Shown here piece by piece: positions 1 to 64,000 of a stretch of DNA of 64,000 nt. Under the pieces are notes generated by a model. It worked only from the letters and a program-made list of their open reading frames with translations, was not told the origin of the DNA and did no database searches. The stretch's first letter is position 1. The number at the start of each line of letters is the position of its first letter. A program made the position numbers and the translations under genes. Source of the DNA: Bacteroidota bacterium (GTDB lineage: Bacteria > Bacteroidota > Bacteroidia > Bacteroidales > Paludibacteraceae); assembly GCA_021779195.1 (NCBI GenBank), contig JAJYBB010000002.1, positions 124,001 through 188,000 of the forward strand, in the 5' to 3' direction.

Positions 1-200
1 ATAAGAATCCTGAAAGGGTTCAATACCAATATATTATGATATTATTCAGCCCACTTCGGGGCTTAGATTCTTGGTTATTCTACATCCCCCGGTATCACTA
101 CGCTCACTGGGGGGTATTTACAGTTAGCCACTTCGTGGCAATGTGGAGTTTTTCAGCAGTCCCTACTTAATAGAGCCCTACGGCTACCGTACGAATTTTT
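1..200. repeat. Hairpin-rich intergenic repeat region
   Basis: Non-coding stretch with four short hairpins in a row: AGCCC/GGGCT at 48-63, CCCCCGGT/ACTGGGGG at about 86-114, GCCAC/GTGGC at 127-139 and AGCC/GGCT at 174-185. The opening part (CCTGAAAGGGTTCAATA at 9-25) resembles a dispersed intergenic repeat that I recall from other Bacteroidota genomes. From about 200 to 410 I see no gene or clear signal. Confidence 0.5.
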
Positions 201-419
201 AACCTGTGGAGCAACCCCGTATTCTAAATCAACAGTTTTTCTTATATATTTAACTTTCCACGCGATAAATCAGCGCGGGAGTCTGGGAGTTATTTACACG
301 TGTTATGAAAAATAAAGTAGGTACGGATACTCTAAAATATTAATTGATTGAAAGTTAATCTGTTATGATCAAAATTGATGCGTTGGCAGGAAGTAAGGAA
401 AAATAAAACCGGTTTTTAA

Positions 420-457
420 ACCAAAGAAAGATGCTTTTTGAAGCATCTTTCTTTGGT
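420..457 (-). terminator. Terminator of the LamG/T9SS gene
   Basis: Perfect inverted repeat: the arm CCAAAGAAAGATGC (421-434) pairs with GCATCTTTCTTTGG (443-456), with an 8-base loop. It lies 26 bases past the stop codon of the minus-strand gene and is followed on that strand by a short T-rich run. Confidence 0.75.
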
Positions 458-482
458 AACAAAATTTCTATATTTCAACAAG

Positions 483-3002
483 TTATCTTACAATTTTCAA
501 GGTCGTGTCATTGACTTTAATAAGATAAACTCCTGAATTAAGTTCGATAGTCGGAATATCCGAAGTAGCGCGCAGTTGTTTAATCTCTTGACCGTTCATG
601 CTATAAACCTTAATATTATCGCCATAACGGGTGCCATGTATCTGAACATTTTTACCTGAAACGGTCAGGAATAAATGGTTTGAACTAATATTGCTTACGG
701 CTGTGATTCCATCGGACAGGTTCAGGTCAGATAGGGCGGCTAAAATTGCAGCATTGCATTGAACCGTAAAATAGTAAAGTCCCGAAGTAGCAGGTGTAAA
801 AGTCAACGTAAAAGGATGCAAATGCAAAAGATCTGTCGATTGAACAATTGAATCGGCATTGGCAGTAAAAGTTCCCGTATTGTCGGCAGCCGAATTTATG
901 CCAAAAGAGAGAGTTGCTGATGTAACACCTGAAGGAATAACCGAATTCCATGCATATTTTCCGGTAAGTACATAATTTTTTCCGGCATCGAGCATGGTAG
1001 GATAACTGTAAACGCCACCGGTAGTAACATTTCCATCCCAACGGACATACATGATTCGACCTTTATAAACAAGGCTATCCGTCATTGATCCGGTATGCAA
1101 CGTATCGCCATACGTATAGTATCCGGCAGGTTTATCGATATACCGAACGGTACCTGGAGTAGTTGAATTTGCTGCATTCCATACTGCATTCGGACATTTC
1201 CAGCCCCATTGACTTGGTACTGAACGCGAAGCATTCGTTTCGCCATGTGCAGCCCAGTCATTGAATCCTAAACGCGTATAGTTGAAGCTGTAATTCGTGG
1301 TACTTGAATTATCACCCGAAATGCAACTCAATACCAAAGGCGATGAGGCAGGGCTTAATGTCCCGCCGTTATTATTGATAAATGCCACATTGGTTTGGGC
1401 GGTTCCGGTAAGGATAATATTGTCGGCATCGGCAGGCGCTAACACGTTATACGTGAGTGAATCGGGGTTGAAATTATGGTTTAATATCCCCTGGCTTAAT
1501 GTAACACTCAATAAACGTGATTCAGCCGGATTCGAAATACTTGATAAACTTTGAATCAGCCACTCACAATAGGGTGAAGATGTGGGATTGGGAGTAAAGG
1601 TGTTGTTATCTGTTAATCGTGTATTTATTGTTAAGGCGGTAGCACCCAATGCTCTTTGGGTATACACACTTTGAATCATGCTTGTCCCGTTTGCCTGAGG
1701 AATGACTTTCCATTCGGCTTCTAACGATGATCCTCCGAATTCGGTATCCCAATCGTTGGCGCCTTTTCGCAACATACGGTACTCTCCATCCTGTTCAATA
1801 TAAAATAAACTGTCGGCAATACCCGGATTGACGGGACGTAAAATATAATACTGTGTGTAATCGGCGATATAATTTGTCAATGCGGGAACCGATAAAATAG
1901 AATCATTTCCCAACACCAATCCACTGGCTTTGTGTTTGATGATATAGCGTTCGTAGGTATTGACGGGTGTAATTTTTACGGAATCGAGATTATAATTAAG
2001 CCCATTCATAGTATACGAAATAACAACCTTACCAGTATCGCCTACCATTGCGGTGGTAGGATAAATAACCACGGGAACTTTACCTCCGCCGGTAGTGAAA
2101 TCAGCCGGTGTAAAGGAAGATTTGTCGACAGCAAAACCTGTTGAAGGAATGGCATTGATGGTGTAAGCCGGATTGGATGCCGAAATATAAAGCGTATAGG
2201 GTTGAAGGTCTTTTTCAATTTCGATTACAAGATTATTTTCGGAAAGCGAAATAACCGGCGCGTTCGGGTCGGTAAGAACTCCTCCTGAAATGATAGCATT
2301 AAAGCCATTAGCCGTTTTATCGTGAGCTGTTTTATCATCAAAATTGTAATAAGCCACTAATCCTGGTTCGTTGCCGGTGAGTGTAACATTTTTATTTGCT
2401 TCAATTTCATCACGGGTGCGGGCAGTATTCCAGAAACGAATGTCGTCGTACAAACCGGTTACCACGCGACTTGCAATCGCATTATCCCAACCGATATATG
2501 AAATGCCACTGCTGAAGTTGGGATTCCATGTTTTAGTAGCATAGGTAACCGTGTAATACACACCATTAAGTTCCAATCGTGCCGAATCAGCCCACACAGT
2601 GTAGGCAATATGATTCCATTGCCCGTTGTTGCAAATGGCATTGGTTAAAGTAGCAGCAGGAATCAGACGGGCATTTCCGTTATAATCGCAGCGGATATAA
2701 TGATTGGTTGCATTATTATCAAACTGCATTGTGGTGGCATTGTTCCCCGAAACCTGTGAAGCCGAACGATCGACCCAAAAACCTCCATAAGCTACCCATG
2801 AACTTGGTTTTATCCACATTTCGACCGTAAAAGGGAAACCGGTAATTTTGCTGCCCAATGCCGGAATAGCCATGTTGCTGTTTGCTCCGTTTGCACCTCC
2901 CGGCAGGCTGAGCGCAAACCCGGTTTGTGCATGGGTAGTTTGAATGTTAAAACATGCGATACTAAGCATTAACATCATCAAAAGAGGTAGTTGTTTTTTC
3001 AT
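483..3002 (-). CDS. Secreted LamG-domain protein with T9SS sorting domain
   Basis: 839 aa. Residues 1-26 form a signal peptide ending in THAQ. Residues about 40-240 look like a LamG/concanavalin-type domain (GLYDDIRFWNTARTRDEI, then GLVAYYNFDD), which usually binds carbohydrate. About 495-575 resembles a cadherin-like beta-sandwich repeat (LLSVTLSQGILNHNFNPD). The last ~75 residues are a type A T9SS C-terminal sorting domain (IKVYSMNGQEI ... SGVYLIKV). By family knowledge the protein crosses the outer membrane by type IX secretion and ends up at the surface or outside. It has its own terminator and no co-directional neighbour, so it is probably monocistronic. The ligand cannot be told from sequence. 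Confidence 0.8.
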   Translation of the reverse strand: MKKQLPLLMMLMLSIACFNIQTTHAQTGFALSLPGGANGANSNMAIPALGSKITGFPFTVEMWIKPSSWVAYGGFWVDRSASQVSGNNATTMQFDNNATNHYIRCDYNGNARLIPAATLTNAICNNGQWNHIAYTVWADSARLELNGVYYTVTYATKTWNPNFSSGISYIGWDNAIASRVVTGLYDDIRFWNTARTRDEIEANKNVTLTGNEPGLVAYYNFDDKTAHDKTANGFNAIISGGVLTDPNAPVISLSENNLVIEIEKDLQPYTLYISASNPAYTINAIPSTGFAVDKSSFTPADFTTGGGKVPVVIYPTTAMVGDTGKVVISYTMNGLNYNLDSVKITPVNTYERYIIKHKASGLVLGNDSILSVPALTNYIADYTQYYILRPVNPGIADSLFYIEQDGEYRMLRKGANDWDTEFGGSSLEAEWKVIPQANGTSMIQSVYTQRALGATALTINTRLTDNNTFTPNPTSSPYCEWLIQSLSSISNPAESRLLSVTLSQGILNHNFNPDSLTYNVLAPADADNIILTGTAQTNVAFINNNGGTLSPASSPLVLSCISGDNSSTTNYSFNYTRLGFNDWAAHGETNASRSVPSQWGWKCPNAVWNAANSTTPGTVRYIDKPAGYYTYGDTLHTGSMTDSLVYKGRIMYVRWDGNVTTGGVYSYPTMLDAGKNYVLTGKYAWNSVIPSGVTSATLSFGINSAADNTGTFTANADSIVQSTDLLHLHPFTLTFTPATSGLYYFTVQCNAAILAALSDLNLSDGITAVSNISSNHLFLTVSGKNVQIHGTRYGDNIKVYSMNGQEIKQLRATSDIPTIELNSGVYLIKVNDTTLKIVR

Positions 3003-3054
3003 GATATAAAATTTATGATGGATTGAGGAATAAATTTTCGTAAGACGAATTGCA

Positions 3055-3062
3055 CAAAAATA
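3055..3062 (-). promoter_or_regulatory. -7 element candidate of the LamG gene
   Basis: TATTTTTG on the minus strand fits the Bacteroidota -7 consensus TAnnTTTG and lies about 50 bases before the start codon at 3002. I see no TTTG at the expected distance upstream, so this is only a candidate. The rest of 3003-3351 holds the divergent leader regions and nothing else I can name. Confidence 0.35.
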
Positions 3063-3351
3063 GTCAAATAAAATAAGGTGAAGGGATTAAAAATAGGTCA
3101 AAAATGTAGAATTTTCAAACTTAAACTGAAATACATTCTACAACACTTTCATGAAAACAAATGAATTAAATGTACATTGAAAATCAAAAATTCAATTGCA
3201 ATCGGAATAAAACCGCAAGTTTGGTTTTAATTTATTATTTTTGCGGTTGTTATGGTCAATATGAATGCCGTCTGATATGGGCAATAGTAGGAGAAAAAGA
3301 CAACTCAACTATTAGAGATTAATATCTTAAAACACACTTTTTATTACTTAT

Positions 3352-4158
3352 ATGAAAAAGAAAACGGATGTAATGATTTTAATGCTTTCACTACCATTAG
3401 CAATTCTAACTGCTATTGTCAGTTATGCAGGTGTCTTTATTAAAAGTACGTATGTTAGGGAAAATGCCCTTTATGCTGCCCAAGGTATTGGGCAGGACAT
3501 TATAAATTTGTTTATCGTCGTACCGATTCTACTTATTACAGCATTTTTTGCCAGACGCAAAAGCAAGTTGGGGTTATTGATTTGGAGTGGAACTATTTTT
3601 TACTTAGCATATTCATATACTATTTACTGTTTTGGATTGCACTTTAATAATTTGTTCCTTGCTTATTGCACGATTTTAGGTCTCTCCTTTTATTCGCTTA
3701 TCTATTTTGTAATTATCTCGTTGAAAGAAAATGTTTCGGAATGGTTTGAAACGAAATTCTCAACAAAATCAACTGGTATATTTTTAATTGTCATTGCTGT
3801 TTTATTTTATTTCATTTGGCTTTCGGAAATTATTCCGGCTATACTTATAAATGCAACTCCAAAGAGCATTACTGAAAGTGGTTTGCTAATCAATCCTGTA
3901 CATGTGTTGGATATTGCCATTTGTCTGCCGGCATTAATAATTACTGGAATAGCATTGATCAAAAAGAAAAACATTGGTATTTTACTCGCACCTACCATGA
4001 TGATTTTTTGCATATTCATGGCAATTGCCATTGCTGGAATGGTTTTTGTGATGAAAGCAAAAGGGTTGGAAGCAAATTTCAACCTGACAATTGTTTTTGG
4101 ACTTATCACTTTTGTGAGTACTATATTTACTTTTCTATATCTAAGAAAACTTAAATAA
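3352..4158 (+). CDS. Multi-pass membrane protein of unknown function
   Basis: 268 aa, strongly hydrophobic, with about eight membrane-spanning segments (first at about residues 8-28, last at about 245-263) joined by short Lys/Arg loops. I do not recognise a named family. There is no signal peptide separate from the first helix and no catalytic motif that I can see. It stands alone between two intergenic regions of over 340 bases. Imperfect direct repeats around ATAGTAGGAG occur on both sides (about 3284-3310 and 4239-4266), so it may have arrived as a unit, but this is weak. Base composition is like its neighbours. Confidence 0.55.
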   Translation: MKKKTDVMILMLSLPLAILTAIVSYAGVFIKSTYVRENALYAAQGIGQDIINLFIVVPILLITAFFARRKSKLGLLIWSGTIFYLAYSYTIYCFGLHFNNLFLAYCTILGLSFYSLIYFVIISLKENVSEWFETKFSTKSTGIFLIVIAVLFYFIWLSEIIPAILINATPKSITESGLLINPVHVLDIAICLPALIITGIALIKKKNIGILLAPTMMIFCIFMAIAIAGMVFVMKAKGLEANFNLTIVFGLITFVSTIFTFLYLRKLK

Positions 4159-4540
4159 TAGTAAACTATTTGTATTTAACGATTTCGTTAACTTGATGAA
4201 ATAAATACGGTTAACACACGCCTAAGTCTTTATGACTTATAGTAGGAGCGAAAAGATGACTTGACTTTGTTACTGACCGACTTTTTGCATTCAGATAGTT
4301 TTGTGCCAACTGACAAAATCACGAAATGAACAAATTCTCAGCATTTAAACAGATGACTGAAGGAAAATGAACTACAGGCCATAACATCATGTATAAAAAA
4401 TTGCCGGTTCATATGTTATTTAAGGTTTTCGCCCGCAGCATGTTCATTGTATCTTGACAGTGAATTTTTCCGCAATCGGCAACTTTTCATACATGTAACG
4501 ATATGGTTACCTAACATAAAATCTGTTTCATTTATTATCA
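4159..4540. other. Intergenic region, short hairpin only
   Basis: 382 bases without a gene. It contains two GTTAAC hexamers about 24 bases apart near 4190-4215 and a small imperfect hairpin CTAAGTC/GACTTATAG (about 4223-4243). I see no clear promoter. A short unrelated reading frame overlaps the start of the next gene but looks non-coding. Confidence 0.4.
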
Positions 4541-7500
4541 ATGATGAAATTCATGAAGAAATCGCTCTCTTTTTTTATCACTTTCATGTTGATTGCTGTA
4601 ACAGCAGGAGCAACGGGAAGTCTTTTGCCTTACAAATTTGATAAGTTCGATTATAATGACAAACTTCCTTCAAATTCTGTTATTCGGATATTTAATGATA
4701 AAGAAGGATTCATGTGGTTTGGAACAAGGGATGGATTATGCCGTTTCGATGGGTATAGTGTGAAAGTATTCCGGTCAAGTGCATTGACTCCGGGAAAGCT
4801 TACCAATAATGAAATTCAGTGCATTGCCGAGGATAATTATGGAAAACTGTGGGTAGGTACCATTGAAGGCATTAATATTTTTGATAAGAAAAACTTTTTT
4901 ATCAGCCCATTGGTCAATAAATATATTTCGAAAGAACGTATTAACTCCATTTTGTGCGACTCACATGGATATATCTGGATTGCCACATCCAATTACGGAG
5001 TGTTGCGCATGAATCCCAACACGTATCAGTTCGAGCGTTTTTCGACGGATAAAAATTCACCGTTGCAATTAAAATCAAATAATGTAACCTATATTTACGA
5101 AGATCATAATGGAACGATTTGGTTGTCGTTATGGAAGGGCGGTTTATGTTATATCGACAAATCACTGAAACATATTGATTTTGCACCTAAAATTGGAAGG
5201 TACGACAATCCTTTTCGGGTTTTTCAGGATAAAAGCGGATTGTACTGGATTTGTACATGGGGCGATGGCATTTTTAATATGACTGTAAATTCTGATCATA
5301 CACCGAACATTCATCCCCTGATTGTTTCCAAAAATTCAAAAAAACACGTGAATGATATTGTTTACAGTATCACGCAGGACGATAAATTTGGCTATATATG
5401 GGTCGTAACATTCAGCGATTTAAGTATTATTCAGAAAGAGCCAGATGGAACTTTTAATATTGTAAGCACCGAAAATTTATTTAATCAATCGGACAGCCGA
5501 TTATTTCATGAAATTTCGAAGGACAGGCTTGGAAACCTTTGGGTTGGATCGGTAGGCGAAGGTTTGTACAAATTGGATTTCAATAAACCGGCTATTCAGA
5601 ATTTTCCGTTAGATGAAATAAAAAATAAGTTTAATGCACAGTCCTATGTTACCAAATTCTGTGAATTAAATTCCGGAAATATTTATATCAATATCAATCG
5701 GATAGGGCTTTTTCAGTTTAATATAAAGAACGGTGAAGTAGTACGACCCAGGGATCCGGTGATCAGAAGTCTCAGTAGTATCAGTGCGATCGTAAATCAA
5801 TCAAAAACCAATTTGTTATGGCTGGCAAATGAAGGTGAAAACAATATTCATATTTACAGCGAAGATCAGTCCGGAAATCTGAATCCGGTTCAATCCTTTT
5901 CGATCTATAATCTTTCAAAAGTCAGAGATAATTCAATAACCTGTTTTTTTCAGGATCACAGTGGAAATATGTGGATCGGTTCAAGTGCAGGCGTTTTTGA
6001 AAAGCCATTACATGGAGACACAAGACTTATTTCGAATGATATTAAATTTGTAAATACAATTGGCGAAGACATTCGGCATACTATCTGGATTGGAACTGAA
6101 AAAGATGGGCTTTTTAAATTAAATCAGTTTTCAGACCCTAAAAATCAAGCTTATAAATTTGAAAGAGTTAAACTTACAGTTCGTAAATACCAGAGTTTTA
6201 GTGTGCAAAGTATCTGTTGCCTTAAAAATGGAGATGTGTATATTGGCACCAAGGAAGGCTGTTTGTATCTGTATGATCAGCGCACTGATATGGCTACCGA
6301 CCAAAGCGGGAAATATGGCATCAGCGATGAAGGGATTCTGAATATTTTAGAGGATAATTACGGGTATATCTGGTTATCGACCATCAAAAAAATCATTCGG
6401 TATAACCCGTTCACCCATGCATCTGCCTATTATTCGAGCGCCGATGGAATCCTGATTAATTCATTTTTTAAAGATGCCGGCATCAAACTTTCGAGCGGCC
6501 ATATTTTGTTTGGGGGGAATAACGGAATTTGTGTTTTTGATCCGGCAAACCAACTGGTAAGATCAATATCCAGAAATCAACATGTTGCCATCACCGATGT
6601 ACTTATTCAGAATAAATCAATTTATGATGATGATGTGAATACCCATTTTAATGTCATTAAAAAACAACTGACATTAAAATATGCTGAAAATAATCTGAGT
6701 ATTGAGTTTTCGGCATTGGATTTTTCAAGTACCAGCAAGAGCCAGTATGCATTTAAACTTTCGGGACTCGACAATGAATGGAGTTATGTAAACAATAACC
6801 GCCGGTTTGTTAATTACCCGAATCTGCCTGTCGGGAAATACACTTTCATGGTAAAAGCCAGCGACGAAAACGGATTGTGGAGCAATCAGGTAACTACCTT
6901 GAAAATAGTTATTTTACCACCATTTTACCGTACTGTTTGGGCGTATTTGGTTTACCTGATGATTTCCATTGTGATCGCATACTTTATTTCACGCACGGTT
7001 GTACGTCGGGTGCAATTACGAAACGAGTTGAAAATATCCAGAATAGAAAAAGAAAAATCGGAAGAATTAGCACAAATCAAATTACGGTATTTTACCAATA
7101 TTTCTCATGAATTGCTTACACCATTGACAATTATCATGTTGCAAATAGAAAAATTGCAAAAAATAAAAGGTGCCGATGTTTCACAATTTGAGATTATGAA
7201 AGACAATGTGCTCCGATTAAAGCGACTTATTAAGCAAATTCTTGTTTTCCGGAAAACCGAAAGCGGGAATATGAAGCTTAAAATTTCTAAAAACGACATC
7301 ATTGCATACATAAATAATATATGCTATTCAAACTTTAAACCAATGATTCTCGAAAAGGAAATCGACTTCCACATCGATGTGAAAGAGAATAGTTATATGG
7401 CTTATTTTGATCCTGATAAGTTAGATAAAATAATTTACAACCTGCTTTCGAATGCATTCAAACATACTCCCAAACGTGGTAATATAGCTGTAAAAATCAG

Positions 7501-8635
7501 TTTTGTAGATAGGGACGATATGACCATTATGCGCCTTTCGGTTGCTGATACAGGCGATGGCATATCCGAAGGAGACTTGCCGCATATTTTTGAACGTTTT
7601 TATATCAGCAGCACTTCCGATCATAGTCAAAGTCATGGAATAGGGCTTTCGCTTACAAGCGATTTACTGAAAATTCACAAGGGAAGAATAGAAGTAAAAA
7701 GTAACCTTGGCGAAGGCTCGGTGTTCACCATTGAAATTCCCGTTTCAATTGAATCATATACTGCCGATGAACTTTCGTCGGACGATGAACCCGACGAAAA
7801 TTCACTAAATGCATTACCTGAGATCAACAATGATAAACCATTGGAACTAACCGATGAACAAATTAAAACAATTGATAATTTCACGATATTGGTTGTTGAA
7901 GATAATAAAGAGTTGAATAAATTGATTGTCGAAAATTTTTCAGATCAATATCAAGTTTTATCAGCCGGAAATGGAGTTGAAGCTATGAAGATCATTCAAA
8001 ACAATGAAATCGATTTAATTATCAGCGATGTGATGATGCCCGATATGGATGGACTTACGTTTTGCCGCATCATTAAAAATGATCTTTCTTATAGTCATAT
8101 TCATGTGTTAATGTTGACTGCTCGAAATTCAACCGAAGATCGAATAGAATGTTATAATGCCGGAGCCGATTCATATATTTCGAAACCATTTGAAATTGCC
8201 GTGCTGAATGCAAGGGTAAGAAATTTGCTTGCTAAACGAATGCTTAAAACAGAGCATTTTAAGAAGGAATATGAAATCAATATTTCGCACATGGAATATA
8301 ATTCTATCGACGAAAACTTTTTGCAACAAGCCATTCTTAAAGTTGAAGAAAAATTAGCTGACGATTCGTTTGATTTTGATCAGTTTGCAATTCTAATGGC
8401 GTCGTCAAAATCTACCTTGCACCGTAAACTTAAATCGCTGACGGGATTGTCTCCGGGCGAATTTATACGAAATGTTCGATTGAAACATGCTGCACAAATG
8501 TTGAATAATAATATTGGAAATATATCTGAAATCGCTTTTGCTGTGGGATTTAACGACCCGAAATACTTCAGCCGTTGTTTCAAAAATGAATTTGGAATGA
8601 CTCCGAAAGAATTCCAAGAAATAAGAAAAATTTAA
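4541..8635 (+). CDS. Hybrid two-component system sensor-regulator (HTCS)
   Basis: 1364 aa, one-protein signalling system of the Bacteroidota type. Order: signal peptide (about 1-28), periplasmic two-component propeller repeats (about 40-700, repeated motifs such as GFMWFGTRDGLCRFDG and GKLWVGT), Y_Y_Y domain (about 720-790), one transmembrane helix (about 799-822), HisKA with HELLTPL (His856), HATPase (NLLSNAFKHTP, GIGLSLT), receiver domain with Asp1163 in SDVMMPDMDG, and a C-terminal AraC-type double HTH (AFAVGFNDPKYFSRCFKNEFG). Family members usually sense glycan fragments and switch on polysaccharide loci. No SusC/SusD pair or glycosidase cluster lies beside it here. Met5 (4553) is an equally good start and gives a tidier signal peptide. 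Confidence 0.93.
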   Translation: MMKFMKKSLSFFITFMLIAVTAGATGSLLPYKFDKFDYNDKLPSNSVIRIFNDKEGFMWFGTRDGLCRFDGYSVKVFRSSALTPGKLTNNEIQCIAEDNYGKLWVGTIEGINIFDKKNFFISPLVNKYISKERINSILCDSHGYIWIATSNYGVLRMNPNTYQFERFSTDKNSPLQLKSNNVTYIYEDHNGTIWLSLWKGGLCYIDKSLKHIDFAPKIGRYDNPFRVFQDKSGLYWICTWGDGIFNMTVNSDHTPNIHPLIVSKNSKKHVNDIVYSITQDDKFGYIWVVTFSDLSIIQKEPDGTFNIVSTENLFNQSDSRLFHEISKDRLGNLWVGSVGEGLYKLDFNKPAIQNFPLDEIKNKFNAQSYVTKFCELNSGNIYININRIGLFQFNIKNGEVVRPRDPVIRSLSSISAIVNQSKTNLLWLANEGENNIHIYSEDQSGNLNPVQSFSIYNLSKVRDNSITCFFQDHSGNMWIGSSAGVFEKPLHGDTRLISNDIKFVNTIGEDIRHTIWIGTEKDGLFKLNQFSDPKNQAYKFERVKLTVRKYQSFSVQSICCLKNGDVYIGTKEGCLYLYDQRTDMATDQSGKYGISDEGILNILEDNYGYIWLSTIKKIIRYNPFTHASAYYSSADGILINSFFKDAGIKLSSGHILFGGNNGICVFDPANQLVRSISRNQHVAITDVLIQNKSIYDDDVNTHFNVIKKQLTLKYAENNLSIEFSALDFSSTSKSQYAFKLSGLDNEWSYVNNNRRFVNYPNLPVGKYTFMVKASDENGLWSNQVTTLKIVILPPFYRTVWAYLVYLMISIVIAYFISRTVVRRVQLRNELKISRIEKEKSEELAQIKLRYFTNISHELLTPLTIIMLQIEKLQKIKGADVSQFEIMKDNVLRLKRLIKQILVFRKTESGNMKLKISKNDIIAYINNICYSNFKPMILEKEIDFHIDVKENSYMAYFDPDKLDKIIYNLLSNAFKHTPKRGNIAVKISFVDRDDMTIMRLSVADTGDGISEGDLPHIFERFYISSTSDHSQSHGIGLSLTSDLLKIHKGRIEVKSNLGEGSVFTIEIPVSIESYTADELSSDDEPDENSLNALPEINNDKPLELTDEQIKTIDNFTILVVEDNKELNKLIVENFSDQYQVLSAGNGVEAMKIIQNNEIDLIISDVMMPDMDGLTFCRIIKNDLSYSHIHVLMLTARNSTEDRIECYNAGADSYISKPFEIAVLNARVRNLLAKRMLKTEHFKKEYEINISHMEYNSIDENFLQQAILKVEEKLADDSFDFDQFAILMASSKSTLHRKLKSLTGLSPGEFIRNVRLKHAAQMLNNNIGNISEIAFAVGFNDPKYFSRCFKNEFGMTPKEFQEIRKI

Positions 8636-8701
8636 ATTTGAATGGTACGGTTTCACTTTGAGTGAAGTTCCGACATCCATATCCGCAAACGTATTAATGA
8701 A

Positions 8702-9292
8702 ATGGATCAGCTTTATATACCTGACAAAACTTACGATAAGTTATATTTTATCGAAACCCCTTTGGAACAAGGTGACTATGAAAACTGCAAATTCAATAAC
8801 TGTGATTTCTCGGATGCAAACCTTCGGAATTTTAAATTTACCGACTGCGAATTTACCGGTTGTAATATAAGCTTGGCAATTCTTTATATGACAGTTTTCA
8901 GGGATGTGAAATTTAAAGATTGCAAAATGCTGGGACTTCGATTTGATAACTGCCATAAATTTGCACTTTCATTCACATTTGATAATTGTTCACTGAATCA
9001 TTCATCATTCTTTCAAACAAAAATAAAACGGACAGTTTTCAGAAACTGCCTCCTTCAGGAAACCGATTTCATCGAATGTGACATCTCACATGCTATTTTT
9101 GATAATTGCGACTTCTTAAAAGCAAGTTTTGATCGCACTAATTTAGAGCATGCCGACTTCAGAACTGCTTATAATTATTCTATAAACCCCGAAACCAACC
9201 GGATTAGAAAAGCAAAATTTTCGTTGTACGGGGTTTCGGGGCTTTTGGATAAATACGATATTGTAATTGAATTGAAGCCGCAGAATGATTAA
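8702..9292 (+). CDS. Pentapeptide repeat protein
   Basis: 196 aa. Residues about 25-155 are a run of pentapeptide repeats (A/C-D/N-L/F-x-x), for example CKFNNCDFSDANLRNFKF and DCEFTGCNISLA, interrupted near 75-95. This predicts a right-handed beta-helix. The family includes DNA-gyrase-protecting Qnr/MfpA proteins, but most members have no known role. It starts 66 bases after the HTCS stop on the same strand, so co-transcription is possible. The start ATG at 8702 has no competitor in frame. Confidence 0.85.
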   Translation: MDQLYIPDKTYDKLYFIETPLEQGDYENCKFNNCDFSDANLRNFKFTDCEFTGCNISLAILYMTVFRDVKFKDCKMLGLRFDNCHKFALSFTFDNCSLNHSSFFQTKIKRTVFRNCLLQETDFIECDISHAIFDNCDFLKASFDRTNLEHADFRTAYNYSINPETNRIRKAKFSLYGVSGLLDKYDIVIELKPQND

Positions 9293-9367
9293 AAAAGAAC
9301 AGGACAACTTCCCTTATCTATTGATATTCTTAGAAATAAATTTTAAAAGCTACTATCCATTCAAAGA

Positions 9368-9528
9368 CAAATTTTCACAAAATCTTAATGCAAAGACGCA
9401 GCGTTAAAATAACTATCGGATAGATTATCAATAAAATTTACAAAGGATGCAAAGAAAAACACTCAACAGTTTTTCATGGCGACTTAGCAACTTAGCATCC
9501 AAAATTTGTTTTTTATAACAACCCATTG
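9368..9528. repeat. Dispersed intergenic repeat, copy A
   Basis: This 161-base stretch matches copy B (24246-24397) along its whole length with small indels. Shared blocks are GCAAAGACGC, GTTAAAATA, GGATAGAT/AGATAGAT, TGGCGAC, TCCAAAATTTG-like, TTTTTATAAC and CCATTG. It occupies most of the 301-base gap between the pentapeptide and SGNH genes. It carries no reading frame. Confidence 0.7.
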
Positions 9529-9593
9529 AAACCAGTTTCTATTAATAAATGATTTCCTTTGAATTGCTTCCCACTTTGAACGAAAATGCAATT

Positions 9594-10451
9594 TTAGTGA
9601 AGAACAAAAGTTGAAGGCAATGTCAATAACTGGTACTGAATAGTTTTAGCCAAGCGGTAATCGCCCAACGCATTGGGATGCAATCTGTCTGTTTCTTTGT
9701 TGTGAAAATATTGTACCTGAGCATCAGCCAATGGAAATAAACCGCTTATTGTGTAAAGATCGATAAGTGGAACTGCCCAATATGAAGCAGCTTGCTTCAA
9801 GACATCAATGTATGCATCGATATACAATCCTTGTCCGTTACAATAATTTTCGTCGGGTTGCACATTTTTATCGCCAAACCTGGCAAAACCCCTGTGGATA
9901 GGAGTCATAATGACAATTTGTTGCTGCGGGAAATTGTTTTTAAGGTACGACATGACCTTATTTATGCGACCGCAAAAGGTTGAGTCATTTATAATTGGTG
10001 TGCGATACTTGCGAGTAACCTGATCACCATTATAGTTGGTTTGCTTCGTGGTTTCACTGAAAAACTTACCCAATGGGATGCCGTGGTTATAGTCATTTGT
10101 ACCTGCAAAAATGAGAATGGCATCAACGCTCGTTCCTTTTTCTTCGTGCAATTTCAGAGCCTGTTTGTAAATGCCATTCCACTGATCTCCATTTATTCCA
10201 TAAACAAATGGTTTTATATCAAGCAATTCGCTCAAATACTCCCAATAAATACAGGTTGTGCCTACACCACGTTTATCGGTCATCGAATCGCCCAGAAAAG
10301 CCACCCGTTTACCTCTCCACTGTGAGTCAGGTGTTTTATCACGTGATGTGAGTGCTACTTTAGGAGCTGCTGTTGACATAGCCTGTTGTGCATGTCCATT
10401 AAAACTAACTGACATCAAAAGGATGCCGGTACTTGCAATTATTCGTTTCAT
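9594..10451 (-). CDS. SGNH/GDSL-family hydrolase, secreted
   Basis: 285 aa with a signal peptide (about 1-22, ending NGHAQ). The SGNH blocks are visible: block I FLGDSMTD with nucleophile Ser56, block III FAGTNDYNHG (Asn), and block V TDRLHPNALG with the Asp-x-x-His pair near 260-265. Family members are esterases or lipases acting on acyl or acetyl esters, often on polysaccharides. The N-terminal signal suggests a periplasmic or surface enzyme. No co-directional neighbour is close (RDD gene ends 275 bases upstream), so it is likely a single-gene unit. The substrate is not predictable. Confidence 0.85.
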   Translation of the reverse strand: MKRIIASTGILLMSVSFNGHAQQAMSTAAPKVALTSRDKTPDSQWRGKRVAFLGDSMTDKRGVGTTCIYWEYLSELLDIKPFVYGINGDQWNGIYKQALKLHEEKGTSVDAILIFAGTNDYNHGIPLGKFFSETTKQTNYNGDQVTRKYRTPIINDSTFCGRINKVMSYLKNNFPQQQIVIMTPIHRGFARFGDKNVQPDENYCNGQGLYIDAYIDVLKQAASYWAVPLIDLYTISGLFPLADAQVQYFHNKETDRLHPNALGDYRLAKTIQYQLLTLPSTFVLH

Positions 10452-10726
10452 TTACTCATGATTTTTATTTATATTTGAAATCCTTCTGCTGTGCTCGTTC
10501 CCTTAGAAAGTGGGCAAGTGAGCCATACGAAAGTTTTTTTCAAATAAAGTTGTTCTATAAAATTTCAATGCTAAAAATATTTTTATTTAACGAGCAAAAC
10601 CCTCACACTTAGTAGTTCACATTTTTTAATGGAAATCCCCGAAGTGAAAAAGAGTTGATCTATTTCCCAATCTTCCTTTTGTATGTAAGGAGGGGTAGGA
10701 GTGATAGCCCTAACAAAAAATCCACA

Positions 10727-11353
10727 CTACTCTTCATTTATCGGGGTTGAATTTATTATCTCTCTGATCCGATTCAGGTAAATCGATTTTATAACCACTG
10801 TTCCGGCTATAAAGTCGTGAGTTGTTCTTTTTCGGGCGTTGGAGATTAAAACAATTACTCCACTAATGAGCCATGCCATATTTGTCCATGATTGTATTTT
10901 CATTGGAATAGGATTAATTGTCGACATAAGCTGATTTCTTTTCAGGAATCCCAAACTTGCATATGTACTGTCGTCAATCAAATTTAGTGTCAGAAATAAT
11001 ACATAAGCACCTAAAATTGAAATAAAGAATTCAACGGAAAATCTGTAAAATGAAGCTTTCCAGTTAATATTATCACCATTTTTTTGGATAATTTTTAACC
11101 CCATTATTAATTTGCCGGGTGTTCCACCATATGTTTTTACCAGAACAACTTCAAATGCCAAACTAAATAGCAAATTAGGAATCAAAATATCAATACTCGC
11201 AGTCCTGCTTAAACTATTGAAATAAAATACAAGCCCCATTACCGGAAGAAGTACGATAAAATCTAAAATTTTGGCACCAACACGTACCCAGAAACCGGCA
11301 TAAACCTCTTCATTTATGCCAGGAAAACTTGTAGGTAATAATTCATTTTTCAT
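10727..11353 (-). CDS. RDD family membrane protein
   Basis: 208 aa. The N-terminal part YAGFWVRVGAKILDFIVLLPV holds the Arg and Asp that define the RDD family, followed by GTPGKLIMGLKI, another family hallmark, and ATTHDF-like text near the end (RKRTTHDFIAGTVVI). About four transmembrane helices are seen. RDD proteins are small inner-membrane proteins, some tied to ion or compatible-solute transport; the function here is open. It lies 96 bases downstream of the restriction-modification gene on the same strand. Confidence 0.8.
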   Translation of the reverse strand: MKNELLPTSFPGINEEVYAGFWVRVGAKILDFIVLLPVMGLVFYFNSLSRTASIDILIPNLLFSLAFEVVLVKTYGGTPGKLIMGLKIIQKNGDNINWKASFYRFSVEFFISILGAYVLFLTLNLIDDSTYASLGFLKRNQLMSTINPIPMKIQSWTNMAWLISGVIVLISNARKRTTHDFIAGTVVIKSIYLNRIREIINSTPINEE

Positions 11354-11449
11354 TTTTAGTATTCTTCAATTTGTTATGTTTGTTTATCGGGTTCAATTAT
11401 CTTTCATTTTTTTATCCGGAATTTATACGGTACTGAATTGTGAATTATC

Positions 11450-14431
11450 TTATTCTGATATTTCATAGTTTTTTCCCTCCACTATGTGGATTTCTTCGTC
11501 TGTTAATTCGTACAGTTGATAAATTAGTTCATCAATTTTACTTTCGAAATAGGTGATTCTATTTTCAATATGCATTTTCTTGTGCTGTAAATTTTCGGTT
11601 TGAAATTCTTGGTGTAGCTGCAATAACTGTTCTACATAAATGATAATTTGATTATGCAATAATCGATTCTGTTCATTTATGTTGGGCAGAGGCAGTTGCT
11701 CTACATGGCTTTTCTTCACTTGAGCAAGCACTTCACCACGCTCGGGGTTTATCTGATAATAATAAAAATCAGTGAGCTTAGAGTTTAAAATCCCGAGTAT
11801 AAATTTATGACTTAAACTATTAGAGATCAGAATGTGCAGATTATCTCTTGCAATGATATTTTTCCCAATAATTGTAGCAATAATGCTATCGCCGGTTTGC
11901 CTGACAATAATTTTTTCTTCCGCTTCAAATATTTTTTTATCTCTGGGAGCTGCCAACCATTCACCATATTGAATCCAACTGTTATTGTTCCATCGGTTTT
12001 CATATTGATTCATTAAACTTCCCCGCATTAAAGGCAACCAGTTTTCACCTATGGGTTTGGGTTGATTCACCTGCACAAAAGGTTTTAATTTCATTGTTTT
12101 TTCTGTCTGTATCGGTGTTCCTTTACCCTTTTCAAATGGTTTAACTCCATTGTACACCTTGGAAATATCTTTAATAAAAACAGATTTCTCCTTTATCTTT
12201 TCGAAAAGCAATTTATCTTCATCATTGGATACAACATTAATAATATCGCCATTATCGGGCAAATGATTCTGATTTATTTCCTGCGAAAATTCTATTTTTC
12301 CTTTTTGATAGGTGTCGATAATTAGCGATGAATTTTTAATGTAATCGTTTTTTTCGAATATCAATACGTGTGTATCGACCACCGCTTTAAAAATATGTTC
12401 CTTAATATCAAGAATTCGTTCCCAGTAGTACTGATTTACTAAATAGCGACGGATATTTCTGAATTTAATGGATTGCAACCAGGTGTTTGGAATAATGACA
12501 CCTAATTTTCCACCTGTAACCAATAGTTTTTTGTATCGTTCTAAAAATAAAAGGTATAAATCTTGTTGATAATCTTGATCAATATATTTTCGGTCGAAAT
12601 AATGAATCACTTCTTTGTCGCTTACTTTCACGTAAGGCGGATTTCCAATCACAATATCGAAACCTGAATTTATCTTTTTATATCCGGCTTGCAGTTCATT
12701 TGCTGTCAGTGAATCAATCAATTTTTCCGTTTCTTCATGAAGATTCATTACTTTATTAAATTGCTTTTTAAACGGTAATCGTTTATCAATTTCAACATCT
12801 CGGTTAAATACTTCAGGAAACGCTATGTCCCAACTGAAAGGCTTTACATGTTTAACTTCTTCGAAATCAATGATCCCATCTTTATAATCCATATCCACCA
12901 AACTGTTTCCATCTTTGATATTGTTTTCGAGCGATGGCAAAACCCTTTCGTGAAACATGGATAACTGGTGCGAGATGGAAGCGGAGGTTTCGCCTTCCAT
13001 GCATTTGAGCAATAAACTCAGTTTGGTAACTTCCACCGCATTCACGTCAATATCAACTCCATAAATATTATTGAGCAAAATACGTTTCTTTTCGGCAGTC
13101 GTAAGGTTGCCTTCGGGTGTAAGCGGATTATTTTTAGTGCCTCCTTTAGATGATTTTCCATTATTAGAATAAAAATCTTTATGAAAATCGAGCAAATACT
13201 GATAAGCACCAATCAGAAAACTTCCACTACCACAGGCGGGGTCTACAATTTTGATGTTGCTTATTTCATTCGGCTTTTTCCCTTCTATCAATTTACCAAC
13301 CGTATGTTTTACAATGTATTCCACAATATATTGAGGCGTATAATACACGCCGCCGGCTTTTCGTACTTCGGGTTTATCTTCAATAACGGCATGATGAGCA
13401 GGGGTAATTCGGATAACTTTGCCCAAAAACTGTTCGTAAGCACTACCTAAAATTTCAACCGAGAGAACCGAAAACTCATATGGACAAATCGGATAATATA
13501 ATTCATTCAAAATGGTTTTAATTACCTTATTATCGATTTTGAGATGCTGACTTATCTGATCTTTTTTCAGGTCAAATAAACCGGAATTGTACTTGTCATC
13601 AGCCTCTTTGAAAATACTGAAAAGATTCTGATAATAATCACCTTGTTTTATTGCAACCTGTAAATTTCCATAAGGTTCTACATCTCTGTCTTCGGCAATG
13701 CGTAAGAAAATAAGACGATCAATCGTTTGCTGAACGGCAAAGTTGAGCTCATCTTCGTTCAGTTCTTTATTTCGCAGGCTGATGGAAGTTGCCAGATACG
13801 TTCGCCAACCGTCGAGCGAAATAAGAAATTCTTTATCAACCGTTGCAGTTCCTCTTTTATTGGCAGTACCTGCTATAAATTTATCAAAACTACCTTTCAG
13901 CACACGTTCTTTCGAAAAAGTATCCCAAATAAAGTCGAATTCGTTCAGATAATCTTTGAAGTTGATGTATTTTATTCGAGCTACTGATGCTTTATCGGTG
14001 GGGAAAGGTCTTCGTGTACAGTCATATATAGCAAATTCTTCGAAGTCGGTAATAACACTTACCGATAGCTTTGCACTCCAACCATAACGGCGAACCTGAT
14101 AAGCAGGTTGTATTTCATCTTTAATGGAAACACTTGGTTTTTTGGCTTCCACAAAAAACAATCGTTTGCCACCACCCAGCCGAAAGGAATAATCGGGCGC
14201 TTTGGTTGCCCTCCCTATTTTTACTTTGTCTTCGTGTATAACTTCGCGGTATGATTGTGCGTAACCTTCTTCATTATCAATATCCCAACCCAATGTTTTG
14301 AAAAAAGGGTCGATAAAATCACGGCGAGTAAGGGTTTCGTTATAGTCCGATTTTTTATAAGAGTCAAATTGTTCTTCAAACCGTTCAACCAATTCAGATA
14401 TCTTTTTGTAAGCTACTTCTTTAGAAATCAT
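11450..14431 (-). CDS. One-chain restriction-modification enzyme (type IIG-like)
   Basis: 993 aa from the chosen start. The N-terminal ~170 residues are a PD-(D/E)xK nuclease of HsdR_N type (PDYSF near 77, VEAKKP near 94). The middle is an N6-adenine methyltransferase with motif I DPACGSGSF (about 396) and motif IV NPPYV (about 595). The C-terminal third is a TaqI/Eco57I-like target-recognition and coiled-coil region. Thus cutting, methylation and specificity sit in one chain. A reading frame opens at 14443, but a -7 element (TATTTTTG, 14448-14441) covers that codon, so Met at 14431 is preferred. No separate specificity subunit or helicase is nearby. The target site cannot be read from sequence. 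Confidence 0.88.
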   Translation of the reverse strand: MISKEVAYKKISELVERFEEQFDSYKKSDYNETLTRRDFIDPFFKTLGWDIDNEEGYAQSYREVIHEDKVKIGRATKAPDYSFRLGGGKRLFFVEAKKPSVSIKDEIQPAYQVRRYGWSAKLSVSVITDFEEFAIYDCTRRPFPTDKASVARIKYINFKDYLNEFDFIWDTFSKERVLKGSFDKFIAGTANKRGTATVDKEFLISLDGWRTYLATSISLRNKELNEDELNFAVQQTIDRLIFLRIAEDRDVEPYGNLQVAIKQGDYYQNLFSIFKEADDKYNSGLFDLKKDQISQHLKIDNKVIKTILNELYYPICPYEFSVLSVEILGSAYEQFLGKVIRITPAHHAVIEDKPEVRKAGGVYYTPQYIVEYIVKHTVGKLIEGKKPNEISNIKIVDPACGSGSFLIGAYQYLLDFHKDFYSNNGKSSKGGTKNNPLTPEGNLTTAEKKRILLNNIYGVDIDVNAVEVTKLSLLLKCMEGETSASISHQLSMFHERVLPSLENNIKDGNSLVDMDYKDGIIDFEEVKHVKPFSWDIAFPEVFNRDVEIDKRLPFKKQFNKVMNLHEETEKLIDSLTANELQAGYKKINSGFDIVIGNPPYVKVSDKEVIHYFDRKYIDQDYQQDLYLLFLERYKKLLVTGGKLGVIIPNTWLQSIKFRNIRRYLVNQYYWERILDIKEHIFKAVVDTHVLIFEKNDYIKNSSLIIDTYQKGKIEFSQEINQNHLPDNGDIINVVSNDEDKLLFEKIKEKSVFIKDISKVYNGVKPFEKGKGTPIQTEKTMKLKPFVQVNQPKPIGENWLPLMRGSLMNQYENRWNNNSWIQYGEWLAAPRDKKIFEAEEKIIVRQTGDSIIATIIGKNIIARDNLHILISNSLSHKFILGILNSKLTDFYYYQINPERGEVLAQVKKSHVEQLPLPNINEQNRLLHNQIIIYVEQLLQLHQEFQTENLQHKKMHIENRITYFESKIDELIYQLYELTDEEIHIVEGKNYEISE

Positions 14432-14440
14432 GATTATCTG

Positions 14441-14448
14441 CAAAAATA
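14441..14448 (-). promoter_or_regulatory. -7 element of the restriction-modification gene
   Basis: TATTTTTG on the minus strand (TAnnTTTG consensus), with a TTTG 15 bases upstream (14467-14464), shorter than the usual 19-20 spacing. The transcript would start only a few bases before the ATG at 14431, which argues for a near-leaderless message. Confidence 0.4.
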
Positions 14449-14622
14449 AAAATTAATTTAGGTCAAATTCTTTATTTTAAAGTTGATAGATGTATCGTGA
14501 AAAATTGATCGTTCAAAAAGTTGAAGTTAAAACTCCATTTGCAAAAATGAATATTGAAAAAGGGTAAATTGAAAATAATGTTGTTATTTCTCAGCTTTAA
14601 ACTTTTAGGGCACATCAGAAAT

Positions 14623-16149
14623 TTACATTCGTCGTGTAACGCCATATGTCGGGATGCTCTCGTATTTATAACGATTTAAAGCCGTAACCACAAACGTATA
14701 ATTCCCTCTGATTTTTTGACCCAATTCTCTTAGGTTTACGCAGTTTTCGGTTGTTCTGACTAAGATATTAGCGGGGTTATTCATATCGCCAACTTTTTTT
14801 CCTTTAAAAGCATAAACGATGTAATAAGCTGTGGCACAACCACCTTCTTCATTAACTTCATCCCAAAGCAAATAAGCATCTTTACCATCACGTAAAATAC
14901 GTATATTTTGAGGCTGTGCGGAAGCTTCACCTTGAATATTTCTGTTAAAGGGTTGAATGGAAGGATATTTATATAACCCATGTTTCAGGCTGTCTAACAA
15001 ACCCTGTTTGTTTTGCAGAAAACCGCGTGCACTGAAAAAAACTGCGCCATCTACCTGCGGATAATGGGTATTCAGATTTAATTGTCTGATTACTTCATTG
15101 CCGTTGCGCCATGCAGCATTTGCTTCGCGTTGTCCGAGCTGCGAAGCATATAGCCCGATATACAAATTTTTGCCATAGCTGTTTTCGCTCCACCATTTTA
15201 CCAACACATCATAATCAGCCACTTTTTTCCCTATTTCCCAGTAAAGTTGAGGTACAACATAATCGATCGTACCTTCTTTCAACCATTTCAGTACGTCGGC
15301 ATATAAATCGTCGTAATTTTGAACACCTGCACGGGTATTCGAACCGCGGGGATCAACGTTGCTGTTGCGCCAAACACCAAAAGGTGAAACTCCGAATTGA
15401 ACCCAGGGTTTCAGATTCTTTATGGTTTCGTGTAACTCCGAAATAATCATATTTACATTGTTACGGCGCCAGTCATCTTTTTGATTGGGAGCAAAACCCC
15501 GCGGAAACTGTTTGAAAGTAGCATCATCCGGGAATTCTTCATTCCCAACCCGATAAGGATAGAAATAATCGTCGAAATGAATGGCATCAATATCATAATG
15601 TTCAACCACATCTTCGACCACCCGATTTAAAAATATTCGGGTTTCGTCTAACCCTGGATTGAAATAATACTTACCTCCATATTTTATAAATAAATCTTTG
15701 TTTTTGAAATATAAATGATCCTTGCTTAATTGCCGAATATTATCTGAATTGGTAACCCGATACGGATTGAGCCATGCATGTACTTCCATACAACGCCGGT
15801 GAGCCTCGTCGATAATAAATTGAAGCGGGTCATAATAGGGATTTGGTTTTTGTCCCTGTTTACCCGTAAGCCAGCTCGACCAGGGTTCTAACGCTGAAGG
15901 GTAAATAGCATCGGCAGTGGGTCTGATTTGCAGAATGATGGTGTTGATATTGTTTTTTTGTAAACTATCCAACATGGTACGCATTTCCTCCCGTTGCTGT
16001 TGAGAAGTAAGCCCGTTTTGGCTTGGCCAGTCGATATTGGCAACTGTGGCAATCCACACGGCACGCATTTCACGCTTTTTGGGTTGTGCAACAATCGTTA
16101 TCGAAATAGTAATAAAAAAAACAATAAGGGTATAGCCGATTTTTTTCAT
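14623..16149 (-). CDS. GHL10 (DUF187) family glycoside hydrolase-like protein
   Basis: 508 aa from the chosen start, beginning MKKIGYTLIVFF, a normal signal peptide. The hydrolase-like TIM barrel spans about 25-390: MRAVWIATVANIDWPS, ILQIRPTADAIYPS, VHAWLNPYR, HFDDYFYP and VVPQLYWEIGK are all family hallmarks. About 400-505 resembles a fibronectin-III-like domain. Family members are secreted and thought to act on glycans or peptidoglycan. A longer frame opens at 16182, but a -7 element (TAAATTTG, 16178-16171) lies downstream of that codon, which supports 16149 as start. Single-gene unit. Confidence 0.85.
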   Translation of the reverse strand: MKKIGYTLIVFFITISITIVAQPKKREMRAVWIATVANIDWPSQNGLTSQQQREEMRTMLDSLQKNNINTIILQIRPTADAIYPSALEPWSSWLTGKQGQKPNPYYDPLQFIIDEAHRRCMEVHAWLNPYRVTNSDNIRQLSKDHLYFKNKDLFIKYGGKYYFNPGLDETRIFLNRVVEDVVEHYDIDAIHFDDYFYPYRVGNEEFPDDATFKQFPRGFAPNQKDDWRRNNVNMIISELHETIKNLKPWVQFGVSPFGVWRNSNVDPRGSNTRAGVQNYDDLYADVLKWLKEGTIDYVVPQLYWEIGKKVADYDVLVKWWSENSYGKNLYIGLYASQLGQREANAAWRNGNEVIRQLNLNTHYPQVDGAVFFSARGFLQNKQGLLDSLKHGLYKYPSIQPFNRNIQGEASAQPQNIRILRDGKDAYLLWDEVNEEGGCATAYYIVYAFKGKKVGDMNNPANILVRTTENCVNLRELGQKIRGNYTFVVTALNRYKYESIPTYGVTRRM

Positions 16150-16170
16150 TGATTCAATAAAATAAGTATG

Positions 16171-16178
16171 CAAATTTA
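16171..16178 (-). promoter_or_regulatory. -7 element of the GHL10 gene
   Basis: TAAATTTG on the minus strand matches TAnnTTTG and puts the transcript start near 16165, about 16 bases before the ATG at 16149. The 13-mer TATGCAAATTTAG occurs here and again near 16210-16223, giving a second possible -7 element farther upstream. No clear TTTG -33 box. Confidence 0.5.
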
Positions 16179-16382
16179 GCAAATTAAAAACAATATAAAA
16201 ATAGTACCCTATGCAAATTTAGAAGTTTGAACAGATTGGTGTTAGCAAATTGTAGAGTATTCGAGAATTGAATTCATTCACATTTATAGGCAAAAGTAGA
16301 TAAAATATTTATTTGGGCAACGCTTTATATTAAATTTCTGATATGTTTTGGCTGTCAGCTTTTTTATTTCTCAAAAAAGAAG

Positions 16383-16390
16383 TAGATTTG
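16383..16390 (+). promoter_or_regulatory. -7 element of mgsA
   Basis: TAGATTTG fits TAnnTTTG and lies 29 bases before the mgsA ATG. The -33 region is only T-rich, without an exact TTTG. Confidence 0.4.
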
Positions 16391-16419
16391 TGCATTGAAA
16401 ATTTATAATTCTTAATGAT

Positions 16420-16863
16420 ATGACAAAACAACTTACAATTGCATTGGTTGCTCACGATAATCGCAAAGCAGATATGGTTGAATGGGCTATATTTAACGCC
16501 GATATGCTATCGAAACACAAATTAATTTGCACCGGAACCACTGGAAGTTTAATTCAAAAGGCATTTAACGAAAAAGGGGTTAAGGCTGAAATTATTTGTA
16601 TGAACTCCGGACCGATGGGAGGCGATGCCGAAATTGCGGCGTTGGTTGTTCGAAAACAAATAAATCTGGCAGTATTTTTAATTGATGATTTAAATGCACA
16701 ACCTCATGAAGCCGATATTCAAATGTTATTACGTCAATGCCGTATTCACAATGTTCCCATTGCCTGTAACCGGTATAGTGCTGATTTAATGATTACAAGT
16801 ACCTTGTGGGATATTGAAGATTATTCACCCAGTGAACCGCGATATATTAAATTTAAACGTTAA
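16420..16863 (+). CDS. mgsA: Methylglyoxal synthase
   Basis: 147 aa, normal length. It converts dihydroxyacetone phosphate to methylglyoxal and phosphate, a cytoplasmic bypass that relieves sugar-phosphate stress. Family signatures are clear: ALVAHDNRKADM at the start (substrate-binding His/Lys), CTGTTGSLI (phosphate loop), SGPMGGDAEIAALV with the catalytic Asp, and LIDDLNAQPHEADIQMLLR. It is flanked by its own -7 element and a hairpin terminator, so it is monocistronic. Confidence 0.95.
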   Translation: MTKQLTIALVAHDNRKADMVEWAIFNADMLSKHKLICTGTTGSLIQKAFNEKGVKAEIICMNSGPMGGDAEIAALVVRKQINLAVFLIDDLNAQPHEADIQMLLRQCRIHNVPIACNRYSADLMITSTLWDIEDYSPSEPRYIKFKR

Positions 16864-16934
16864 ACTCGGGTTTATTCAAATTTTATTATACTTAAGCATC
16901 GAAAAAAAAGGTTTATACTGATTTTATCGATCTG

Positions 16935-16964
16935 CAAACATTTTCAATCAATTGAAAATGTTTG
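16935..16964 (+). terminator. Terminator/inverted repeat after mgsA
   Basis: A 14-base perfect inverted repeat, CAAACATTTTCAAT and its complement, separated by only CA, about 70 bases past the mgsA stop. The rest of the 404-base gap to 17268 is non-coding. It holds a direct repeat TTGTAATTTTGAA (17055-17067 and 17075-17087, 20-base period) of unknown role. Confidence 0.5.
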
Positions 16965-17267
16965 TTGCTTTTACAGGGTTTTATGATTTACAGCTATTCA
17001 GGATTGAATATAAACAAAAGGCTATCTGTGGTTTAAAGGCAGAATTCAAGGAGCTTGTAATTTTGAATTAATAGTTGTAATTTTGAAAAAAATTTCAGCA
17101 TATTTTATGTTTTATGAAATGCATCTTCCGGATTGTAGTTTTTAGTGTGTTCTTGTCGTTTTCATAATTTGAAAACGAGTTTTCAGACTCAAACCAATTA
17201 CTAACAGGAATCAATTCATTTGAAATTGTTTTTAAATCTAATCACAAAAAAATCACTCACTTACTAA

Positions 17268-19361
17268 ATGAAATCAACAAAACAAATTTTGCTTATGACA
17301 ATTATTACGGCAAGTGCCTCATTACAAGCGGGTAATCCATTTTTTGAAACCTATGACACACCCCATCAAACCATTCCTTTCAATTTAATTAAAACGGAAC
17401 ATTATTTTCCGGCTTTCGAAGCAGGAATGAAACAACAAGATAAAGAAATAGAGGCAATTATAAATAATCCTGAAGCTCCTACTTTTGATAATGTCATCGT
17501 GGCATTAGAGCATTCGGGCGAATTGTTGAATAAAGTGGGTTCGCCATTAAATAATTTACTAAGCGCCCAAACCAACGATGAATTACAAGATATTGCCGAA
17601 AAAGTATCGCCTTTGCTCAGTGAACACAGTAATTCAATTCATTTAAACGAGAAACTTTTTGAGCGCGTAAAAGCTGTTTATAATCAGAAAGATAAACTTG
17701 AACTTACACCCGAACAGCAAATGCTGTTGAAGGAAACTTTCGAAGGATTTGTCAATAACGGAGCAAACTTGTCGGATAACGATAAGGTTACTTATCGCCA
17801 ACTGACTAAAGAACTGAGCTTACTCACCCTTCAGTACGGACAAAATGTATTGAAAGAAACGAACAAATACAATTTATTAATTATAGATAAAAGTTTATTG
17901 ACGGGCTTACCTGCCGATGTGATGGATATGTTAGCTGCTAATGCTAAAAAAGCGGGGAAGGAGGGATGGTTATTAAATTTAAAAACAACCTCTTACGTTC
18001 CATTCATGAAATATGCCGACCATCGTGATTTAAGGCGCGAAATGTACATGGCTAATGCCACTAAATGTATGCTTGGAGGCGAATTTGACAACCGGCAGAA
18101 TATTCAGAAAATTGTAAATTTGCGTTTGAAAATAGCAAACCTTTTGGGCTATAAAACGTATGCCGATTATGAGTTGATTGATAGAATGGCAGAAAAGACT
18201 GCAAATGTGTATAATCTGCTCGATAAGTTACGTGAAGCTTATAAACCCACTGCCGAAAAAGAATATGCCGAAGTTCAGGCTTATGCCGATGCACATGGTG
18301 CCTATTTCAAACTGCAACCCTGGGACTGGATGTATTATTCTGAAAAACTGAAAGATGAAAAGTATGCCATTAATGATGAATTATTGCGTCCTTATTTTGA
18401 ATTAGACCATGTAAAAAAAGGTGTTTTCGGACTGGCGACCCGTTTGTATGGTATTCATTTCACCAAAAATTCAAACATACCGGTTTATAATCCTGAAGTT
18501 GATGCTTATGAAGTTACTGATAAAAATGGTAAATTCTTAGCCGTTTTATATACCGATTTTCATCCGCGAGATGAGAAACGTGCCGGAGCTTGGATGAGCG
18601 ATTTTAAACCTCAATGGATAGAAGGAAAAACCGACAATCGTCCGCAAATTGTTATTGTAATGAACTTTACCCGCACTACCGACAAAAAGCCGGCTTTACT
18701 TACATTTGACGAAGTTACCACCTTTTTGCATGAATTTGGTCATTCTTTGCACGGTATGTTAACGAAATGCACGTATCAATCACTTTCAGGAACAAATGTT
18801 TATCGTGATTTTGTGGAATTGCCCTCACAAATAATGGAAAACTGGGCGAGTGAAAAGGAATTTTTAGATGGATTTGCCGAGCATTATCAAACCGGCGAAA
18901 AAATTCCTGCTGAACTGATTCAAAAAATCAAAGCTGCTGAAAACTTCAATGTCGCTTATTTCACTATGCGTCAGTTAAGTTTTGGCTATTTAGATATGGC
19001 TTGGCACACTTTACAAAAACCGTTTAAAGGAAGTGTTGTCGATTTTGAAAAACAGGCTATGGAATCTACTCAAATTTTGCCTTTGGTTCCTGAAACGTCA
19101 ATGAGTCCTACTTTCAGTCACATTTTTGCAGGAGGTTATGCTGCCGGATACTACAGCTATAAATGGGCTGAAGTTCTGGATGCAGATGCATTTTCGGTTT
19201 TTTCCAAAAATGGCATTTTTGATAAAAAGACGGCAGATTCCTTCCGTCAAAATATTCTTGAAAACGGAGGAACCGAACATCCAATGGTACTTTACAAACG
19301 TTTTCGCGGTCAGGAACCAACGATTGATGCATTGCTTAAAAGGACTGGAATTATGTTGTAA
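17268..19361 (+). CDS. M3 family zinc metallopeptidase (Dcp/oligopeptidase A type)
   Basis: 697 aa with an N-terminal signal-like segment (about 1-22, ASASLQAG), so probably periplasmic as for Bacteroidota Dcp homologues. The zinc site HEFGHSLH starts near residue 488, and the third ligand is a Glu in the downstream VELPSQIMENWASE stretch. The C-terminal part (FSHIFAGGYAAGYYSYKWAEVLDADAF) is the typical M3 substrate-binding region. Such enzymes trim short peptides, often releasing C-terminal dipeptides. It precedes the pullulanase gene by 89 bases on the same strand; a functional link is not obvious. Confidence 0.93.
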   Translation: MKSTKQILLMTIITASASLQAGNPFFETYDTPHQTIPFNLIKTEHYFPAFEAGMKQQDKEIEAIINNPEAPTFDNVIVALEHSGELLNKVGSPLNNLLSAQTNDELQDIAEKVSPLLSEHSNSIHLNEKLFERVKAVYNQKDKLELTPEQQMLLKETFEGFVNNGANLSDNDKVTYRQLTKELSLLTLQYGQNVLKETNKYNLLIIDKSLLTGLPADVMDMLAANAKKAGKEGWLLNLKTTSYVPFMKYADHRDLRREMYMANATKCMLGGEFDNRQNIQKIVNLRLKIANLLGYKTYADYELIDRMAEKTANVYNLLDKLREAYKPTAEKEYAEVQAYADAHGAYFKLQPWDWMYYSEKLKDEKYAINDELLRPYFELDHVKKGVFGLATRLYGIHFTKNSNIPVYNPEVDAYEVTDKNGKFLAVLYTDFHPRDEKRAGAWMSDFKPQWIEGKTDNRPQIVIVMNFTRTTDKKPALLTFDEVTTFLHEFGHSLHGMLTKCTYQSLSGTNVYRDFVELPSQIMENWASEKEFLDGFAEHYQTGEKIPAELIQKIKAAENFNVAYFTMRQLSFGYLDMAWHTLQKPFKGSVVDFEKQAMESTQILPLVPETSMSPTFSHIFAGGYAAGYYSYKWAEVLDADAFSVFSKNGIFDKKTADSFRQNILENGGTEHPMVLYKRFRGQEPTIDALLKRTGIML

Positions 19362-19450
19362 CGATCAGTGGATTTGTGTTAATAATTCATCTTTGTAATC
19401 GTTTTGATCAAATGGTAAAAATAATAAATTAATTGAAAAATCATATTATT

Positions 19451-21448
19451 ATGAAACAAAATTTTATATTTATGGTATTAATTACTGGATTGATAAGTGC
19501 CTGTCAACGCACGCCACATTATGCTTCGTATGCTGATTATCCGGTTTATGATGGGTCCGATTTAGAACTCACCTTCACACCCTCAGCTTCTACATTCAGG
19601 GTTTGGGCTCCCACAGCCGATGAAGTTAAATTATTACTTTACGACGATGGATATGATGGAGGAGCTTATAAAACCATAGATATGCATCGTTCCGAAAAAG
19701 GGACATGGCTTTTAAAAGTGGAAGAAAATCTGAAGGGAAAATTCTATACTTTTCAAATTAAAATCGGTGATAAATGGTTGGGAGAGACCCCCGGAATGTG
19801 GGTTAAAGCAACAGGAGTGAATGGTAAACGGGCTGCAATTATCGATTTTACCGAAACCAATCCCCCGGGATGGGATGAAGATGAACGTCCACCTTTGAAG
19901 AATTTTACGGATATTGTGCTTTACGAACTTCATATTCGTGATTTTTCAATGGCACAAAATTCAGGCATACAACATAGAGGTAAATATCTGGCATTTACTG
20001 AAATCGGTACTAAAAATACAGCCGGAGAATCAACCGGTATTGATCATTTGAAAGAATTGGGAATTACCCACGTACATTTATTACCGGCATTCGATTTCGC
20101 ATCCATCGACGAAACAAAACTGAATGAAAATAAATATAACTGGGGATACGATCCGTTGAATTATAATGTGCCTGAAGGGAGTTATTCAACCAATCCTTAT
20201 AATCCTGTAGTTCGAATCCGTGAATTTAAACAAATGGTACAGGCACTTCATAAAGCCGGAATACGAGTGGTAATGGATGTGGTTTACAATCATACTTCAA
20301 CGGGCAAAGGATCGCATTTGGATTTATTGGTTCCCGGATATTTTTATCGTCAGAATGCCGACAGTTCCTGGTCTAATGCTTCGGGATGCGGAAATGAAAC
20401 TGCTTCAGAACGACCTATGATGCGCAAATTTATGGTTGAATCGGTGGTATATTGGGCTACTGAATATCATATTGATGGTTTCAGGTTTGATTTAATGGGC
20501 ATTCACGATATTGAAACGATGAATGAAATCCGTGCAGCATTGGATAATATTGATCCTACCATTTTTATGTACGGCGAAGGATGGACCGCTGGAAAATCAC
20601 CGTTGGCTGAAGACTTGAGAGCTGTAAAGAAAAATGCAAAAAAACTGAATCGTATTGCTGTTTTTAGCGACGATATCCGCGATGCGTTGAGAGGCAGCTG
20701 GATGCATGCCAATGTTCCTGGTTTTGTTTCTGGAGCTGACAGTTTGGAAGAAAGTGTGAAATTTGGCGTTGTTGGTGCTACCCTTCATCCTCAAGTAGAT
20801 TATAGTAAACTAATTTATTCGAAAGCTCCCTATGCCAATGATCCGGCTCAAGTGATCAATTATGTTTCGTGCCACGATGATATGTGCTTGTACGACAAGC
20901 TTAAAGAGTCTCGTCCGGCAAATGCTACCGAAGATGAATTGGTACGCTTTGATAAATTGGCACAAACCATTATAATGACTTCACAGGGAGTTCCGTTTAT
21001 TTATGCCGGCGAAGAGGTTTATCGAACCAAAAAAGGAATTCACAATACATATCAGTCGCCCGATTCTATCAATGAAATTAATTGGGATTTTAAAACCCTT
21101 CATCGTGATGTTTTTGATTACTATAAGGGTTTAATTGCCTTGCGTAAGGCACATGCTGCTTTTAGAATTCCTACACAAGAGTTGGTTCAACAACATTTGA
21201 AATTCATTGATATGCAAACACCGAATGTGGTGGCGTATATGCTTACCGATCATGTAAATGGTGAAGTATGGAAAAATATTTTAGTAATTTACAATGGGAA
21301 TAGGCATTCAGTGCTGGTTCAAATTCCGCAGGGTAACTGGAATTTAGTTTGCCACGATGACCAAATCAATTTAAATGGGATCTCAACTGTTAGAACTACT
21401 CATTTCTTTGTTCCGGCTTCATCAGCAAGCATTATGTATGAGGAATGA
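19451..21448 (+). CDS. pulA: Type I pullulanase, lipoprotein
   Basis: 665 aa. Start at 19451 gives a lipoprotein signal peptide with lipobox LISAC (Cys near residue 19); the frame also opens upstream at a TTG, which is less likely. A CBM48-like domain (about 45-115, STFRVWAPTADEVKLLLYD) precedes a GH13 barrel. Type I pullulanase signature YNWGYDP is present, as are GH13 regions DVVYNHT, GFRFDLMG (nucleophile Asp), GEGW (acid Glu) and VSCHDDM. It would cut alpha-1,6 branches in glycogen, starch or pullulan. The lipobox suggests membrane anchoring, unlike cytoplasmic debranching enzymes. No other starch genes are adjacent. Confidence 0.93.
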   Translation: MKQNFIFMVLITGLISACQRTPHYASYADYPVYDGSDLELTFTPSASTFRVWAPTADEVKLLLYDDGYDGGAYKTIDMHRSEKGTWLLKVEENLKGKFYTFQIKIGDKWLGETPGMWVKATGVNGKRAAIIDFTETNPPGWDEDERPPLKNFTDIVLYELHIRDFSMAQNSGIQHRGKYLAFTEIGTKNTAGESTGIDHLKELGITHVHLLPAFDFASIDETKLNENKYNWGYDPLNYNVPEGSYSTNPYNPVVRIREFKQMVQALHKAGIRVVMDVVYNHTSTGKGSHLDLLVPGYFYRQNADSSWSNASGCGNETASERPMMRKFMVESVVYWATEYHIDGFRFDLMGIHDIETMNEIRAALDNIDPTIFMYGEGWTAGKSPLAEDLRAVKKNAKKLNRIAVFSDDIRDALRGSWMHANVPGFVSGADSLEESVKFGVVGATLHPQVDYSKLIYSKAPYANDPAQVINYVSCHDDMCLYDKLKESRPANATEDELVRFDKLAQTIIMTSQGVPFIYAGEEVYRTKKGIHNTYQSPDSINEINWDFKTLHRDVFDYYKGLIALRKAHAAFRIPTQELVQQHLKFIDMQTPNVVAYMLTDHVNGEVWKNILVIYNGNRHSVLVQIPQGNWNLVCHDDQINLNGISTVRTTHFFVPASSASIMYEE

Positions 21449-21464
21449 TTGATTCGAGATTAGC

Positions 21465-21544
21465 TGCCGTTTAATTGGGAATTAATTTCTTATTTCTTAG
21501 AAAAAGATCAGATTTTAATAAATTGATTCCCTGATTAAACGGCA
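21465..21544. terminator. Convergent-gene inverted repeat
   Basis: Long inverted repeat between the convergent pullulanase and TonB-receptor genes: TGCCGTTTAATTGGGAA (21465-21481) faces TTCCCTGATTAAACGGCA (21527-21544) across about 45 bases. It could serve as a terminator in both directions, though the loop is long and the T-run is poor. Confidence 0.45.
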
Positions 21545-21562
21545 TTTATTTAAAAAATTAAT

Positions 21563-23989
21563 TTAAAAGTCAATGGGAAAAAGGAGTTTCAGACTCAAAT
21601 TTCGACCCATGTTGAAAACGCCGGTTCTTCCTGTTAGTTCATTGATCGATAGATATTTTAATCTACTTAAATGACTTTGATAAGCCAAATCGGTCAAGTT
21701 GCTTCCATTGAGATAAACCGAGCAAAGTTTTTTACCCCGAATAATTAAATCGGTGCCTAATGATGCGCTAAATATCGTATAAGCCGGCGTAGGCGTTTCA
21801 GTCCGGTAAGCGGAATATATATTATTTTGTCTGAAATCATGTTCGAATCCGAAGGAGATATAGCTGTTTTTTGAAAATTTGTTTCGTAAATTCAGATTTG
21901 CCCGAACGTTCAAAATCCATTTTGGAGCAGGCGTGAAAGGCAAATATCGGGTTGAATCGGGTTGTCCGATAAGTTGAGCATTGACATACGAAAAAGTGTT
22001 TTCAATGTGCAACCAATCAAAAGGATGTGGATGAAAATCAAATGAAAATTCACCGCCATAAAGTTGCACATTGCCCGCATCAAATAAATAGCTAATGTAT
22101 CCATTCCGAATAGAATCGGTTCCGTTGATTGCGTTTAGTTTCCTCGAAAAAATGAAATGATCAATCCGGTTCATAAATAAATTGAGTTGTGCACTCACGT
22201 GTTCAGTATTAAAATCCAATTCAAAATCGGTTTGAAAACTATTCTCGGATTTTAAATCAGGATTTCCGATTTCGTAACGCATTGTTCCTTCATGAACTCC
22301 ATTTGAAGCAAGTTCTCCAATGTTGGGAGCTCTAAAACCTCTCGAAAAATTGAGTTTTGTTACCCATGATTCATTTAAACGGTATGTGGCTCCCAAGCTG
22401 CCACTAATGCCATCAAACTGAGTCGAGAAACCTTTGAAACGTTCAATTGCACTTGCATTTGAAGCGTTTGTTACATTCCCAATGGCATCCAAATATAACG
22501 ATTCAGTATCTTCAAAACGTATATCATACCTGATGCCACCACTAATATCCAATTTGCCGAACGTTTTTTTTGCTACAACAAATATACCGGCATCGAACAA
22601 ATGATAGGCAGGCACCAAAAATTCCGAGCCTTTATTCATCGAGTTTTGAGACATTCCGCTTATACCGACCGAAAGTCCGTACCCTTTCATTTCAGGCATA
22701 TTATAATGAACATCATAACTTAATGTATGCAGCTGAAAATATAGTCCGTAATTAGTTGGAGTTAAAATATTGGCATATTCTTGTCTTCTGTTTTGCTGAT
22801 AACCGAAAATGGCTTTAAGACTTCCATCTCCAATCAACAAATTGTTTTTCCACACAATTTTATAATGTTGAACCTGCTGATAAGGCATTTGATGGGTATA
22901 GCTCAACAAATCGTTTTGTGTTGCAATGGTTTCTCCTACGGTTTGATCGAGCAAAACAACCGGTTTGGTAAATGCTCCTGTTACACTGTCGCGATTCCCC
23001 TCAATTATTCCAGGAGTTAAAAAATAAGCACTTAAAGTCAGATTTGAATATCCCCACCACTGATTGATACCGGTAAGCAATGACAAGGATTTTTCGCTGA
23101 ATCCAGAGTTGTAAACATATCCATCATATTTATTTTGATAAGCATGAGCTGTTTTACTACTTACACGAGCATCCCAAACAAAGCGCTTCAAATGACCCGC
23201 ATAATTCAGCGACATGGCAGCTAATCCATTGTTTGTTTGATAATTAGTTAATATATTTATTTGTTGTCTACCTTCGGGTAGTATTGGAGCCGGCAAAAAA
23301 TTAATTACTCCTGCCATAGCATCTGATCCATACATCAAACTTCCAGGTCCTTTGAGAATTTCCACCTTATTGACATCAAATTCATCAATTTCGATGCCAT
23401 GTTCGTCGCCCCATTGCTGACCCTCCTGTTTCACTCCATCGTTAAGAACAACCACACGGTTATATCCTAAACCACGAATTACAGGTTTGGAAATGCCGGC
23501 ACCGGTGGTTATTTGCGAAACCCCTGGCTGAGTACTTAGGGCATCGATAATATTAGTTGATGATGTTTGCAGCAATTCGGTTGGAGTTACAATGCTGACA
23601 GGTGTTGGAATTTTATTGATTTTGGATGCCATGGCTTGTCCCGTAACAGCAATCTCGTTTATTTCAATAATTGATGGTTTTAATTCAAAATTCTGAATTT
23701 TAGTGTTTTGTAAATTTATTGTTGTCGAAATTTGGTTGAATCCTATCGATGTTACTTGTACTAATAAATTGCGTCTTGGTAAATTAAACACCTGATAATA
23801 ACCGGATGTATCGGTTATACCGCCGGTTTTTAAATCAGGAAAATAAATGCTTGCACCTATGATTGGTTGATGTTCCAAGTCGGTTATTTTTCCTCTTAAA
23901 ATGGTAATTGATGGTTCACTTGCGAATGAAATTAGCTTGTTAAATATCAATAGAATAAGTAAAATATGTGAGTTTTTGAATGAATTCAT
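21563..23989 (-). CDS. TonB-dependent outer-membrane receptor
   Basis: 808 aa. Signal peptide (about 1-24), carboxypeptidase-D regulatory-like domain (about 30-115, LRGKITDLEHQPIIGASIYF), plug domain (about 125-235, PTELLQTSSTNIIDALSTQPGVSQI), then a beta-barrel ending in the aromatic residue Phe (LKLLFPIDF). It imports a substrate across the outer membrane using TonB energy. It has no SusD partner. Upstream on the same strand are a small His/Cys-rich protein and a Crp-type regulator, an arrangement I associate with metal-uptake receptors (copper or zinc type), but the 476-base gap weakens the operon idea. The substrate is inferred, not shown. Confidence 0.9.
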   Translation of the reverse strand: MNSFKNSHILLILLIFNKLISFASEPSITILRGKITDLEHQPIIGASIYFPDLKTGGITDTSGYYQVFNLPRRNLLVQVTSIGFNQISTTINLQNTKIQNFELKPSIIEINEIAVTGQAMASKINKIPTPVSIVTPTELLQTSSTNIIDALSTQPGVSQITTGAGISKPVIRGLGYNRVVVLNDGVKQEGQQWGDEHGIEIDEFDVNKVEILKGPGSLMYGSDAMAGVINFLPAPILPEGRQQINILTNYQTNNGLAAMSLNYAGHLKRFVWDARVSSKTAHAYQNKYDGYVYNSGFSEKSLSLLTGINQWWGYSNLTLSAYFLTPGIIEGNRDSVTGAFTKPVVLLDQTVGETIATQNDLLSYTHQMPYQQVQHYKIVWKNNLLIGDGSLKAIFGYQQNRRQEYANILTPTNYGLYFQLHTLSYDVHYNMPEMKGYGLSVGISGMSQNSMNKGSEFLVPAYHLFDAGIFVVAKKTFGKLDISGGIRYDIRFEDTESLYLDAIGNVTNASNASAIERFKGFSTQFDGISGSLGATYRLNESWVTKLNFSRGFRAPNIGELASNGVHEGTMRYEIGNPDLKSENSFQTDFELDFNTEHVSAQLNLFMNRIDHFIFSRKLNAINGTDSIRNGYISYLFDAGNVQLYGGEFSFDFHPHPFDWLHIENTFSYVNAQLIGQPDSTRYLPFTPAPKWILNVRANLNLRNKFSKNSYISFGFEHDFRQNNIYSAYRTETPTPAYTIFSASLGTDLIIRGKKLCSVYLNGSNLTDLAYQSHLSRLKYLSINELTGRTGVFNMGRNLSLKLLFPIDF

Positions 23990-24245
23990 ATGGAATGATC
24001 TTAAAATGATACGTGAGTTTTTTAATATTTTTGTAGACGTAAAATAAAGATATGAATACAGATTTATTGATTTATAGGTAATTCAATGAGAATTCCAACC
24101 CAACAAAAATTATTCAGCAATTGAATGATTAAATTGCATCTACTAATATAAATAAGCTATGTATAAGCAATAGTTCGTTATAAAATAGTGCTATCTATTG
24201 ATAATCAAATAAATAGATTATTAAAATTAACTGTCAATACAAAAA

Positions 24246-24397
24246 CAAATTTTAAAAATAAATATTAACGCAAAGACGCTGTGTTAAAATAGTTGTCAGA
24301 TAGATAAACAATATCAATTTACTAAGAGCACAAAAAAACTTTTGAGTTTTTTCTGGCGACACAGCATTCAAAATTTGGTTTTTATAACGAACCATTG
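24246..24397. repeat. Dispersed intergenic repeat, copy B
   Basis: Second copy of the repeat at 9368-9528, here in the gap between the small His/Cys protein gene and the TonB-receptor gene. Matching blocks include GCAAAGACGC, GTTAAAATAG, CTGGCGAC, CAAAATTTGG and TTTTTATAACGA. Together with flanking AT-rich sequence it fills 23990-24465, where I see no gene. Confidence 0.7.
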
Positions 24398-24465
24398 TAT
24401 AGGATAATGTGCACTAAAATTAACGAGAATTAAAATGTTATTCTCGTAGGATTCAATTAATTTGA

Positions 24466-24789
24466 TTAAATGAATGCAGGTGGTGCCCGAAGGGAGGAGA
24501 AAAGAACAGTCGATTTTTGAATTGACAGAATTGGATCCGAAACCCAATGAAATGGCATCATTACCACTAAATTTATAAACGTAGTTTGATTCTCGATAAC
24601 CGGAGCCAGCGAAAAATCACAAATAAAGCATTTATCATGTTCGGGTTGGGATGTTGATGAGTGCGAAGTAGCAAAGACGTGAAGTTCACACTGATCATGA
24701 TGATGCGTAGCTTTGACAACATAAAACAAGGCGATTGAAAAAATCAACAGCCAGGCATTAAACCGTTTTATAGTATCGAATTGCATCAA
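24466..24789 (-). CDS. Small His/Cys-rich membrane-anchored protein (DUF2946-like)
   Basis: 107 aa. One N-terminal hydrophobic segment (about 12-26), then a probable metal-binding stretch THHHDQCELH and CFICDF, and a C-terminus SLRAPPAFI. A C-terminal RAPP/RGPP tail after a Cys-rich stretch reminds me of DUF2946-like proteins found beside copper-type TonB receptors; this is resemblance, not a search result. It begins 7 bases after the Crp-type gene stop, so the two are surely co-transcribed. A role in metal handling or sensing is inferred. Confidence 0.6.
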   Translation of the reverse strand: MMQFDTIKRFNAWLLIFSIALFYVVKATHHHDQCELHVFATSHSSTSQPEHDKCFICDFSLAPVIENQTTFINLVVMMPFHWVSDPILSIQKSTVLFSSLRAPPAFI

Positions 24790-24796
24790 TTTTTGT

Positions 24797-25474
24797 TTAT
24801 CCTTTTAAACTTATTAAAGTCAACGATTTTTTATTTAGAATTTCAATTTCTTTTCCATTGATTTTAATAATGCCATCTTTATCAAATTCGGTCAATATAC
24901 GGCTAATACTTTCGCGACTGGTATCCACAAGATTAGCCAATTCAGCTTGTGAAATGGGCAATAAAAATTTATCGGACATAAAAATATTATTTGCTAACTC
25001 AAGCAATGCATCAGCCATATTTCCCCTGATCAATTTTTGTGTACGTTGTGCGCAGCGATGAAATGATTCCAATTCGTTATGACACAAATCTAAAATGATT
25101 TCATACGAAAATTGTTCATTTTCCCGTAATAAATTTCTGAATATATTCAGGTCGATAAAACAAACTTCCATATCCGAAACTGCTGTAACTGAATACTGAT
25201 TTATTTTATCACCAACAGTGGTAGGCAATCCCAAATAAGTAGGTGCTTTCACCAAACGCACGATTTGTTCATGATAAGGACCTGCCAAATGGATTTTTGC
25301 TAATCCTGTTCGCAGAAATACTACATTCGTTGAATACATGCCTTGTTTAATTATGGTATCTCCCTTTTTAAATTTCAAAACTAAATGGTTGGCTGATAAT
25401 TGATCAAATCCATTCTCGCTCAGCGTTCCAATATCTTTGGTATGGAAAGGGCAATTTCTACAATCGTTTTGCAT
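24797..25474 (-). CDS. Crp/Fnr-family transcription regulator
   Basis: 225 aa from the chosen start (MQNDCRNCPFH). Cyclic-nucleotide-binding-like beta-roll at about 25-120, dimer helix, then a winged HTH (about 160-215). The recognition helix reads SRESISRIL: the Arg-Glu-x-x-x-Arg spacing equals that of E. coli CRP (RETVGR), which reads TGTGA. Exactly such a palindrome lies in its own promoter. The N-terminal CxxC may bind metal or sense redox; a full FNR four-Cys set is not evident. A longer frame opens at 25552, but it starts upstream of the promoter, so 25474 is right. It probably represses itself and may control the divergent sulfur operon. Confidence 0.9.
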   Translation of the reverse strand: MQNDCRNCPFHTKDIGTLSENGFDQLSANHLVLKFKKGDTIIKQGMYSTNVVFLRTGLAKIHLAGPYHEQIVRLVKAPTYLGLPTTVGDKINQYSVTAVSDMEVCFIDLNIFRNLLRENEQFSYEIILDLCHNELESFHRCAQRTQKLIRGNMADALLELANNIFMSDKFLLPISQAELANLVDTSRESISRILTEFDKDGIIKINGKEIEILNKKSLTLISLKG

Positions 25475-25502
25475 AAAAGTTTGATATTTAAATGTGATGA
25501 TG

Positions 25503-25533
25503 CAAATATACACAATGTGATTTATATCACAAA
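25503..25533 (-). promoter_or_regulatory. Promoter of the Crp-type gene with overlapping Crp-type operator
   Basis: On the minus strand: TTTG (25533-25530), 19-base spacer, TATATTTG (25510-25503), an exact Bacteroidota promoter. The palindrome TGTGATTTATATCACA (25516-25531) fills the spacer and touches the -33 box, the position of a repressor site. Transcription would start near 25497, 23 bases before the ATG at 25474. Confidence 0.8.
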
Positions 25534-25585
25534 ATATTGTAGCCATAAGCACGAAAATATTCTCTATAAATAAAATTTTCTTTAA

Positions 25586-25593
25586 TACATTTG
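25586..25593 (+). promoter_or_regulatory. -7 element of the sulfur operon
   Basis: TACATTTG fits TAnnTTTG, with transcript start near 25600 and the first ATG at 25637. No TTTG is seen at -33, which would fit a promoter needing an activator. The Crp-type palindrome is centred about 76 bases upstream of the expected start. Confidence 0.5.
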
Positions 25594-25636
25594 CAGAAAT
25601 AATTCTTTAATCAATTAACCCGAAAAATCAAGTTAT

Positions 25637-26005
25637 ATGTCAAATCCCGAAAAACTGGTGATTATCAGTACAATTGGACCTGATAATCAAGAAAAAGCAA
25701 TTTTACCTTTTGTCATTGCAAATGGAGCTCTCACTGTTGATGCCGAAGTTGTTGTAATTTTACAATCAGCGGCAGTTTTATTGGCAAAAAAAGGAGTAGC
25801 AGAACATGTTAATTCCCCAGAATTAATGCCATTAAAAGATTTAATAGAAAGCTTTATTGAATTGGGGGGTAAACTTTTATTATGTTCACCCTGTATTAAA
25901 GAACGTAAAATAAAAACTGAAGATTTGATACCAAACTCAGTTATCATTGCTGCCGGTACAGTGGTCGATGAAGTGATGTCGGCTAAATCAGTAATTACTT
26001 ATTAA
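25637..26005 (+). CDS. DsrE-like sulfur-carrier family protein
   Basis: 122 aa, small alpha/beta fold of the DsrE/F type. Hydrophobic strands at 7-12 and 36-43 and the motif LLLCSPCIKERKI with Cys83 and Cys86 fit the persulfide-carrying cysteine position of DsrE relatives. These proteins pass sulfane sulfur between TusA-type carriers and redox enzymes in the cytoplasm. First gene of a seven-gene same-strand cluster; 12 bases separate it from the next gene. Which DsrE subgroup it belongs to cannot be fixed by eye. Confidence 0.8.
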   Translation: MSNPEKLVIISTIGPDNQEKAILPFVIANGALTVDAEVVVILQSAAVLLAKKGVAEHVNSPELMPLKDLIESFIELGGKLLLCSPCIKERKIKTEDLIPNSVIIAAGTVVDEVMSAKSVITY

Positions 26006-26017
26006 TTTAAATAAAAA

Positions 26018-26584
26018 ATGGAAAACTCAAATGAAGTTACAATCGAACAGCTAAAGAAGCAGTTAGATGTATTGCAAAAAAAAGTTGGAAAACTCGAGAA
26101 AAACCGCAAAGATCAATTGTCTATGGCTGTTGTGTCAGGTGATTTTGATAAAATTTTGGCTACAATGATTATTTCATTAGCTGCAGCAGCGATGGATACG
26201 CAAGTTAAATTGTTCTTTTCGTTCTGGTCTCTGTCTGCTCTTCGTGATCCGAAAAAAAGTCCTAAGGGAAAAGATTTTATTTCAAAAATGTTCGGCATGA
26301 TGTTGCCAAAAGGAAAAGATAAATTGTCACTTTCCAACATGAACATGGTAGGAATGGGTCCAATGATGATCAAAATGTTGATGAAAAAGAAAAATGTACT
26401 TTCGTTGGAAGAAATGTTCAAACAAGCTGGCGAATTAGGTATCGAAATCACCGTGTGCGAAATGTCGATGGATTTAATGGGCTTCAAAAAGGAAGAATTT
26501 ATAGATTATCCGCATTTACGATTTGCAGGTGCAGCTACATTTGTGGCTGATGCCGGCGAAAGTGCCATACAACTTTTTGTTTAA
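26018..26584 (+). CDS. DsrE2-like (DrsH-like) protein
   Basis: 188 aa. N-terminal short coiled coil (about 8-28, IEQLKKQLDVLQKKVGKLEKN in part), then the DsrE2 fold. Conserved ITVCEMSMDLMGF with Cys147 is the family cysteine, and the loop GMMLPKGKDKLSLSNMNMVG is typical of the family. DsrE2 proteins are often encoded beside TusA and Hdr-like genes and bind sulfane sulfur. The hydrophobic stretch at about 45-65 could contact the membrane. The next gene is 113 bases downstream. Confidence 0.85.
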   Translation: MENSNEVTIEQLKKQLDVLQKKVGKLEKNRKDQLSMAVVSGDFDKILATMIISLAAAAMDTQVKLFFSFWSLSALRDPKKSPKGKDFISKMFGMMLPKGKDKLSLSNMNMVGMGPMMIKMLMKKKNVLSLEEMFKQAGELGIEITVCEMSMDLMGFKKEEFIDYPHLRFAGAATFVADAGESAIQLFV

Positions 26585-26697
26585 AAGAACTTCAAAGTTC
26601 TTAGAATCGGAATTTATCACGTATCAAATATTAATTAAACTCAATTATAAACTTCCTTAATCCTCCTTGGATGATTTGAGGGCTATTTTTAAACATT

Positions 26698-26949
26698 ATG
26701 ACAAACGAAGAATTAAAAAATCTGAAATCGAATTTAGTAGTAGATGCACGTGGAACTGCTTGTCCCGGTCCTCTTTTGGCCGCAAAGAAAGCAATTGGTG
26801 ATATCGAATCAGGTGAAATTATGGAAATCCTTTCGGCTGACGAAGGTACAAAAAATGACATTCCCCGCTGGTGCGACAAAGTAGGTCACGAATACCTTGG
26901 TTTTGTTGACGAAGACAGTTTCAGTCGTTTATTTTTAATCAAAGAATAA
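26698..26949 (+). CDS. tusA: TusA-family sulfurtransferase
   Basis: 83 aa, full length. The CPGP motif (GTACPGPLLAAKKAI, active Cys22) is diagnostic for TusA-like carriers, which hold persulfide on that cysteine and pass it on in the cytoplasm. C-terminal SADEGTKNDIPRWCDKVGHEYLG follows the family pattern. In this cluster it probably feeds or drains the HdrA-type flavoproteins through the DsrE proteins, rather than acting in tRNA thiolation. Confidence 0.92.
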   Translation: MTNEELKNLKSNLVVDARGTACPGPLLAAKKAIGDIESGEIMEILSADEGTKNDIPRWCDKVGHEYLGFVDEDSFSRLFLIKE

Positions 26950-27058
26950 ATAAATCTGTCCTTATTTCAAAAATGGGAATTTGAGTTGCAATTGAATTCG
27001 TTTGAATGAATGCGACAAAGTTTCCCTTTTTTGAGTTAAGGATTTTTATTACATCAAC

Positions 27059-27478
27059 ATGGCAACAACTGCAACAACATCTCAGGAAACGAAATTACCC
27101 AAAATTTTAGTTTTCTCAACCGATAAGATATCCGATCCGGGAATAGATCAAGCCGGGTTAAGAAAAATTCATTATTCGCCGTCAGTGTATGTGATTAATC
27201 TGCCATGTTCATCGGGAGTAAAACCAAGATGGATTTTACACGCGTTGGAAAATGGTTTTGATGGTGTTTTTATAGCCGCCGATGGACACGAATGTTCGTA
27301 TAGTGCAAAATGTCCTGAACACACCAATACGATTATACAAACTGCACAGGAATTGATGAAAGAAAAAAACATTAATACGAAAAGAATCAGAATGGCAGCA
27401 GTGTGTTCAGTGTGTGCAGAACCTTTTGCAAGTCATATGGAAAACTTCAGTAAAATTTTAGCCGGAATTGAAGAATAA
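27059..27478 (+). CDS. MvhD/FlpD-type iron-sulfur electron carrier
   Basis: 139 aa. Matches the hydrogenase delta-subunit family: ILVFSTDKISDPGIDQAG, INLPCSSGVKPRWILHALENGFDGVFIAADGHE, with cysteines 50, 79, 85, 116 and 119 as likely [2Fe-2S] ligands. MvhD passes electrons to HdrA in methanogens; in QmoB the same domain is fused to the HdrA part. Here it is a separate gene just before two HdrA genes, so a split Qmo/Hdr arrangement is likely. The start at 27059 gives a low-complexity Thr-rich tail of about 12 residues. Confidence 0.85.
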   Translation: MATTATTSQETKLPKILVFSTDKISDPGIDQAGLRKIHYSPSVYVINLPCSSGVKPRWILHALENGFDGVFIAADGHECSYSAKCPEHTNTIIQTAQELMKEKNINTKRIRMAAVCSVCAEPFASHMENFSKILAGIEE

Positions 27479-27540
27479 AATCATTATGGTTCACGCACCA
27501 AGTGAAAATTTTGATTTTCGTTTAATAAAATAGAAAAACA

Positions 27541-30321
27541 ATGAATAAACACGATAAAGATTACGATGCTTTAGTCATAGGAGGCGGGATCGCTGGTCAG
27601 GAAGCTGCTTTGAGTTTAGCTGATATGGGGCATCAGGTTTTGTTGGTGGATAAGGGATTGTCCATCGGTGGAAAAATGATTCAATTAAGTAAAGTTTTCC
27701 CAACTCTGGACTGTGCCGCTTGTATTACCACCCCTAAAATGTCGGAAACCGCCCGTCATCCTAATATCACTTTAATGTTGAACAGCAATATTGCTGCAAT
27801 AAATAAAGAAGATGGCAATTTTAAAGTTGAAATTGAAAAGAAACCACGATATGTAATTGCTGAAGATTGTACCGGTTGTGCACAATGTGAAGCGGTTTGT
27901 CCTGAAGTTCGCAGTGATGATTACAATGCAAATCTGGCCGGACGAAAAGTGGCATATATTCCATTTAATCTTGCCAATCCCCGTATCGCCAATATCGATC
28001 GTCAGGGTCATTCAGCTCCTTGTATCAACGAATGTCCCGGAGGTGTAAAACCTTACGGATATATTTCGTTGGTTCGCAACGGTCAGTACGAAGAAGCCAT
28101 GAAGCTTCACCTCGAAGATATACCATTCCCGGGAAGTTTAGGGCGTGCTTGTTATGCTCCTTGTCAGAATGCTTGTACGCGTGCAAGCCTGGAAGGTTCG
28201 GTTGATATCCGGAAAACGAAGCGGTTTTTTGCCGACTGGTATTACGAAAAATATCCTGAAGCACCGGAAGTGGAAATTAAAAATAAAACAGATAAGAAAA
28301 TTGCTGTTATTGGTTCTGGTCCTGCCGGAATTACGGCGGCATATCATTTGGCGTTGAAAGGTCATAACGTAACTATTTTCGAAGCTGCACCGGCTGCTGG
28401 TGGAATGTTGCGTCTGGCATTACCCGAATATCGCGCACCTAAAAATGTGGTGGATCGTGATCTGAAAAACATTACCGTGCTTGGCGTTAAAATAGAGGTA
28501 AATAAAAAAATTACCGACTTGAAAGCACTGAAAAATCAGGGTTTTGATGCTGTGTTTGTTTCGGTCGGAACGCACGATGCCGTAACTTCAAAAACCGAAG
28601 GTTCGGATTTGAAAGGAATCGTTGATTGCCTCGAATTCCTTCGCGAAGCCAATATTGGCAAAAAAGAAGATTTAACCGGAAAACGGGTAATGGTTATCGG
28701 TGGCGGAAATACGGCGATTGATGCTGCACGTACTTCGTTGCGACTTGGTGCCGAAAAAGTGACGGTAGTTTATCGTCGCAGCCGTGAAGAAATGCCTTGC
28801 TTTGCTCCCGAAATTCACGAAGCGGAAGAAGAAGGAGTTGAAATCATGATTCTTCGTAATCCGGTAAAATACCTTGGCGAAAATGGCAAAATCAAACAAG
28901 TGCAACTGGAAAAAATGCAATTGGGCGAAAAGGATGCCAGCGGTCGTCGTAGTCCTGAACCGGTTAAAGGTTCGGAATACCTTGAAAATGTGGATTTTGT
29001 AATTGAAGCTATTGGATTGAAACCTTCCACAAAACCATTTGTTGGGCAGGTAGAACTGAATAAAAACGGAACCATTGTAGCCGATAAAAAAACACTCCAA
29101 ACCTCCGTAGAATATATTTTTGCAGGTGGCGATACTGTTACCGGAGCAACAACGTTGATTGAAGCTGCAGGACAGGGAAAGAAAGCCGCTTTCTATATGG
29201 ATAAATACCTTCGGGGTTTAAATATGCTCGATTTTGAAGATGGCGATAAATTGCCTGCAATCGAAAAAACATCCATTATCAACAATTATCAGGGTGGGAT
29301 AAAACCCGTGGTTCCAAGTGCCATGATGCCTCTGGCTCAACGTGCCCGCAGTTGGGAAGAAGTAGAACAAACTTACACGGAAGCTGAAGTTAAAGCCAAT
29401 ACCGAACGTTGTTTGGATTGCAGCAATTGCCGCGAATGTCATCAATGTGTTACGGCTTGTCCTTCAAATGCCATTGATTTTAAACAAAAAACCCAACTTA
29501 TCAACGCATCTGTAAAATCTGTGGTGGTTAGTACTGGATATGAATTGTTTAAACCGGACGGAAAGCCTAATTACGGGTATAAAAAATTCCCCAACGTGAT
29601 CGATTCCATGCAAATGGATCGGTTAATTGCACCAACCCGTCCGTATAACAATGTTCTGCGTCCGGGAGATGGAAAAACTCCGGATAATATTGCGTATGTT
29701 CTTTGTACAGGTTCCCGCGATTCTGCCATTGAAAATTCTGGTTGTGGTGCCGATTGTTCCAACAACCCGATTTGTTCGCAAATTTGCTGTATGTATTCCA
29801 TCAAACAGGCTCAATTGTTAATGGGAGCTTTGCCAATGGCTGATATCACCATTTATTACATGGATATCCGCGCATTTGGTAAAGGCTACGAAGAATTTTT
29901 CGAAGAATCAAGATCAATGGGAGTGAAGTTTGTAAAAGGAAAGGTTGCCAAAATTCGTGAAAACGAAAACGGAAGCGGTGATTTGATTTTACGTTATGAA
30001 GACACTATCAAAGGGGTAGTAAAAGAAGCCAAACACGATGTGGTTGTACTTTCGGTAGGAGTTGTTCCCAATAAACATGTACCCGAAATGTTTAAAAATA
30101 AAATTTTAGAACTCGATGCTTACAACTTTGTAAAACAAACCGATGAATTAATCAGTCCTACATTAACCAGTATCGAAGGTGTATTTGTTGCCGGAGCTGC
30201 TTCTGGTCCAAAAGATATTCCAGATTCAATTTTATCAGCCGGTTGTGCCGCTACAGAAGTGGATGCATATTTGAATAGAGAGAGTAATTCAACTAAAAGT
30301 TTCACTCTTGCTAAAAATTAA
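27541..30321 (+). CDS. HdrA-like flavoprotein with inserted GltD-type NAD(P)H module
   Basis: 926 aa, cytoplasmic. Residues 1-150 are HdrA-like: FAD motif GGGIAG (14-19), FPTLDCAAC (Cys58, Cys61) with TPKM and HPNI after it, and a [4Fe-4S] set Cys110/113/116/120. Residues about 150-640 resemble the glutamate-synthase beta subunit/NfnB: Cys161, Cys165, GRACYAPCQNACTR (204-212), a second FAD motif GSGPAG (258-263), and NAD(P)-binding GGGNTAIDAA with YRRSREEMP. A ferredoxin-like Cys set follows (624-640). Residues 650-926 return to HdrA (CTGSRD, CSQICCMYSIKQAQ, YYMDIRAFG). It could exchange electrons between NAD(P)H and an Hdr/Qmo-type complex. Six bases separate it from the next gene. Confidence 0.88.
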   Translation: MNKHDKDYDALVIGGGIAGQEAALSLADMGHQVLLVDKGLSIGGKMIQLSKVFPTLDCAACITTPKMSETARHPNITLMLNSNIAAINKEDGNFKVEIEKKPRYVIAEDCTGCAQCEAVCPEVRSDDYNANLAGRKVAYIPFNLANPRIANIDRQGHSAPCINECPGGVKPYGYISLVRNGQYEEAMKLHLEDIPFPGSLGRACYAPCQNACTRASLEGSVDIRKTKRFFADWYYEKYPEAPEVEIKNKTDKKIAVIGSGPAGITAAYHLALKGHNVTIFEAAPAAGGMLRLALPEYRAPKNVVDRDLKNITVLGVKIEVNKKITDLKALKNQGFDAVFVSVGTHDAVTSKTEGSDLKGIVDCLEFLREANIGKKEDLTGKRVMVIGGGNTAIDAARTSLRLGAEKVTVVYRRSREEMPCFAPEIHEAEEEGVEIMILRNPVKYLGENGKIKQVQLEKMQLGEKDASGRRSPEPVKGSEYLENVDFVIEAIGLKPSTKPFVGQVELNKNGTIVADKKTLQTSVEYIFAGGDTVTGATTLIEAAGQGKKAAFYMDKYLRGLNMLDFEDGDKLPAIEKTSIINNYQGGIKPVVPSAMMPLAQRARSWEEVEQTYTEAEVKANTERCLDCSNCRECHQCVTACPSNAIDFKQKTQLINASVKSVVVSTGYELFKPDGKPNYGYKKFPNVIDSMQMDRLIAPTRPYNNVLRPGDGKTPDNIAYVLCTGSRDSAIENSGCGADCSNNPICSQICCMYSIKQAQLLMGALPMADITIYYMDIRAFGKGYEEFFEESRSMGVKFVKGKVAKIRENENGSGDLILRYEDTIKGVVKEAKHDVVVLSVGVVPNKHVPEMFKNKILELDAYNFVKQTDELISPTLTSIEGVFVAGAASGPKDIPDSILSAGCAATEVDAYLNRESNSTKSFTLAKN

Positions 30322-30327
30322 GAAATC

Positions 30328-32529
30328 ATGAAAGAAAGAATAGGTGTATATATTTGTCACTGCGGCGGAAATATTTCCGATTACGTAGATGTGGAAGAAT
30401 TGAGCAAAATGTTTCACAAAGAAGAAAACGTGGTCATTGCAAAAGATGTCATGTTTGCTTGTGCCGATTCAAATCAGAAAGATATGGTGCAGGATATTCA
30501 GGAAAATAAACTGGATGCCATTGTGGTATGTTCTTGTTCGCCAAAACTTCACCTGCACACTTTCCGTAGTGTTGCAGCACGTGCCGGATTAAATCCATCC
30601 AATTATGTTCAGGTAAATATTCGCGAACAATGTTCATGGCCTCACAGCGATCGACCACGTGAAGCAACGGTGAAAGCAGCCGGATTAATTCGAGCCGGTA
30701 TCAATCGGGTTTCGTTTTCCGAATCGTTGGAAGATATCCAGTTGGAAGTGAAAAAATCGGTAATGGTTTTGGGTGCCGGTGTTGCCGGTATGAAAGCCGC
30801 CATCGACCTGGCAAAATCCGGTAATGAAGTGTTTTTAGTAGAAAAGGATTTCTTCGTGGGTGGACGTATTGCCCAAAAAGATAAGCTTTTTGTAACCGGA
30901 CAAAGCGGAAAACAAATTGTAGCTTCGTTGTACGATGAAATTAAAAAACAATCCAATATTACCATTTTCACGGGCACTTCTATCGAAAAAGTTTCAGGCA
31001 GTTTAGGTAATTTTCATATTGATTTGAAAGTTAAACCTCGTTATATCAATGGAAAAGCCGACAAACAAGCCGTGAAACGGGCGATGGAGGAATGTCCGGT
31101 AGAAGTACCCGATGCATTTAATCTGGGACTTACCAAGCGGAAAGCCATTTATAAAAATTATCCGGAAGCTTTACCCGATGTTCCAGTTGTTGAAGCTGAA
31201 TTATTGAAAGATCAACCTGATTTTACAGCAAAATTCGCTTCAACACTCAATTTGAATGAACAGGAGGAAACCATCTCTTTAATCGTTGGTTCGGTATTGG
31301 TAACTACCGGCTATGAAAATTATCAACCTAAAGAAGGTGAATTTGGATACAAAACTATTGACAACGTAGTAACTTTACCTGAATTAAACCGCTTGATGGA
31401 ATTAAATCCTCAAAAGCTGGTTTACAACGGAAAGGAAATCAAAAGTATCGCATTTATTTATTGTGTGGGAAGCCGCCAGAAGAAAGGCGAAAACAAATAT
31501 TGTTCGCGTCAATGCTGTACTTCAACTATTTATACTTCACTTCAGTTGAAGGAGAAATACAAAGAAATGCAGACATATCACTTGTACCGCGATATTCGTG
31601 CTTACGGAAAACAGGAAGTGTTGTACACGCAATCGGCAAAACAAGGTGATTTGTATTTTAAATACGAAGATAAAGAAAAGGATTTCCCTGTAGTAGAAAA
31701 AGTTGGAAAAAACACTATTGTTAAAGTAAAAGACTCGCTTACTGCCCGTAAAGAGTTGGAAATTGAAGCCGACCTGGTGGTATTGGTTACCGGAATGGTG
31801 GCTCGCGAAGATTCAACCCATATTTCCGAATTATTTAAAATTCCAATTGGACGTGACCGTTTCTTTAACGAAATCCACCCCAAGCTGAAACCTGTTGAAA
31901 CTGTAATCAAAGGTGTATATATTGGTGGAACTTGCCAGGGACCAAAAAATGTGACTGAATCGGTTCAATCATCATTGGCTGGTGCTTCAAAAATAACAGC
32001 TTTATTAAAAAGCGGAACAGTTGCCGTCGACCCGATTATTGCACGGGTTGATACCGATGCTTGCACCTGGTGCGGTAAATGTGCTGATGTTTGTGATTAC
32101 GGTGCATTGAAAGTCGTGGAAGTGGACGGAAAAAAAGTTGCTTCAGTTAATAAAGCTGTTTGTACCGGTTGCGGAATATGCGCTCCTGTTTGTCCTGAAA
32201 ATGCCATTGAAATAGCTCAATATACCGATAAAGGAATTGAATCAATGATTGATGGATTTATGTTGGATGTTCAAATTCAGGAAAAAGAAGTAAATGCTGA
32301 TGAAGTTCAGGATGAAAATGCTGTTGGAATGAAAGAATACCCACAAGTTTGGAAAGAAATTCTTGCCGGAATGACCGATGAGAAAAATACGATTCCACAG
32401 ATAATCGAAAATTCAAAACTTAAGGGAGAACTCGTTACGTATCATCTAATGACCATGAACAAATACGGTGTAGTTGTTCCGGCTGGTATGGATCAAAAAG
32501 AAGAATATTTTTATTATAAAAAGAAATAA
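30328..32529 (+). CDS. Second HdrA-like flavoprotein (QmoB-like)
   Basis: 733 aa. Complete HdrA plan: N-terminal CxC and GGNI segment (Cys10, Cys12), Cys45, Cys68/70, FAD motif GAGVAG (149-154), HdrA body (YCVGSRQ, CSRQCCTSTIYTS, YRDIRAYGK) and two C-terminal [4Fe-4S] sets (about 578-625, CTWCGKCADVC and CTGCGICAPVCP). Unlike ordinary HdrA it lacks the FPTxDCxxC motif after the FAD site. The internal ferredoxin is also degraded: KPRYINGKADKQAVKRAME replaces the CxxCxxC part and only Cys256 before PVEVP remains. It likely pairs with the preceding HdrA and the QmoC-like subunit as an electron-transfer module. Confidence 0.87.
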   Translation: MKERIGVYICHCGGNISDYVDVEELSKMFHKEENVVIAKDVMFACADSNQKDMVQDIQENKLDAIVVCSCSPKLHLHTFRSVAARAGLNPSNYVQVNIREQCSWPHSDRPREATVKAAGLIRAGINRVSFSESLEDIQLEVKKSVMVLGAGVAGMKAAIDLAKSGNEVFLVEKDFFVGGRIAQKDKLFVTGQSGKQIVASLYDEIKKQSNITIFTGTSIEKVSGSLGNFHIDLKVKPRYINGKADKQAVKRAMEECPVEVPDAFNLGLTKRKAIYKNYPEALPDVPVVEAELLKDQPDFTAKFASTLNLNEQEETISLIVGSVLVTTGYENYQPKEGEFGYKTIDNVVTLPELNRLMELNPQKLVYNGKEIKSIAFIYCVGSRQKKGENKYCSRQCCTSTIYTSLQLKEKYKEMQTYHLYRDIRAYGKQEVLYTQSAKQGDLYFKYEDKEKDFPVVEKVGKNTIVKVKDSLTARKELEIEADLVVLVTGMVAREDSTHISELFKIPIGRDRFFNEIHPKLKPVETVIKGVYIGGTCQGPKNVTESVQSSLAGASKITALLKSGTVAVDPIIARVDTDACTWCGKCADVCDYGALKVVEVDGKKVASVNKAVCTGCGICAPVCPENAIEIAQYTDKGIESMIDGFMLDVQIQEKEVNADEVQDENAVGMKEYPQVWKEILAGMTDEKNTIPQIIENSKLKGELVTYHLMTMNKYGVVVPAGMDQKEEYFYYKKK

Positions 32530-32612
32530 ACCGATTAAATCCCCAAAGTGGGACTTTGAATGGTAAAAACATTTTGTTATGAAAAAAATAAATATCAATA
32601 TTAATTTAAATT

Positions 32613-32637
32613 CCTCCTCATCGGGGAGGTTAGGAGG
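32613..32637 (+). promoter_or_regulatory. Strong ribosome-binding site with upstream anti-SD hexamer
   Basis: AGGAGG (32632-32637) lies 6 bases before the ATG at 32644, unusual because Bacteroidota rarely use Shine-Dalgarno sites. CCTCCT (32613-32618) is its exact complement; the intervening GGGGAGG (32623-32629) offers an alternative partner. Two mutually exclusive hairpins are possible, which could tune translation of the membrane subunit. Confidence 0.5.
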
Positions 32638-32643
32638 GGCAAT

Positions 32644-33690
32644 ATGTCAAAAGTAAATCCGAAATTTGCAACTGAATTAGCAAAATACGGCTCAGACGAT
32701 TTCAATGCGTGTTTCAATTGCGGAAATTGCACGGCCACTTGCTCGCTCTCGACAACAGACAGTTCATTTCCCCGCGAAATGATTCGTTACACTACGCTGG
32801 GACTAGAAGATGAAATCACGGCATCACTCAAACCATGGGAATGTTATTATTGTGGTGAGTGTAGTACTGAATGTCCCCGTCAGGCTAATCCCGGTGAATT
32901 AATGATGTCATTGCGTCGTTGGCTGACGGCTAAATATGACTGGACAGGGCTTTCGGGATTGATGTACAAATCGTTATCCTTGAGCTTAACTGCATTTATC
33001 CTTGCTTTTGCAGGAGTAATGGCATTTGTATTTTCGATTCATTTCGATATGGAAAGAATGATGCATGTCGGTCATTTATTTGAAATGATTGCCATCGGTT
33101 CGGTGGCTGTAGTAATTCTGTTGCCCAATATCGTCCGGATGTGGTATTTCACCATTCTGAAACCTAAAACGAAAGTGTCCTTTAAAAAATATGTAACAAG
33201 CATTACCGATTTGATTGTTCACATGTTTACCCAAAAACGTGCTCTGGGATGCGATGATAATCAATTCCGCTGGTTCGAACATTTTGTGTTGGTTTTGGCT
33301 TATTTATCGTTGCTTTTCACCACTGTTTTTCTCGATTGGTTTAATGCTACTAACCTGTTTATTATCATTTTAGGTTATGTTGAAAGTGCAATAATTTTTG
33401 TTGTAACCGTTGATTTTGTTTCAAACCGTGTGAAAAAGAATAAGGCAGTAAGCAAAAACTCTCAGCCTTCCGACTGGTTTTTTGTTATTTGGCTGTTGCT
33501 TATGGGTTTAACGGCATTTTTAACCCGAATGTTTATTGACTTTGGTTGGCTCGAATCAAATAAATGGTTATTTATCGTTCATCTTACTGTTTTAGTTCAG
33601 TGGGCACTGATTATTGTTCCGTTTGGTAAATGGACACATTTCCTCTATCGTTCGTTTGCCATGTATTTTGCCAAGCTGAAGGAGAGCTAA
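32644..33690 (+). CDS. QmoC-like subunit: HdrC ferredoxin fused to membrane cytochrome-type domain
   Basis: 348 aa. Two [4Fe-4S] motifs of HdrC type come first: CFNCGNCTATC (Cys23, 26, 29, 33) and CYYCGECSTECP (Cys67, 70, 73, 77). About six transmembrane helices follow (near 104, 140, 205, 225, 270 and 300), with His residues (WFEHFVLVLAY, FIVHLTVLVQWAL, WTHFLYRS) that may ligate heme b, as in QmoC and HdrE/NarI-like proteins. It would exchange electrons between the soluble HdrA-type partners and the quinone pool. Last gene of the sulfur cluster; a strong terminator follows. Confidence 0.88.
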   Translation: MSKVNPKFATELAKYGSDDFNACFNCGNCTATCSLSTTDSSFPREMIRYTTLGLEDEITASLKPWECYYCGECSTECPRQANPGELMMSLRRWLTAKYDWTGLSGLMYKSLSLSLTAFILAFAGVMAFVFSIHFDMERMMHVGHLFEMIAIGSVAVVILLPNIVRMWYFTILKPKTKVSFKKYVTSITDLIVHMFTQKRALGCDDNQFRWFEHFVLVLAYLSLLFTTVFLDWFNATNLFIIILGYVESAIIFVVTVDFVSNRVKKNKAVSKNSQPSDWFFVIWLLLMGLTAFLTRMFIDFGWLESNKWLFIVHLTVLVQWALIIVPFGKWTHFLYRSFAMYFAKLKES

Positions 33691-33710
33691 TTTTAATGCA
33701 AATGATGTTT

Positions 33711-33744
33711 AAAACCGATTGATGTTTTTCAATCGGTTTTTTTG
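33711..33744 (+). terminator. Terminator of the sulfur/Hdr-Qmo operon
   Basis: AAAACCGATTG (33711-33721) and CAATCGGTTTT (33730-33740) form an 11-base stem with an 8-base loop and a run of T. It lies 20 bases past the stop of the QmoC-like gene. Confidence 0.85.
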
Positions 33745-33863
33745 TTCACTATTTGATCTTGAAACGGCTTAAAATAAATATTTATACAGTATATAAACAT
33801 TTTTTTGCTGTGTTTCGTTTATAGTATTATTCAGTTTCGTATCTTTGTCCAAAATACATAACA

Positions 33864-34778
33864 ATGAATTTACATGTAATTGACGAAACATCTACACTTC
33901 GGGCGGTAGTTTTGGGGCAACCCGGTTCAATAGGAGATATTCCTACCATTGATCAAACTTTTGATGCTAAATCTTATGAATCTGTGCTGAATGGCACTTA
34001 TCCAACTGAGGAATCTATTTATAAGGAAATGAGTGTGTTTGAGAAAGTTTTGCTCAAGTACAATGTGCAGGTTTTTCGACCATGGACACTCGAGAATTGC
34101 AATCAGGTATTTGCTCGTGATGTGGCTTTTGTGATCGACGATAAAATTATTAATTCAAACATTATACCTGATCGCGAGGATGAAAAAGAAGCTTATGAAG
34201 TAGTGTACGATCAGATTGCATATAGCAAGATTTTTAACTTACCTGAAAAAGCACATGTCGAAGGTGGTGATGTTGTACTTTTCGGCGACAAAGTTTTTGT
34301 GGGATTATATTCAAAGCCAGATTATCCACAACTCAAAACCGCTCGGACCAATCTATATGCCTTTCATTTTTTAAAAGAACTTTTTCCGCAGAAAACATTT
34401 ATTCCCATTGAACTAAAAAAAAATGATTTTGATCCTCGAAAAGGGGTTTTGCATTTAGATTGTGCGTTTATGCCAATTGGAACAGACAAAGCGATTATTT
34501 ATAAAGATGGGTTTTCTCATTATAAAAACTATCAATTGATTGTGGATATATTTGGCGAAAACAATCTCTTTGAAATTTCTCAGGAAGAAATGTACTTCAT
34601 GACCTCGAATATATTCTCAATTTCGCCTGATATTGTTGTTTCCGAACAAAATTTTAAAAGATTAAATCATCATCTTGAACAAGAGTGGGGATTCACCGTA
34701 GAGCGGATTCCTTATTTTGAGATTTCCAAAATGGGAGGTTTGCTTCGTTGTTCAACACTCCCATTGATAAGAAATTAG
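33864..34778 (+). CDS. Amidinotransferase/arginine-deiminase superfamily hydrolase
   Basis: 304 aa, five-bladed propeller fold of the guanidino-group-modifying superfamily. Catalytic pattern visible: FARDVAFVID (Asp region), HVEGGDVVLFG (Glu-Gly-Gly-Asp), VLHLDCAFMPI (His) and LLRCSTLPL (nucleophile Cys near 296). Members hydrolyse arginine, dimethylarginine or agmatine. It is followed 51 bases later by ctlX and then rocD, so a step releasing citrulline or ornithine from arginine is likely. A -7 element TATCTTTG (33840-33847) precedes it. The exact substrate is open. Confidence 0.82.
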   Translation: MNLHVIDETSTLRAVVLGQPGSIGDIPTIDQTFDAKSYESVLNGTYPTEESIYKEMSVFEKVLLKYNVQVFRPWTLENCNQVFARDVAFVIDDKIINSNIIPDREDEKEAYEVVYDQIAYSKIFNLPEKAHVEGGDVVLFGDKVFVGLYSKPDYPQLKTARTNLYAFHFLKELFPQKTFIPIELKKNDFDPRKGVLHLDCAFMPIGTDKAIIYKDGFSHYKNYQLIVDIFGENNLFEISQEEMYFMTSNIFSISPDIVVSEQNFKRLNHHLEQEWGFTVERIPYFEISKMGGLLRCSTLPLIRN

Positions 34779-34829
34779 CTACAATACATTTATCAAGAAT
34801 TATTATTTTTAAGTAAATTATAAAATATT

Positions 34830-35753
34830 ATGTTCAAACAAACCACCCATATCATTTTTATGATCGAACCGGCAGCTTTTGGTTTTAATGCTGAAACGGC
34901 TGAAAATAATTTTTTTCAGCATAATGTAAGTGTTAAATCAACTGAAATTCAAGATCGGGCATTAACAGAATTTAATCATTTAATTGAAAACTTACGGGCA
35001 AATGATATTCGTGTTATTGTTGTGAAAGACACCTTGTATCCACACACTCCAGATGCTATTTTTCCGAACAATTGGATTTCATTTCATTCAGGAGGGCAGG
35101 CGGTTTTGTTTCCCATGTTTGCAAAAAACAGACGAATGGAGCGTAGAAATGAAATTTTAGAATACTTAAATGCACAAGGATGTTCTATAAAGAATGTTGA
35201 TGATTTTACATTTTGGGAAGAGCAAAATCGATTTTTGGAAGGTACCGGCAGTATGGTGTTGGATAGAGTGAATCGAGTTGCCTATGCCGCTATATCGCCA
35301 CGTACCAATCAAACGGTTTTTTTGGAATTTTGTAAACTTTTTGAGTTTAAACCGGTGTATTTTATAGCAAATCAAATCCTTATAAATGAAAGACAGCCAG
35401 TATATCATACCAATATAATGTTAAGCGTAGCCAACGAGTATGCCGTAATTTGTTCGGAATGTATAGATGACATTTTAAACCGTGAACAAGTACTTTATAA
35501 CCTCAAACAATCCGGCAAAGAAATAATCGAAATTACAGAATTACAAATGAATCATTTTGCAGGAAATATCTTACAAGTTGAAAATAACGCAGGTAAACAA
35601 TTTCTAGTAATGTCGCAAAGTGCTTACGATTCCTTGACTGTGTCTCAATTAAGTAAATTGAAAGCCTATAACGATTTTATTGTAACTGCAATTCCTACGA
35701 TTGAACAGGTTGGAGGCGGAAGCGTCAGATGTATGATGACAGAAATTTTTTGA
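34830..35753 (+). CDS. ctlX: CtlX-type citrulline utilization hydrolase
   Basis: 307 aa, second member of the same superfamily and matching the CtlX subgroup: TPDAIFPNNWISFH, LFPMFAKNRRMERR, FLEGTGSMVLDR, VYHTNIMLSV (His) and VGGGSVRCMMTEIF (Cys near 302). CtlX is linked to citrulline use, likely forming ornithine. Its place between an arginine-deiminase-like gene and ornithine aminotransferase supports that. The start ATG at 34830 gives the expected N-terminus. Confidence 0.88.
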   Translation: MFKQTTHIIFMIEPAAFGFNAETAENNFFQHNVSVKSTEIQDRALTEFNHLIENLRANDIRVIVVKDTLYPHTPDAIFPNNWISFHSGGQAVLFPMFAKNRRMERRNEILEYLNAQGCSIKNVDDFTFWEEQNRFLEGTGSMVLDRVNRVAYAAISPRTNQTVFLEFCKLFEFKPVYFIANQILINERQPVYHTNIMLSVANEYAVICSECIDDILNREQVLYNLKQSGKEIIEITELQMNHFAGNILQVENNAGKQFLVMSQSAYDSLTVSQLSKLKAYNDFIVTAIPTIEQVGGGSVRCMMTEIF

Positions 35754-35789
35754 TAAAATATTCGATGTGTACTATTTAAAATCAACAAT

Positions 35790-37028
35790 ATGAATGAATT
35801 GAAATTATCTTCCAAAGATTTAATGGAACTCGAAAATAATTTTGGGGCACATAATTATCATTCTATTCCGGTAGTTCTCGAAAAAGGAGATGGCGTTTTA
35901 GTATATGATATAGAAGGAAAGCAGTATTTTGATTTTCTGTCGGCATATTCTGCTGTAAACCAAGGACATTCTAATCCTAAAATCATTCAAACCCTGATAG
36001 ATCAAGCCCGCAAATTGACGTTGACTTCACGTGCATTTTACAATAGCCAACTGGGTTTATTTGATAAATTTGTTACTGAATATTTTGGGTACGATAAAAT
36101 TCTGCCAATGAACACCGGAGCCGAAGCTGTTGAAACTGCTTTAAAACTTTGCCGCAAATGGGCGTATGAGAAAAAAGGTTTGCCCGATAATTCAGCTCAA
36201 ATCGTGGTTTGTGAAAATAACTTTCATGGTCGAACCACCACGATTATTTCATTTTCTGTAGATCCTGAAGCCTATGGTCATTTTGGTCCATTTACACCAG
36301 GATTTATTATTATTCCTTATAACGATGCCGATGCTCTTGAAAAAGTTTTAATTGAAACTCCCAATATTGCAGGGTTTTTGGTTGAACCAATTCAGGGTGA
36401 AGCCGGGGCATTTGTTCCTCACGATGGGTATCTCCGTAGTTGCTACAATATTTGTCAGCAACATAATGTATTATTTATTGCTGATGAGGTTCAGACCGGA
36501 ATAGCCCGAACCGGAAAAATGCTGGCTTGCGATTATGAATCAGTTCATCCTGATATTTTGATTCTTGGTAAAGCTTTATCAGGTGGTGTATATCCTGTAT
36601 CGGCGGTATTATCGAGTCAATCCATCATGGATGTTTTTCAGCCCGGTCAACATGGATCTACTTTTGGCGGAAATCCGTTGGCTGCAGCTGTGGCTATTTC
36701 CGCATTGGAAGTGGTTCGAGATGAAAATTTAGCGGCAAATGCTTTCCGAATGGGAAATATTTTTAGGGCAGAAATGAAAATTATCTGCGAAACATCTAAA
36801 ATTGCATCGTTTGTTCGAGGTAAAGGCTTATTGAATGCATTGATTGTCAATGATAAAGGATATGAAAATTTGGCTTGGGAAGTATGTCTGAAACTTGCTG
36901 AAAATGGATTGTTGGCAAAACCAACTCATTCTAACATAATTCGATTTGCACCGCCCTTAATTATAACCGAAACTCAATTGAACGAATGTATATTGATCAT
37001 CAAAAAAACTATTAAATCTTTTGAATAA
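35790..37028 (+). CDS. rocD: Ornithine-oxo-acid aminotransferase
   Basis: 412 aa, class-III PLP aminotransferase. Visible: NTGAEAVETALKLCRKW (PLP phosphate loop), ENNFHGRTT, VEPIQGEAG, DEVQTGIARTG (Asp that holds the PLP ring nitrogen), ILGKALSGG (Schiff-base Lys) and HGSTFGGNPLAAAVA. It moves the delta-amino group of ornithine to 2-oxoglutarate, giving glutamate semialdehyde. With the two upstream hydrolases it forms an arginine/citrulline-to-glutamate route; the next enzyme (P5C dehydrogenase) is not in the window. Confidence 0.95.
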   Translation: MNELKLSSKDLMELENNFGAHNYHSIPVVLEKGDGVLVYDIEGKQYFDFLSAYSAVNQGHSNPKIIQTLIDQARKLTLTSRAFYNSQLGLFDKFVTEYFGYDKILPMNTGAEAVETALKLCRKWAYEKKGLPDNSAQIVVCENNFHGRTTTIISFSVDPEAYGHFGPFTPGFIIIPYNDADALEKVLIETPNIAGFLVEPIQGEAGAFVPHDGYLRSCYNICQQHNVLFIADEVQTGIARTGKMLACDYESVHPDILILGKALSGGVYPVSAVLSSQSIMDVFQPGQHGSTFGGNPLAAAVAISALEVVRDENLAANAFRMGNIFRAEMKIICETSKIASFVRGKGLLNALIVNDKGYENLAWEVCLKLAENGLLAKPTHSNIIRFAPPLIITETQLNECILIIKKTIKSFE

Positions 37029-37035
37029 CAATTAT

Positions 37036-37680
37036 TTAATTGAAATGAAGCAGTTTAATGAAAAATGTCGTAATACTTCCTACAAAATCGGATAAATGTA
37101 AAATATTTAAATGAAATTGATTTTCAACAATGATTATCACAAAAAGTCCAAAAGTTCCCCAACGATAAAGATTCATCATCAACCGAGGATGCATATCTTG
37201 CAGGTATGTCATGTAGAAATGTGAACCATCCAATGGAGGAATTGGGATGAGATTAAATACAAACAAACCAAAATTGATCACGCCCCAAACTAAAATAAGA
37301 TGAATAATTTCTATACCAATACCCGATGTGTGAAAAAAATTGGAGACATACAGTATTCGCGCAATCGAAATAAACGCGATAGCTAATAAAAAATTGGATA
37401 TTGGTCCTGCAAACGCAATGATAATTTCGTCGCGATGTTCATTTTTTAAGTTGATCGGGTTAAATTGAACTGGTTTTGCCCAACCAAAACCTGCAATAAC
37501 GATTAAGAGAAAACCAAACCAGTCAATATGTTTCAATGGGTTCAAGGTTAATCTTCCATCAAATTTTGCCGTCATATCGCCCAACCGGTACGCTGCATAT
37601 GCATGAGAAAATTCATGCACTGTCAATCCTATGACAGCTGCCGGTGCCATTTCTAATATTGTAATAATATCCAAGCCCAT
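37036..37680 (-). CDS. Site-2 protease family (M50) membrane protein
   Basis: 214 aa. Zinc motif HEFSH (near residues 23-27, VHEFSHAYAAYRLGD) and the second M50 motif NLIPIPPLDGSH (Asp ligand) are both present, with five or so transmembrane helices. This is the short S2P form that lacks PDZ domains. Such intramembrane proteases cut membrane-bound substrates; the target is unknown. It is convergent with rocD (7-base gap) and divergent from hisA. Confidence 0.88.
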   Translation of the reverse strand: MGLDIITILEMAPAAVIGLTVHEFSHAYAAYRLGDMTAKFDGRLTLNPLKHIDWFGFLLIVIAGFGWAKPVQFNPINLKNEHRDEIIIAFAGPISNFLLAIAFISIARILYVSNFFHTSGIGIEIIHLILVWGVINFGLFVFNLIPIPPLDGSHFYMTYLQDMHPRLMMNLYRWGTFGLFVIIIVENQFHLNILHLSDFVGSITTFFIKLLHFN

Positions 37681-37769
37681 TGTTATTTATTTGAGGCACA
37701 AAGGTACAACTAAATTTAGAAATTACATACAAAAGTAAACGTTTTAATAGAGATTAGAAATTAGTGATA

Positions 37770-37800
37770 TTGTTGTATCAAAGCTTTTTTACTACTTTTG
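37770..37800 (+). promoter_or_regulatory. Promoter of hisA
   Basis: TTG (37770-37772) or TTG (37773-37775), then TACTTTTG (37793-37800), matching the Bacteroidota -33/-7 pattern with 17-20 bases between. The GTG start is 42 bases downstream. Confidence 0.5.
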
Positions 37801-37842
37801 TTCAATAAAATAATTGATGTATTATAGATAAACTTTTTAATA

Positions 37843-38571
37843 GTGATTGAAATAATCCCAGCCATCGATTTGATTGATGGAAAATGTGTTCGCTTATCTC
37901 AGGGCGATTATAATCGTAAAACAGTTTACAATGAAAATCCATTGGATGTAGCACAAATGTTTGCAGATGCCGGCTTACATCGTTTGCATTTGGTTGATTT
38001 AGATGGTGCGAAAGCGCAACATATTGTGAATTATAAAGTTCTAGAAAATATAACTACCCGTACCAATCTAATCGTAGATTTCGGGGGTGGTTTAAAATCG
38101 GATGATGATTTACGGGTTGCTTTTGAATGCGGTGCAAAAATGATCACCGGTGGAAGTGTTGCAGTCAAAAATCCCGAACTATTTAGCTCTTGGATAGCAA
38201 AATATGGATCCGAAAAAATTATTCTTGGTGCAGATGTGAATAACGAAAAAATTGCGGTAAATGGTTGGACCGAAACCACTGCTTTAGAATGGTTACCATT
38301 TATTCAAAAGTATGTGAAGCAAAATATTAATAAAGTTATTTGCACTGATATCAGTCGTGATGGGATGCTTCTAGGTCCGGCAATTGAGCTTTACAAAAAA
38401 ATGTTGCACTATTTTCCTGATTTATATTTAATTGCAAGTGGTGGAGTGAGTTCAATTTCTGATATCGAATTTCTTCAACAAGCAGGTATTCCCGCCGTAA
38501 TTACGGGTAAAGCCATATACGAAGGTAAGATTTTGCTGAAAGATTTTACTCGATTAATTCTTAAAAATTAA
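37843..38571 (+). CDS. hisA: HisA, phosphoribosyl-formimino-AICAR-phosphate isomerase
   Basis: 242 aa, GTG start. Catalyses the Amadori rearrangement in histidine synthesis. Motifs: IIPAIDLIDGKCVRLSQGD with catalytic Asp8, LVDLDGA, VDFGGGLKS (phosphate loop), LGADVNNEKIAVNGW with the second catalytic Asp near 130, and ASGGVSS / VITGKAIYEG at the C-terminal phosphate site. The GTG at 37843 gives an N-terminus that fits the family exactly. It stands apart from any other his gene here, which is unusual. Confidence 0.95.
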   Translation: MIEIIPAIDLIDGKCVRLSQGDYNRKTVYNENPLDVAQMFADAGLHRLHLVDLDGAKAQHIVNYKVLENITTRTNLIVDFGGGLKSDDDLRVAFECGAKMITGGSVAVKNPELFSSWIAKYGSEKIILGADVNNEKIAVNGWTETTALEWLPFIQKYVKQNINKVICTDISRDGMLLGPAIELYKKMLHYFPDLYLIASGGVSSISDIEFLQQAGIPAVITGKAIYEGKILLKDFTRLILKN

Positions 38572-38641
38572 TAAATAAACGACGGAAATCTTCTGTTTCG
38601 TTGTACATTTGCTTTTCATTCGAACTAATTTTACATAAATT

Positions 38642-39076
38642 ATGCTTAAAGAAATTTTATCCGTTTCCGGTAAACCGGGACTTTTTAAACTTGTTTCTCA
38701 AGGAAAGAATATGTTGATTGTAGAATCATTAATCGATGGAAGGCGAATTCCGGCTTATACTAAAGATAAAGTTGTATCTTTAGGTGATATTGCGATTTTT
38801 ACTGAAGATGAAGAAGTTCCATTGGCAAAAGTACTCGAAAAAGTTAAAGCGAAAGAAAATGGAGCGTTGAGTTCAATTGATCCCAAATCTGACAACGAAA
38901 AATTGCGAACGTATATGGCCGAAATTTTGCCTGAATACAACCGTGATAAGGTATATCCCAGTGATATTCGGAAACTCATTTTATGGTATAACATACTGAT
39001 TCAAGCTAATCTAACTGACTTTTCTATCGAAAAGAAAAATGAATCTGAATCTAATGTTGAATCTAATGTTGAATAA
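38642..39076 (+). CDS. DUF5606 domain protein
   Basis: 144 aa. Matches the Bacteroidota DUF5606 pattern: MLKEILSVSGKPGLFKLVSQGKNMLIVESL at the N-terminus, then GDIAIFTEDEEVPL, and a helical YNILIQANLTDF segment. The C-terminal tail repeats ESNV(E). No function is known to me. It is 33 bases upstream of the Nif3-like gene, in the same direction, so co-transcribed with it. A -7-like TACATTTG (38604-38611) lies just before it. Confidence 0.85.
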   Translation: MLKEILSVSGKPGLFKLVSQGKNMLIVESLIDGRRIPAYTKDKVVSLGDIAIFTEDEEVPLAKVLEKVKAKENGALSSIDPKSDNEKLRTYMAEILPEYNRDKVYPSDIRKLILWYNILIQANLTDFSIEKKNESESNVESNVE

Positions 39077-39109
39077 TATATTCCTTCGTGCTATATAATT
39101 TATTGAATA

Positions 39110-40204
39110 ATGGTTGTAAAATCTGTATGTGATTGGATAGAAGAAGCGGCTCCTTTAGCGTTGCAAGAAATTTATGATAATGCAGGTTTACTTGTGGGTA
39201 ATCCACAAATGGAAATCAAATCGGTTTTAATTACAATCGATGTTACTGAAACAGTAATTGAAGAAGCCCTTCAAAAAGGTTGTAACTTAATTGTGGCACA
39301 TCATCCTTTAATTTTTAATGGATTAAAAAAGTTAACTTACGAAAATGAAGTGCAACGTTGCATTTTGAAAGCTGTTCAAAATCAAATAGCTATTTATGCT
39401 GCTCATACAAATTTAGACAATGTATTTCAAGGAGTTAGTGCTAAGATGGCACAAAAAATCGAATTGAAAAACTTGCGGATTTTACAACCGAAAAATGAAT
39501 TGTTGTCCAAATTAACAGTTTATGTTCCCCGTTTGCATGCATACGCCCTTCGTCAGACATTATTCGACGCCGGAGCCGGCGAAATTGGGAACTATGATGC
39601 TTGTAGTTTTAATTTGGAAGGAATTGGAACTTTTCGTGCTGGAGAACGGTCAAATCCTTTTGTAGGAGAAATCGGCGAATTACATTCTGAACCGGAAATT
39701 AAAATTGAAATCATTATGCCGAATTATTTGAAAGCAAAAATAATCAGGGTATTGATTCAAAATCATCCCTATGAAGAACCAGCTTTCGATATTATTCCGT
39801 TGAAAAATATATGGAATCGCGTTGGAGCGGGTATTGTAGGTGAATTGAATGAACCAGAAGATGAATACGTTTTCTTGAATCGCATAAAGAAGATTTTTAA
39901 TATTCCCGTTTTGAGGCACACCGATTTGTTACAAAAACAAATTAAAACCGTCGCATTATGCGGAGGTTCAGGTAGTAGCTTGTTAAATGATGCTTTCGCC
40001 GCAAATGCTGATATTTTTATTTCGGCAGATTTTAAATATCATGAGTTTTTTCAAGCCGAGCGACGTATTTTAATCGCCGATATTGGTCATTACGAAAGCG
40101 AACAATTCACAAAAGACATTTTTTATGAGATAATTACAAAAAAAATACCTACCTTTGCAGTCCAAATTTCAGATACAAAAACCAACCCCATAAACTATTT
40201 GTAA
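39110..40204 (+). CDS. Nif3-like dinuclear metal centre protein (GCH I type 2 homologue)
   Basis: 364 aa. N-terminal Nif3 half with metal ligands in IVAHHPLIF (His-His) and AAHTNLDN, an inserted PII-like domain (about 130-240), and a C-terminal half with ISADFKYHEFFQAE and DIGHYESEQF (metal ligands His and Glu). Forms a hexameric ring with two metals per site in known structures; the reaction is unsettled. Five bases before the zinc-ribbon gene, a pairing I recall as common in this phylum. Confidence 0.92.
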   Translation: MVVKSVCDWIEEAAPLALQEIYDNAGLLVGNPQMEIKSVLITIDVTETVIEEALQKGCNLIVAHHPLIFNGLKKLTYENEVQRCILKAVQNQIAIYAAHTNLDNVFQGVSAKMAQKIELKNLRILQPKNELLSKLTVYVPRLHAYALRQTLFDAGAGEIGNYDACSFNLEGIGTFRAGERSNPFVGEIGELHSEPEIKIEIIMPNYLKAKIIRVLIQNHPYEEPAFDIIPLKNIWNRVGAGIVGELNEPEDEYVFLNRIKKIFNIPVLRHTDLLQKQIKTVALCGGSGSSLLNDAFAANADIFISADFKYHEFFQAERRILIADIGHYESEQFTKDIFYEIITKKIPTFAVQISDTKTNPINYL

Positions 40205-40209
40205 TCATT

Positions 40210-40980
40210 ATGGCTACAGAACAAAAAGCAGAAAAAGAAATAACTGTCGAAGAGAAACTCCAAGCACTTTATGAACTTCAAAAAGTGGTTTCGAATATTG
40301 ATGAAATCAAAATATTAAGGGGTGAATTGCCTCTGGAAGTTCAAGATCTGGAAGATGAAATTATTGGGTTAAATACCCGTTTAGAACATTTCGAAACAGA
40401 AATTGCTGATTTGAATGCAACTATTGCTTCCAAAAAAATTGAGATTGAAGAATCAAAGATTAAAATAAACAAATATAAAGAGCAACAAGACAACGTTCGG
40501 AATAATCGCGAATTTGATAATCTTTCGAAAGAAGTTGAATTTCAAACTTTAGAAATCGAATTATGTGAAAAACGAATAAAAGAATATTCAGCTGCTCTCG
40601 AAAGCAAAATGATTGAACAAAAAATAACTGCGGACCAATTATCAGAAAGAAAACTCGACTTGGAACAAAAGAAAGGGGAATTGAATGAAATTGTTTCAGA
40701 AACCAAGCAAGAAGAAGAAAAGCTACGTGAACATGCTAAAGAAATTGAAGGCACAATCGAAGCAAGATTAATCACGGCTTTTAAACGAATCCGAAAAAAT
40801 GCACGAAATGGTTTAGCAGTAGTTTATGTTCAACGTGATGCTTGTGGTGGATGTTTCAATAAAATTCCAGCTCAACGCCAGTTAGATATTCGTTTACGTA
40901 AAAAAATCATTGTTTGTGAATATTGTGGACGTATTTTAATTGATCCTGAGCTTGCAGGTATAACTACAACCGAAGAATAG
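40210..40980 (+). CDS. Coiled-coil C4-type zinc-ribbon protein
   Basis: 256 aa. Residues about 10-190 are a long heptad coiled coil. The C-terminal part has CxxC pairs CGGCFNKIP and CEYCGRILIDPEL, forming a four-Cys zinc ribbon. Related proteins are suggested to bind nucleic acid and partner Nif3-like proteins; the function is unclear. Last gene of the DUF5606-Nif3-zinc-ribbon unit and followed by a strong terminator. Confidence 0.9.
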   Translation: MATEQKAEKEITVEEKLQALYELQKVVSNIDEIKILRGELPLEVQDLEDEIIGLNTRLEHFETEIADLNATIASKKIEIEESKIKINKYKEQQDNVRNNREFDNLSKEVEFQTLEIELCEKRIKEYSAALESKMIEQKITADQLSERKLDLEQKKGELNEIVSETKQEEEKLREHAKEIEGTIEARLITAFKRIRKNARNGLAVVYVQRDACGGCFNKIPAQRQLDIRLRKKIIVCEYCGRILIDPELAGITTTEE

Positions 40981-41000
40981 ATTCTTTACAATAAATTCAT

Positions 41001-41037
41001 AAAAAGTCCGAAATTATTTTTCGGACTTTTTTTTTTT
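41001..41037 (+). terminator. Terminator after the zinc-ribbon gene
   Basis: AAAAAGTCCGA (41001-41011) and TCGGACTTTTT (from 41021) form an 11-base stem with a 9-base loop, followed by a run of T to 41037. Confidence 0.9.
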
Positions 41038-41197
41038 GCTTGAAATTCAAAAATATCTGCCCCACATAAATTCTTTTAGATTTATAAAATTCTCATCAAT
41101 CATTTATTGATATATAAACCTAAAATACAATCATTTATATAGAAATTTCAAGAAGTATTTTTTATATCATAGAATTATTTGATGCTTAATATTAATC

Positions 41198-41248
41198 AAA
41201 ATCGGCATGAAGTCATTCACTAAATTTTATTATCGAAAATCGGCATGA
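41198..41248. repeat. Direct 13-mer pair AAAATCGGCATGA
   Basis: Exact copies at 41198-41210 and 41236-41248, 38 bases apart, each preceded by ATTA. They stand out as GC-richer islands inside a sequence that is otherwise almost all A and T. Could be protein-binding sites. Confidence 0.55.
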
Positions 41249-41314
41249 TTTTTCCTCAAATTATCTCTCCAAAATTATCAATATAATATAAATTGAATTG
41301 TAAATAATTTGAAG

Positions 41315-41373
41315 TTTACAAATGTGATTAAATCATACGTTTGAATTACAAATGTAATATATCACAAATGTAA
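41315..41373. promoter_or_regulatory. Three operator-like repeats around ACAAATGT
   Basis: TTTACAAATGTGAT (41315-41328), ATTACAAATGTAAT (41345-41358) and ATCACAAATGTAAA (41360-41373). Arms are nearly palindromic (TTACA/TGTAA) around AA. Spacings of 30 and 15 bases suggest cooperative binding on one helix region. Part of the 834-base AT-rich gap 41036-41869, in which I see no gene. Confidence 0.45.
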
Positions 41374-41800
41374 AGTTAAATATTTGAGCTTTAGTTTACA
41401 TTTATAGTGATTAAAATTTCATATATGGCATTAATTCACAGAATTGAATCTCACATAAATATAGTGCATTTAAAAAATATAAATAATAATATATATAGCA
41501 TATATTCAGCATATTAAATAAATAAGTTCTATTTATGGTTTATAATTATCCTTGATAATTGACCATATATTTAATCTTTAAGCCATATTGATAATATCTA
41601 TAATTATAAATTATTGATTATCATAAATATAATATATATATGTTCTATTTATAATTTACATAAATCATTTATCTAATATATTTATCTAATTGATTATATA
41701 TAATATATATTAGTCCATTATGTTTGTAAATACAGTAAATATTGAATATGTACATTTGTATATGTATACTATATTACATTCACATATGTACTGTATTTGT

Positions 41801-41822
41801 ATATGTGAATTAATTCACATAT
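41801..41822. promoter_or_regulatory. Perfect 22-base palindrome upstream of XRE gene
   Basis: ATATGTGAATT followed by its exact complement AATTCACATAT, 47 bases before the XRE start codon. A likely operator, plausibly for the XRE protein itself. Confidence 0.55.
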
Positions 41823-41869
41823 ATTTGTAACGAGATTCAATAAGTATATTTACAAATATATTCTGCTTT

Positions 41870-42355
41870 ATGGAAGAAAAAGATAGAATTGAAAAAATTA
41901 TGCAGTTAGAAGAAATGACTGCTGCGGTCTTTGCAACTGAAATCGGTATTCAGGGTTCTACTCTCTCCCATATTCTGAATGGTCGAAATAATCCTAGTTT
42001 AGAAGTTCTTAAAAAAATATTAAACAGATTTAGAACGATCAGTTCAGATTGGCTTATTTTAGGTGTAGGGTCGATGTATCGAACAGAAAAACAATCTCAA
42101 GCATTGACATTGTTTGATAATATTGATGAAAATATCAGTAAATCAAATGTATATGCTGAAAATTCTCCCTCTAAAATAAATCAATATAATTCTAACAACC
42201 AGAATAGAAATGTTAATTCAAAACCAATTGAGCAAAACTTGACTGTTGATAGTGTTAAATCTTCAATTACTCAAAATAATGCTGTTTCTAAATCAGTAAA
42301 AAAAATCATTATATATTACAATGATAATACATTTCAGGAATTAGAAACTAAGTAA
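41870..42355 (+). CDS. XRE-family DNA-binding protein
   Basis: 161 aa. HTH of Cro/CI type at about 12-65 (MTAAVFATEIGIQGSTLSHILNGRNNPS), a typical DWLILGVGSMYR segment at 55-70, then an Asn/Ser/Gln-rich linker (about 85-135) and a C-terminal KKIIIYYNDNTFQELE. I have seen similar short tails in Bacteroidota XRE proteins. Probably a repressor acting on the palindromes just upstream. Not part of a visible phage or toxin pair; the role is otherwise open. Confidence 0.85.
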   Translation: MEEKDRIEKIMQLEEMTAAVFATEIGIQGSTLSHILNGRNNPSLEVLKKILNRFRTISSDWLILGVGSMYRTEKQSQALTLFDNIDENISKSNVYAENSPSKINQYNSNNQNRNVNSKPIEQNLTVDSVKSSITQNNAVSKSVKKIIIYYNDNTFQELETK

Positions 42356-42501
42356 GTCAATTACTAATTTTTTAAATTTATGATTTTGTTAAAATTCAAG
42401 TTAATCAATTGATTTAAGTATTAATTTTGTCAATATATTGAAGGTCAATCTATTGATTTACTTATTATTACGATAAAACGTACTTTACTTTTTCTTTGGA
42501 T

Positions 42502-42533
42502 TTTGTGTGTTTCATGTTTTATTCGTAAATTTG
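42502..42533 (+). promoter_or_regulatory. Promoter of pyrK-pyrD
   Basis: TTTG (42502-42505), 20-base spacer, TAAATTTG (42526-42533): an exact Bacteroidota promoter. Its transcript begins near 42539, which rules out the upstream in-frame ATG at 42507 and supports 42603 as the pyrK start. Confidence 0.75.
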
Positions 42534-42602
42534 TATAAGAAATTCAGTTCAGTTTTTCATGTTTTATTTGATATAAATAGCTGTATATTAATATATTATT
42601 TA

Positions 42603-43379
42603 ATGAGTAAATTTATTCTTGATTTAATTGTTATTGAAAATCGTAAATTAACCGACCAATATGTTTTGTTAATTTTAAAATCTCCTGAAAAATTACCTGA
42701 AATATTACCAGGTCAATTTGCTCAAGTGAGAGTTGACGGTTCATCGACAACATTCTTGCGACGACCTATATCAATTCATTATATTGATTATGAGAAAAAT
42801 GAACTTTGGTTTTTGATTCAGGTAATTGGGGATGGAACCTATCGCCTATCACAACTTAAAGCGGGAGAATTTCTGAATGTAATTCTTCCACTTGGGAATC
42901 ATTTCAGTGTTCCTAAAGATTACAAAGCCTCTTTGTTGCTTATTGGAGGTGGTTGCGGTGTTGCACCATTATTATACTTGGGAGCAAATTTAAAAAGACG
43001 AGGATTTGAAGTTAATTTTTTATTAGGAGCTCGGTCAGCAACTGACATTTTACAGAAAAGTGAATATGATCGATATGGAAATGTTTACATTACGACTGAA
43101 GATGGTTCAATGGGAGAACGTGGATTTGTAACCGCTCATTCATTGCTAAAATCCTCAAATTTTGATTATATTTATACTTGTGGACCTACACCCATGATGA
43201 AGGCAGTTGCTGCCTATGCCGCTAAAATAAAAGCTATTTGTGAAGTTTCTCTAGAAAATACGATGGCTTGTGGAATCGGTGCATGTTTATGCTGTGTTAC
43301 CGATTCAACTGAAGGTCATGTTTGTGTTTGTACTGAAGGTCCTGTGTTTAATATTACAAAGTTGAAATGGCAAATTTAA
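42603..43379 (+). CDS. pyrK: Dihydroorotate dehydrogenase electron transfer subunit
   Basis: 258 aa from 42603. FAD-binding barrel (about 1-95, with [10 protein letters not shown]), NAD-binding domain (about 100-210, [14 protein letters not shown]) and a C-terminal [2Fe-2S] cysteine set (CGIGACLCC and HVCVC, from Cys223). It passes electrons from dihydroorotate via PyrD to NAD. Overlaps pyrD by 13 bases, so the two are translationally coupled. The longer frame from 42507 starts before the transcript. Confidence 0.93.
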
Positions 43380-44281
43380 ATATCAATATTGGTAATTTAC
43401 AACTGAAAAATCCTGTGATGACTGCATCAGGTACTTTTGGTTATGGAATCGAATATGCAGACTTTATTGATCTATCGCGAATAGGTGGTATATTTGTGAA
43501 GGGAACCACCATTCATGAAAGACAAGGAAATCCTTACCCCCGCATGGCAGAGACACCATCTGGCATGTTAAATGCAGTGGGACTGCAAAATAAGGGTGTC
43601 GATTATTTTATTGAACATATTTATCCGGCCATAAAAGACATCGATACAAATATAATTGTGAATGTATCTGGTTCAACGGTTGATGAGTACATCGAAACAG
43701 CTGAAAAGTTAAATTCGCTCGAAAAAATTCCTGCAATTGAATTAAATATTTCTTGTCCTAATATTAAAGAAGGTGGAATGGCATTTGGAACTAGTTGCCC
43801 AGCTGCTGCTCAGGTAGTTAAGCAAGTGCGAAGGGCATATAAAAATACATTAATAGTGAAGCTTTCTCCAAATGTTACAGATATTACTGAAATTGCTCGC
43901 GTTGTTGAAAACGAAGGAGCTGACGCTGTTTCACTTATTAATACCTTGTTAGCAATGGCAATTAACGCTGAAAGCCGAAAACCTATATTATCAACTATTA
44001 CTGGTGGATTATCTGGTCCTGCTGTAAAGCCCATAGCTCTGCGTATGGTTTGGCAGGTTGCTCACTCTGTTCGTATTCCAATTATTGGTTTAGGCGGAAT
44101 AATGAATGCCACAGATGCTATTGAGTTTATGTTGGCAGGAGCTTCTGCAATTCAAATTGGAACTGCTAATTTCATTGATCCAACAATTTCTGTAAAATTG
44201 GTGGATGGAATTAATGAATACCTCAGTCGACATGGTTTTAAATCTGTAAGCGATATTGTTGGAGCATTAGATATTTCTTAA
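43367..44281 (+). CDS. pyrD: Dihydroorotate dehydrogenase, class 1B catalytic subunit
   Basis: 304 aa. Oxidises dihydroorotate to orotate in pyrimidine synthesis, cytoplasmic, with FMN. Class 1B marks: [38 protein letters not shown] with the catalytic-base Cys, [10 protein letters not shown] and [29 protein letters not shown]. Works as a complex with PyrK, encoded immediately upstream and overlapping. Confidence 0.96.
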
Positions 44282-44588
44282 ATTTTTATATTTTCTTAAA
44301 AATTTTCTTGATCAATTTTAATCGACATTGTAATATCAATAGCCCGTTAAAAAAAAATATTTAGCTGCTTTAATGCCGAAATGCAGTAATTCATTGACAT
44401 GCTGGTGACTTTTTATGGTTTTCAGTTTAATGCAAAAGCCTCAATAAATTGATTTAATAAAAATGCATTGTGATCCTATAGTTTATAATCAGCAATTGAG
44501 AATGGGTTTCTAGTTTTTTTTGTCCTTTTGGTGAATAATTTTCATGATATTGACAGTTGTGAGTGATAAGTTGAAGTGAAAATGGAGT

Positions 44589-45345
44589 TTATCTAAATCT
44601 CAGACTTGGCAATGATTTAAACCTGTTGTTTGTTTTGACATCTCTGAAATTAAATTCCATTTGAAATCGATAGTGATAATTCTCTAAAACTTCAAGTGCA
44701 TTCTTTTGGTGTTGATTCATAATATTATACGTTGCATTGTTTTTTCGTTTTCGTCGGTTTTTTTGTTCGACAACGATCAAAATGTCTGTTTTCAATGATT
44801 TGGAGTTTACAATAGCATAAAATGCTTGGGTTGTATTATTCATTTCAATGGAAATAAATATTATATATGTTCCAATTGCCCAAATCGATTTTGCCTGCCA
44901 AATGAGGAGGTATTCTTGTACCAGAATGCACCTGTAAATTTATAACGTAAACTTGCATCCTCTCTGAGTTAAGATATAACATGAAACCATTCATATATAA
45001 GTGGTTGAAAAGATGCTATCTTTGAAAAGAATGCATCTGCTACAACTATTTTAAATAATTTCTTCAACTCTTGTTTTCGAATAATAATTGAATGAGCAAA
45101 CCAATTAGCTAAGGACAAGTCAGCTTGTTTAATGTTTTTACAGACACTATTTTTACAGCCTCTAAATGAAAGCTTTGGTTTAGGTCGAGGTCGATTTAAG
45201 CGATTTTAAAACCCTTCTAGGTGTTTTTGAACCTGACCAAAAAAGCCATGATAGGGTGTTTTTTGCCTGATTTCTCAATGTGACTCGGGTCGAATGAAAT
45301 TACTGTCACGAACCAACAAATTATAACGATCGAATTTTATTTTTT
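44589..45345 (-). pseudogene. Decayed, truncated IS transposase (DDE, IS4-like)
   Basis: Reading the minus strand in changing frames gives, in order: SFDPSHIEKSGKK with a first DDE Asp, an FHLEAV stretch, a VADAFF-like second Asp stretch, FHVIS-LREDASLRYKFTG, AFYAIVNSKSLKTDILIVVE, and a C-terminal YHYRFQMEFNFRD (the third acidic residue). Many stops and frameshifts interrupt it, and the N-terminal ~100 residues are missing. Only the last part (44589-44843) is still open. I find no terminal inverted repeats. The rest of the gap 44282-45462 is AT-rich with no gene. Confidence 0.75.
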
Positions 45346-45462
45346 TTATTTAAATAAATCTTTTCTCATATATTTTTATTTATTTTGAAAAATAGTTGTA
45401 TTTTTGTATTTTCTATTTTTGAATCAATCTAATTTGTTAAAATAATTTTAAAAATTAATGCT

Positions 45463-46920
45463 ATGGCAAAAGTTCTGATTTTAGGAGCCGGCATTGCCGG
45501 ACATACATCTGCATTGATAATTAAGCGGAGACTAGGTAAAAACCATGAAGTTGAGGTGATTAGTCCAAATTCAAATTATCAATGGGTTCCATCAAATATA
45601 TGGGTTGGAATGGGACTTATGACTACTGATCAAGTAAAATTTGAGTTATTTCCAGTCTATGAGAAGCTGGGAATAAAATTTACTCAAGCAATGGCTGTCT
45701 CAATACACCCCGAGGGCGATCGCAATTCAGGCAAGGGCTATGTTACAGTTAGATTTGTTGATGGAGATTTAAAAGATACGGAAAAACACATTGAATACGA
45801 TTATCTTATCAATGCAACTGGTCCTAGATTGAATTTTGCAGCTACCGAAGGATTAGGTCCTGATAAATTTACAGAATCAGTTTGTACTTTTCAACATGCT
45901 TCTCATGCCTGGGAAAGTTTGCAAAAATGTTTTGCAAAAATGGATAAGGGCGAACATCAAAGAATTGTTATTGGAACTGGTCATCCCTTAGCAACTTGTC
46001 AGGGGGCTGCATTTGAATACTCACTCAATATTGCATTTGAAATCAAAAAAAGAAAATTAGATCATTTAGCTGAATTAATCTGGATTTCAAATGAATCCGA
46101 ATTAGGAGATTTTGGAATGGGAGGGGCATTTATCAAAAGAGGAGGATATATTACTCCGACAAAAATATTTGCTGAATCAATTTACAAAGAATATAATTTT
46201 CGGTGGATTATGGGTGCGGGTGTTTCTAAAATCGAAGATGGAGTTATTTATTATGAAACACTTGATGGAGAATATCATACACAGGAATTTGATTTTGCAA
46301 TGTTGATACCAAGTTTTGCAGGAGCAGGTATGAAAGCTTTCAATAAAAATGAGGATGATATTACATCTGAAATTTTCGTTGCCAATGGCATGATGAAAGT
46401 CGACGCAGATTACACACCTAAAGATTTTACTGATTGGAAAGCTTCTGATTGGCCGAGTATTTATCAATCACCTGTTTACGATAATATGTATGCAGCAGGA
46501 ATTGCTTTTGCTGTTCCACATCCAATTTCAAAGCCAATGAAAAGCAAAAACGGAAATCCTATTTATCCTACACCTCCCAGAACCGGAATGCCTTCGGGAG
46601 TAATAGGGCGGATTGTTGCTGAAAATGTTGCCGATAGAATACTTACAGGCTCCACACAACATAAACATAAAGCTTCAATGGCTAAAATGGGGGCAGCTTG
46701 TATTATTTCGGCCGGATATGGCATTCGACATGGACAAGCAGCAGTTATGACGGTTTTTCCAATTGTTAACGATTGGGAAAAATATCCGAAATGGGGCAGG
46801 GACATTAGTTACACAGTTGGTGAAATAGGACTGGCAGGACATTGGATGAAACTTTTTATGCATTATATGTTTCTTTATAAAGCCAAAGCACTTCCATTTT
46901 GGTGGATGATACCTGAATAA
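45463..46920 (+). CDS. sqr: Sulfide:quinone oxidoreductase family flavoprotein
   Basis: 485 aa. N-terminal FAD Rossmann GAGIAG (8-13), ISPNSNYQWVPSNIWVGMG, and three candidate redox cysteines, Cys141, Cys179 (LATCQGAAFEY) and Cys413 (MGAACIISAG), at spacings like those of SQR. The C-terminus (MHYMFLYKAKALPFWWMIPE) is amphipathic and suits monotopic membrane binding. SQR oxidises sulfide to sulfane sulfur and reduces quinone. It lies in a zone of decayed genes, 12 kb from the TusA/Hdr-Qmo operon. Assignment to an SQR type, or to a flavocytochrome-like relative, needs a tree. Confidence 0.85.
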   Translation: MAKVLILGAGIAGHTSALIIKRRLGKNHEVEVISPNSNYQWVPSNIWVGMGLMTTDQVKFELFPVYEKLGIKFTQAMAVSIHPEGDRNSGKGYVTVRFVDGDLKDTEKHIEYDYLINATGPRLNFAATEGLGPDKFTESVCTFQHASHAWESLQKCFAKMDKGEHQRIVIGTGHPLATCQGAAFEYSLNIAFEIKKRKLDHLAELIWISNESELGDFGMGGAFIKRGGYITPTKIFAESIYKEYNFRWIMGAGVSKIEDGVIYYETLDGEYHTQEFDFAMLIPSFAGAGMKAFNKNEDDITSEIFVANGMMKVDADYTPKDFTDWKASDWPSIYQSPVYDNMYAAGIAFAVPHPISKPMKSKNGNPIYPTPPRTGMPSGVIGRIVAENVADRILTGSTQHKHKASMAKMGAACIISAGYGIRHGQAAVMTVFPIVNDWEKYPKWGRDISYTVGEIGLAGHWMKLFMHYMFLYKAKALPFWWMIPE

Positions 46921-46962
46921 ATTTTTAAAATTGCAATATAATTCATTGTAAATAAGTTATAT

Positions 46963-47127
46963 ATGAGAACTCAAATAAAAAGAAATATTCCATACTCGCA
47001 ACAATCGTTTGCCACAGAACCAACTGGATGGACTAAATTTTGGAGAACATCATTTTTAAAACAAATTGTACGATTCTTTGTACTTAATCTCAAAATTATG
47101 CGTATTGTTGTTGGAGGGCATTCATAA
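46963..47127 (+). CDS. 54-aa companion protein of SQR
   Basis: Starts ATG at 46963 and ends TAA at 47127, 42 bases after the sqr stop, same strand. Basic protein (MRTQIKRNIPYSQQSF at the start, ending VVGGHS) with WTKFWRTSFLKQIVRFFVLNLKIMRI-like amphipathic or single-pass helix in residues 27-48. It is intact although the DNA downstream is decayed, so it is probably kept by selection. No function known to me; a membrane-anchoring or assembly partner of SQR is a guess. Confidence 0.6.
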   Translation: MRTQIKRNIPYSQQSFATEPTGWTKFWRTSFLKQIVRFFVLNLKIMRIVVGGHS

Positions 47128-47764
47128 TTTATAATCAATTATATACGGTTGAAGACTTAGTTTGTAAATTAAACCGATCTACTAAAATTGAACATTTTGA
47201 ACAATGGGATATTTTGGTAAAATTTTCATTGAGCATTCTGAATCGGAATTTAGCTCGTGAAGTAAGGTAAAATCATGCTTTAACATTTGGGTTGTGAAAA
47301 ACAGAAATACATGAAGTTCAATTATTGGCAAACCTGATTGAATACCCACTTTTAGTAGCTGAATATCAATTTAAAAAATGTGAAGTTTGCGATAAGTATT
47401 TAAATTTGTTTAATAAAACTCCATTCGCATTTTTTAAAATTTTGGATTTTTCGTTTTTAAATGAAAAATTCATTAAGCGAATAAGTTTTGTAATCATTTA
47501 TCAATTAGCTATTCACGACAATAATAACAATGATGATTTTTTTAATCCTGTTTTGTTATTATTGAACCGGAGCTAGATGATAATCGTAATTTTATGCGGA
47601 AAGCTGTAAATTGGGCAATACGTCAATCTATATAAACAAAATAGTCTTTAAAGAACAAAGCCATTGCTTGCTCGGAAAGAATTTATTTACATTATTAAAC
47701 TTCAGCTAAATAAATTGTTTCTAATGCATTAGGCGAACTCAAAAATAACTCAATAACTTATTAG
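47127..47764 (+). pseudogene. Broken AlkD-type DNA alkylation repair gene
   Basis: Residues across stops match AlkD-family proteins: TVEDLVCKLNRSTKIEHFE, LNRNLAREVR, KTEIHEVQLLANLIEYP, CEVCDKYLNLFNKTPFAF, FIKRISFVIIYQLAIHD, NFMRKAVNWAIRQ, and KAIACSERIYLH. In-frame stops at 47268 (TAA) and 47295 (TGA where Trp is expected), a frameshift near 47572, and several more stops later. AlkD flips out N3- and N7-alkylated bases. Only 47325-47576 remains open and should not be called a gene. Confidence 0.8.
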
Positions 47765-47828
47765 TAAATAGAAGAAAAAATATTTTTAAGGATCGTAATA
47801 ATTGGTTGATAAACAATAATTTATACAA

Positions 47829-47864
47829 AAAAGAGGGTATATTTATTTGAATATACCCTCTTTT
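47829..47864. terminator. Bidirectional terminator
   Basis: AAAAGAGGGTATAT (47829-47842) and ATATACCCTCTTTT (47851-47864) form a perfect 14-base stem with an 8-base loop; A-run on one side and T-run on the other. Serves the minus-strand gene ending at 47880. Confidence 0.9.
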
Positions 47865-47879
47865 GTTGGTAAACCTTTC

Positions 47880-48245
47880 TTAATTTTCGGAAAGCAATAC
47901 TTCGTTGTACCTGTTGTTAATAGTCAGGTTGACGATAGTCAGAAATTTTTTGTATTGTTTATTGGAAAGAATGTTTCGAGTATTGGCTAAGTTGGAATTC
48001 ATAGCTTTTTCGGCGGCAGCATCATTTTCAGATTTCAATGCGCTTTGCATTTGGTTCTGGGTGATGGTGAAAACATTTTTCAGGTTTTCAGCTTGTTCGT
48101 TGTCAACTTTAAGATAACGAACCAATCCTTTGAAAGTTGAATTATCATTCAATTTCATAAATACTTCATAATCCACTGGATTAAGAGCGAAAGCAGCTGT
48201 TGCACTTGCAACAAGAACTGTCAATGTAATTAACATTTTTTTCAT
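47880..48245 (-). CDS. Small secreted protein of unknown function
   Basis: 121 aa with a clear signal peptide (MKKMLITLTVLVASATAAFA). The mature part is helical: NDNSTFKGLVRYLKVDNEQAENLKNVF and NTRNILSNKQYKKFLTIVNLT, reminiscent of small periplasmic helical proteins of the Spy/CpxP kind, but I cannot assign a family. It has its own promoter and terminator. Confidence 0.75.
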   Translation of the reverse strand: MKKMLITLTVLVASATAAFALNPVDYEVFMKLNDNSTFKGLVRYLKVDNEQAENLKNVFTITQNQMQSALKSENDAAAEKAMNSNLANTRNILSNKQYKKFLTIVNLTINNRYNEVLLSEN

Positions 48246-48382
48246 AACTCAAAAATTTTAAAAATACACAATCTTATTTTTATACCTAATCTAAATTGAA
48301 ATATCAAAAAAATTATATGAACTGGTATACGATAAATTCTTTATTTATTAGCTTCATATAAATTTATTTCTTTAAGACGATG

Positions 48383-48414
48383 CAAAATTATATGTTTTAC
48401 AACATAAAATCAAA
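48383..48414 (-). promoter_or_regulatory. Promoter of the small secreted protein gene
   Basis: Minus strand: TTTG (48414-48411), 20-base spacer, TAATTTTG (48390-48383). Matches the Bacteroidota consensus exactly. It gives a 5' untranslated leader of about 130 bases before the ATG at 48245. Confidence 0.65.
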
Positions 48415-48492
48415 GATTCTGTGTTAATAAATATATATTGAGAATGAATTTAATAGATTTGTAATATGTGTTACATAATATATTATTGATTA

Positions 48493-48963
48493 TTAAGTAT
48501 TTAATAAATAAGTTTCAATTTCGGCAAAGGATGGAATTTCATCAAAGAATTCATATTTTTGGTCTTTAAAATTAATTTTACTGCAAAAAATTTGAAATCC
48601 ATTGCTAATTATCAGTAAACTTACCTGTAATTTGCTGTTGTAAACTGCAACTTGATCGAATACTTGCTGCGTAATAGGAACTTGAGGTGCCTTAAATTCC
48701 AGAATCATTACCGGTTTACCTTCCTTATTAAAAAGAATGGCATCGTAACGTTTGCTCATTCCATTGATTTTCACCATTTTTTCGACACCAAAATAGCTAG
48801 AAGGATATCCTTTTTCGTCGATCAAAAAGCGTAAGATATACTGACGAACTTTTTCCTCTGGTGTGAGCCGAACATATTTTTTTCGCCATTGATCGAATAC
48901 ATAAGTTTGGTTGGCAATTTTTTTTATACTAAATTTATCAGATGTAAGTTTTAGTTGGAACAT
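48493..48963 (-). CDS. Stand-alone HsdR N-terminal-like (PD-(D/E)xK) protein
   Basis: 156 aa. GMSKRYDAILFNKEGKPVMILEFKAP carries the Asp and Glu-x-Lys of the PD-(D/E)xK nuclease fold found in the N-terminal part of type I restriction subunits. No helicase or methylase gene is adjacent. It is divergent from amn-holA; I recall this stand-alone gene near holA in other Bacteroidota. A repair or replication role is more likely than restriction. Confidence 0.8.
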   Translation of the reverse strand: MFQLKLTSDKFSIKKIANQTYVFDQWRKKYVRLTPEEKVRQYILRFLIDEKGYPSSYFGVEKMVKINGMSKRYDAILFNKEGKPVMILEFKAPQVPITQQVFDQVAVYNSKLQVSLLIISNGFQIFCSKINFKDQKYEFFDEIPSFAEIETYLLNT

Positions 48964-49129
48964 TTTTTAGTATTTTTGTTTCCGAGAAAAGTGATAATTT
49001 TGGATTCAGATTTATTTATGCAAATATACTCATAAATAATTATTCACATGTAATTAGGCTTTTATGAATTGACTACGATCGTATTTTATTTTAAAAAATT
49101 TATTTTAAATATTTTATATTCAATAATAT

Positions 49130-49903
49130 ATGAAAACAAAAAATGAAATTGTAGAGAATTGGCTTCCGCGTTATACAAAAAGATCTTTAAATGAATTCAC
49201 TGAACATATATTGCTCACGAACTTTAATAACTATGTAGATTTATTTGCTGAATGGAACGATGTACAGGTTGTTGGACGTGAAGGAAATATGCCAAATGCT
49301 TCAGCCAATGGGATTACAATTATCAATTTTGGAATGGGAAGTCCCAATGCTGCAATAATAATGGATATATTATCAGCTATTCATCCCAAAGCAGTATTAT
49401 TTTTGGGTAAATGCGGTGGTTTAAAAGATAAAAACAAAAATGGAGATTATATTTTACCCAGTGCAGCCATTAGAGGTGAAGGAACATCAAATGATTATTT
49501 CCCTGCTGAAATTCCTGCTTTGCCTGCATTTAGCTTGCAGCGTGCCGTGTCATCGAATATCCGTGATTTTGGAAAAGATTACTGGACTGGAACTGTTTAT
49601 ACTACAAATCGCAGGGTATGGGAACATGACGATAAATTTAAGGATTATTTACGCGCTTCACGAGCAATTGCCATTGACATGGAAACAGCTACGCTTTTTT
49701 CAGTAGGTTTTTATAACAGTATTCCTACCGGAGCCTTATTACTTGTTTCGGATATGCCTTTGCGTGAAGATGGAATTAAAACAGCTGAAAGTGATAAAAT
49801 TGTTACTGCTAATTATGTGGAAGAACATTTAAGGATCGGAGTCAAATCTCTTTCATCATTAATTAATAACAGTAGAACAATTAAGCACTTAAGGTTTGAA
49901 TAA
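49130..49903 (+). CDS. amn: AMP nucleosidase
   Basis: 257 aa, short form without the long N-terminal domain. It splits AMP to adenine and ribose 5-phosphate. Phosphorylase-fold motifs: INFGMGSPNAAIIMD, VLFLGKCGGLKDKN, IAIDMETATLFSVGF (ribose-binding Met-Glu) and SDMPLRED (base-binding Asp). Start ATG at 49130. Upstream, divergent, is the HsdR-like gene; holA follows 78 bases downstream. Confidence 0.92.
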   Translation: MKTKNEIVENWLPRYTKRSLNEFTEHILLTNFNNYVDLFAEWNDVQVVGREGNMPNASANGITIINFGMGSPNAAIIMDILSAIHPKAVLFLGKCGGLKDKNKNGDYILPSAAIRGEGTSNDYFPAEIPALPAFSLQRAVSSNIRDFGKDYWTGTVYTTNRRVWEHDDKFKDYLRASRAIAIDMETATLFSVGFYNSIPTGALLLVSDMPLREDGIKTAESDKIVTANYVEEHLRIGVKSLSSLINNSRTIKHLRFE

Positions 49904-49981
49904 TGTATTTTGAATTAGATTTCAAAAAATGCATTTAACTTAATTTTAATCCTTAATTTATTGGATCAAAAGGTTTTTATT

Positions 49982-50998
49982 ATGGCAAAACAAGTACTTA
50001 CCTTTCAACAGGTATTAACTGATTTAGAACGTAAAGTTTATTATCCTGTTTATTTTCTAATGGGAGAAGAGCCTTATTATATCGATGTTATTTCTGATTT
50101 TGTGCAGCAAAAAATTTTAGATGAAACAGCAAAAGAATTTGATCAAACCATTTTATTTGGTAAAGATGTTGATATTAATATTGTAATTAACACTGCAAAA
50201 CGTTATCCTATGATGGGTGGTTATCAGGTGGTTATTGTAAAGGAAGCTCAATTGATCAAAGACTGGGAGTATTTAGTTTATTATTTGGAAAAACCACTGA
50301 AATCGACCATATTAGTTTTTTGTTACAAATACGGTACTCCCGACAAACGTTTTAAATGGTTTTTAGAAATTGGAAAAGTCGGAATTGTTTACGAATCAAC
50401 AAAATTAAGAGATTATGAAGTTATTCCTTGGATTTCAAAGTACTGCAAAACAAAAAATATTGGGATTGATGAAAAATCTTTGTCCATGCTTGCCGAATTT
50501 TTAGGTACCGATTTAAGTAAGTTAGTAAATGAATTAGAAAAACTTATACTGATTATGCCTTCCGGAAACAAAAGAATTTCGCCTGAACTTGTTGAAAAAA
50601 ACATTGGTATAAGTAAGGATTTTAACGTATTTGAATTACAAGCTGCTTTGATTGATAAAAACGTGCTGAAAGCCAATAGAATTATTCGTTATTTTGCTGA
50701 GAATAAAAAATCAAACCCTTTAGTAGTAATTCTTTCTCAACTTTTCAAATTTTTTAGTGATTTGATGATATATCATTATCTCGCTGATAAAAATCCTTCG
50801 CTTGTTGCAGCTGAATTAAAGATAAATCCTTATTTTGTAAAAGATTATCAAAAAGCGGCGCAAACTTTTAAAGCATGGAAAACCATGAATATCATTTCGT
50901 TTATTCGCGAAACAGATGCCCGATACAAGGGAATTGATAATCCAAGCACTGAAGAAAGTGATTTGATGAAAGAATTAATATATAAAATCTTACATTAA
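49982..50998 (+). CDS. holA: DNA polymerase III delta subunit
   Basis: 338 aa from ATG 49982; the frame also opens at a TTG at 49961, which adds seven residues and is less likely. It is the clamp-loader subunit that opens the beta clamp. Signatures: YYPVYFLMGEEPYYID, FDQTILFGKD, YPMMGGYQVVIVKEAQ and the AAA-like lid helices FELQAALIDKN and LFKFFSDLMIYH. No Walker A motif, as expected for delta. Confidence 0.92.
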   Translation: MAKQVLTFQQVLTDLERKVYYPVYFLMGEEPYYIDVISDFVQQKILDETAKEFDQTILFGKDVDINIVINTAKRYPMMGGYQVVIVKEAQLIKDWEYLVYYLEKPLKSTILVFCYKYGTPDKRFKWFLEIGKVGIVYESTKLRDYEVIPWISKYCKTKNIGIDEKSLSMLAEFLGTDLSKLVNELEKLILIMPSGNKRISPELVEKNIGISKDFNVFELQAALIDKNVLKANRIIRYFAENKKSNPLVVILSQLFKFFSDLMIYHYLADKNPSLVAAELKINPYFVKDYQKAAQTFKAWKTMNIISFIRETDARYKGIDNPSTEESDLMKELIYKILH

Positions 50999-51093
50999 TT
51001 CATTTTGTATCTATACGGACTATATAATATTCATTTTGTCTGTATTCAATTGCATCTTTTTTTATTAAGTTTTTAAAATCTTATAGCTTTAAC

Positions 51094-53244
51094 ATGCCAA
51101 ACGATAATAATCAAGTTCCTTCCAAATTTATTTCGCATATAGCTTTATCACTTCAACTTACAGAAAAACAAACCCGCAATGCCATCCTTCTTTTTAAGGA
51201 AGGTGCAACTATCCCTTTTATAAGCCGATACAGAAAAGAAATGACAGACGGAATGGATGAGGTTCAACTGGCAGAAGTTAAAGATCAATATGACAAACTT
51301 TGCAATTTAGCTGAACGAAAATCGGTTGTATTGAAATCAATTGAAAAACAAGAAAAGCTTACCGATGAACTAAAGTTCAGGATTGATAATTGTTTGGACG
51401 TAAACGAGTTGGAAGATATTTACCTGCCATATAAGGCTAAACGTCGCACAAAAGCTGAAATTGCTCGTGAAAAAGGCTTGGAACCATTAGCTAAGATGTT
51501 GATGAAACAACAAACGAACGATGTTGAGCGTATAGCTATTCCATTTGTACGTGATAAAATTGAAAATATAAATGATGCATTGGCAGGAGCTCGTGATATT
51601 ATAGCTGAATGGATCAATGAAAGTGAAGTAGCACGTAATTCGGTCAGACAAATTTTTGTCCGTGAAGCGATTATTTCTTCTAAAATCATAAAAGGAAAAG
51701 AAGAGGAAGCTCAAAAATATCGCGATTATTTTGAAATGAGGGAAAGGCTTGCCAATTGTTCGTCACACCGCTTATTAGCCATGCGTCGTGGTGAATCGGA
51801 AGGATTTTTACGCATAAGTATTTCACCCGAAGACGATCATTGCATTCAAAAATTAGAACGGATATTTATAAAAACCGAAACGGAAGCATCAAAACAAGTA
51901 GCCGAAGCAGTTAAAGATGCATTCAAGCGATTGTTGAAACCAAGTATTGAAACCGAATTTGAGGCTGCAAGCAAAGCTAAAGCTGATACAGAAGCCATTC
52001 GGGTTTTTGCCGAGAATTTAAGGCAATTGCTTTTAGCAGCTCCTTTGGGACAGAAACGGACAATGGGTATAGATCCGGGATTCAGAACCGGATGTAAAGT
52101 GGTATGTTTAGATGCACAGGGAAACTTGTTGCACAACGAAACCATTTACCCTCATCCACCAGTGAATGAAATTTCACAAGCAGCTCGGAAAATTCAAAAA
52201 ATGGTTGAATCATATAATATTCAAGCTATTGCTATCGGAAATGGAACAGCCGGACGTGAAACAGAATCATTCATTCAAAACTTGCGTTATGATCATGAAA
52301 TTCAGGTTTTTGTGGTGAGTGAAAATGGGGCTTCGATATATTCAGCTTCAAAAACGGCTCGTGATGAATTTCCTGAATTTGACGTAACTGTACGAGGTGC
52401 TGTTTCCATTGCTCGGCGATTGATGGATCCATTATCTGAACTGGTCAAAATTGATCCAAAATCAATTGGAGTTGGACAATATCAGCACGATGTCGATCAG
52501 ATTCAATTGAAAAAATCACTTGATCAAACAGTTGAAAATGCCGTGAATCGAGTAGGAGTGAACCTTAATACTGCCAGCAAACATTTATTGACTTATATTT
52601 CTGGTTTGGGTCCTCAATTAGCTCAGAATATAGTAGATTATCGAACCGAAAATGGAGCATTTAAAAGCAGGATAGAGTTACTTAAAGTTTCCAAAATGGG
52701 AGCAAAAACCTTTGAACAGTGTGCAGGGTTTCTTCGTATTCCAGATGCAGTTAATCCTCTCGATAATTCAGCTGTTCATCCTGAAAGTTATTGTATTGTC
52801 GAAACTATGTCTAAAGATTTAAAGACAGAAGTTATTCAATTGATTCGAAACAAGGAACTTATACAAAGTATTGATAAACAAAAGTATATAAATGATAAGA
52901 TTGGATTGCCTACTATTTCAGATATTCTAATAGAACTTGAGAAACCGGGCAGAGATCCTCGTGAAAGTGTTAAAGTTTTTGAATTTGATGCTAACGTGAA
53001 GACCATTAATGATTTGCGAATAGATATGGAATTGCCGGGAATTATTACCAATATCACTAATTTCGGTGCTTTCACCGATATCGGCATCAAGGAAAACGGA
53101 TTGATTCATATTTCAAATCTTTCTGACAAATTTGTTGGAAATCCCACCGAAATTGTACATGTCCATCAACAGGTCAAAGTACAGGTACTGGAAGTGGATT
53201 TAGAACGAAAACGCATACAGTTAAAACTAATAGAGCGTTATTGA
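51094..53244 (+). CDS. tex: Tex-family RNA-binding protein
   Basis: 716 aa. N-terminal helical Tex region (FISRYRKEMTDGMDEVQL), YqgF-like RNase-H fold (MGIDPGFRTGCKVVCLDAQGNLL), HhH motifs (SKHLLTYISGLGPQLAQNIVDY) and a C-terminal S1 domain (MELPGIITNITNFGAFTDIGIKENGLIHIS). Tex associates with transcription and RNA turnover; its exact role is unclear. Same direction as holA, 95 bases downstream. Confidence 0.95.
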   Translation: MPNDNNQVPSKFISHIALSLQLTEKQTRNAILLFKEGATIPFISRYRKEMTDGMDEVQLAEVKDQYDKLCNLAERKSVVLKSIEKQEKLTDELKFRIDNCLDVNELEDIYLPYKAKRRTKAEIAREKGLEPLAKMLMKQQTNDVERIAIPFVRDKIENINDALAGARDIIAEWINESEVARNSVRQIFVREAIISSKIIKGKEEEAQKYRDYFEMRERLANCSSHRLLAMRRGESEGFLRISISPEDDHCIQKLERIFIKTETEASKQVAEAVKDAFKRLLKPSIETEFEAASKAKADTEAIRVFAENLRQLLLAAPLGQKRTMGIDPGFRTGCKVVCLDAQGNLLHNETIYPHPPVNEISQAARKIQKMVESYNIQAIAIGNGTAGRETESFIQNLRYDHEIQVFVVSENGASIYSASKTARDEFPEFDVTVRGAVSIARRLMDPLSELVKIDPKSIGVGQYQHDVDQIQLKKSLDQTVENAVNRVGVNLNTASKHLLTYISGLGPQLAQNIVDYRTENGAFKSRIELLKVSKMGAKTFEQCAGFLRIPDAVNPLDNSAVHPESYCIVETMSKDLKTEVIQLIRNKELIQSIDKQKYINDKIGLPTISDILIELEKPGRDPRESVKVFEFDANVKTINDLRIDMELPGIITNITNFGAFTDIGIKENGLIHISNLSDKFVGNPTEIVHVHQQVKVQVLEVDLERKRIQLKLIERY

Positions 53245-53365
53245 ATGAGGCATTCGGAACTAATTTAATAAATAAACTTTTTTGCCACTGAAAATTGCTC
53301 AAGGTTGGCTCAATGAATTATTTGAATAGGTTTGATACCATTGTTTTATTCAAATGATTTAAAAA

Positions 53366-54577
53366 TTAATCTGCATCGGGCATTATTTTTTTACATTCTA
53401 CAATTACCTTTTGATTTGAAGCCAGTGTACAGGCAAATAAATAAATCTCGCCACCCTCTTTAATTTTTAATTTCCGGCGCAACTCTTCTACCGAAGATGG
53501 GTAATTACGAACACTGATATTTGCATTTGTAATAGTTGAAACCAAATCTTTTTGCTCTTTTTTAGAATTTCCCCAGCATTTTTGAACTTCAAATATCCGT
53601 CCCGGAAATTGAAGCGATAATTTAGATGAAGTGTATAAATGAGTATTAATATGCAATTTATTTAATCCAAATGCTGTTCCTATAGATTTAAATGCACCAC
53701 TTTTCAATACAGAGGCATTGGGTTCATAAAGATATTTTTTGAGTTGGGTAGAATACGAATTTTCGGCAGCGTTTTCCTCTTCGAATGAAAACTCAAAAAA
53801 CTGATTGTTCTTATTTTTCAAGATGTTTACTGTTTTAATTTTTCTTTTTTTGCCCGTTATTTCATCAAAAATCAGCAAAACTTCCTTGCATTCATTGTCA
53901 ACGCTTATAATGTGAATGTCGTAATTACCTGGTAATTCGCCTATAACGGCTGAAATATCTATCATTGGCGACAATTTAATCATAACATGCCATGCTTTTT
54001 CACGCAAAAGTGACCACAAGTCCGAAATATTTGGTTCACAATCTGAGAGAAATATCACTTTTTTACCTTGAGAATTCCTGCGTGCTGGGTCAACGTATAT
54101 CCAGTCAACCTTTGAAAGTGTTGTTAAAAATTCTTCTGCCTGAGCTTCAACAACCTTGATATTACTTTGTCCCATAATATTAAAATTATGAGTTGCCAAT
54201 CGGCACAATTCCGGCTGCCGCTCAACATAAGTAACTTGTTTGAAACGATTTGCAAAAATAAAAGTATCAATCCCAAATCCCCCGGTCAAATCGACAAGCG
54301 TGTGGCCTTCACACAAATTTGCCTTGTACTTTGCGGTGGCTTCCGACGAAGATTGCTCTAACGAAAGTTGAACCGGATATAAAATAGCATCGTTTTGATA
54401 AAAGGAAGGGACTTTTGATTTTATCTTTTGTTTTCCATTAATTTGGCGAATTGCCAAAGGCATATCAACCAATGGAAAACGAGCAGCTTGAAGTGCTAAT
54501 TGCAGGATATCAGCTTCAATATTTTCCAAAATAAATTTTTTTGTTTCTTTGTTCATAATCATTGAATTTCGGTTCAA
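53366..54577 (-). CDS. Class I SAM methyltransferase with THUMP-like domain
   Basis: 403 aa. Helical N-terminus (about 1-70), then a Rossmann methyltransferase core: VDLTGGFGIDTFIFA (SAM site), VTYVERQPELC, WIYVDPARRNSQGKKVIF (DPxR catalytic-type motif). C-terminal THUMP-like domain (about 330-400, FEVQKCWGNSKKEQKDL, LRRKLKIKEGGEIYLFAC). Likely an RNA methyltransferase; the target is unknown. It stands alone. Confidence 0.85.
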   Translation of the reverse strand: MNRNSMIMNKETKKFILENIEADILQLALQAARFPLVDMPLAIRQINGKQKIKSKVPSFYQNDAILYPVQLSLEQSSSEATAKYKANLCEGHTLVDLTGGFGIDTFIFANRFKQVTYVERQPELCRLATHNFNIMGQSNIKVVEAQAEEFLTTLSKVDWIYVDPARRNSQGKKVIFLSDCEPNISDLWSLLREKAWHVMIKLSPMIDISAVIGELPGNYDIHIISVDNECKEVLLIFDEITGKKRKIKTVNILKNKNNQFFEFSFEEENAAENSYSTQLKKYLYEPNASVLKSGAFKSIGTAFGLNKLHINTHLYTSSKLSLQFPGRIFEVQKCWGNSKKEQKDLVSTITNANISVRNYPSSVEELRRKLKIKEGGEIYLFACTLASNQKVIVECKKIMPDAD

Positions 54578-54661
54578 AATTACACTTATTTCGGTTATTA
54601 TTCATAAAATTCTGAATAAGATAGTTGGCTTATATCAATATTTTCAATACTTTTGCAACAG

Positions 54662-54910
54662 ATTTTGGTATCGAATTAATTTTCATTGATCCGATAAAAG
54701 GGAATCCGGTCAAATTCCGGAACAGTACCCGCTGCTGTAGGCTCCATACCAAACGTTTTGAACAACACTTTTGCCACTGGTTTCAGTTGACAGTTGATAG
54801 TTGATAGTTGATAGTTTTATAAAGCTAATCATCTATAAACTAAATAACCATTCAACCACTATCGGGAAGGCGTTCGAAAACGGGAGCAAGTCAGAAGACC
54901 TGCCAAATTT
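54662..54910 (+). promoter_or_regulatory. Cobalamin (B12) riboswitch with large insertion
   Basis: Conserved core elements in order: GGGAATCCGGT (54700-54710), ACCCGCTGCTGTAG (54727-54740), GCCACTGG (54773-54780), CGGGAAGGCG (54863-54872) and AGTCAGAAGACCTGCC (54889-54904). The closing stem TTTGGTA/TGCCAAA sits at the ends. Between GCCACTGG and CGGGAAGGCG there are about 80 bases where the family usually has around ten. The insert holds four tandem heptamers GTTGAYA (54786-54813). It precedes the DUF4465 lipoprotein gene by about 165 bases; B12 probably represses it. The rest of 54578-55076 has no gene. Confidence 0.88.
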
Positions 54911-55076
54911 TACAATATGTTTTTGCTTTCGGGAGTTAATTGCAAATAAAAAGATTCGATACCCTTCATGTGCACTTTATCGGTTCATTTTTTTTTCTTT
55001 ACCTCTCTTCTATCGCTTTGACGTATTTTTGTTTGTCAATAAATCTATGTTTTATTAATAATCAAATAATTAAAGA

Positions 55077-55799
55077 ATGAAGACAAGTAAATTTTTTTTA
55101 TTATCCACGGTTGTGGCAATGACATTGGTTGCATGCAAACCTGAATCAAATGTACAAACCACGGTAGTTGATTTTGAAGGTGTAACACTTAATGCCGATA
55201 GCATTTGGAATGGTTCAGATCTTTCGGGTTCATTTGTTTCTCAAAATGCAGTTTTTAATAATGTTTACAATTCCCAATGGTTTTCGTGGTCAGGATTTGC
55301 CTGCTCGGCAAAAACCGATACTAAAACTCCAGGTTATGCCAATCAGTACAGTTCAATTGCCGGTTCGGGAGCTTTAAATTCAAAGAAATATGCTGTAGCT
55401 TACGGAATGGCATCATTCACATGTAAACCAAATCAATATGGGAATTACAATATACAAAGCCTAATGCTAACAAATTCCACTTATGCTTATTTGGACATGC
55501 AAACTGGAACGCCAGGCGTAAGCAAAAAATTTGCAGATGGTGATTGGTTTAAAATTATTTTCAATGGCTATCTCAATAAGTTAAATACGGGTAAAGTGGA
55601 ATATTATCTTGCCGATTTCAGAAATGGTAAATCCTTTATGGCAAACACATGGAATAAATTAGATGTTAGCGCATTGGGTAAAGTCGATTCAGTCGCGATT
55701 TCATTCGATTCGAGTGATACGGGACAATGGGGGATCAATACACCAACCTATGTTTGCATCGACAATCTTACATTTACACAAACGATTAATAATAAATAG
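55077..55799 (+). CDS. DUF4465 lipoprotein under B12 riboswitch control
   Basis: 240 aa. Lipoprotein signal with lipobox LVAC (Cys20; MKTSKFFLLSTVVAMTLVAC). The mature part matches DUF4465: DFEGVTLNADSIWNGSDLSGSF, YNSQWFSWSGFACS, YANQYSSIAGSG, and GQWGINTPTYVCIDNL. Members are often found downstream of cobalamin riboswitches, and surface corrinoid-binding proteins of this kind are known in gut Bacteroidota; I cannot confirm the exact subgroup. Likely binds B12 or a corrinoid at the cell surface. No BtuB partner is adjacent. Confidence 0.88.
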   Translation: MKTSKFFLLSTVVAMTLVACKPESNVQTTVVDFEGVTLNADSIWNGSDLSGSFVSQNAVFNNVYNSQWFSWSGFACSAKTDTKTPGYANQYSSIAGSGALNSKKYAVAYGMASFTCKPNQYGNYNIQSLMLTNSTYAYLDMQTGTPGVSKKFADGDWFKIIFNGYLNKLNTGKVEYYLADFRNGKSFMANTWNKLDVSALGKVDSVAISFDSSDTGQWGINTPTYVCIDNLTFTQTINNK

Positions 55800-55847
55800 G
55801 TATGAAATTAAGCTTTTATCTGCCATAATATTTGCATTTCATACTTC

Positions 55848-55882
55848 AAGTCGGAGCTTTTCAAGTTCCGACTTTTTTTTTA
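55848..55882 (+). terminator. Terminator of the DUF4465 gene
   Basis: AAGTCGGA (55848-55855) pairs with TCCGACTT (55867-55874), extended by GCTT/AAG inside, followed by a run of T. Confidence 0.85.
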
Positions 55883-55945
55883 AAATTTTACATTCTGAAA
55901 ATGAACGAGCTAACAACAAATTTTAAAAATACTTCGCCTCAAGCC

Positions 55946-55975
55946 TTGCGGGTTCAAGAAAAAGCAGTACTTTTG
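55946..55975 (+). promoter_or_regulatory. Promoter of ffs
   Basis: TTG (55946-55948), 19-base spacer, TACTTTTG (55968-55975). Transcript start falls near 55981, exactly where the terminal stem of the SRP RNA begins. Confidence 0.7.
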
Positions 55976-55980
55976 TCGCC

Positions 55981-56077
55981 GGATAAGTCCTACACGACCA
56001 GCTCCCTGCAAACTCCCCCAGGGCTTGACCGCAGCAAGGGTAGTAGGTTGTAGCGGTGCGATGTAGGGGGCTTATCC
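55981..56077 (+). ncRNA. ffs: Signal recognition particle RNA, small type
   Basis: 97 bases. The ends GGATAAGTCCTACA (55981-55994) and TGTAGGGGGCTTATCC (56062-56077) form the terminal stem. The apical part CAGGGCTTGACCGCAGCAAGGGTA (from 56020) is the conserved Ffh-binding region as found in Bacteroidota. Forms the signal recognition particle with Ffh. The tRNA-Thr gene begins 5 bases later. Confidence 0.85.
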
Positions 56078-56081
56078 ACTT

Positions 56082-56155
56082 GCCTCTTTAGCTCAGTTGG
56101 CCAGAGCACGTGATTTGTAATCTCGGGGTCGTTGGTTCGAATCCGACAAGAGGCT
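56082..56155 (+). tRNA. tRNA-Thr(UGU)
   Basis: 74 bases. Acceptor stem GCCTCTT/AAGAGGC, D-arm AGCTCAGTTGGCCAGAGC, anticodon loop TTTGTAA giving UGU (reads ACA and related Thr codons), T-arm GTTGGTTCGAATCCGAC. The 3' CCA is not encoded. One T-T mismatch in the anticodon stem as drawn. Confidence 0.95.
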
Positions 56156-56166
56156 CGAAATGAACC

Positions 56167-56202
56167 AAAAAACCACTTCCAGTCGATTGGAAGTGGTTTT
56201 TT
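56167..56202. terminator. Bidirectional terminator after tRNA-Thr
   Basis: AAAAAACCACTTCC (56167-56180) and GGAAGTGGTTTTTT (56189-56202) form a perfect 14-base stem with an 8-base loop. It serves the ffs-tRNA transcript and the convergent BrkB-family gene, which ends at 56207. Confidence 0.92.
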
Positions 56203-56206
56203 CGTA

Positions 56207-57532
56207 TTATATATTTTTAATCAAAATGGGAGGATTATTTTGTTCAGATTTCTGTTTGAGAGCTTCAAATCTGTTCCAAAAATCGTCTAAAACTTTATTT
56301 TTGTTGCTTAAAAAGAGTGCAGATCCATTTTCATCTAATTTTATAAATAACTGATCAACAGTTAATAGATGAATATCGATGGCGGGTGTAAATATTTTTA
56401 CCCGAGAATACGGCTGATAAATTTCGAACAAAATACCTGCTTCCAATAAATTATCAAGAACCTCTTTTACCAAACGAATGGGTAAATCGTAATCGGTAGA
56501 AATTTTCTCAGCAGATAAAGGAGGTTGTTGATTTTCAAACTGTTTTAAAAAAATATAAGTAACAAACAGAGATAAAAAACGAAGATACCGCTGACTTATA
56601 TTTTTACTGTCTATTTCGAAATTATAATTCTGAAAATTTTGGGAAGCATACGAAATTTCGGCTCCAAGCAAAACAATTAAACACGAAATTTGAATCCATA
56701 AAAGCAAAAGTGGGATAGCAGCAAAACTTCCATAAACCACGTTGTACCGTGATAAATAAACCTGTCCGTTGATATACAACATTTGAAAAGCCTGAAAAGC
56801 ACTTCCTGCAATTATTGATGAAATAAACGCATTTTTAAACCGAACGTGTGTATTTGGAATTATCATATATAAAATGGTGAAAACAGTCCACACAATGATA
56901 TACGGAATAAATTTTACGCCAAAACGTACAATAGGACTAAGAACATGATAAACGTATGTTTGTGATACCGCAGAGCTTACAAAAATTGAGAATCCAACTG
57001 AAAAGATAATTAAGAGTGGGATAATTAAAATTGTTGAGAAATAAGTGGTAAATTGTTGAATCGGAGAACGGGACTTTTCAACCTGCCAAATACTGTTAAA
57101 TACATTTTCGACCTGCATAAAAAAGTTCATTACCGACCAAAGTAAAATTACAATTCCGATTCCGATAAAAATTCCGCCTTGTGTGGATTTCAAATACCTC
57201 TCAACAAAGCCCATAACAGTTGGAACCATATCAATTTCATCGATATAAGTTCCTTCAAGCGATTGAGCAATAAATTGTTCAACTCCAAAGCCTTTGGCAA
57301 TGGCAACCATGAGGGCAAACAAAGGAACAATGGCGAATAAAATAGAGTAGGTGAGGGCTGAGGCTCTGATATTTAATCGGTCACGAATAAAACCACGAAC
57401 GGCTAACATCAATATTTTAATAAACCGAAAGAAAAATCGCCGAGTTCGAGATAACTCGTTTTCAGTAATTTTCCAAATATCAAAACGAATGAAGTGCATC
57501 AATCGTTGAAGTTTTCCTACAAGATCAGTCAT
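56207..57532 (-). CDS. YihY/BrkB-family membrane protein
   Basis: 441 aa. Six transmembrane helices in about 40-290 with the family motifs RASALTYSILFAIVPLFALMVA and YGSFAAIPLLLLWIQISCLIVLLGAEI. Once named RNase BN, the family is now seen as membrane proteins of unknown transport role. The C-terminal ~140 residues look like a winged-helix-type soluble extension (EKISTDYDLPIRLVKEVLDNLLEAG). It lies between tRNA-Thr and rnpB. Confidence 0.9.
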   Translation of the reverse strand: MTDLVGKLQRLMHFIRFDIWKITENELSRTRRFFFRFIKILMLAVRGFIRDRLNIRASALTYSILFAIVPLFALMVAIAKGFGVEQFIAQSLEGTYIDEIDMVPTVMGFVERYLKSTQGGIFIGIGIVILLWSVMNFFMQVENVFNSIWQVEKSRSPIQQFTTYFSTILIIPLLIIFSVGFSIFVSSAVSQTYVYHVLSPIVRFGVKFIPYIIVWTVFTILYMIIPNTHVRFKNAFISSIIAGSAFQAFQMLYINGQVYLSRYNVVYGSFAAIPLLLLWIQISCLIVLLGAEISYASQNFQNYNFEIDSKNISQRYLRFLSLFVTYIFLKQFENQQPPLSAEKISTDYDLPIRLVKEVLDNLLEAGILFEIYQPYSRVKIFTPAIDIHLLTVDQLFIKLDENGSALFLSNKNKVLDDFWNRFEALKQKSEQNNPPILIKNI

Positions 57533-57576
57533 ACTAAAATATCTGAAATATAGAAGATGAATAAAATAAAAAAAAT

Positions 57577-57926
57577 AGCAGATCTATAAGCCGGGTTCTG
57601 TGCATTGTTTTCACAATGTGTTTGTCATTTATCTTGGACATTAGTTGCCTAATGCCTCCAGCGATCTACCCCCCGACATCGGGCGAGCAGCCCTACTGCG
57701 TCGGTGTACATGATCTTGCAACCCATAAGAAGTACGGCATCCCATGTTACCATTGGACCCGGTGAGCTCTTACCTCACCTTTTCACCCTTATCGCGCCGA
57801 AAGCGAGACGGTTATTTTCTGTTACTTTACTCCGCTCTTACGAACAGCTTCCCGTTAAGAAATATGGTGCTCTGTGTTGCCCGGACTTTCCTCCCCGTGT
57901 GAAACGGAGCGACAAACCAATCTGCT
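57577..57926 (-). ncRNA. rnpB: RNase P RNA (type A)
   Basis: About 350 bases on the minus strand. The 5' part has GAGGAAAGTCCGGGC, and the 3' end has the hallmark ACAGAACCCGGCTTATAGA. Other core segments seen are AGGGTGAAAAGGTGAGGTAAGAGCTCACC (in shorter pieces) and GTAGATCGCTGGAGG. It cuts the 5' leader of tRNA precursors together with RnpA. Confidence 0.95.
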
Positions 57927-57935
57927 ATTACTTTG

Positions 57936-57943
57936 CAAACTTA
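57936..57943 (-). promoter_or_regulatory. -7 element of rnpB
   Basis: TAAGTTTG on the minus strand fits TAnnTTTG. The transcript start would fall near 57930, next to the 5' end of the RNA. No clear -33 box. Confidence 0.55.
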
Positions 57944-58176
57944 CATAAAATTTTGGAATTTTATTGCCAGCTTTTTATTTATATTGTATAAGTCGTTTAA
58001 AAACAATGTACAAAAAATAAATTTGATGTATTTGATGAGTTCTGCTTAAGCATTTATCGGTTCAAATCTTTAATTTTTGTTCTCATTTTTGGAAGTTAAT
58101 TCGAAATTTATTTAAACTTTTAAAGCATCAATTTGTTTATGTCTTAAATTAGAAATTCTATTTAATCATATCATCG

Positions 58177-59475
58177 ATGGCAAATTTAGGTATAAAAAAA
58201 GGTAATAAAGTGGTAATTATTGGGGGTGGATTTGCAGGATTGCAATTGGCAAAAGCATTAAGAAAAGCCCAAGTGAAAGTATTGTTAATTGATAAGCAAA
58301 ATCATCATCAATTTCAACCCCTATTTTATCAGGTTGCAACCGGGCGATTAGAACCTTCAAGTATCTCATTTCCATTTCGAAAAATATTTCAGAGCAATCA
58401 AAATATTGACTTTCGAATGGCTGATATCACCAAGATCGATCCCGTTGGAAAAAAAATTTATACTTCGTACGACCGCACTATTTCTTACGATCATTTGGTA
58501 ATAGCCACTGGTTGTAAAACTAATTTTTTTGGGAACAAAGAGTTGAGTGAAAATACATTTTCGATGAAAACCACGCAGGAAGCAATTGATATTCGAAATA
58601 AAATTTTATTTAGTTTCGAAAAAGAAATATTTGCAAATCCGGCAGAAAAACAGGCATTTATGAATATCGTAATTGTGGGTGGCGGGCCTACCGGAGTTGA
58701 ACTTTCGGGTGCTTTTGCTGAATTGAAAAAGAATATATTACCAAAAGATTACCACAATATCGATTTTTCTAAATTCAATATTTATTTAATTGAAGGAAGT
58801 GCCAATACGCTCAACAATATGAGCGAAGAATCAAAGCTTGCTTCACGTAATTATCTGGAAAAGTTAGGAGTAACTGTAAAAACTCAGACGGTGGTTCAAT
58901 CTTTTGATGGAAAAAATGTTGTATTAAGCAATGGTGAAATCATTCGAACTAAAAACGTGATTTGGGCTGCAGGTGTCATTGGCAATGTGATTGAGGGATT
59001 GCAAGCTGAAGATGTGGTTCGGAATAGGTATATCGTCGATCGATACAATCGTTTGAAACGTTTTGATAATATTTATGCCTTAGGCGATGTGGCTTATATG
59101 GAAACGCCCAAATATTCGCAAGGGCATCCTCAGGTTGCCAATGTAGCGATCAACCAAGCTAAAAACTTAGGAAAAAATATTATCAAATGTTTAAAAAATA
59201 AACAAGCTCAACTTAATGAATATGAGTATCGTGATTTGGGTTTAATGGCTACTATTGGCAAACATAAAGCTGTGGTTGAACTTCCATTTATAAAATTTAA
59301 AGGACCAATAGCCTGGTATGTATGGATGTTTTTGCATTTAATGTTGATTTTGAGTGTTCGCAATAAATTGATTATTTTCTTTAACTGGGCATGGAGCTAT
59401 TTTACCCGTGATACTTCTTTGCGATTGATAACCAACATTAATTATGAGAAAGACAAGGTGATTGATTTAAGTTAA
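58177..59475 (+). CDS. ndh: Type II NADH:quinone oxidoreductase (NDH-2)
   Basis: 432 aa. FAD Rossmann IIGGGFAGLQLAKAL at the N-terminus, LIDKQNHHQFQPLFYQVATG (a strong NDH-2 mark), NAD Rossmann IVIVGGGPTGVELSGAFAEL, quinone-side YALGDVA segment and a C-terminal membrane-binding part (WYVWMFLHLMLILSVRNKLIIFFNWAWSYF). Passes electrons from NADH to quinone without pumping. Single gene, followed by a perfect terminator. Confidence 0.93.
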   Translation: MANLGIKKGNKVVIIGGGFAGLQLAKALRKAQVKVLLIDKQNHHQFQPLFYQVATGRLEPSSISFPFRKIFQSNQNIDFRMADITKIDPVGKKIYTSYDRTISYDHLVIATGCKTNFFGNKELSENTFSMKTTQEAIDIRNKILFSFEKEIFANPAEKQAFMNIVIVGGGPTGVELSGAFAELKKNILPKDYHNIDFSKFNIYLIEGSANTLNNMSEESKLASRNYLEKLGVTVKTQTVVQSFDGKNVVLSNGEIIRTKNVIWAAGVIGNVIEGLQAEDVVRNRYIVDRYNRLKRFDNIYALGDVAYMETPKYSQGHPQVANVAINQAKNLGKNIIKCLKNKQAQLNEYEYRDLGLMATIGKHKAVVELPFIKFKGPIAWYVWMFLHLMLILSVRNKLIIFFNWAWSYFTRDTSLRLITNINYEKDKVIDLS

Positions 59476-59505
59476 TTAATTTGAATACAATATAAGAACT
59501 GATCA

Positions 59506-59545
59506 TTAAACAAAAAACTTCCAGAACTGGAAGTTTTTTGTTTAA
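59506..59545. terminator. Bidirectional terminator between ndh and trpB2
   Basis: A 19-base perfect stem: TTAAACAAAAAACTTCCAG and its complement, with a 2-base AA centre. Serves the convergent ndh and trpB2 genes. Confidence 0.9.
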
Positions 59546-59560
59546 TAAATTGGTAAATAA

Positions 59561-60925
59561 TTACATAAGGTTTTCAATATCTTTCAAATTATTTGCAATA
59601 TCATGGTCGGACAATGAATAATTAACTAAATCGCCTGCCAAATATTGATCATAAGCAGTCATATCAACCAACCCATGTCCTGAAAGATTAAACAAAATTG
59701 TTTTTTTTGTACCTTCTTCTTTACATTTCAGGGCTTCATTAATTGTTGCTGCAATGGCATGTGCCGATTCTGGTGCCGGAACAATTCCTTCGGTTTGAGC
59801 AAATAAAACTCCGGCTTTGAACGAATCTAATTGTTCAATATCAACAGCTTCCATCATATTATCTTTCATCAATTGACTTACAATTGTGCCTGCACCATGA
59901 TAACGTAAACCTCCGGCATGAATATGAGCCGGTGAAAAATTATGACCTAACGTAAACATTGGAATCAACGGTGTATAGCCGGCTTCATCTCCAAAATCGT
60001 AATGAAAAATTCCACGGGTTAATTTTGGACACGAAGCCGGTTCTGCTGAAATAAAACGTGTTTTCATACCATCTTTGATGTTATGACGCATAAACGGAAA
60101 GGAAATACCTGAAAAATTTGATCCTCCTCCGAAACATGCAATAACCATGTCAGGATATTCGCCCGCCATTTCCATTTGCTTTTCAGCTTCCAGTCCTATT
60201 ACTGTTTGATGTAACGAAACATGATTCAATACGCTTCCCAAGGTGTATTTGCAATTGGGAGTAGACATTGCTAATTCGATTGCTTCAGAAATTGCAGTAC
60301 CTAAACTGCCTTGATAAGAAGGGTGTTCAGTTAAAATTTTACGTCCTGCTTTAGTCGACATACTGGGTGAAGGAATGACCTGAGCACCCCAGGTTTGCAT
60401 CAATGAACGTCGATAAGGTTTTTGTTCATAGCTGATTTTCACCATATAGACAGCCAACTCAAGCCCGAATGTTTTTGCTGCAAATGCTAATGCAGTACCC
60501 CATTGACCTGCACCTGTTTCGGTAGTAATATTTGTAGTTCCTTCTTTTTTACAAAAATAAGCCTGTGCCAACGCAGAATTGAGCTTATGAGACCCAACCG
60601 GACTTACACTTTCGTTTTTGAAATAAATATGCGCTGGAGTATCCAATGCTTTTTCTAAATTATAAGCACGCACTAACGGGGTGGGACGATAAATTTTATA
60701 TTTATCGCGAACTTCTTCTGGAATATCAATCCAAACGTCAGTTTGATTTAATTCCTGATGTGCTAAATCTTTAGCAAACAACGGATAAAGATCTTCTTCT
60801 TTTAAAGGCTGTTTAGTGCCTGGATTTAACATTGGCATAGGCTTATTCGGCATTTCAGCTAAAATATTATACCATTGGGTGGGTAACTCACTTTCAGGAA
60901 GCAAGAATTTTTTTGTTTTTTCCAT
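59561..60925 (-). CDS. trpB2: Tryptophan synthase beta-like protein (TrpB2 type)
   Basis: 454 aa, longer than TrpB1 (about 400), as expected for TrpB2. PLP Lys in SHKLNSALAQA (SPVGSHKLNS), ETGAGQWG (substrate loop), CFGGGSNFSG (phosphate loop), and NLSGHGLVD near the C-terminus. TrpB2 joins indole and serine without TrpA. No other trp gene is near. A leader with a short Trp-containing reading frame and a terminator hairpin precedes it, suggesting control by tryptophan supply. Confidence 0.9.
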   Translation of the reverse strand: MEKTKKFLLPESELPTQWYNILAEMPNKPMPMLNPGTKQPLKEEDLYPLFAKDLAHQELNQTDVWIDIPEEVRDKYKIYRPTPLVRAYNLEKALDTPAHIYFKNESVSPVGSHKLNSALAQAYFCKKEGTTNITTETGAGQWGTALAFAAKTFGLELAVYMVKISYEQKPYRRSLMQTWGAQVIPSPSMSTKAGRKILTEHPSYQGSLGTAISEAIELAMSTPNCKYTLGSVLNHVSLHQTVIGLEAEKQMEMAGEYPDMVIACFGGGSNFSGISFPFMRHNIKDGMKTRFISAEPASCPKLTRGIFHYDFGDEAGYTPLIPMFTLGHNFSPAHIHAGGLRYHGAGTIVSQLMKDNMMEAVDIEQLDSFKAGVLFAQTEGIVPAPESAHAIAATINEALKCKEEGTKKTILFNLSGHGLVDMTAYDQYLAGDLVNYSLSDHDIANNLKDIENLM

Positions 60926-60969
60926 GTTCTTATAAATTTATTTTAAGTAATAAAGTATGCTTGTTTTGA

Positions 60970-61005
60970 AAAAAATAAACCTGTTGTTAAAGTGTAAACA
61001 ACAGG
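60970..61005 (-). terminator. Attenuator-like hairpin in the trpB2 leader
   Basis: Minus strand: CCTGTTGTT (61005-60997) and AACAACAGG (60988-60980) form a 9-base stem with an 8-base loop, followed by TTTATTTTTTT. It lies in the leader, 45 bases before the trpB2 start, where a terminator only makes sense as an attenuator. Confidence 0.65.
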
Positions 61006-61065
61006 CTGTTTTATAAAGTTTTAGTATCTACAAAATGAAACAAAAACGACAAAAACTCATTGTTT

Positions 61066-61116
61066 TCAATGAAATCTTTGCCTGCGCCAACGGAATGCTG
61101 ATAACTGACAATTCAT
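61066..61116 (-). CDS. Candidate 16-aa leader peptide of trpB2
   Basis: Reading frame MNCQLSAFRWRRQRFH, one Trp codon, between a -7 element (TATCTTTG, 61145-61138) and the hairpin at 60970-61005. Transcript start near 61132 leaves 16 bases before the ATG. Order promoter, short peptide, terminator hairpin, gene is that of a leader-peptide attenuator. A single Trp is few for a classic Trp leader, so the sensed signal is uncertain. The remainder of the gap (61146-61452) has only the yicC -7 element. Confidence 0.5.
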   Translation of the reverse strand: MNCQLSAFRWRRQRFH

Positions 61117-61137
61117 TTTTTTAGGAATTTTGTTTCG

Positions 61138-61145
61138 CAAAGATA
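61138..61145 (-). promoter_or_regulatory. -7 element of the trpB2 transcript
   Basis: TATCTTTG on the minus strand fits TAnnTTTG and positions the transcript start just before the leader reading frame. The -33 region has no TTTG. Confidence 0.5.
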
Positions 61146-61372
61146 GCAAGAATTTTGAAAAATATAAATATTGTGGCTTAATTTTTTGTCAATTTGTTTG
61201 TAATTCGATCAGAATGAATTTAATTTGATTTTTTCTTATCATTATTGGTATCATATTTCAAATTGTGAATTACCATCAACTCCATCAGCGTGTCTCTTTT
61301 ATATTATTTTGAAAATCCAAATGAAATCATTCATTTTATTATTCGAATTCATGCGGTATGGGTTAAATTTTG

Positions 61373-61380
61373 TACTTTTG
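61373..61380 (+). promoter_or_regulatory. -7 element of yicC-gmk-nadD
   Basis: TACTTTTG fits TAnnTTTG, 73 bases before the yicC ATG. No exact -33 box. Confidence 0.45.
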
Positions 61381-61452
61381 CGGTAAGTTGTAAATCAAAG
61401 GATTTATGCAAAGATTTTGAACATAAATAAATAATCTTAAAAAATTAAAATC

Positions 61453-62328
61453 ATGATTCAATCGATGACCGGATATGGAAAAGCCACTTGTGAATATGGG
61501 AATAAGAAAATTGTTGTCGAAATTAAAACATTAAACAGCAAACAATTAGATATTTCTACAAGAATCTCAAATCTTTATCGCGAAAAAGAAATTGAACTGC
61601 GAAATGAAATTTCGCAACGATTGGAACGTGGAAAAATTGATGTAACTTTATATGTCGACAATTCGGGTAAAGAATCGGTAACTCAAATCAATCAGACGGT
61701 CGTTGAATCATATTTTCAACAAATTAAAGAATTATCTGAAAAAATGGGAGTGGAAGTTCCAGCAAATTGGTTTGAAGTGCTGCTTCGCTTGCCTGAAACC
61801 ATGAAAACTGAAACCGTAGAATTAGACGAAAATGAATGGATAGAAATAAAGAATGCTATTTATTTGGCTATTAATAAGGTTCTTAACTTCAGAATTCAGG
61901 AAGGAAAATCATTGGAAAATGTATTTATCGATAAAATTGAACACATTCGATCATTACTTGAGCAAATTTCTCCTTTCGAGGCTGAACGGGTTGAAAAAAT
62001 TAAAAGTCGATTAGAAGAAAATCTTCAGTTGTTGTCTGAAAAGATTGACTACGATCACAATAGGTTGGAACAAGAGTTGATTTTTTATATTGAGAAGCTC
62101 GATGTCAATGAGGAAAAAGTCAGATTGCTCAATCATTTAAACTATTTTATTGAAACCTTGAACCACGAAAAATCTCCAGGTAAAAAGTTAGGATTTATTA
62201 CACAGGAAATCGGGCGCGAAATTAATACTTTAGGGTCAAAATCAAATCACAGTGAAATGCAAAAAATCGTTGTGTTGATGAAAGACGATTTGGAACAAAT
62301 AAAGGAACAAGTGTTGAATGTTTTGTAA
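61453..62328 (+). CDS. yicC: YicC-family endoribonuclease-like protein
   Basis: 291 aa. N-terminal MIQSMTGYGKATCEYGNKKIVVEIKTLNSKQLDIS and C-terminal GKKLGFITQEIGREINTLGSKSNHSEMQKIVVLMKDDLEQIKEQ are family hallmarks. YicC proteins are reported to act on RNA. First gene of the yicC-gmk-nadD unit, conserved in this phylum as I recall it; gmk follows 66 bases downstream. Confidence 0.93.
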   Translation: MIQSMTGYGKATCEYGNKKIVVEIKTLNSKQLDISTRISNLYREKEIELRNEISQRLERGKIDVTLYVDNSGKESVTQINQTVVESYFQQIKELSEKMGVEVPANWFEVLLRLPETMKTETVELDENEWIEIKNAIYLAINKVLNFRIQEGKSLENVFIDKIEHIRSLLEQISPFEAERVEKIKSRLEENLQLLSEKIDYDHNRLEQELIFYIEKLDVNEEKVRLLNHLNYFIETLNHEKSPGKKLGFITQEIGREINTLGSKSNHSEMQKIVVLMKDDLEQIKEQVLNVL

Positions 62329-62394
62329 TTTATTGATTTACTGAGTGAATTACCGAAGGTAAAAAATGCGAATGTAACTTTCACAAATTAAGAA

Positions 62395-62964
62395 ATGGCA
62401 GGCAAATTAATAATATTTTCAGCTCCTTCGGGTGCAGGTAAAAGCACGTTGGTACATTATTTATTAACATGCGGATTAGAGTTGGCATTTTCTGTTTCGG
62501 CTACAAGCCGTGCACCGCGCAGTAATGAAAAAGAAGGGGTTGATTACTACTATCTTTCACCTGATGAATTTCGAAAAAGAATTGATAATAACGAATTTCT
62601 TGAATTTGAAGAGGTTTATCCCGGTTGTTATTACGGAACGCTTCGTACTGAAATTGACAGGATTACAGCTACTGGAAAAAACATTATTTTTGATGTAGAT
62701 GTGCAGGGTGGATTGAATATTAAAAATGAATTCGGTAAGCGGGCATTGGCACTTTTTATTGCTCCGCCAAGTATTGAGATTTTACAAAAAAGGTTGATCG
62801 ATAGAGCTACAGATACTCCGGAGATGATAAAACAACGTGTAGCAAAGGCAAATCTTGAAATGACTTATGCTCATCGATTCGATACGATAATTGTAAACGA
62901 AAACCTTGAGCTCGCAAAAGATGAAGTATTTAAAGTGATTCGCTATTTTTTGAATAACGAATAA
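62395..62964 (+). CDS. gmk: Guanylate kinase
   Basis: 189 aa. Walker A SAPSGAGKSTL, SATSRAPRSNEKEGVDYYYL (GMP-binding), FLEFEEVYPGCYYGT, and DVDVQGGLNIK. Converts GMP to GDP with ATP in the cytoplasm. Ten bases before nadD, same operon. Full length. Confidence 0.97.
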   Translation: MAGKLIIFSAPSGAGKSTLVHYLLTCGLELAFSVSATSRAPRSNEKEGVDYYYLSPDEFRKRIDNNEFLEFEEVYPGCYYGTLRTEIDRITATGKNIIFDVDVQGGLNIKNEFGKRALALFIAPPSIEILQKRLIDRATDTPEMIKQRVAKANLEMTYAHRFDTIIVNENLELAKDEVFKVIRYFLNNE

Positions 62965-62974
62965 GCTATCGACG

Positions 62975-63583
62975 ATGGTAACGGAAGTAAATATACTTAA
63001 AAACCAGAAACATATCGGAATTTTTTCGGGTTCATTTAACCCGATTCATCTCGGACATGTCAATATTGTAAAACATATTATTGATATACAGCTTGTTGAT
63101 GAAGTTTGGTTTGTAGTTTCACCTTGCAATCCTTTGAAAAGCCAAACCGAATTGATCGATGAATATTTAAGATTGGATATGGTAATGTTCGCCATTCAAA
63201 ATGTTCCGCATGTTAAAGCTTCCGATATCGAATTCACGATGCCCATTCCTTCCTATTCCATTGATACCTTACATGAATTTTCTCGTCAGTATCCTGATTT
63301 TCAGTTTTCGTTGATTATCGGAAGCGATAATGCCTTCGTATTTGAACAATGGAAAGATTATCAGGAAATTTTAAAAAATTATTCCATACTTGTATATCCT
63401 CGCAAAGGTTTTGAATTTGAATCAGTAAAGACTTTATATCCACAAATGCAACTTGTTGCTTCGCCTTTATTTGATATTTCTTCTACCCAAATCCGAGAAT
63501 ACATTGCACATAAAAAAGATGTTAGCTCATGGCTTCATCCTGCTGTTTTACAATATATCGATGAAAATGATCTTTATCAGTAG
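62975..63583 (+). CDS. nadD: Nicotinate-nucleotide adenylyltransferase
   Basis: 202 aa. Nucleotidyltransferase motif IFSGSFNPIHLGHVNI (GxFxPxHxGH) and C-terminal ISSTQIREYI. Makes deamido-NAD from nicotinate mononucleotide and ATP. The start at 62975 leaves a 13-residue tail before the conserved fold; a start closer to the fold is not offered by another Met. Convergent with the GNAT gene, 20-base gap. Confidence 0.95.
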   Translation: MVTEVNILKNQKHIGIFSGSFNPIHLGHVNIVKHIIDIQLVDEVWFVVSPCNPLKSQTELIDEYLRLDMVMFAIQNVPHVKASDIEFTMPIPSYSIDTLHEFSRQYPDFQFSLIIGSDNAFVFEQWKDYQEILKNYSILVYPRKGFEFESVKTLYPQMQLVASPLFDISSTQIREYIAHKKDVSSWLHPAVLQYIDENDLYQ

Positions 63584-63603
63584 ATGATTAAAGTATATCT
63601 GTT

Positions 63604-64000
63604 TTAAAGTATTCTTTTCCCGAGTATTTTCAACGATCTTTCCTGTCCATCGAGCACAGCGATATTCGGTAACGTTCCCCACTCTTCAAAACCAACATCC
63701 CTGAAAAGTTTCAAACTTGGTTCATTATGCGCAAAAATAAATCCGAGTAAGGTGTGAATTCCAAATTTTGAAGCATTGTCTAAACAATATTGCAGTATTT
63801 TCTTGCCTAACGCTTTGCCTCGATAATTTTCATCTAAATAGATACTTATTTCAACTGTTCCATCGTAAGCAGGTCTACCATAAAATGACTGAAAACTAAC
63901 CCAACCAATTATTTGATGATTAGGTATTTCAATAACCCATAATGGCCTTTTATTGGAACTGTGTTCGTTATACCATTCTTGGCGGCTTTTGAGTGTAACC
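63604..64000 (-). CDS. GNAT acetyltransferase, 5' end outside window
   Basis: Partial: 131 residues to the stop at 63604, open at the window edge. Resembles phosphinothricin-acetyltransferase-type GNATs: WVIEIPNHQIIGWVSFQSFYGRPAYDGTVEISIYLDENYRGKALGKKIL (in pieces; acetyl-CoA loop RGKALGK) and FIFAHNEPSLKLFRDVGFEEWG. Transfers an acetyl group to a small amine; the substrate is unknown. Confidence 0.85.
   Translation of the reverse strand, partial: VTLKSRQEWYNEHSSNKRPLWVIEIPNHQIIGWVSFQSFYGRPAYDGTVEISIYLDENYRGKALGKKILQYCLDNASKFGIHTLLGFIFAHNEPSLKLFRDVGFEEWGTLPNIAVLDGQERSLKILGKRIL

Follow-up and report, generated by a model that had tools for sequence, protein, structure and literature searches.

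We propose that an operon in a Paludibacter-type Bacteroidales draft genome (96% complete) encodes an oxidoreductase that couples carrier-bound sulfane sulfur to NAD(P)H and menaquinone and works reductively in this organism, a reading to which we assign a probability of about 0.5. The direction in this genome is probably reductive; we infer both the direction and the active site of the complex from the sequence. The earlier note had suggested a quinone-coupled persulfide or thiol-disulfide redox system linked to NAD(P)H; a redox unit for persulfides that is linked to NAD(P)H and has a membrane subunit is supported. The operon lies in a window of 64,000 nucleotides (the whole stretch of DNA analysed). 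Its seven same-strand genes were all found on the plus strand at 25637-33690, with the same ORF ends as in the earlier note, and the Pfam and NCBIfam matches (DsrE, DsrE2, TusA, FlpD/MvhD, HdrA-type twice and QmoC-type) agree with the identities given there (DsrE, DsrE2-like, TusA, MvhD-like, two HdrA-like proteins and QmoC-like). The features, in window positions, are as follows.

24797..25474, minus strand: divergent CRP/FNR-family regulator (PF13545, PF00027)
25515..25532, no strand: palindromic putative operator ATGTGATTTATATCACAA (11/12 consensus positions)
25586..25593, plus strand: -7 element TACATTTG (TAnnTTTG), 62 nt from the operator centre
25637..26005, plus strand: DsrE-like sulfur-transfer protein with CxxC (C83, C86), accessory gene (PF02635)
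26018..26584, plus strand: DsrE2-like sulfur carrier with a single invariant Cys147 (PF13686, 153 bits)
26698..26949, plus strand: TusA sulfur carrier with CPGP motif, Cys22 (PF01206, 71.3 bits)
27059..27478, plus strand: MvhD-like subunit, five Cys invariant (50, 79, 85, 116, 119) (PF02662, 95.8 bits)
27541..30321, plus strand: QmoA/HdrA-like protein of 926 aa, built like HdrL, with an NAD(P)H module inserted (profile matches, alignments, tree, model)
28000..29409, plus strand: inserted NAD(P)H flavoprotein module, PRK12771/GltD/NfnB/DsrL-like, approximately residues 154-623 (NF009410, 494 bits, cut-off 516; absent from short relatives)
30328..32529, plus strand: second HdrA-like (QmoB-like) subunit, 733 aa (NF040770, 593 bits, cut-off 1100)
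32275..32529, plus strand: C-terminal extension of QmoB, similar to a small winged-helix-like protein (in some relatives a separate ORF between QmoB and QmoC)
32644..33690, plus strand: QmoC-like membrane subunit with two 4Fe-4S motifs and invariant His213, 313 and 332 (NF038018, 148.2 bits, cut-off 300)
33711..33740, plus strand: intrinsic terminator, 12-pair stem and T tail (mean 0.1 in shuffles)

TusA, MvhD, QmoA and QmoB are encoded in this order and on the same strand, with a C-type subunit next in line, in all 56 loci with enough flanking sequence among the 80 compared, which argues that the gene order is not due to chance. The 80 loci were the top-ranking ones among 296 relatives, so that counts lean toward close kin. 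The joint occurrence of carrier and electron-transfer genes (56/56), together with the invariant cysteine and Fe-S residues described below, counts in favour of a complex acting on sulfane sulfur. DsrE is not part of this core: BLAST matches to the window DsrE lie near the cluster in just six of the 80 loci (best 80 of 296 relatives). A different DsrE-family gene stands at the cluster in locus L118. At least 48 of the 56 full-flank loci have a DsrE2 match upstream of TusA, and DsrE intervenes once.

The restriction to Bacteroidota implied earlier proved too narrow, since a few MAGs recorded as Aminicenantes, Acidobacteria, Actinomycetota, Spirochaetes and Deltaproteobacteria carry the cluster. 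All non-Bacteroidota members are MAGs, and L108, L113 and L114, non-Bacteroidota by record, are placed among the Bacteroidales in the tree, possibly through misbinning or transfer. YeeE/YedE adjoins the cluster in 6 of 89 distinct loci, and in one clade cysteine desulfurase-like and DsrC genes are located upstream; these neighbours count in favour of a sulfane-sulfur complex. The YeeE of the studied genome is on another contig. A viral link of the cluster was rejected, as one scan of viral contigs gave no DsrE2 relative.

The cysteines of the carriers are invariant: C83 and C86 of DsrE in 7/7 sequences, C147 of DsrE2 in 64/64 (those shorter than 150 aa were dropped), and C22 of TusA in 76/76. 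The window TusA has both the PF01206 domain and the CPxP cysteine that define membership, and it scores 45.4 bits against the equivalog NF001423 (cut-off 78); the window DsrE2 scores 69.9 bits against NF047629 (cut-off 210). The fold of the MvhD-like subunit is supported by a Foldseek search with the predicted model (TM 0.78 to 5odh_D), and its five cysteines are invariant in 76/76 sequences. They depart from the canonical MvhD/FlpD pattern: in alignments, the first CxxC and GGC are lost, CSS and ECSY are kept, and C85 and CSVC are gained. This altered set had escaped the earlier note. It was present in 14 of 15 TusA-linked rows compared and in none of three hydrogenase- or AprAB-linked rows; the exception is the distant L183, which lacks most of the five cysteines and whose TusA was confirmed. 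The five-Cys set follows TusA linkage, and this tie counts in favour of a carrier-linked complex. It also weighs, together with the adjacency of TusA in 56/56 evaluable loci, against a reading in which an HdrL-type NAD(P)H:quinone complex is accompanied by carriers of purely biosynthetic function (tRNA or cofactor thiolation). That E. coli TusA is also a biosynthetic carrier speaks for this reading, which we regard as extremely improbable.

The first HdrA-like subunit belongs to the HdrA family, as described before, but it is not a plain HdrA: the 926-aa protein (mean pLDDT of the predicted model, 81.9) has an NAD(P)H module of approximately 465 residues fused into it. The QmoA proteins of seven relatives have just 431-476 aa, and the six that were aligned all lack the module stretch. 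This unfused pattern was matched by 27 of 149 relatives (seven inspected in detail), indicating that the family does not depend on NAD(P)H, a point against the proposed reading. In a tree of the window protein, 32 selected fused relatives, seven unfused ones and a few references, the QmoA clade has a support of 100, with canonical QmoA and HdrL falling outside, which counts in favour of the proposed reading; four AprAB-linked QmoA group separately from the window protein. The nesting of the unfused L045-L051 QmoA within the fused ones (support 96) led us to abandon a recent insertion of the module in Bacteroidales. A single loss also fails: L183, the earliest branch, lacks the module too, which calls for either another loss or independent gains. 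The inserted module, the separate QmoA clade, the regulator and the wide conservation had not been noticed previously.

The separate L045 homologue of the QmoB extension passes PF01022 (31.2 bits, cut-off 22), and the window stretch gives weak matches only. The 4Fe-4S and histidine residues of QmoC are invariant in 63/63 sequences (those shorter than 300 aa were dropped), and the NF038018 cut-off of 300 bits is passed in 13 of 395 Bacteroidota genomes. The C-type subunit of the 56 full-flank loci is a full-length QmoC in 53, frameshifted in L098, and an HdrC-size protein with a CCG protein in L111 and L130. In L109, L111 and L130, a soluble HdrC-size protein and a CCG protein replace QmoC; therefore, quinone coupling is not universal, which counts against the proposed reading. 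A CCG protein in this slot fits thiol/disulfide chemistry and counts in its favour.

The regulator ORF was called to 25552, and its likely start is the methionine of MQNDC, as in relatives. The gene adjoins the cluster in 39 of the 80 loci (best 80 of 296 relatives), and among 40 sequences an N-terminal CxxC is present in a fraction of 0.97 and a third cysteine in 1.00. The operator scores 9-12 in all 39 loci with a divergent regulator compared with 7-9 in shuffles, the control being one mononucleotide shuffle per locus and the loci being related. The -7 element, which we take to be of the Bacteroidota type, lies in a region readable in 34 of the 39 operator loci, which were aligned; the 62-nt spacing is shared by 21 of 40, and no other spacing was seen within the scanned stretch. 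The regulator probably activates from this fixed upstream site, and its signal is probably sulfane sulfur, the redox state or NO. The palindrome, TACATTTG at 25586 and the stem with its T-run bear out the earlier claims that the cluster has its own promoter and terminator and is regulated as one unit. Two sigma-70 matches at 33600-33900 were judged to be chance (mean 1.4 in shuffles). A dedicated regulator with conserved cysteines and a fixed-distance operator, which we take to be similar to an HcpR site, would also suit a defence against sulfide/polysulfide or nitrosative stress, in which the persulfide pool is kept reduced on a redox-sensing CRP/FNR trigger. Against this, several subunits, one of them in the membrane, seem a high price for protection, and no recurrent stress gene was recognised by eye among the neighbour families common to at least six loci. 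We regard such a defence as quite unlikely.

The earlier note had seen no AprAB, DsrAB or HdrB at the locus, and a genome-wide search agrees with it: the draft genome yielded no NIR_SIR match and thus no DsrAB, no AprA over the cut-off (best match 22 bits against 641.75), and no HdrB-like protein, its only CCG protein being LdhH/LutA-like with 240 aa. DsrC, a molybdopterin oxidoreductase and SQR III were not found in it either. The presence of co-regulated aprAB or dsrAB in the same genome had been named as the mark of a standard Qmo or Dsr system; neither gene pair was found in the draft genome, and the view that the cluster is neither of these systems is supported. Standard Qmo membership was rejected on AprA, on a QmoC under its cut-off and on a QmoA outside the canonical clade, standard Dsr/rDsr membership on DsrAB and DsrC, and sHdr membership on the HdrB (CCG) subunit, with no DsrAB, DsrC or HdrB-like protein found in the draft genome. 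That DsrAB, AprA, DsrC, HdrB-like and molybdopterin routes were not found there counts in favour of a sulfane-sulfur complex. HdrB is the usual disulfide-reducing subunit, and the failure to find it in the genome counts against a persulfide reading, in which the persulfide site is putative.

No DsrAB pair was found among 37 cluster genomes (the studied one and 36 from the 80 loci, picked for spread), most of which are draft MAGs, so that absences are soft. NIR_SIR occurs in two of them, each time as one frame of approximately 570 aa with two matches, which we read as the assimilatory type. AprA passes the cut-off in four, none of which has an NIR_SIR match, and L177 and L178 have a complete AprBA-QmoABC operon separate from the cluster, which is therefore not their Qmo. 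DsrC was found in 14 of 149 relatives (4/49 cluster-positive compared with 10/100 others) and SQR III in 6/49 compared with 8/100; these counts show no clear association, and neither was retained as an obligate partner.

The AprA genomes and the two separate operons fit oxidation or disproportionation and argue against the reductive reading. If oxidative, the same complex would convert carrier sulfane sulfur toward sulfite, or sulfide toward persulfide, passing the electrons to menaquinone and NAD(P)+, and would be a DsrAB-free counterpart of rDsr/sHdr. The lack of NIR_SIR in the four AprA genomes, SQR-type genes near the cluster in a few loci, and a 37% identity of the module to a DsrL-like protein whose gene adjoins DsrC and a DsrK-like gene are consistent with this direction. 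We consider it unlikely, because the studied draft genome yielded no HdrB-like protein, AprA, SQR III or molybdopterin enzyme and a fermenting host would need another acceptor; nor are we aware of a site in HdrA, MvhD or QmoC that forms sulfite. Another point for oxidation is that oxidative pathways already described receive their sulfur from TusA and DsrE-type carriers (PMC13293266). Sulfur or thiosulfate disproportionation in the AprAB relatives, in which the cluster would reduce and AprAB-QmoABC would oxidise, would accord with the separate operons of L177 and L178, but with AprA over the cut-off in just 4 of 37 genomes, the studied one not among them, it appears decidedly unlikely.

In the reductive reading that we prefer, MvhD, QmoA with its built-in NAD(P)H dehydrogenase, QmoB and QmoC would form a membrane-anchored electron-transfer complex. 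Sulfane sulfur would be loaded as a cysteine persulfide on Cys147 of DsrE2 and Cys22 of TusA, TusA would dock on the rebuilt MvhD, and electrons of NAD(P)H, with menaquinol/menaquinone exchanged via QmoC, would release the sulfur as sulfide. In a fermenter, the complex would regenerate NAD(P)+ from NAD(P)H and thereby serve as an electron sink; it may work oxidatively in relatives with AprAB. We know of no report of sulfur reduction by a cultured Paludibacter. The presence of the cluster in Petrimonas sp. IBARAKI (L118) and the reduction of S0 to H2S by the type species of that genus, as given in PMC9695182, count in favour of the reductive direction.

A wider reading, which we advance tentatively and at somewhat below even odds, is that the operon represents a separate DsrAB-free dissimilatory sulfur machine in several phyla. 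The rebuilt MvhD would take persulfide straight from TusA, and an HdrL-related complex would couple it to NAD(P)H and also, via an exchangeable C subunit (either membrane QmoC or HdrC with a CCG protein), to a further partner such as menaquinone, possibly with flavin-based electron bifurcation; the NAD(P)H module would have been lost in at least one line, with two versions within one genus. The operon suggests that electrons are moved onto or off bound sulfur by a route not yet described. We found no description in the literature of genes for elemental sulfur use by fermenting Bacteroidales (e.g. Petrimonas), for which the operon is a defined, testable candidate. The MvhD five-Cys signature, the inserted module and the operator spacing may serve as metagenome markers; in metagenomes, parts of the operon might be annotated wrongly as qmo, hdr or sulfur-relay genes and be credited to sulfate reducers or sulfur oxidisers.

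No description of this operon was found in the literature, in agreement with the earlier note, which knew of no system with the exact gene set. QmoABC of sulfate reducers and Chlorobi, which occurs with AprAB, is alike in its HdrA-like A and B subunits and its HdrC-plus-membrane C subunit. In contrast, the window QmoA lies outside the canonical clade, QmoC reaches 148 bits against 300, MvhD is a separate gene, and no AprA over the cut-off is present; two relatives carry both systems complete. In sHdr-LbpA sulfur oxidation, TusA and DsrE-type carriers are encoded with Hdr-like proteins, as in the window, which differs in that QmoC is present and no HdrB was found. HdrL of Desulfobacterium autotrophicum is an HdrA/glutamate-synthase fusion with an NADH site and an adjoining MvhD, according to PMC2702500. 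In the window QmoA, an NAD(P)H module of the GltD type interrupts the HdrA part at the same position, and a 1490-aa HdrL-type protein of L186, encoded among NiFe-hydrogenase-like genes (by eye), is 40% identical to residues 1-917 of the window QmoA with the module in the same place; unlike HdrL, the window has two separate proteins (926 and 733 aa), QmoC, sulfur carriers and a different MvhD. The YTD cluster (DsrEFH type II-TusA-YeeE) shares TusA and a DsrE-type carrier, but its description, in the portions available of PMC12998232 and PMC13293266, gives no Hdr/Qmo subunits, and the window operon has no adjacent YeeE/YedE, which stands beside the cluster in the 6 of 89 relatives given above. 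Type II Qmo, likened here by description and not by sequence, is HdrA-like and occurs in genomes without Apr and Dsr, as here; the accessible part of PMC10504309 leaves it functionally unexplained, states that its role needs study, and mentions no sulfur carriers, which the window operon has. L109, L111 and L130, where a soluble protein of HdrC size and a CCG protein take the place of QmoC, resemble the QmoAB-HdrBC arrangement of the same source, whereas the window and most relatives retain the membrane QmoC, together with sulfur carriers and an altered MvhD.

The seven open reading frames that the earlier note had placed on one strand were recovered by ORF calling at its coordinates, on the + strand. 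The terminator it had claimed was found as well. Family scans assigned them to DsrE, a DsrE2-like protein, TusA, MvhD/FlpD, HdrA-like proteins of 926 aa (QmoA) and 733 aa (QmoB), and a QmoC-type protein.

25637-33690, + strand: DsrE, DsrE2-like, TusA, MvhD, QmoA, QmoB, QmoC
33711-33740: operon terminator

QmoC (148 bits versus an equivalog cut-off of 300), DsrE2 (70 versus 210) and TusA (45 versus 78) lie far under the curated cut-offs; therefore, we regard them as family members and not as the described orthologues. The genome is 3.12 Mb in size and 96% complete, with the window on contig 28, and its nearest kin by QmoA (up to 91% identity) bear Paludibacter titles. Directly downstream (33864-37028) are three genes, two resembling arginine deiminase and one resembling ornithine aminotransferase; the first deiminase matches PF02274 at 42.5 bits, and the other two genes were identified by eye.

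A contig search found 296 places encoding a relative, and the locus counts use the best 80. The earlier note had proposed looking for this gene order elsewhere: TusA-MvhD-QmoA-QmoB is kept at all 56 of these loci with enough flank. A DsrE2 match lies upstream at at least 48 of the 56 and after QmoC at two loci (L117 and L121), while several further loci have, by resemblance, a different DsrE2-like family of roughly 140 aa. Record titles include Paludibacter, Petrimonas, Proteiniphilum, Mariniphaga, Marinifilum and Draconibacterium, and a few MAGs of Aminicenantes, Acidobacteria, Actinomycetota, Spirochaetes and Deltaproteobacteria.

The putative sulfur-carrying residues are invariant: Cys22 of TusA (76/76 sequences), Cys147 of DsrE2 (64/64, shorter sequences excluded) and C83/C86 of DsrE (7/7). 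No variation occurs either in the Fe-S motifs of the two HdrA-like subunits or in His213/313/332 of QmoC (63/63, short sequences excluded). MvhD has five invariant cysteines (76/76) in a pattern that differs from that of 5odc_D, although its predicted fold is still that of MvhD (pLDDT 80). In an 18-row comparison, this pattern is common to 14 of 15 TusA-linked MvhD, the deepest-branching locus (L183) retaining the CTVC motif only, and is absent from one hydrogenase-linked and two AprAB-linked MvhD. MvhD may thus have been rebuilt for a persulfide or for TusA. The sequence establishes the carriers, the redox subunits, QmoC and the NAD(P)H module; which way the reaction runs, where the sulfur chemistry takes place, what MvhD does and whether there is bifurcation are inferred.

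Residues ~154-623 of QmoA form the inserted NAD(P)H module and match GltD/NfnB-type modules in solved structures titled formate dehydrogenase, molybdopterin oxidoreductase and NfnA; the AlphaFold model of QmoA has a mean pLDDT of 81.9. The module scores 494 bits against NCBIfam subfamily PRK12771, just short of the cut-off of 516. It shares 37% identity with a DsrL-like protein whose gene lies beside DsrC in another genome (L182), and that protein exceeds the same cut-off. QmoA is only 431-476 aa long in seven relatives that share the operon (L045-L051); in the six that were aligned the module is missing, and the break falls cleanly within the two-cluster ferredoxin part. Among 149 relatives, this genome included, QmoA was read as fused (with the module) or unfused from the matches listed in E-value order, which reached beyond both kinds. 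Among these matches, 22/149 had a fused QmoA and 27/149 an unfused-kind match. In the window's genus the figures were 19 and 17 of 48 genomes, none with both kinds among the matches listed, and in the family of Petrimonas sp. IBARAKI, by the same reading, 5 of 81 (including one partial match) and 17 of 81. Seven of the unfused cases were inspected at the operon level, the remainder being read from the match pattern.

In a QmoA tree (425 columns, rooted on four AprAB-linked QmoA), the TusA-linked proteins form a single clade (support 100), with HdrL outside. The earliest branch is the unfused L183 of another Bacteroidota group, whose TusA was confirmed (52% identity), followed by an Aminicenantes-Acidobacteria-Actinomycetota group. 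Because L045-L051 sit among fused QmoA (support 96), the module was probably lost in that line; L183 would require a second loss or separate gains.

A full-length QmoC follows at 53 of the 56 full-flank loci. Its frames are broken at L098, and two full-flank loci and one short-flank locus (L109) have an HdrC-size ferredoxin (100-107 aa) and, after it, a 315-330-aa protein with one CCG (HdrB-type) domain above the cut-off.

HdrC-size soluble ferredoxin and one-CCG-domain protein in the QmoC slot
L109: 6647-7909
L111: 13953-15244
L130: 14086-15412

Membrane coupling is therefore usual, not universal. Two classes of QmoC, one sharing roughly 70-80% and the other roughly 30-40% identity with that of the window, replace each other in otherwise conserved operons (L041, L070 and L086-L104 versus L032-L040). 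A small winged-helix-like protein, which may resemble DsrD in size and fold class, lies between QmoB and QmoC at L117 (13415-13648) and L045 (5685-5885); in the window it appears to have become part of QmoB (32275-32529).

At 39 of the best 80 loci, a CRP/FNR gene lies beside the cluster in divergent orientation. All 39 have a TGTGA-N6-TCACA palindrome (score 9-12 of 12; shuffles 7-9). Of 40 sequences, 21 (that of the window among them) have a TAnnTTTG box whose start is exactly 62 nt away from the centre of the palindrome; within the stretch scanned, the box occurs at no other spacing. Over the 34 loci that could be read at this point, the consensus base at its six fixed positions was present in 33 (T), 23 (A), 31 (T), 34 (T), 30 (T) and 27 (G). 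The regulator has an N-terminal CxxC (0.97 of 40 sequences) and a third cysteine (1.00), spaced in a way that resembles three of the four FNR ligands.

The absence of AprA, DsrAB and HdrB, noted earlier for the locus, extends to the 96% complete draft genome: no NIR_SIR (sulfite reductase) domain, AprA above cut-off or HdrB-like protein was found, the sole CCG gene being 240 aa and LdhH/LutA-like. Neither DsrC, SQR type III (at E 1e-30) nor a molybdopterin oxidoreductase was found there, and its one YeeE is on a different contig from the cluster. None of 37 cluster genomes showed a DsrAB pair; a NIR_SIR protein occurs in two of them, in each case as one frame of ~570 aa that we read as the assimilatory type. 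AprA exceeds the cut-off in four of the 37. Two of these four have a complete AprBA-QmoABC operon apart from the cluster, and the other two (L179, L180) show AprB-like, AprA and at least the start of QmoA on the contig, with AprB and the operon boundaries judged by eye.

AprBA-QmoABC operons (Bacteroidales MAGs, Zodletone-named bins, no NIR_SIR match)
L177: 8347-15286
L178: 8323-15339

Since these genes are separate from the cluster, the cluster is not their Qmo. Because the window's genus ferments, and because SQR III, AprA and a molybdopterin enzyme were not found, we favour reduction in this genome as about twice as likely as oxidation. Petrimonas reduces S0 according to excerpts of PMC9695182, which also argues for reduction. 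For relatives with AprAB, oxidation or disproportionation is more likely.

One clade has further sulfur genes upstream, with both C-terminal cysteines in DsrC and no NIR_SIR match in either genome listed.

Cysteine desulfurase-like, two-Cys DsrC, HmcE/DsrM-like, TmcB/DsrK-like and second cysteine desulfurase genes, directly upstream of the cluster
L091: 2482-7553
L099: 2643-7533

SQR type III (selenoprotein-subtype family), DsrC/TusE-like and DsrE2-like module near the cluster
L073: 17487-19631
L076: 3704-5805

Among the 149 relatives, neither DsrC (4/49 cluster-positive versus 10/100 others) nor SQR III (6/49 versus 8/100) is clearly associated with the cluster. SQR and DsrC share a contig in 9 of 14 DsrC-bearing relatives. 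Of 100 loci scanned, 11 were repeats; among the 89 distinct ones, YeeE adjoins the cluster in six.

We recognised no published account of the operon in the open PMC literature, searched by its genes and by Petrimonas. Within that library only two papers, one of them PMC12142623, contain tusA, hdrA and mvhD together. PMC10504309 reports type II Qmo without Dsr and Apr, its role said to need study. The soluble arrangement in the QmoC slot resembles the QmoAB-HdrBC of some sulfate reducers, as described in part of PMC10504309. Another Bacteroidota genome encodes a 1490-aa protein that aligns to window QmoA residues 1-917 at 40% and then runs into a second HdrA.

L186: 8682-17414, consecutive genes for a QmoC-like protein, the 1490-aa HdrL-type protein, an MvhD of canonical pattern and NiFe-hydrogenase-like proteins

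The QmoA fusion therefore has the architecture of HdrL, as far as the latter is described in excerpts of PMC2702500.
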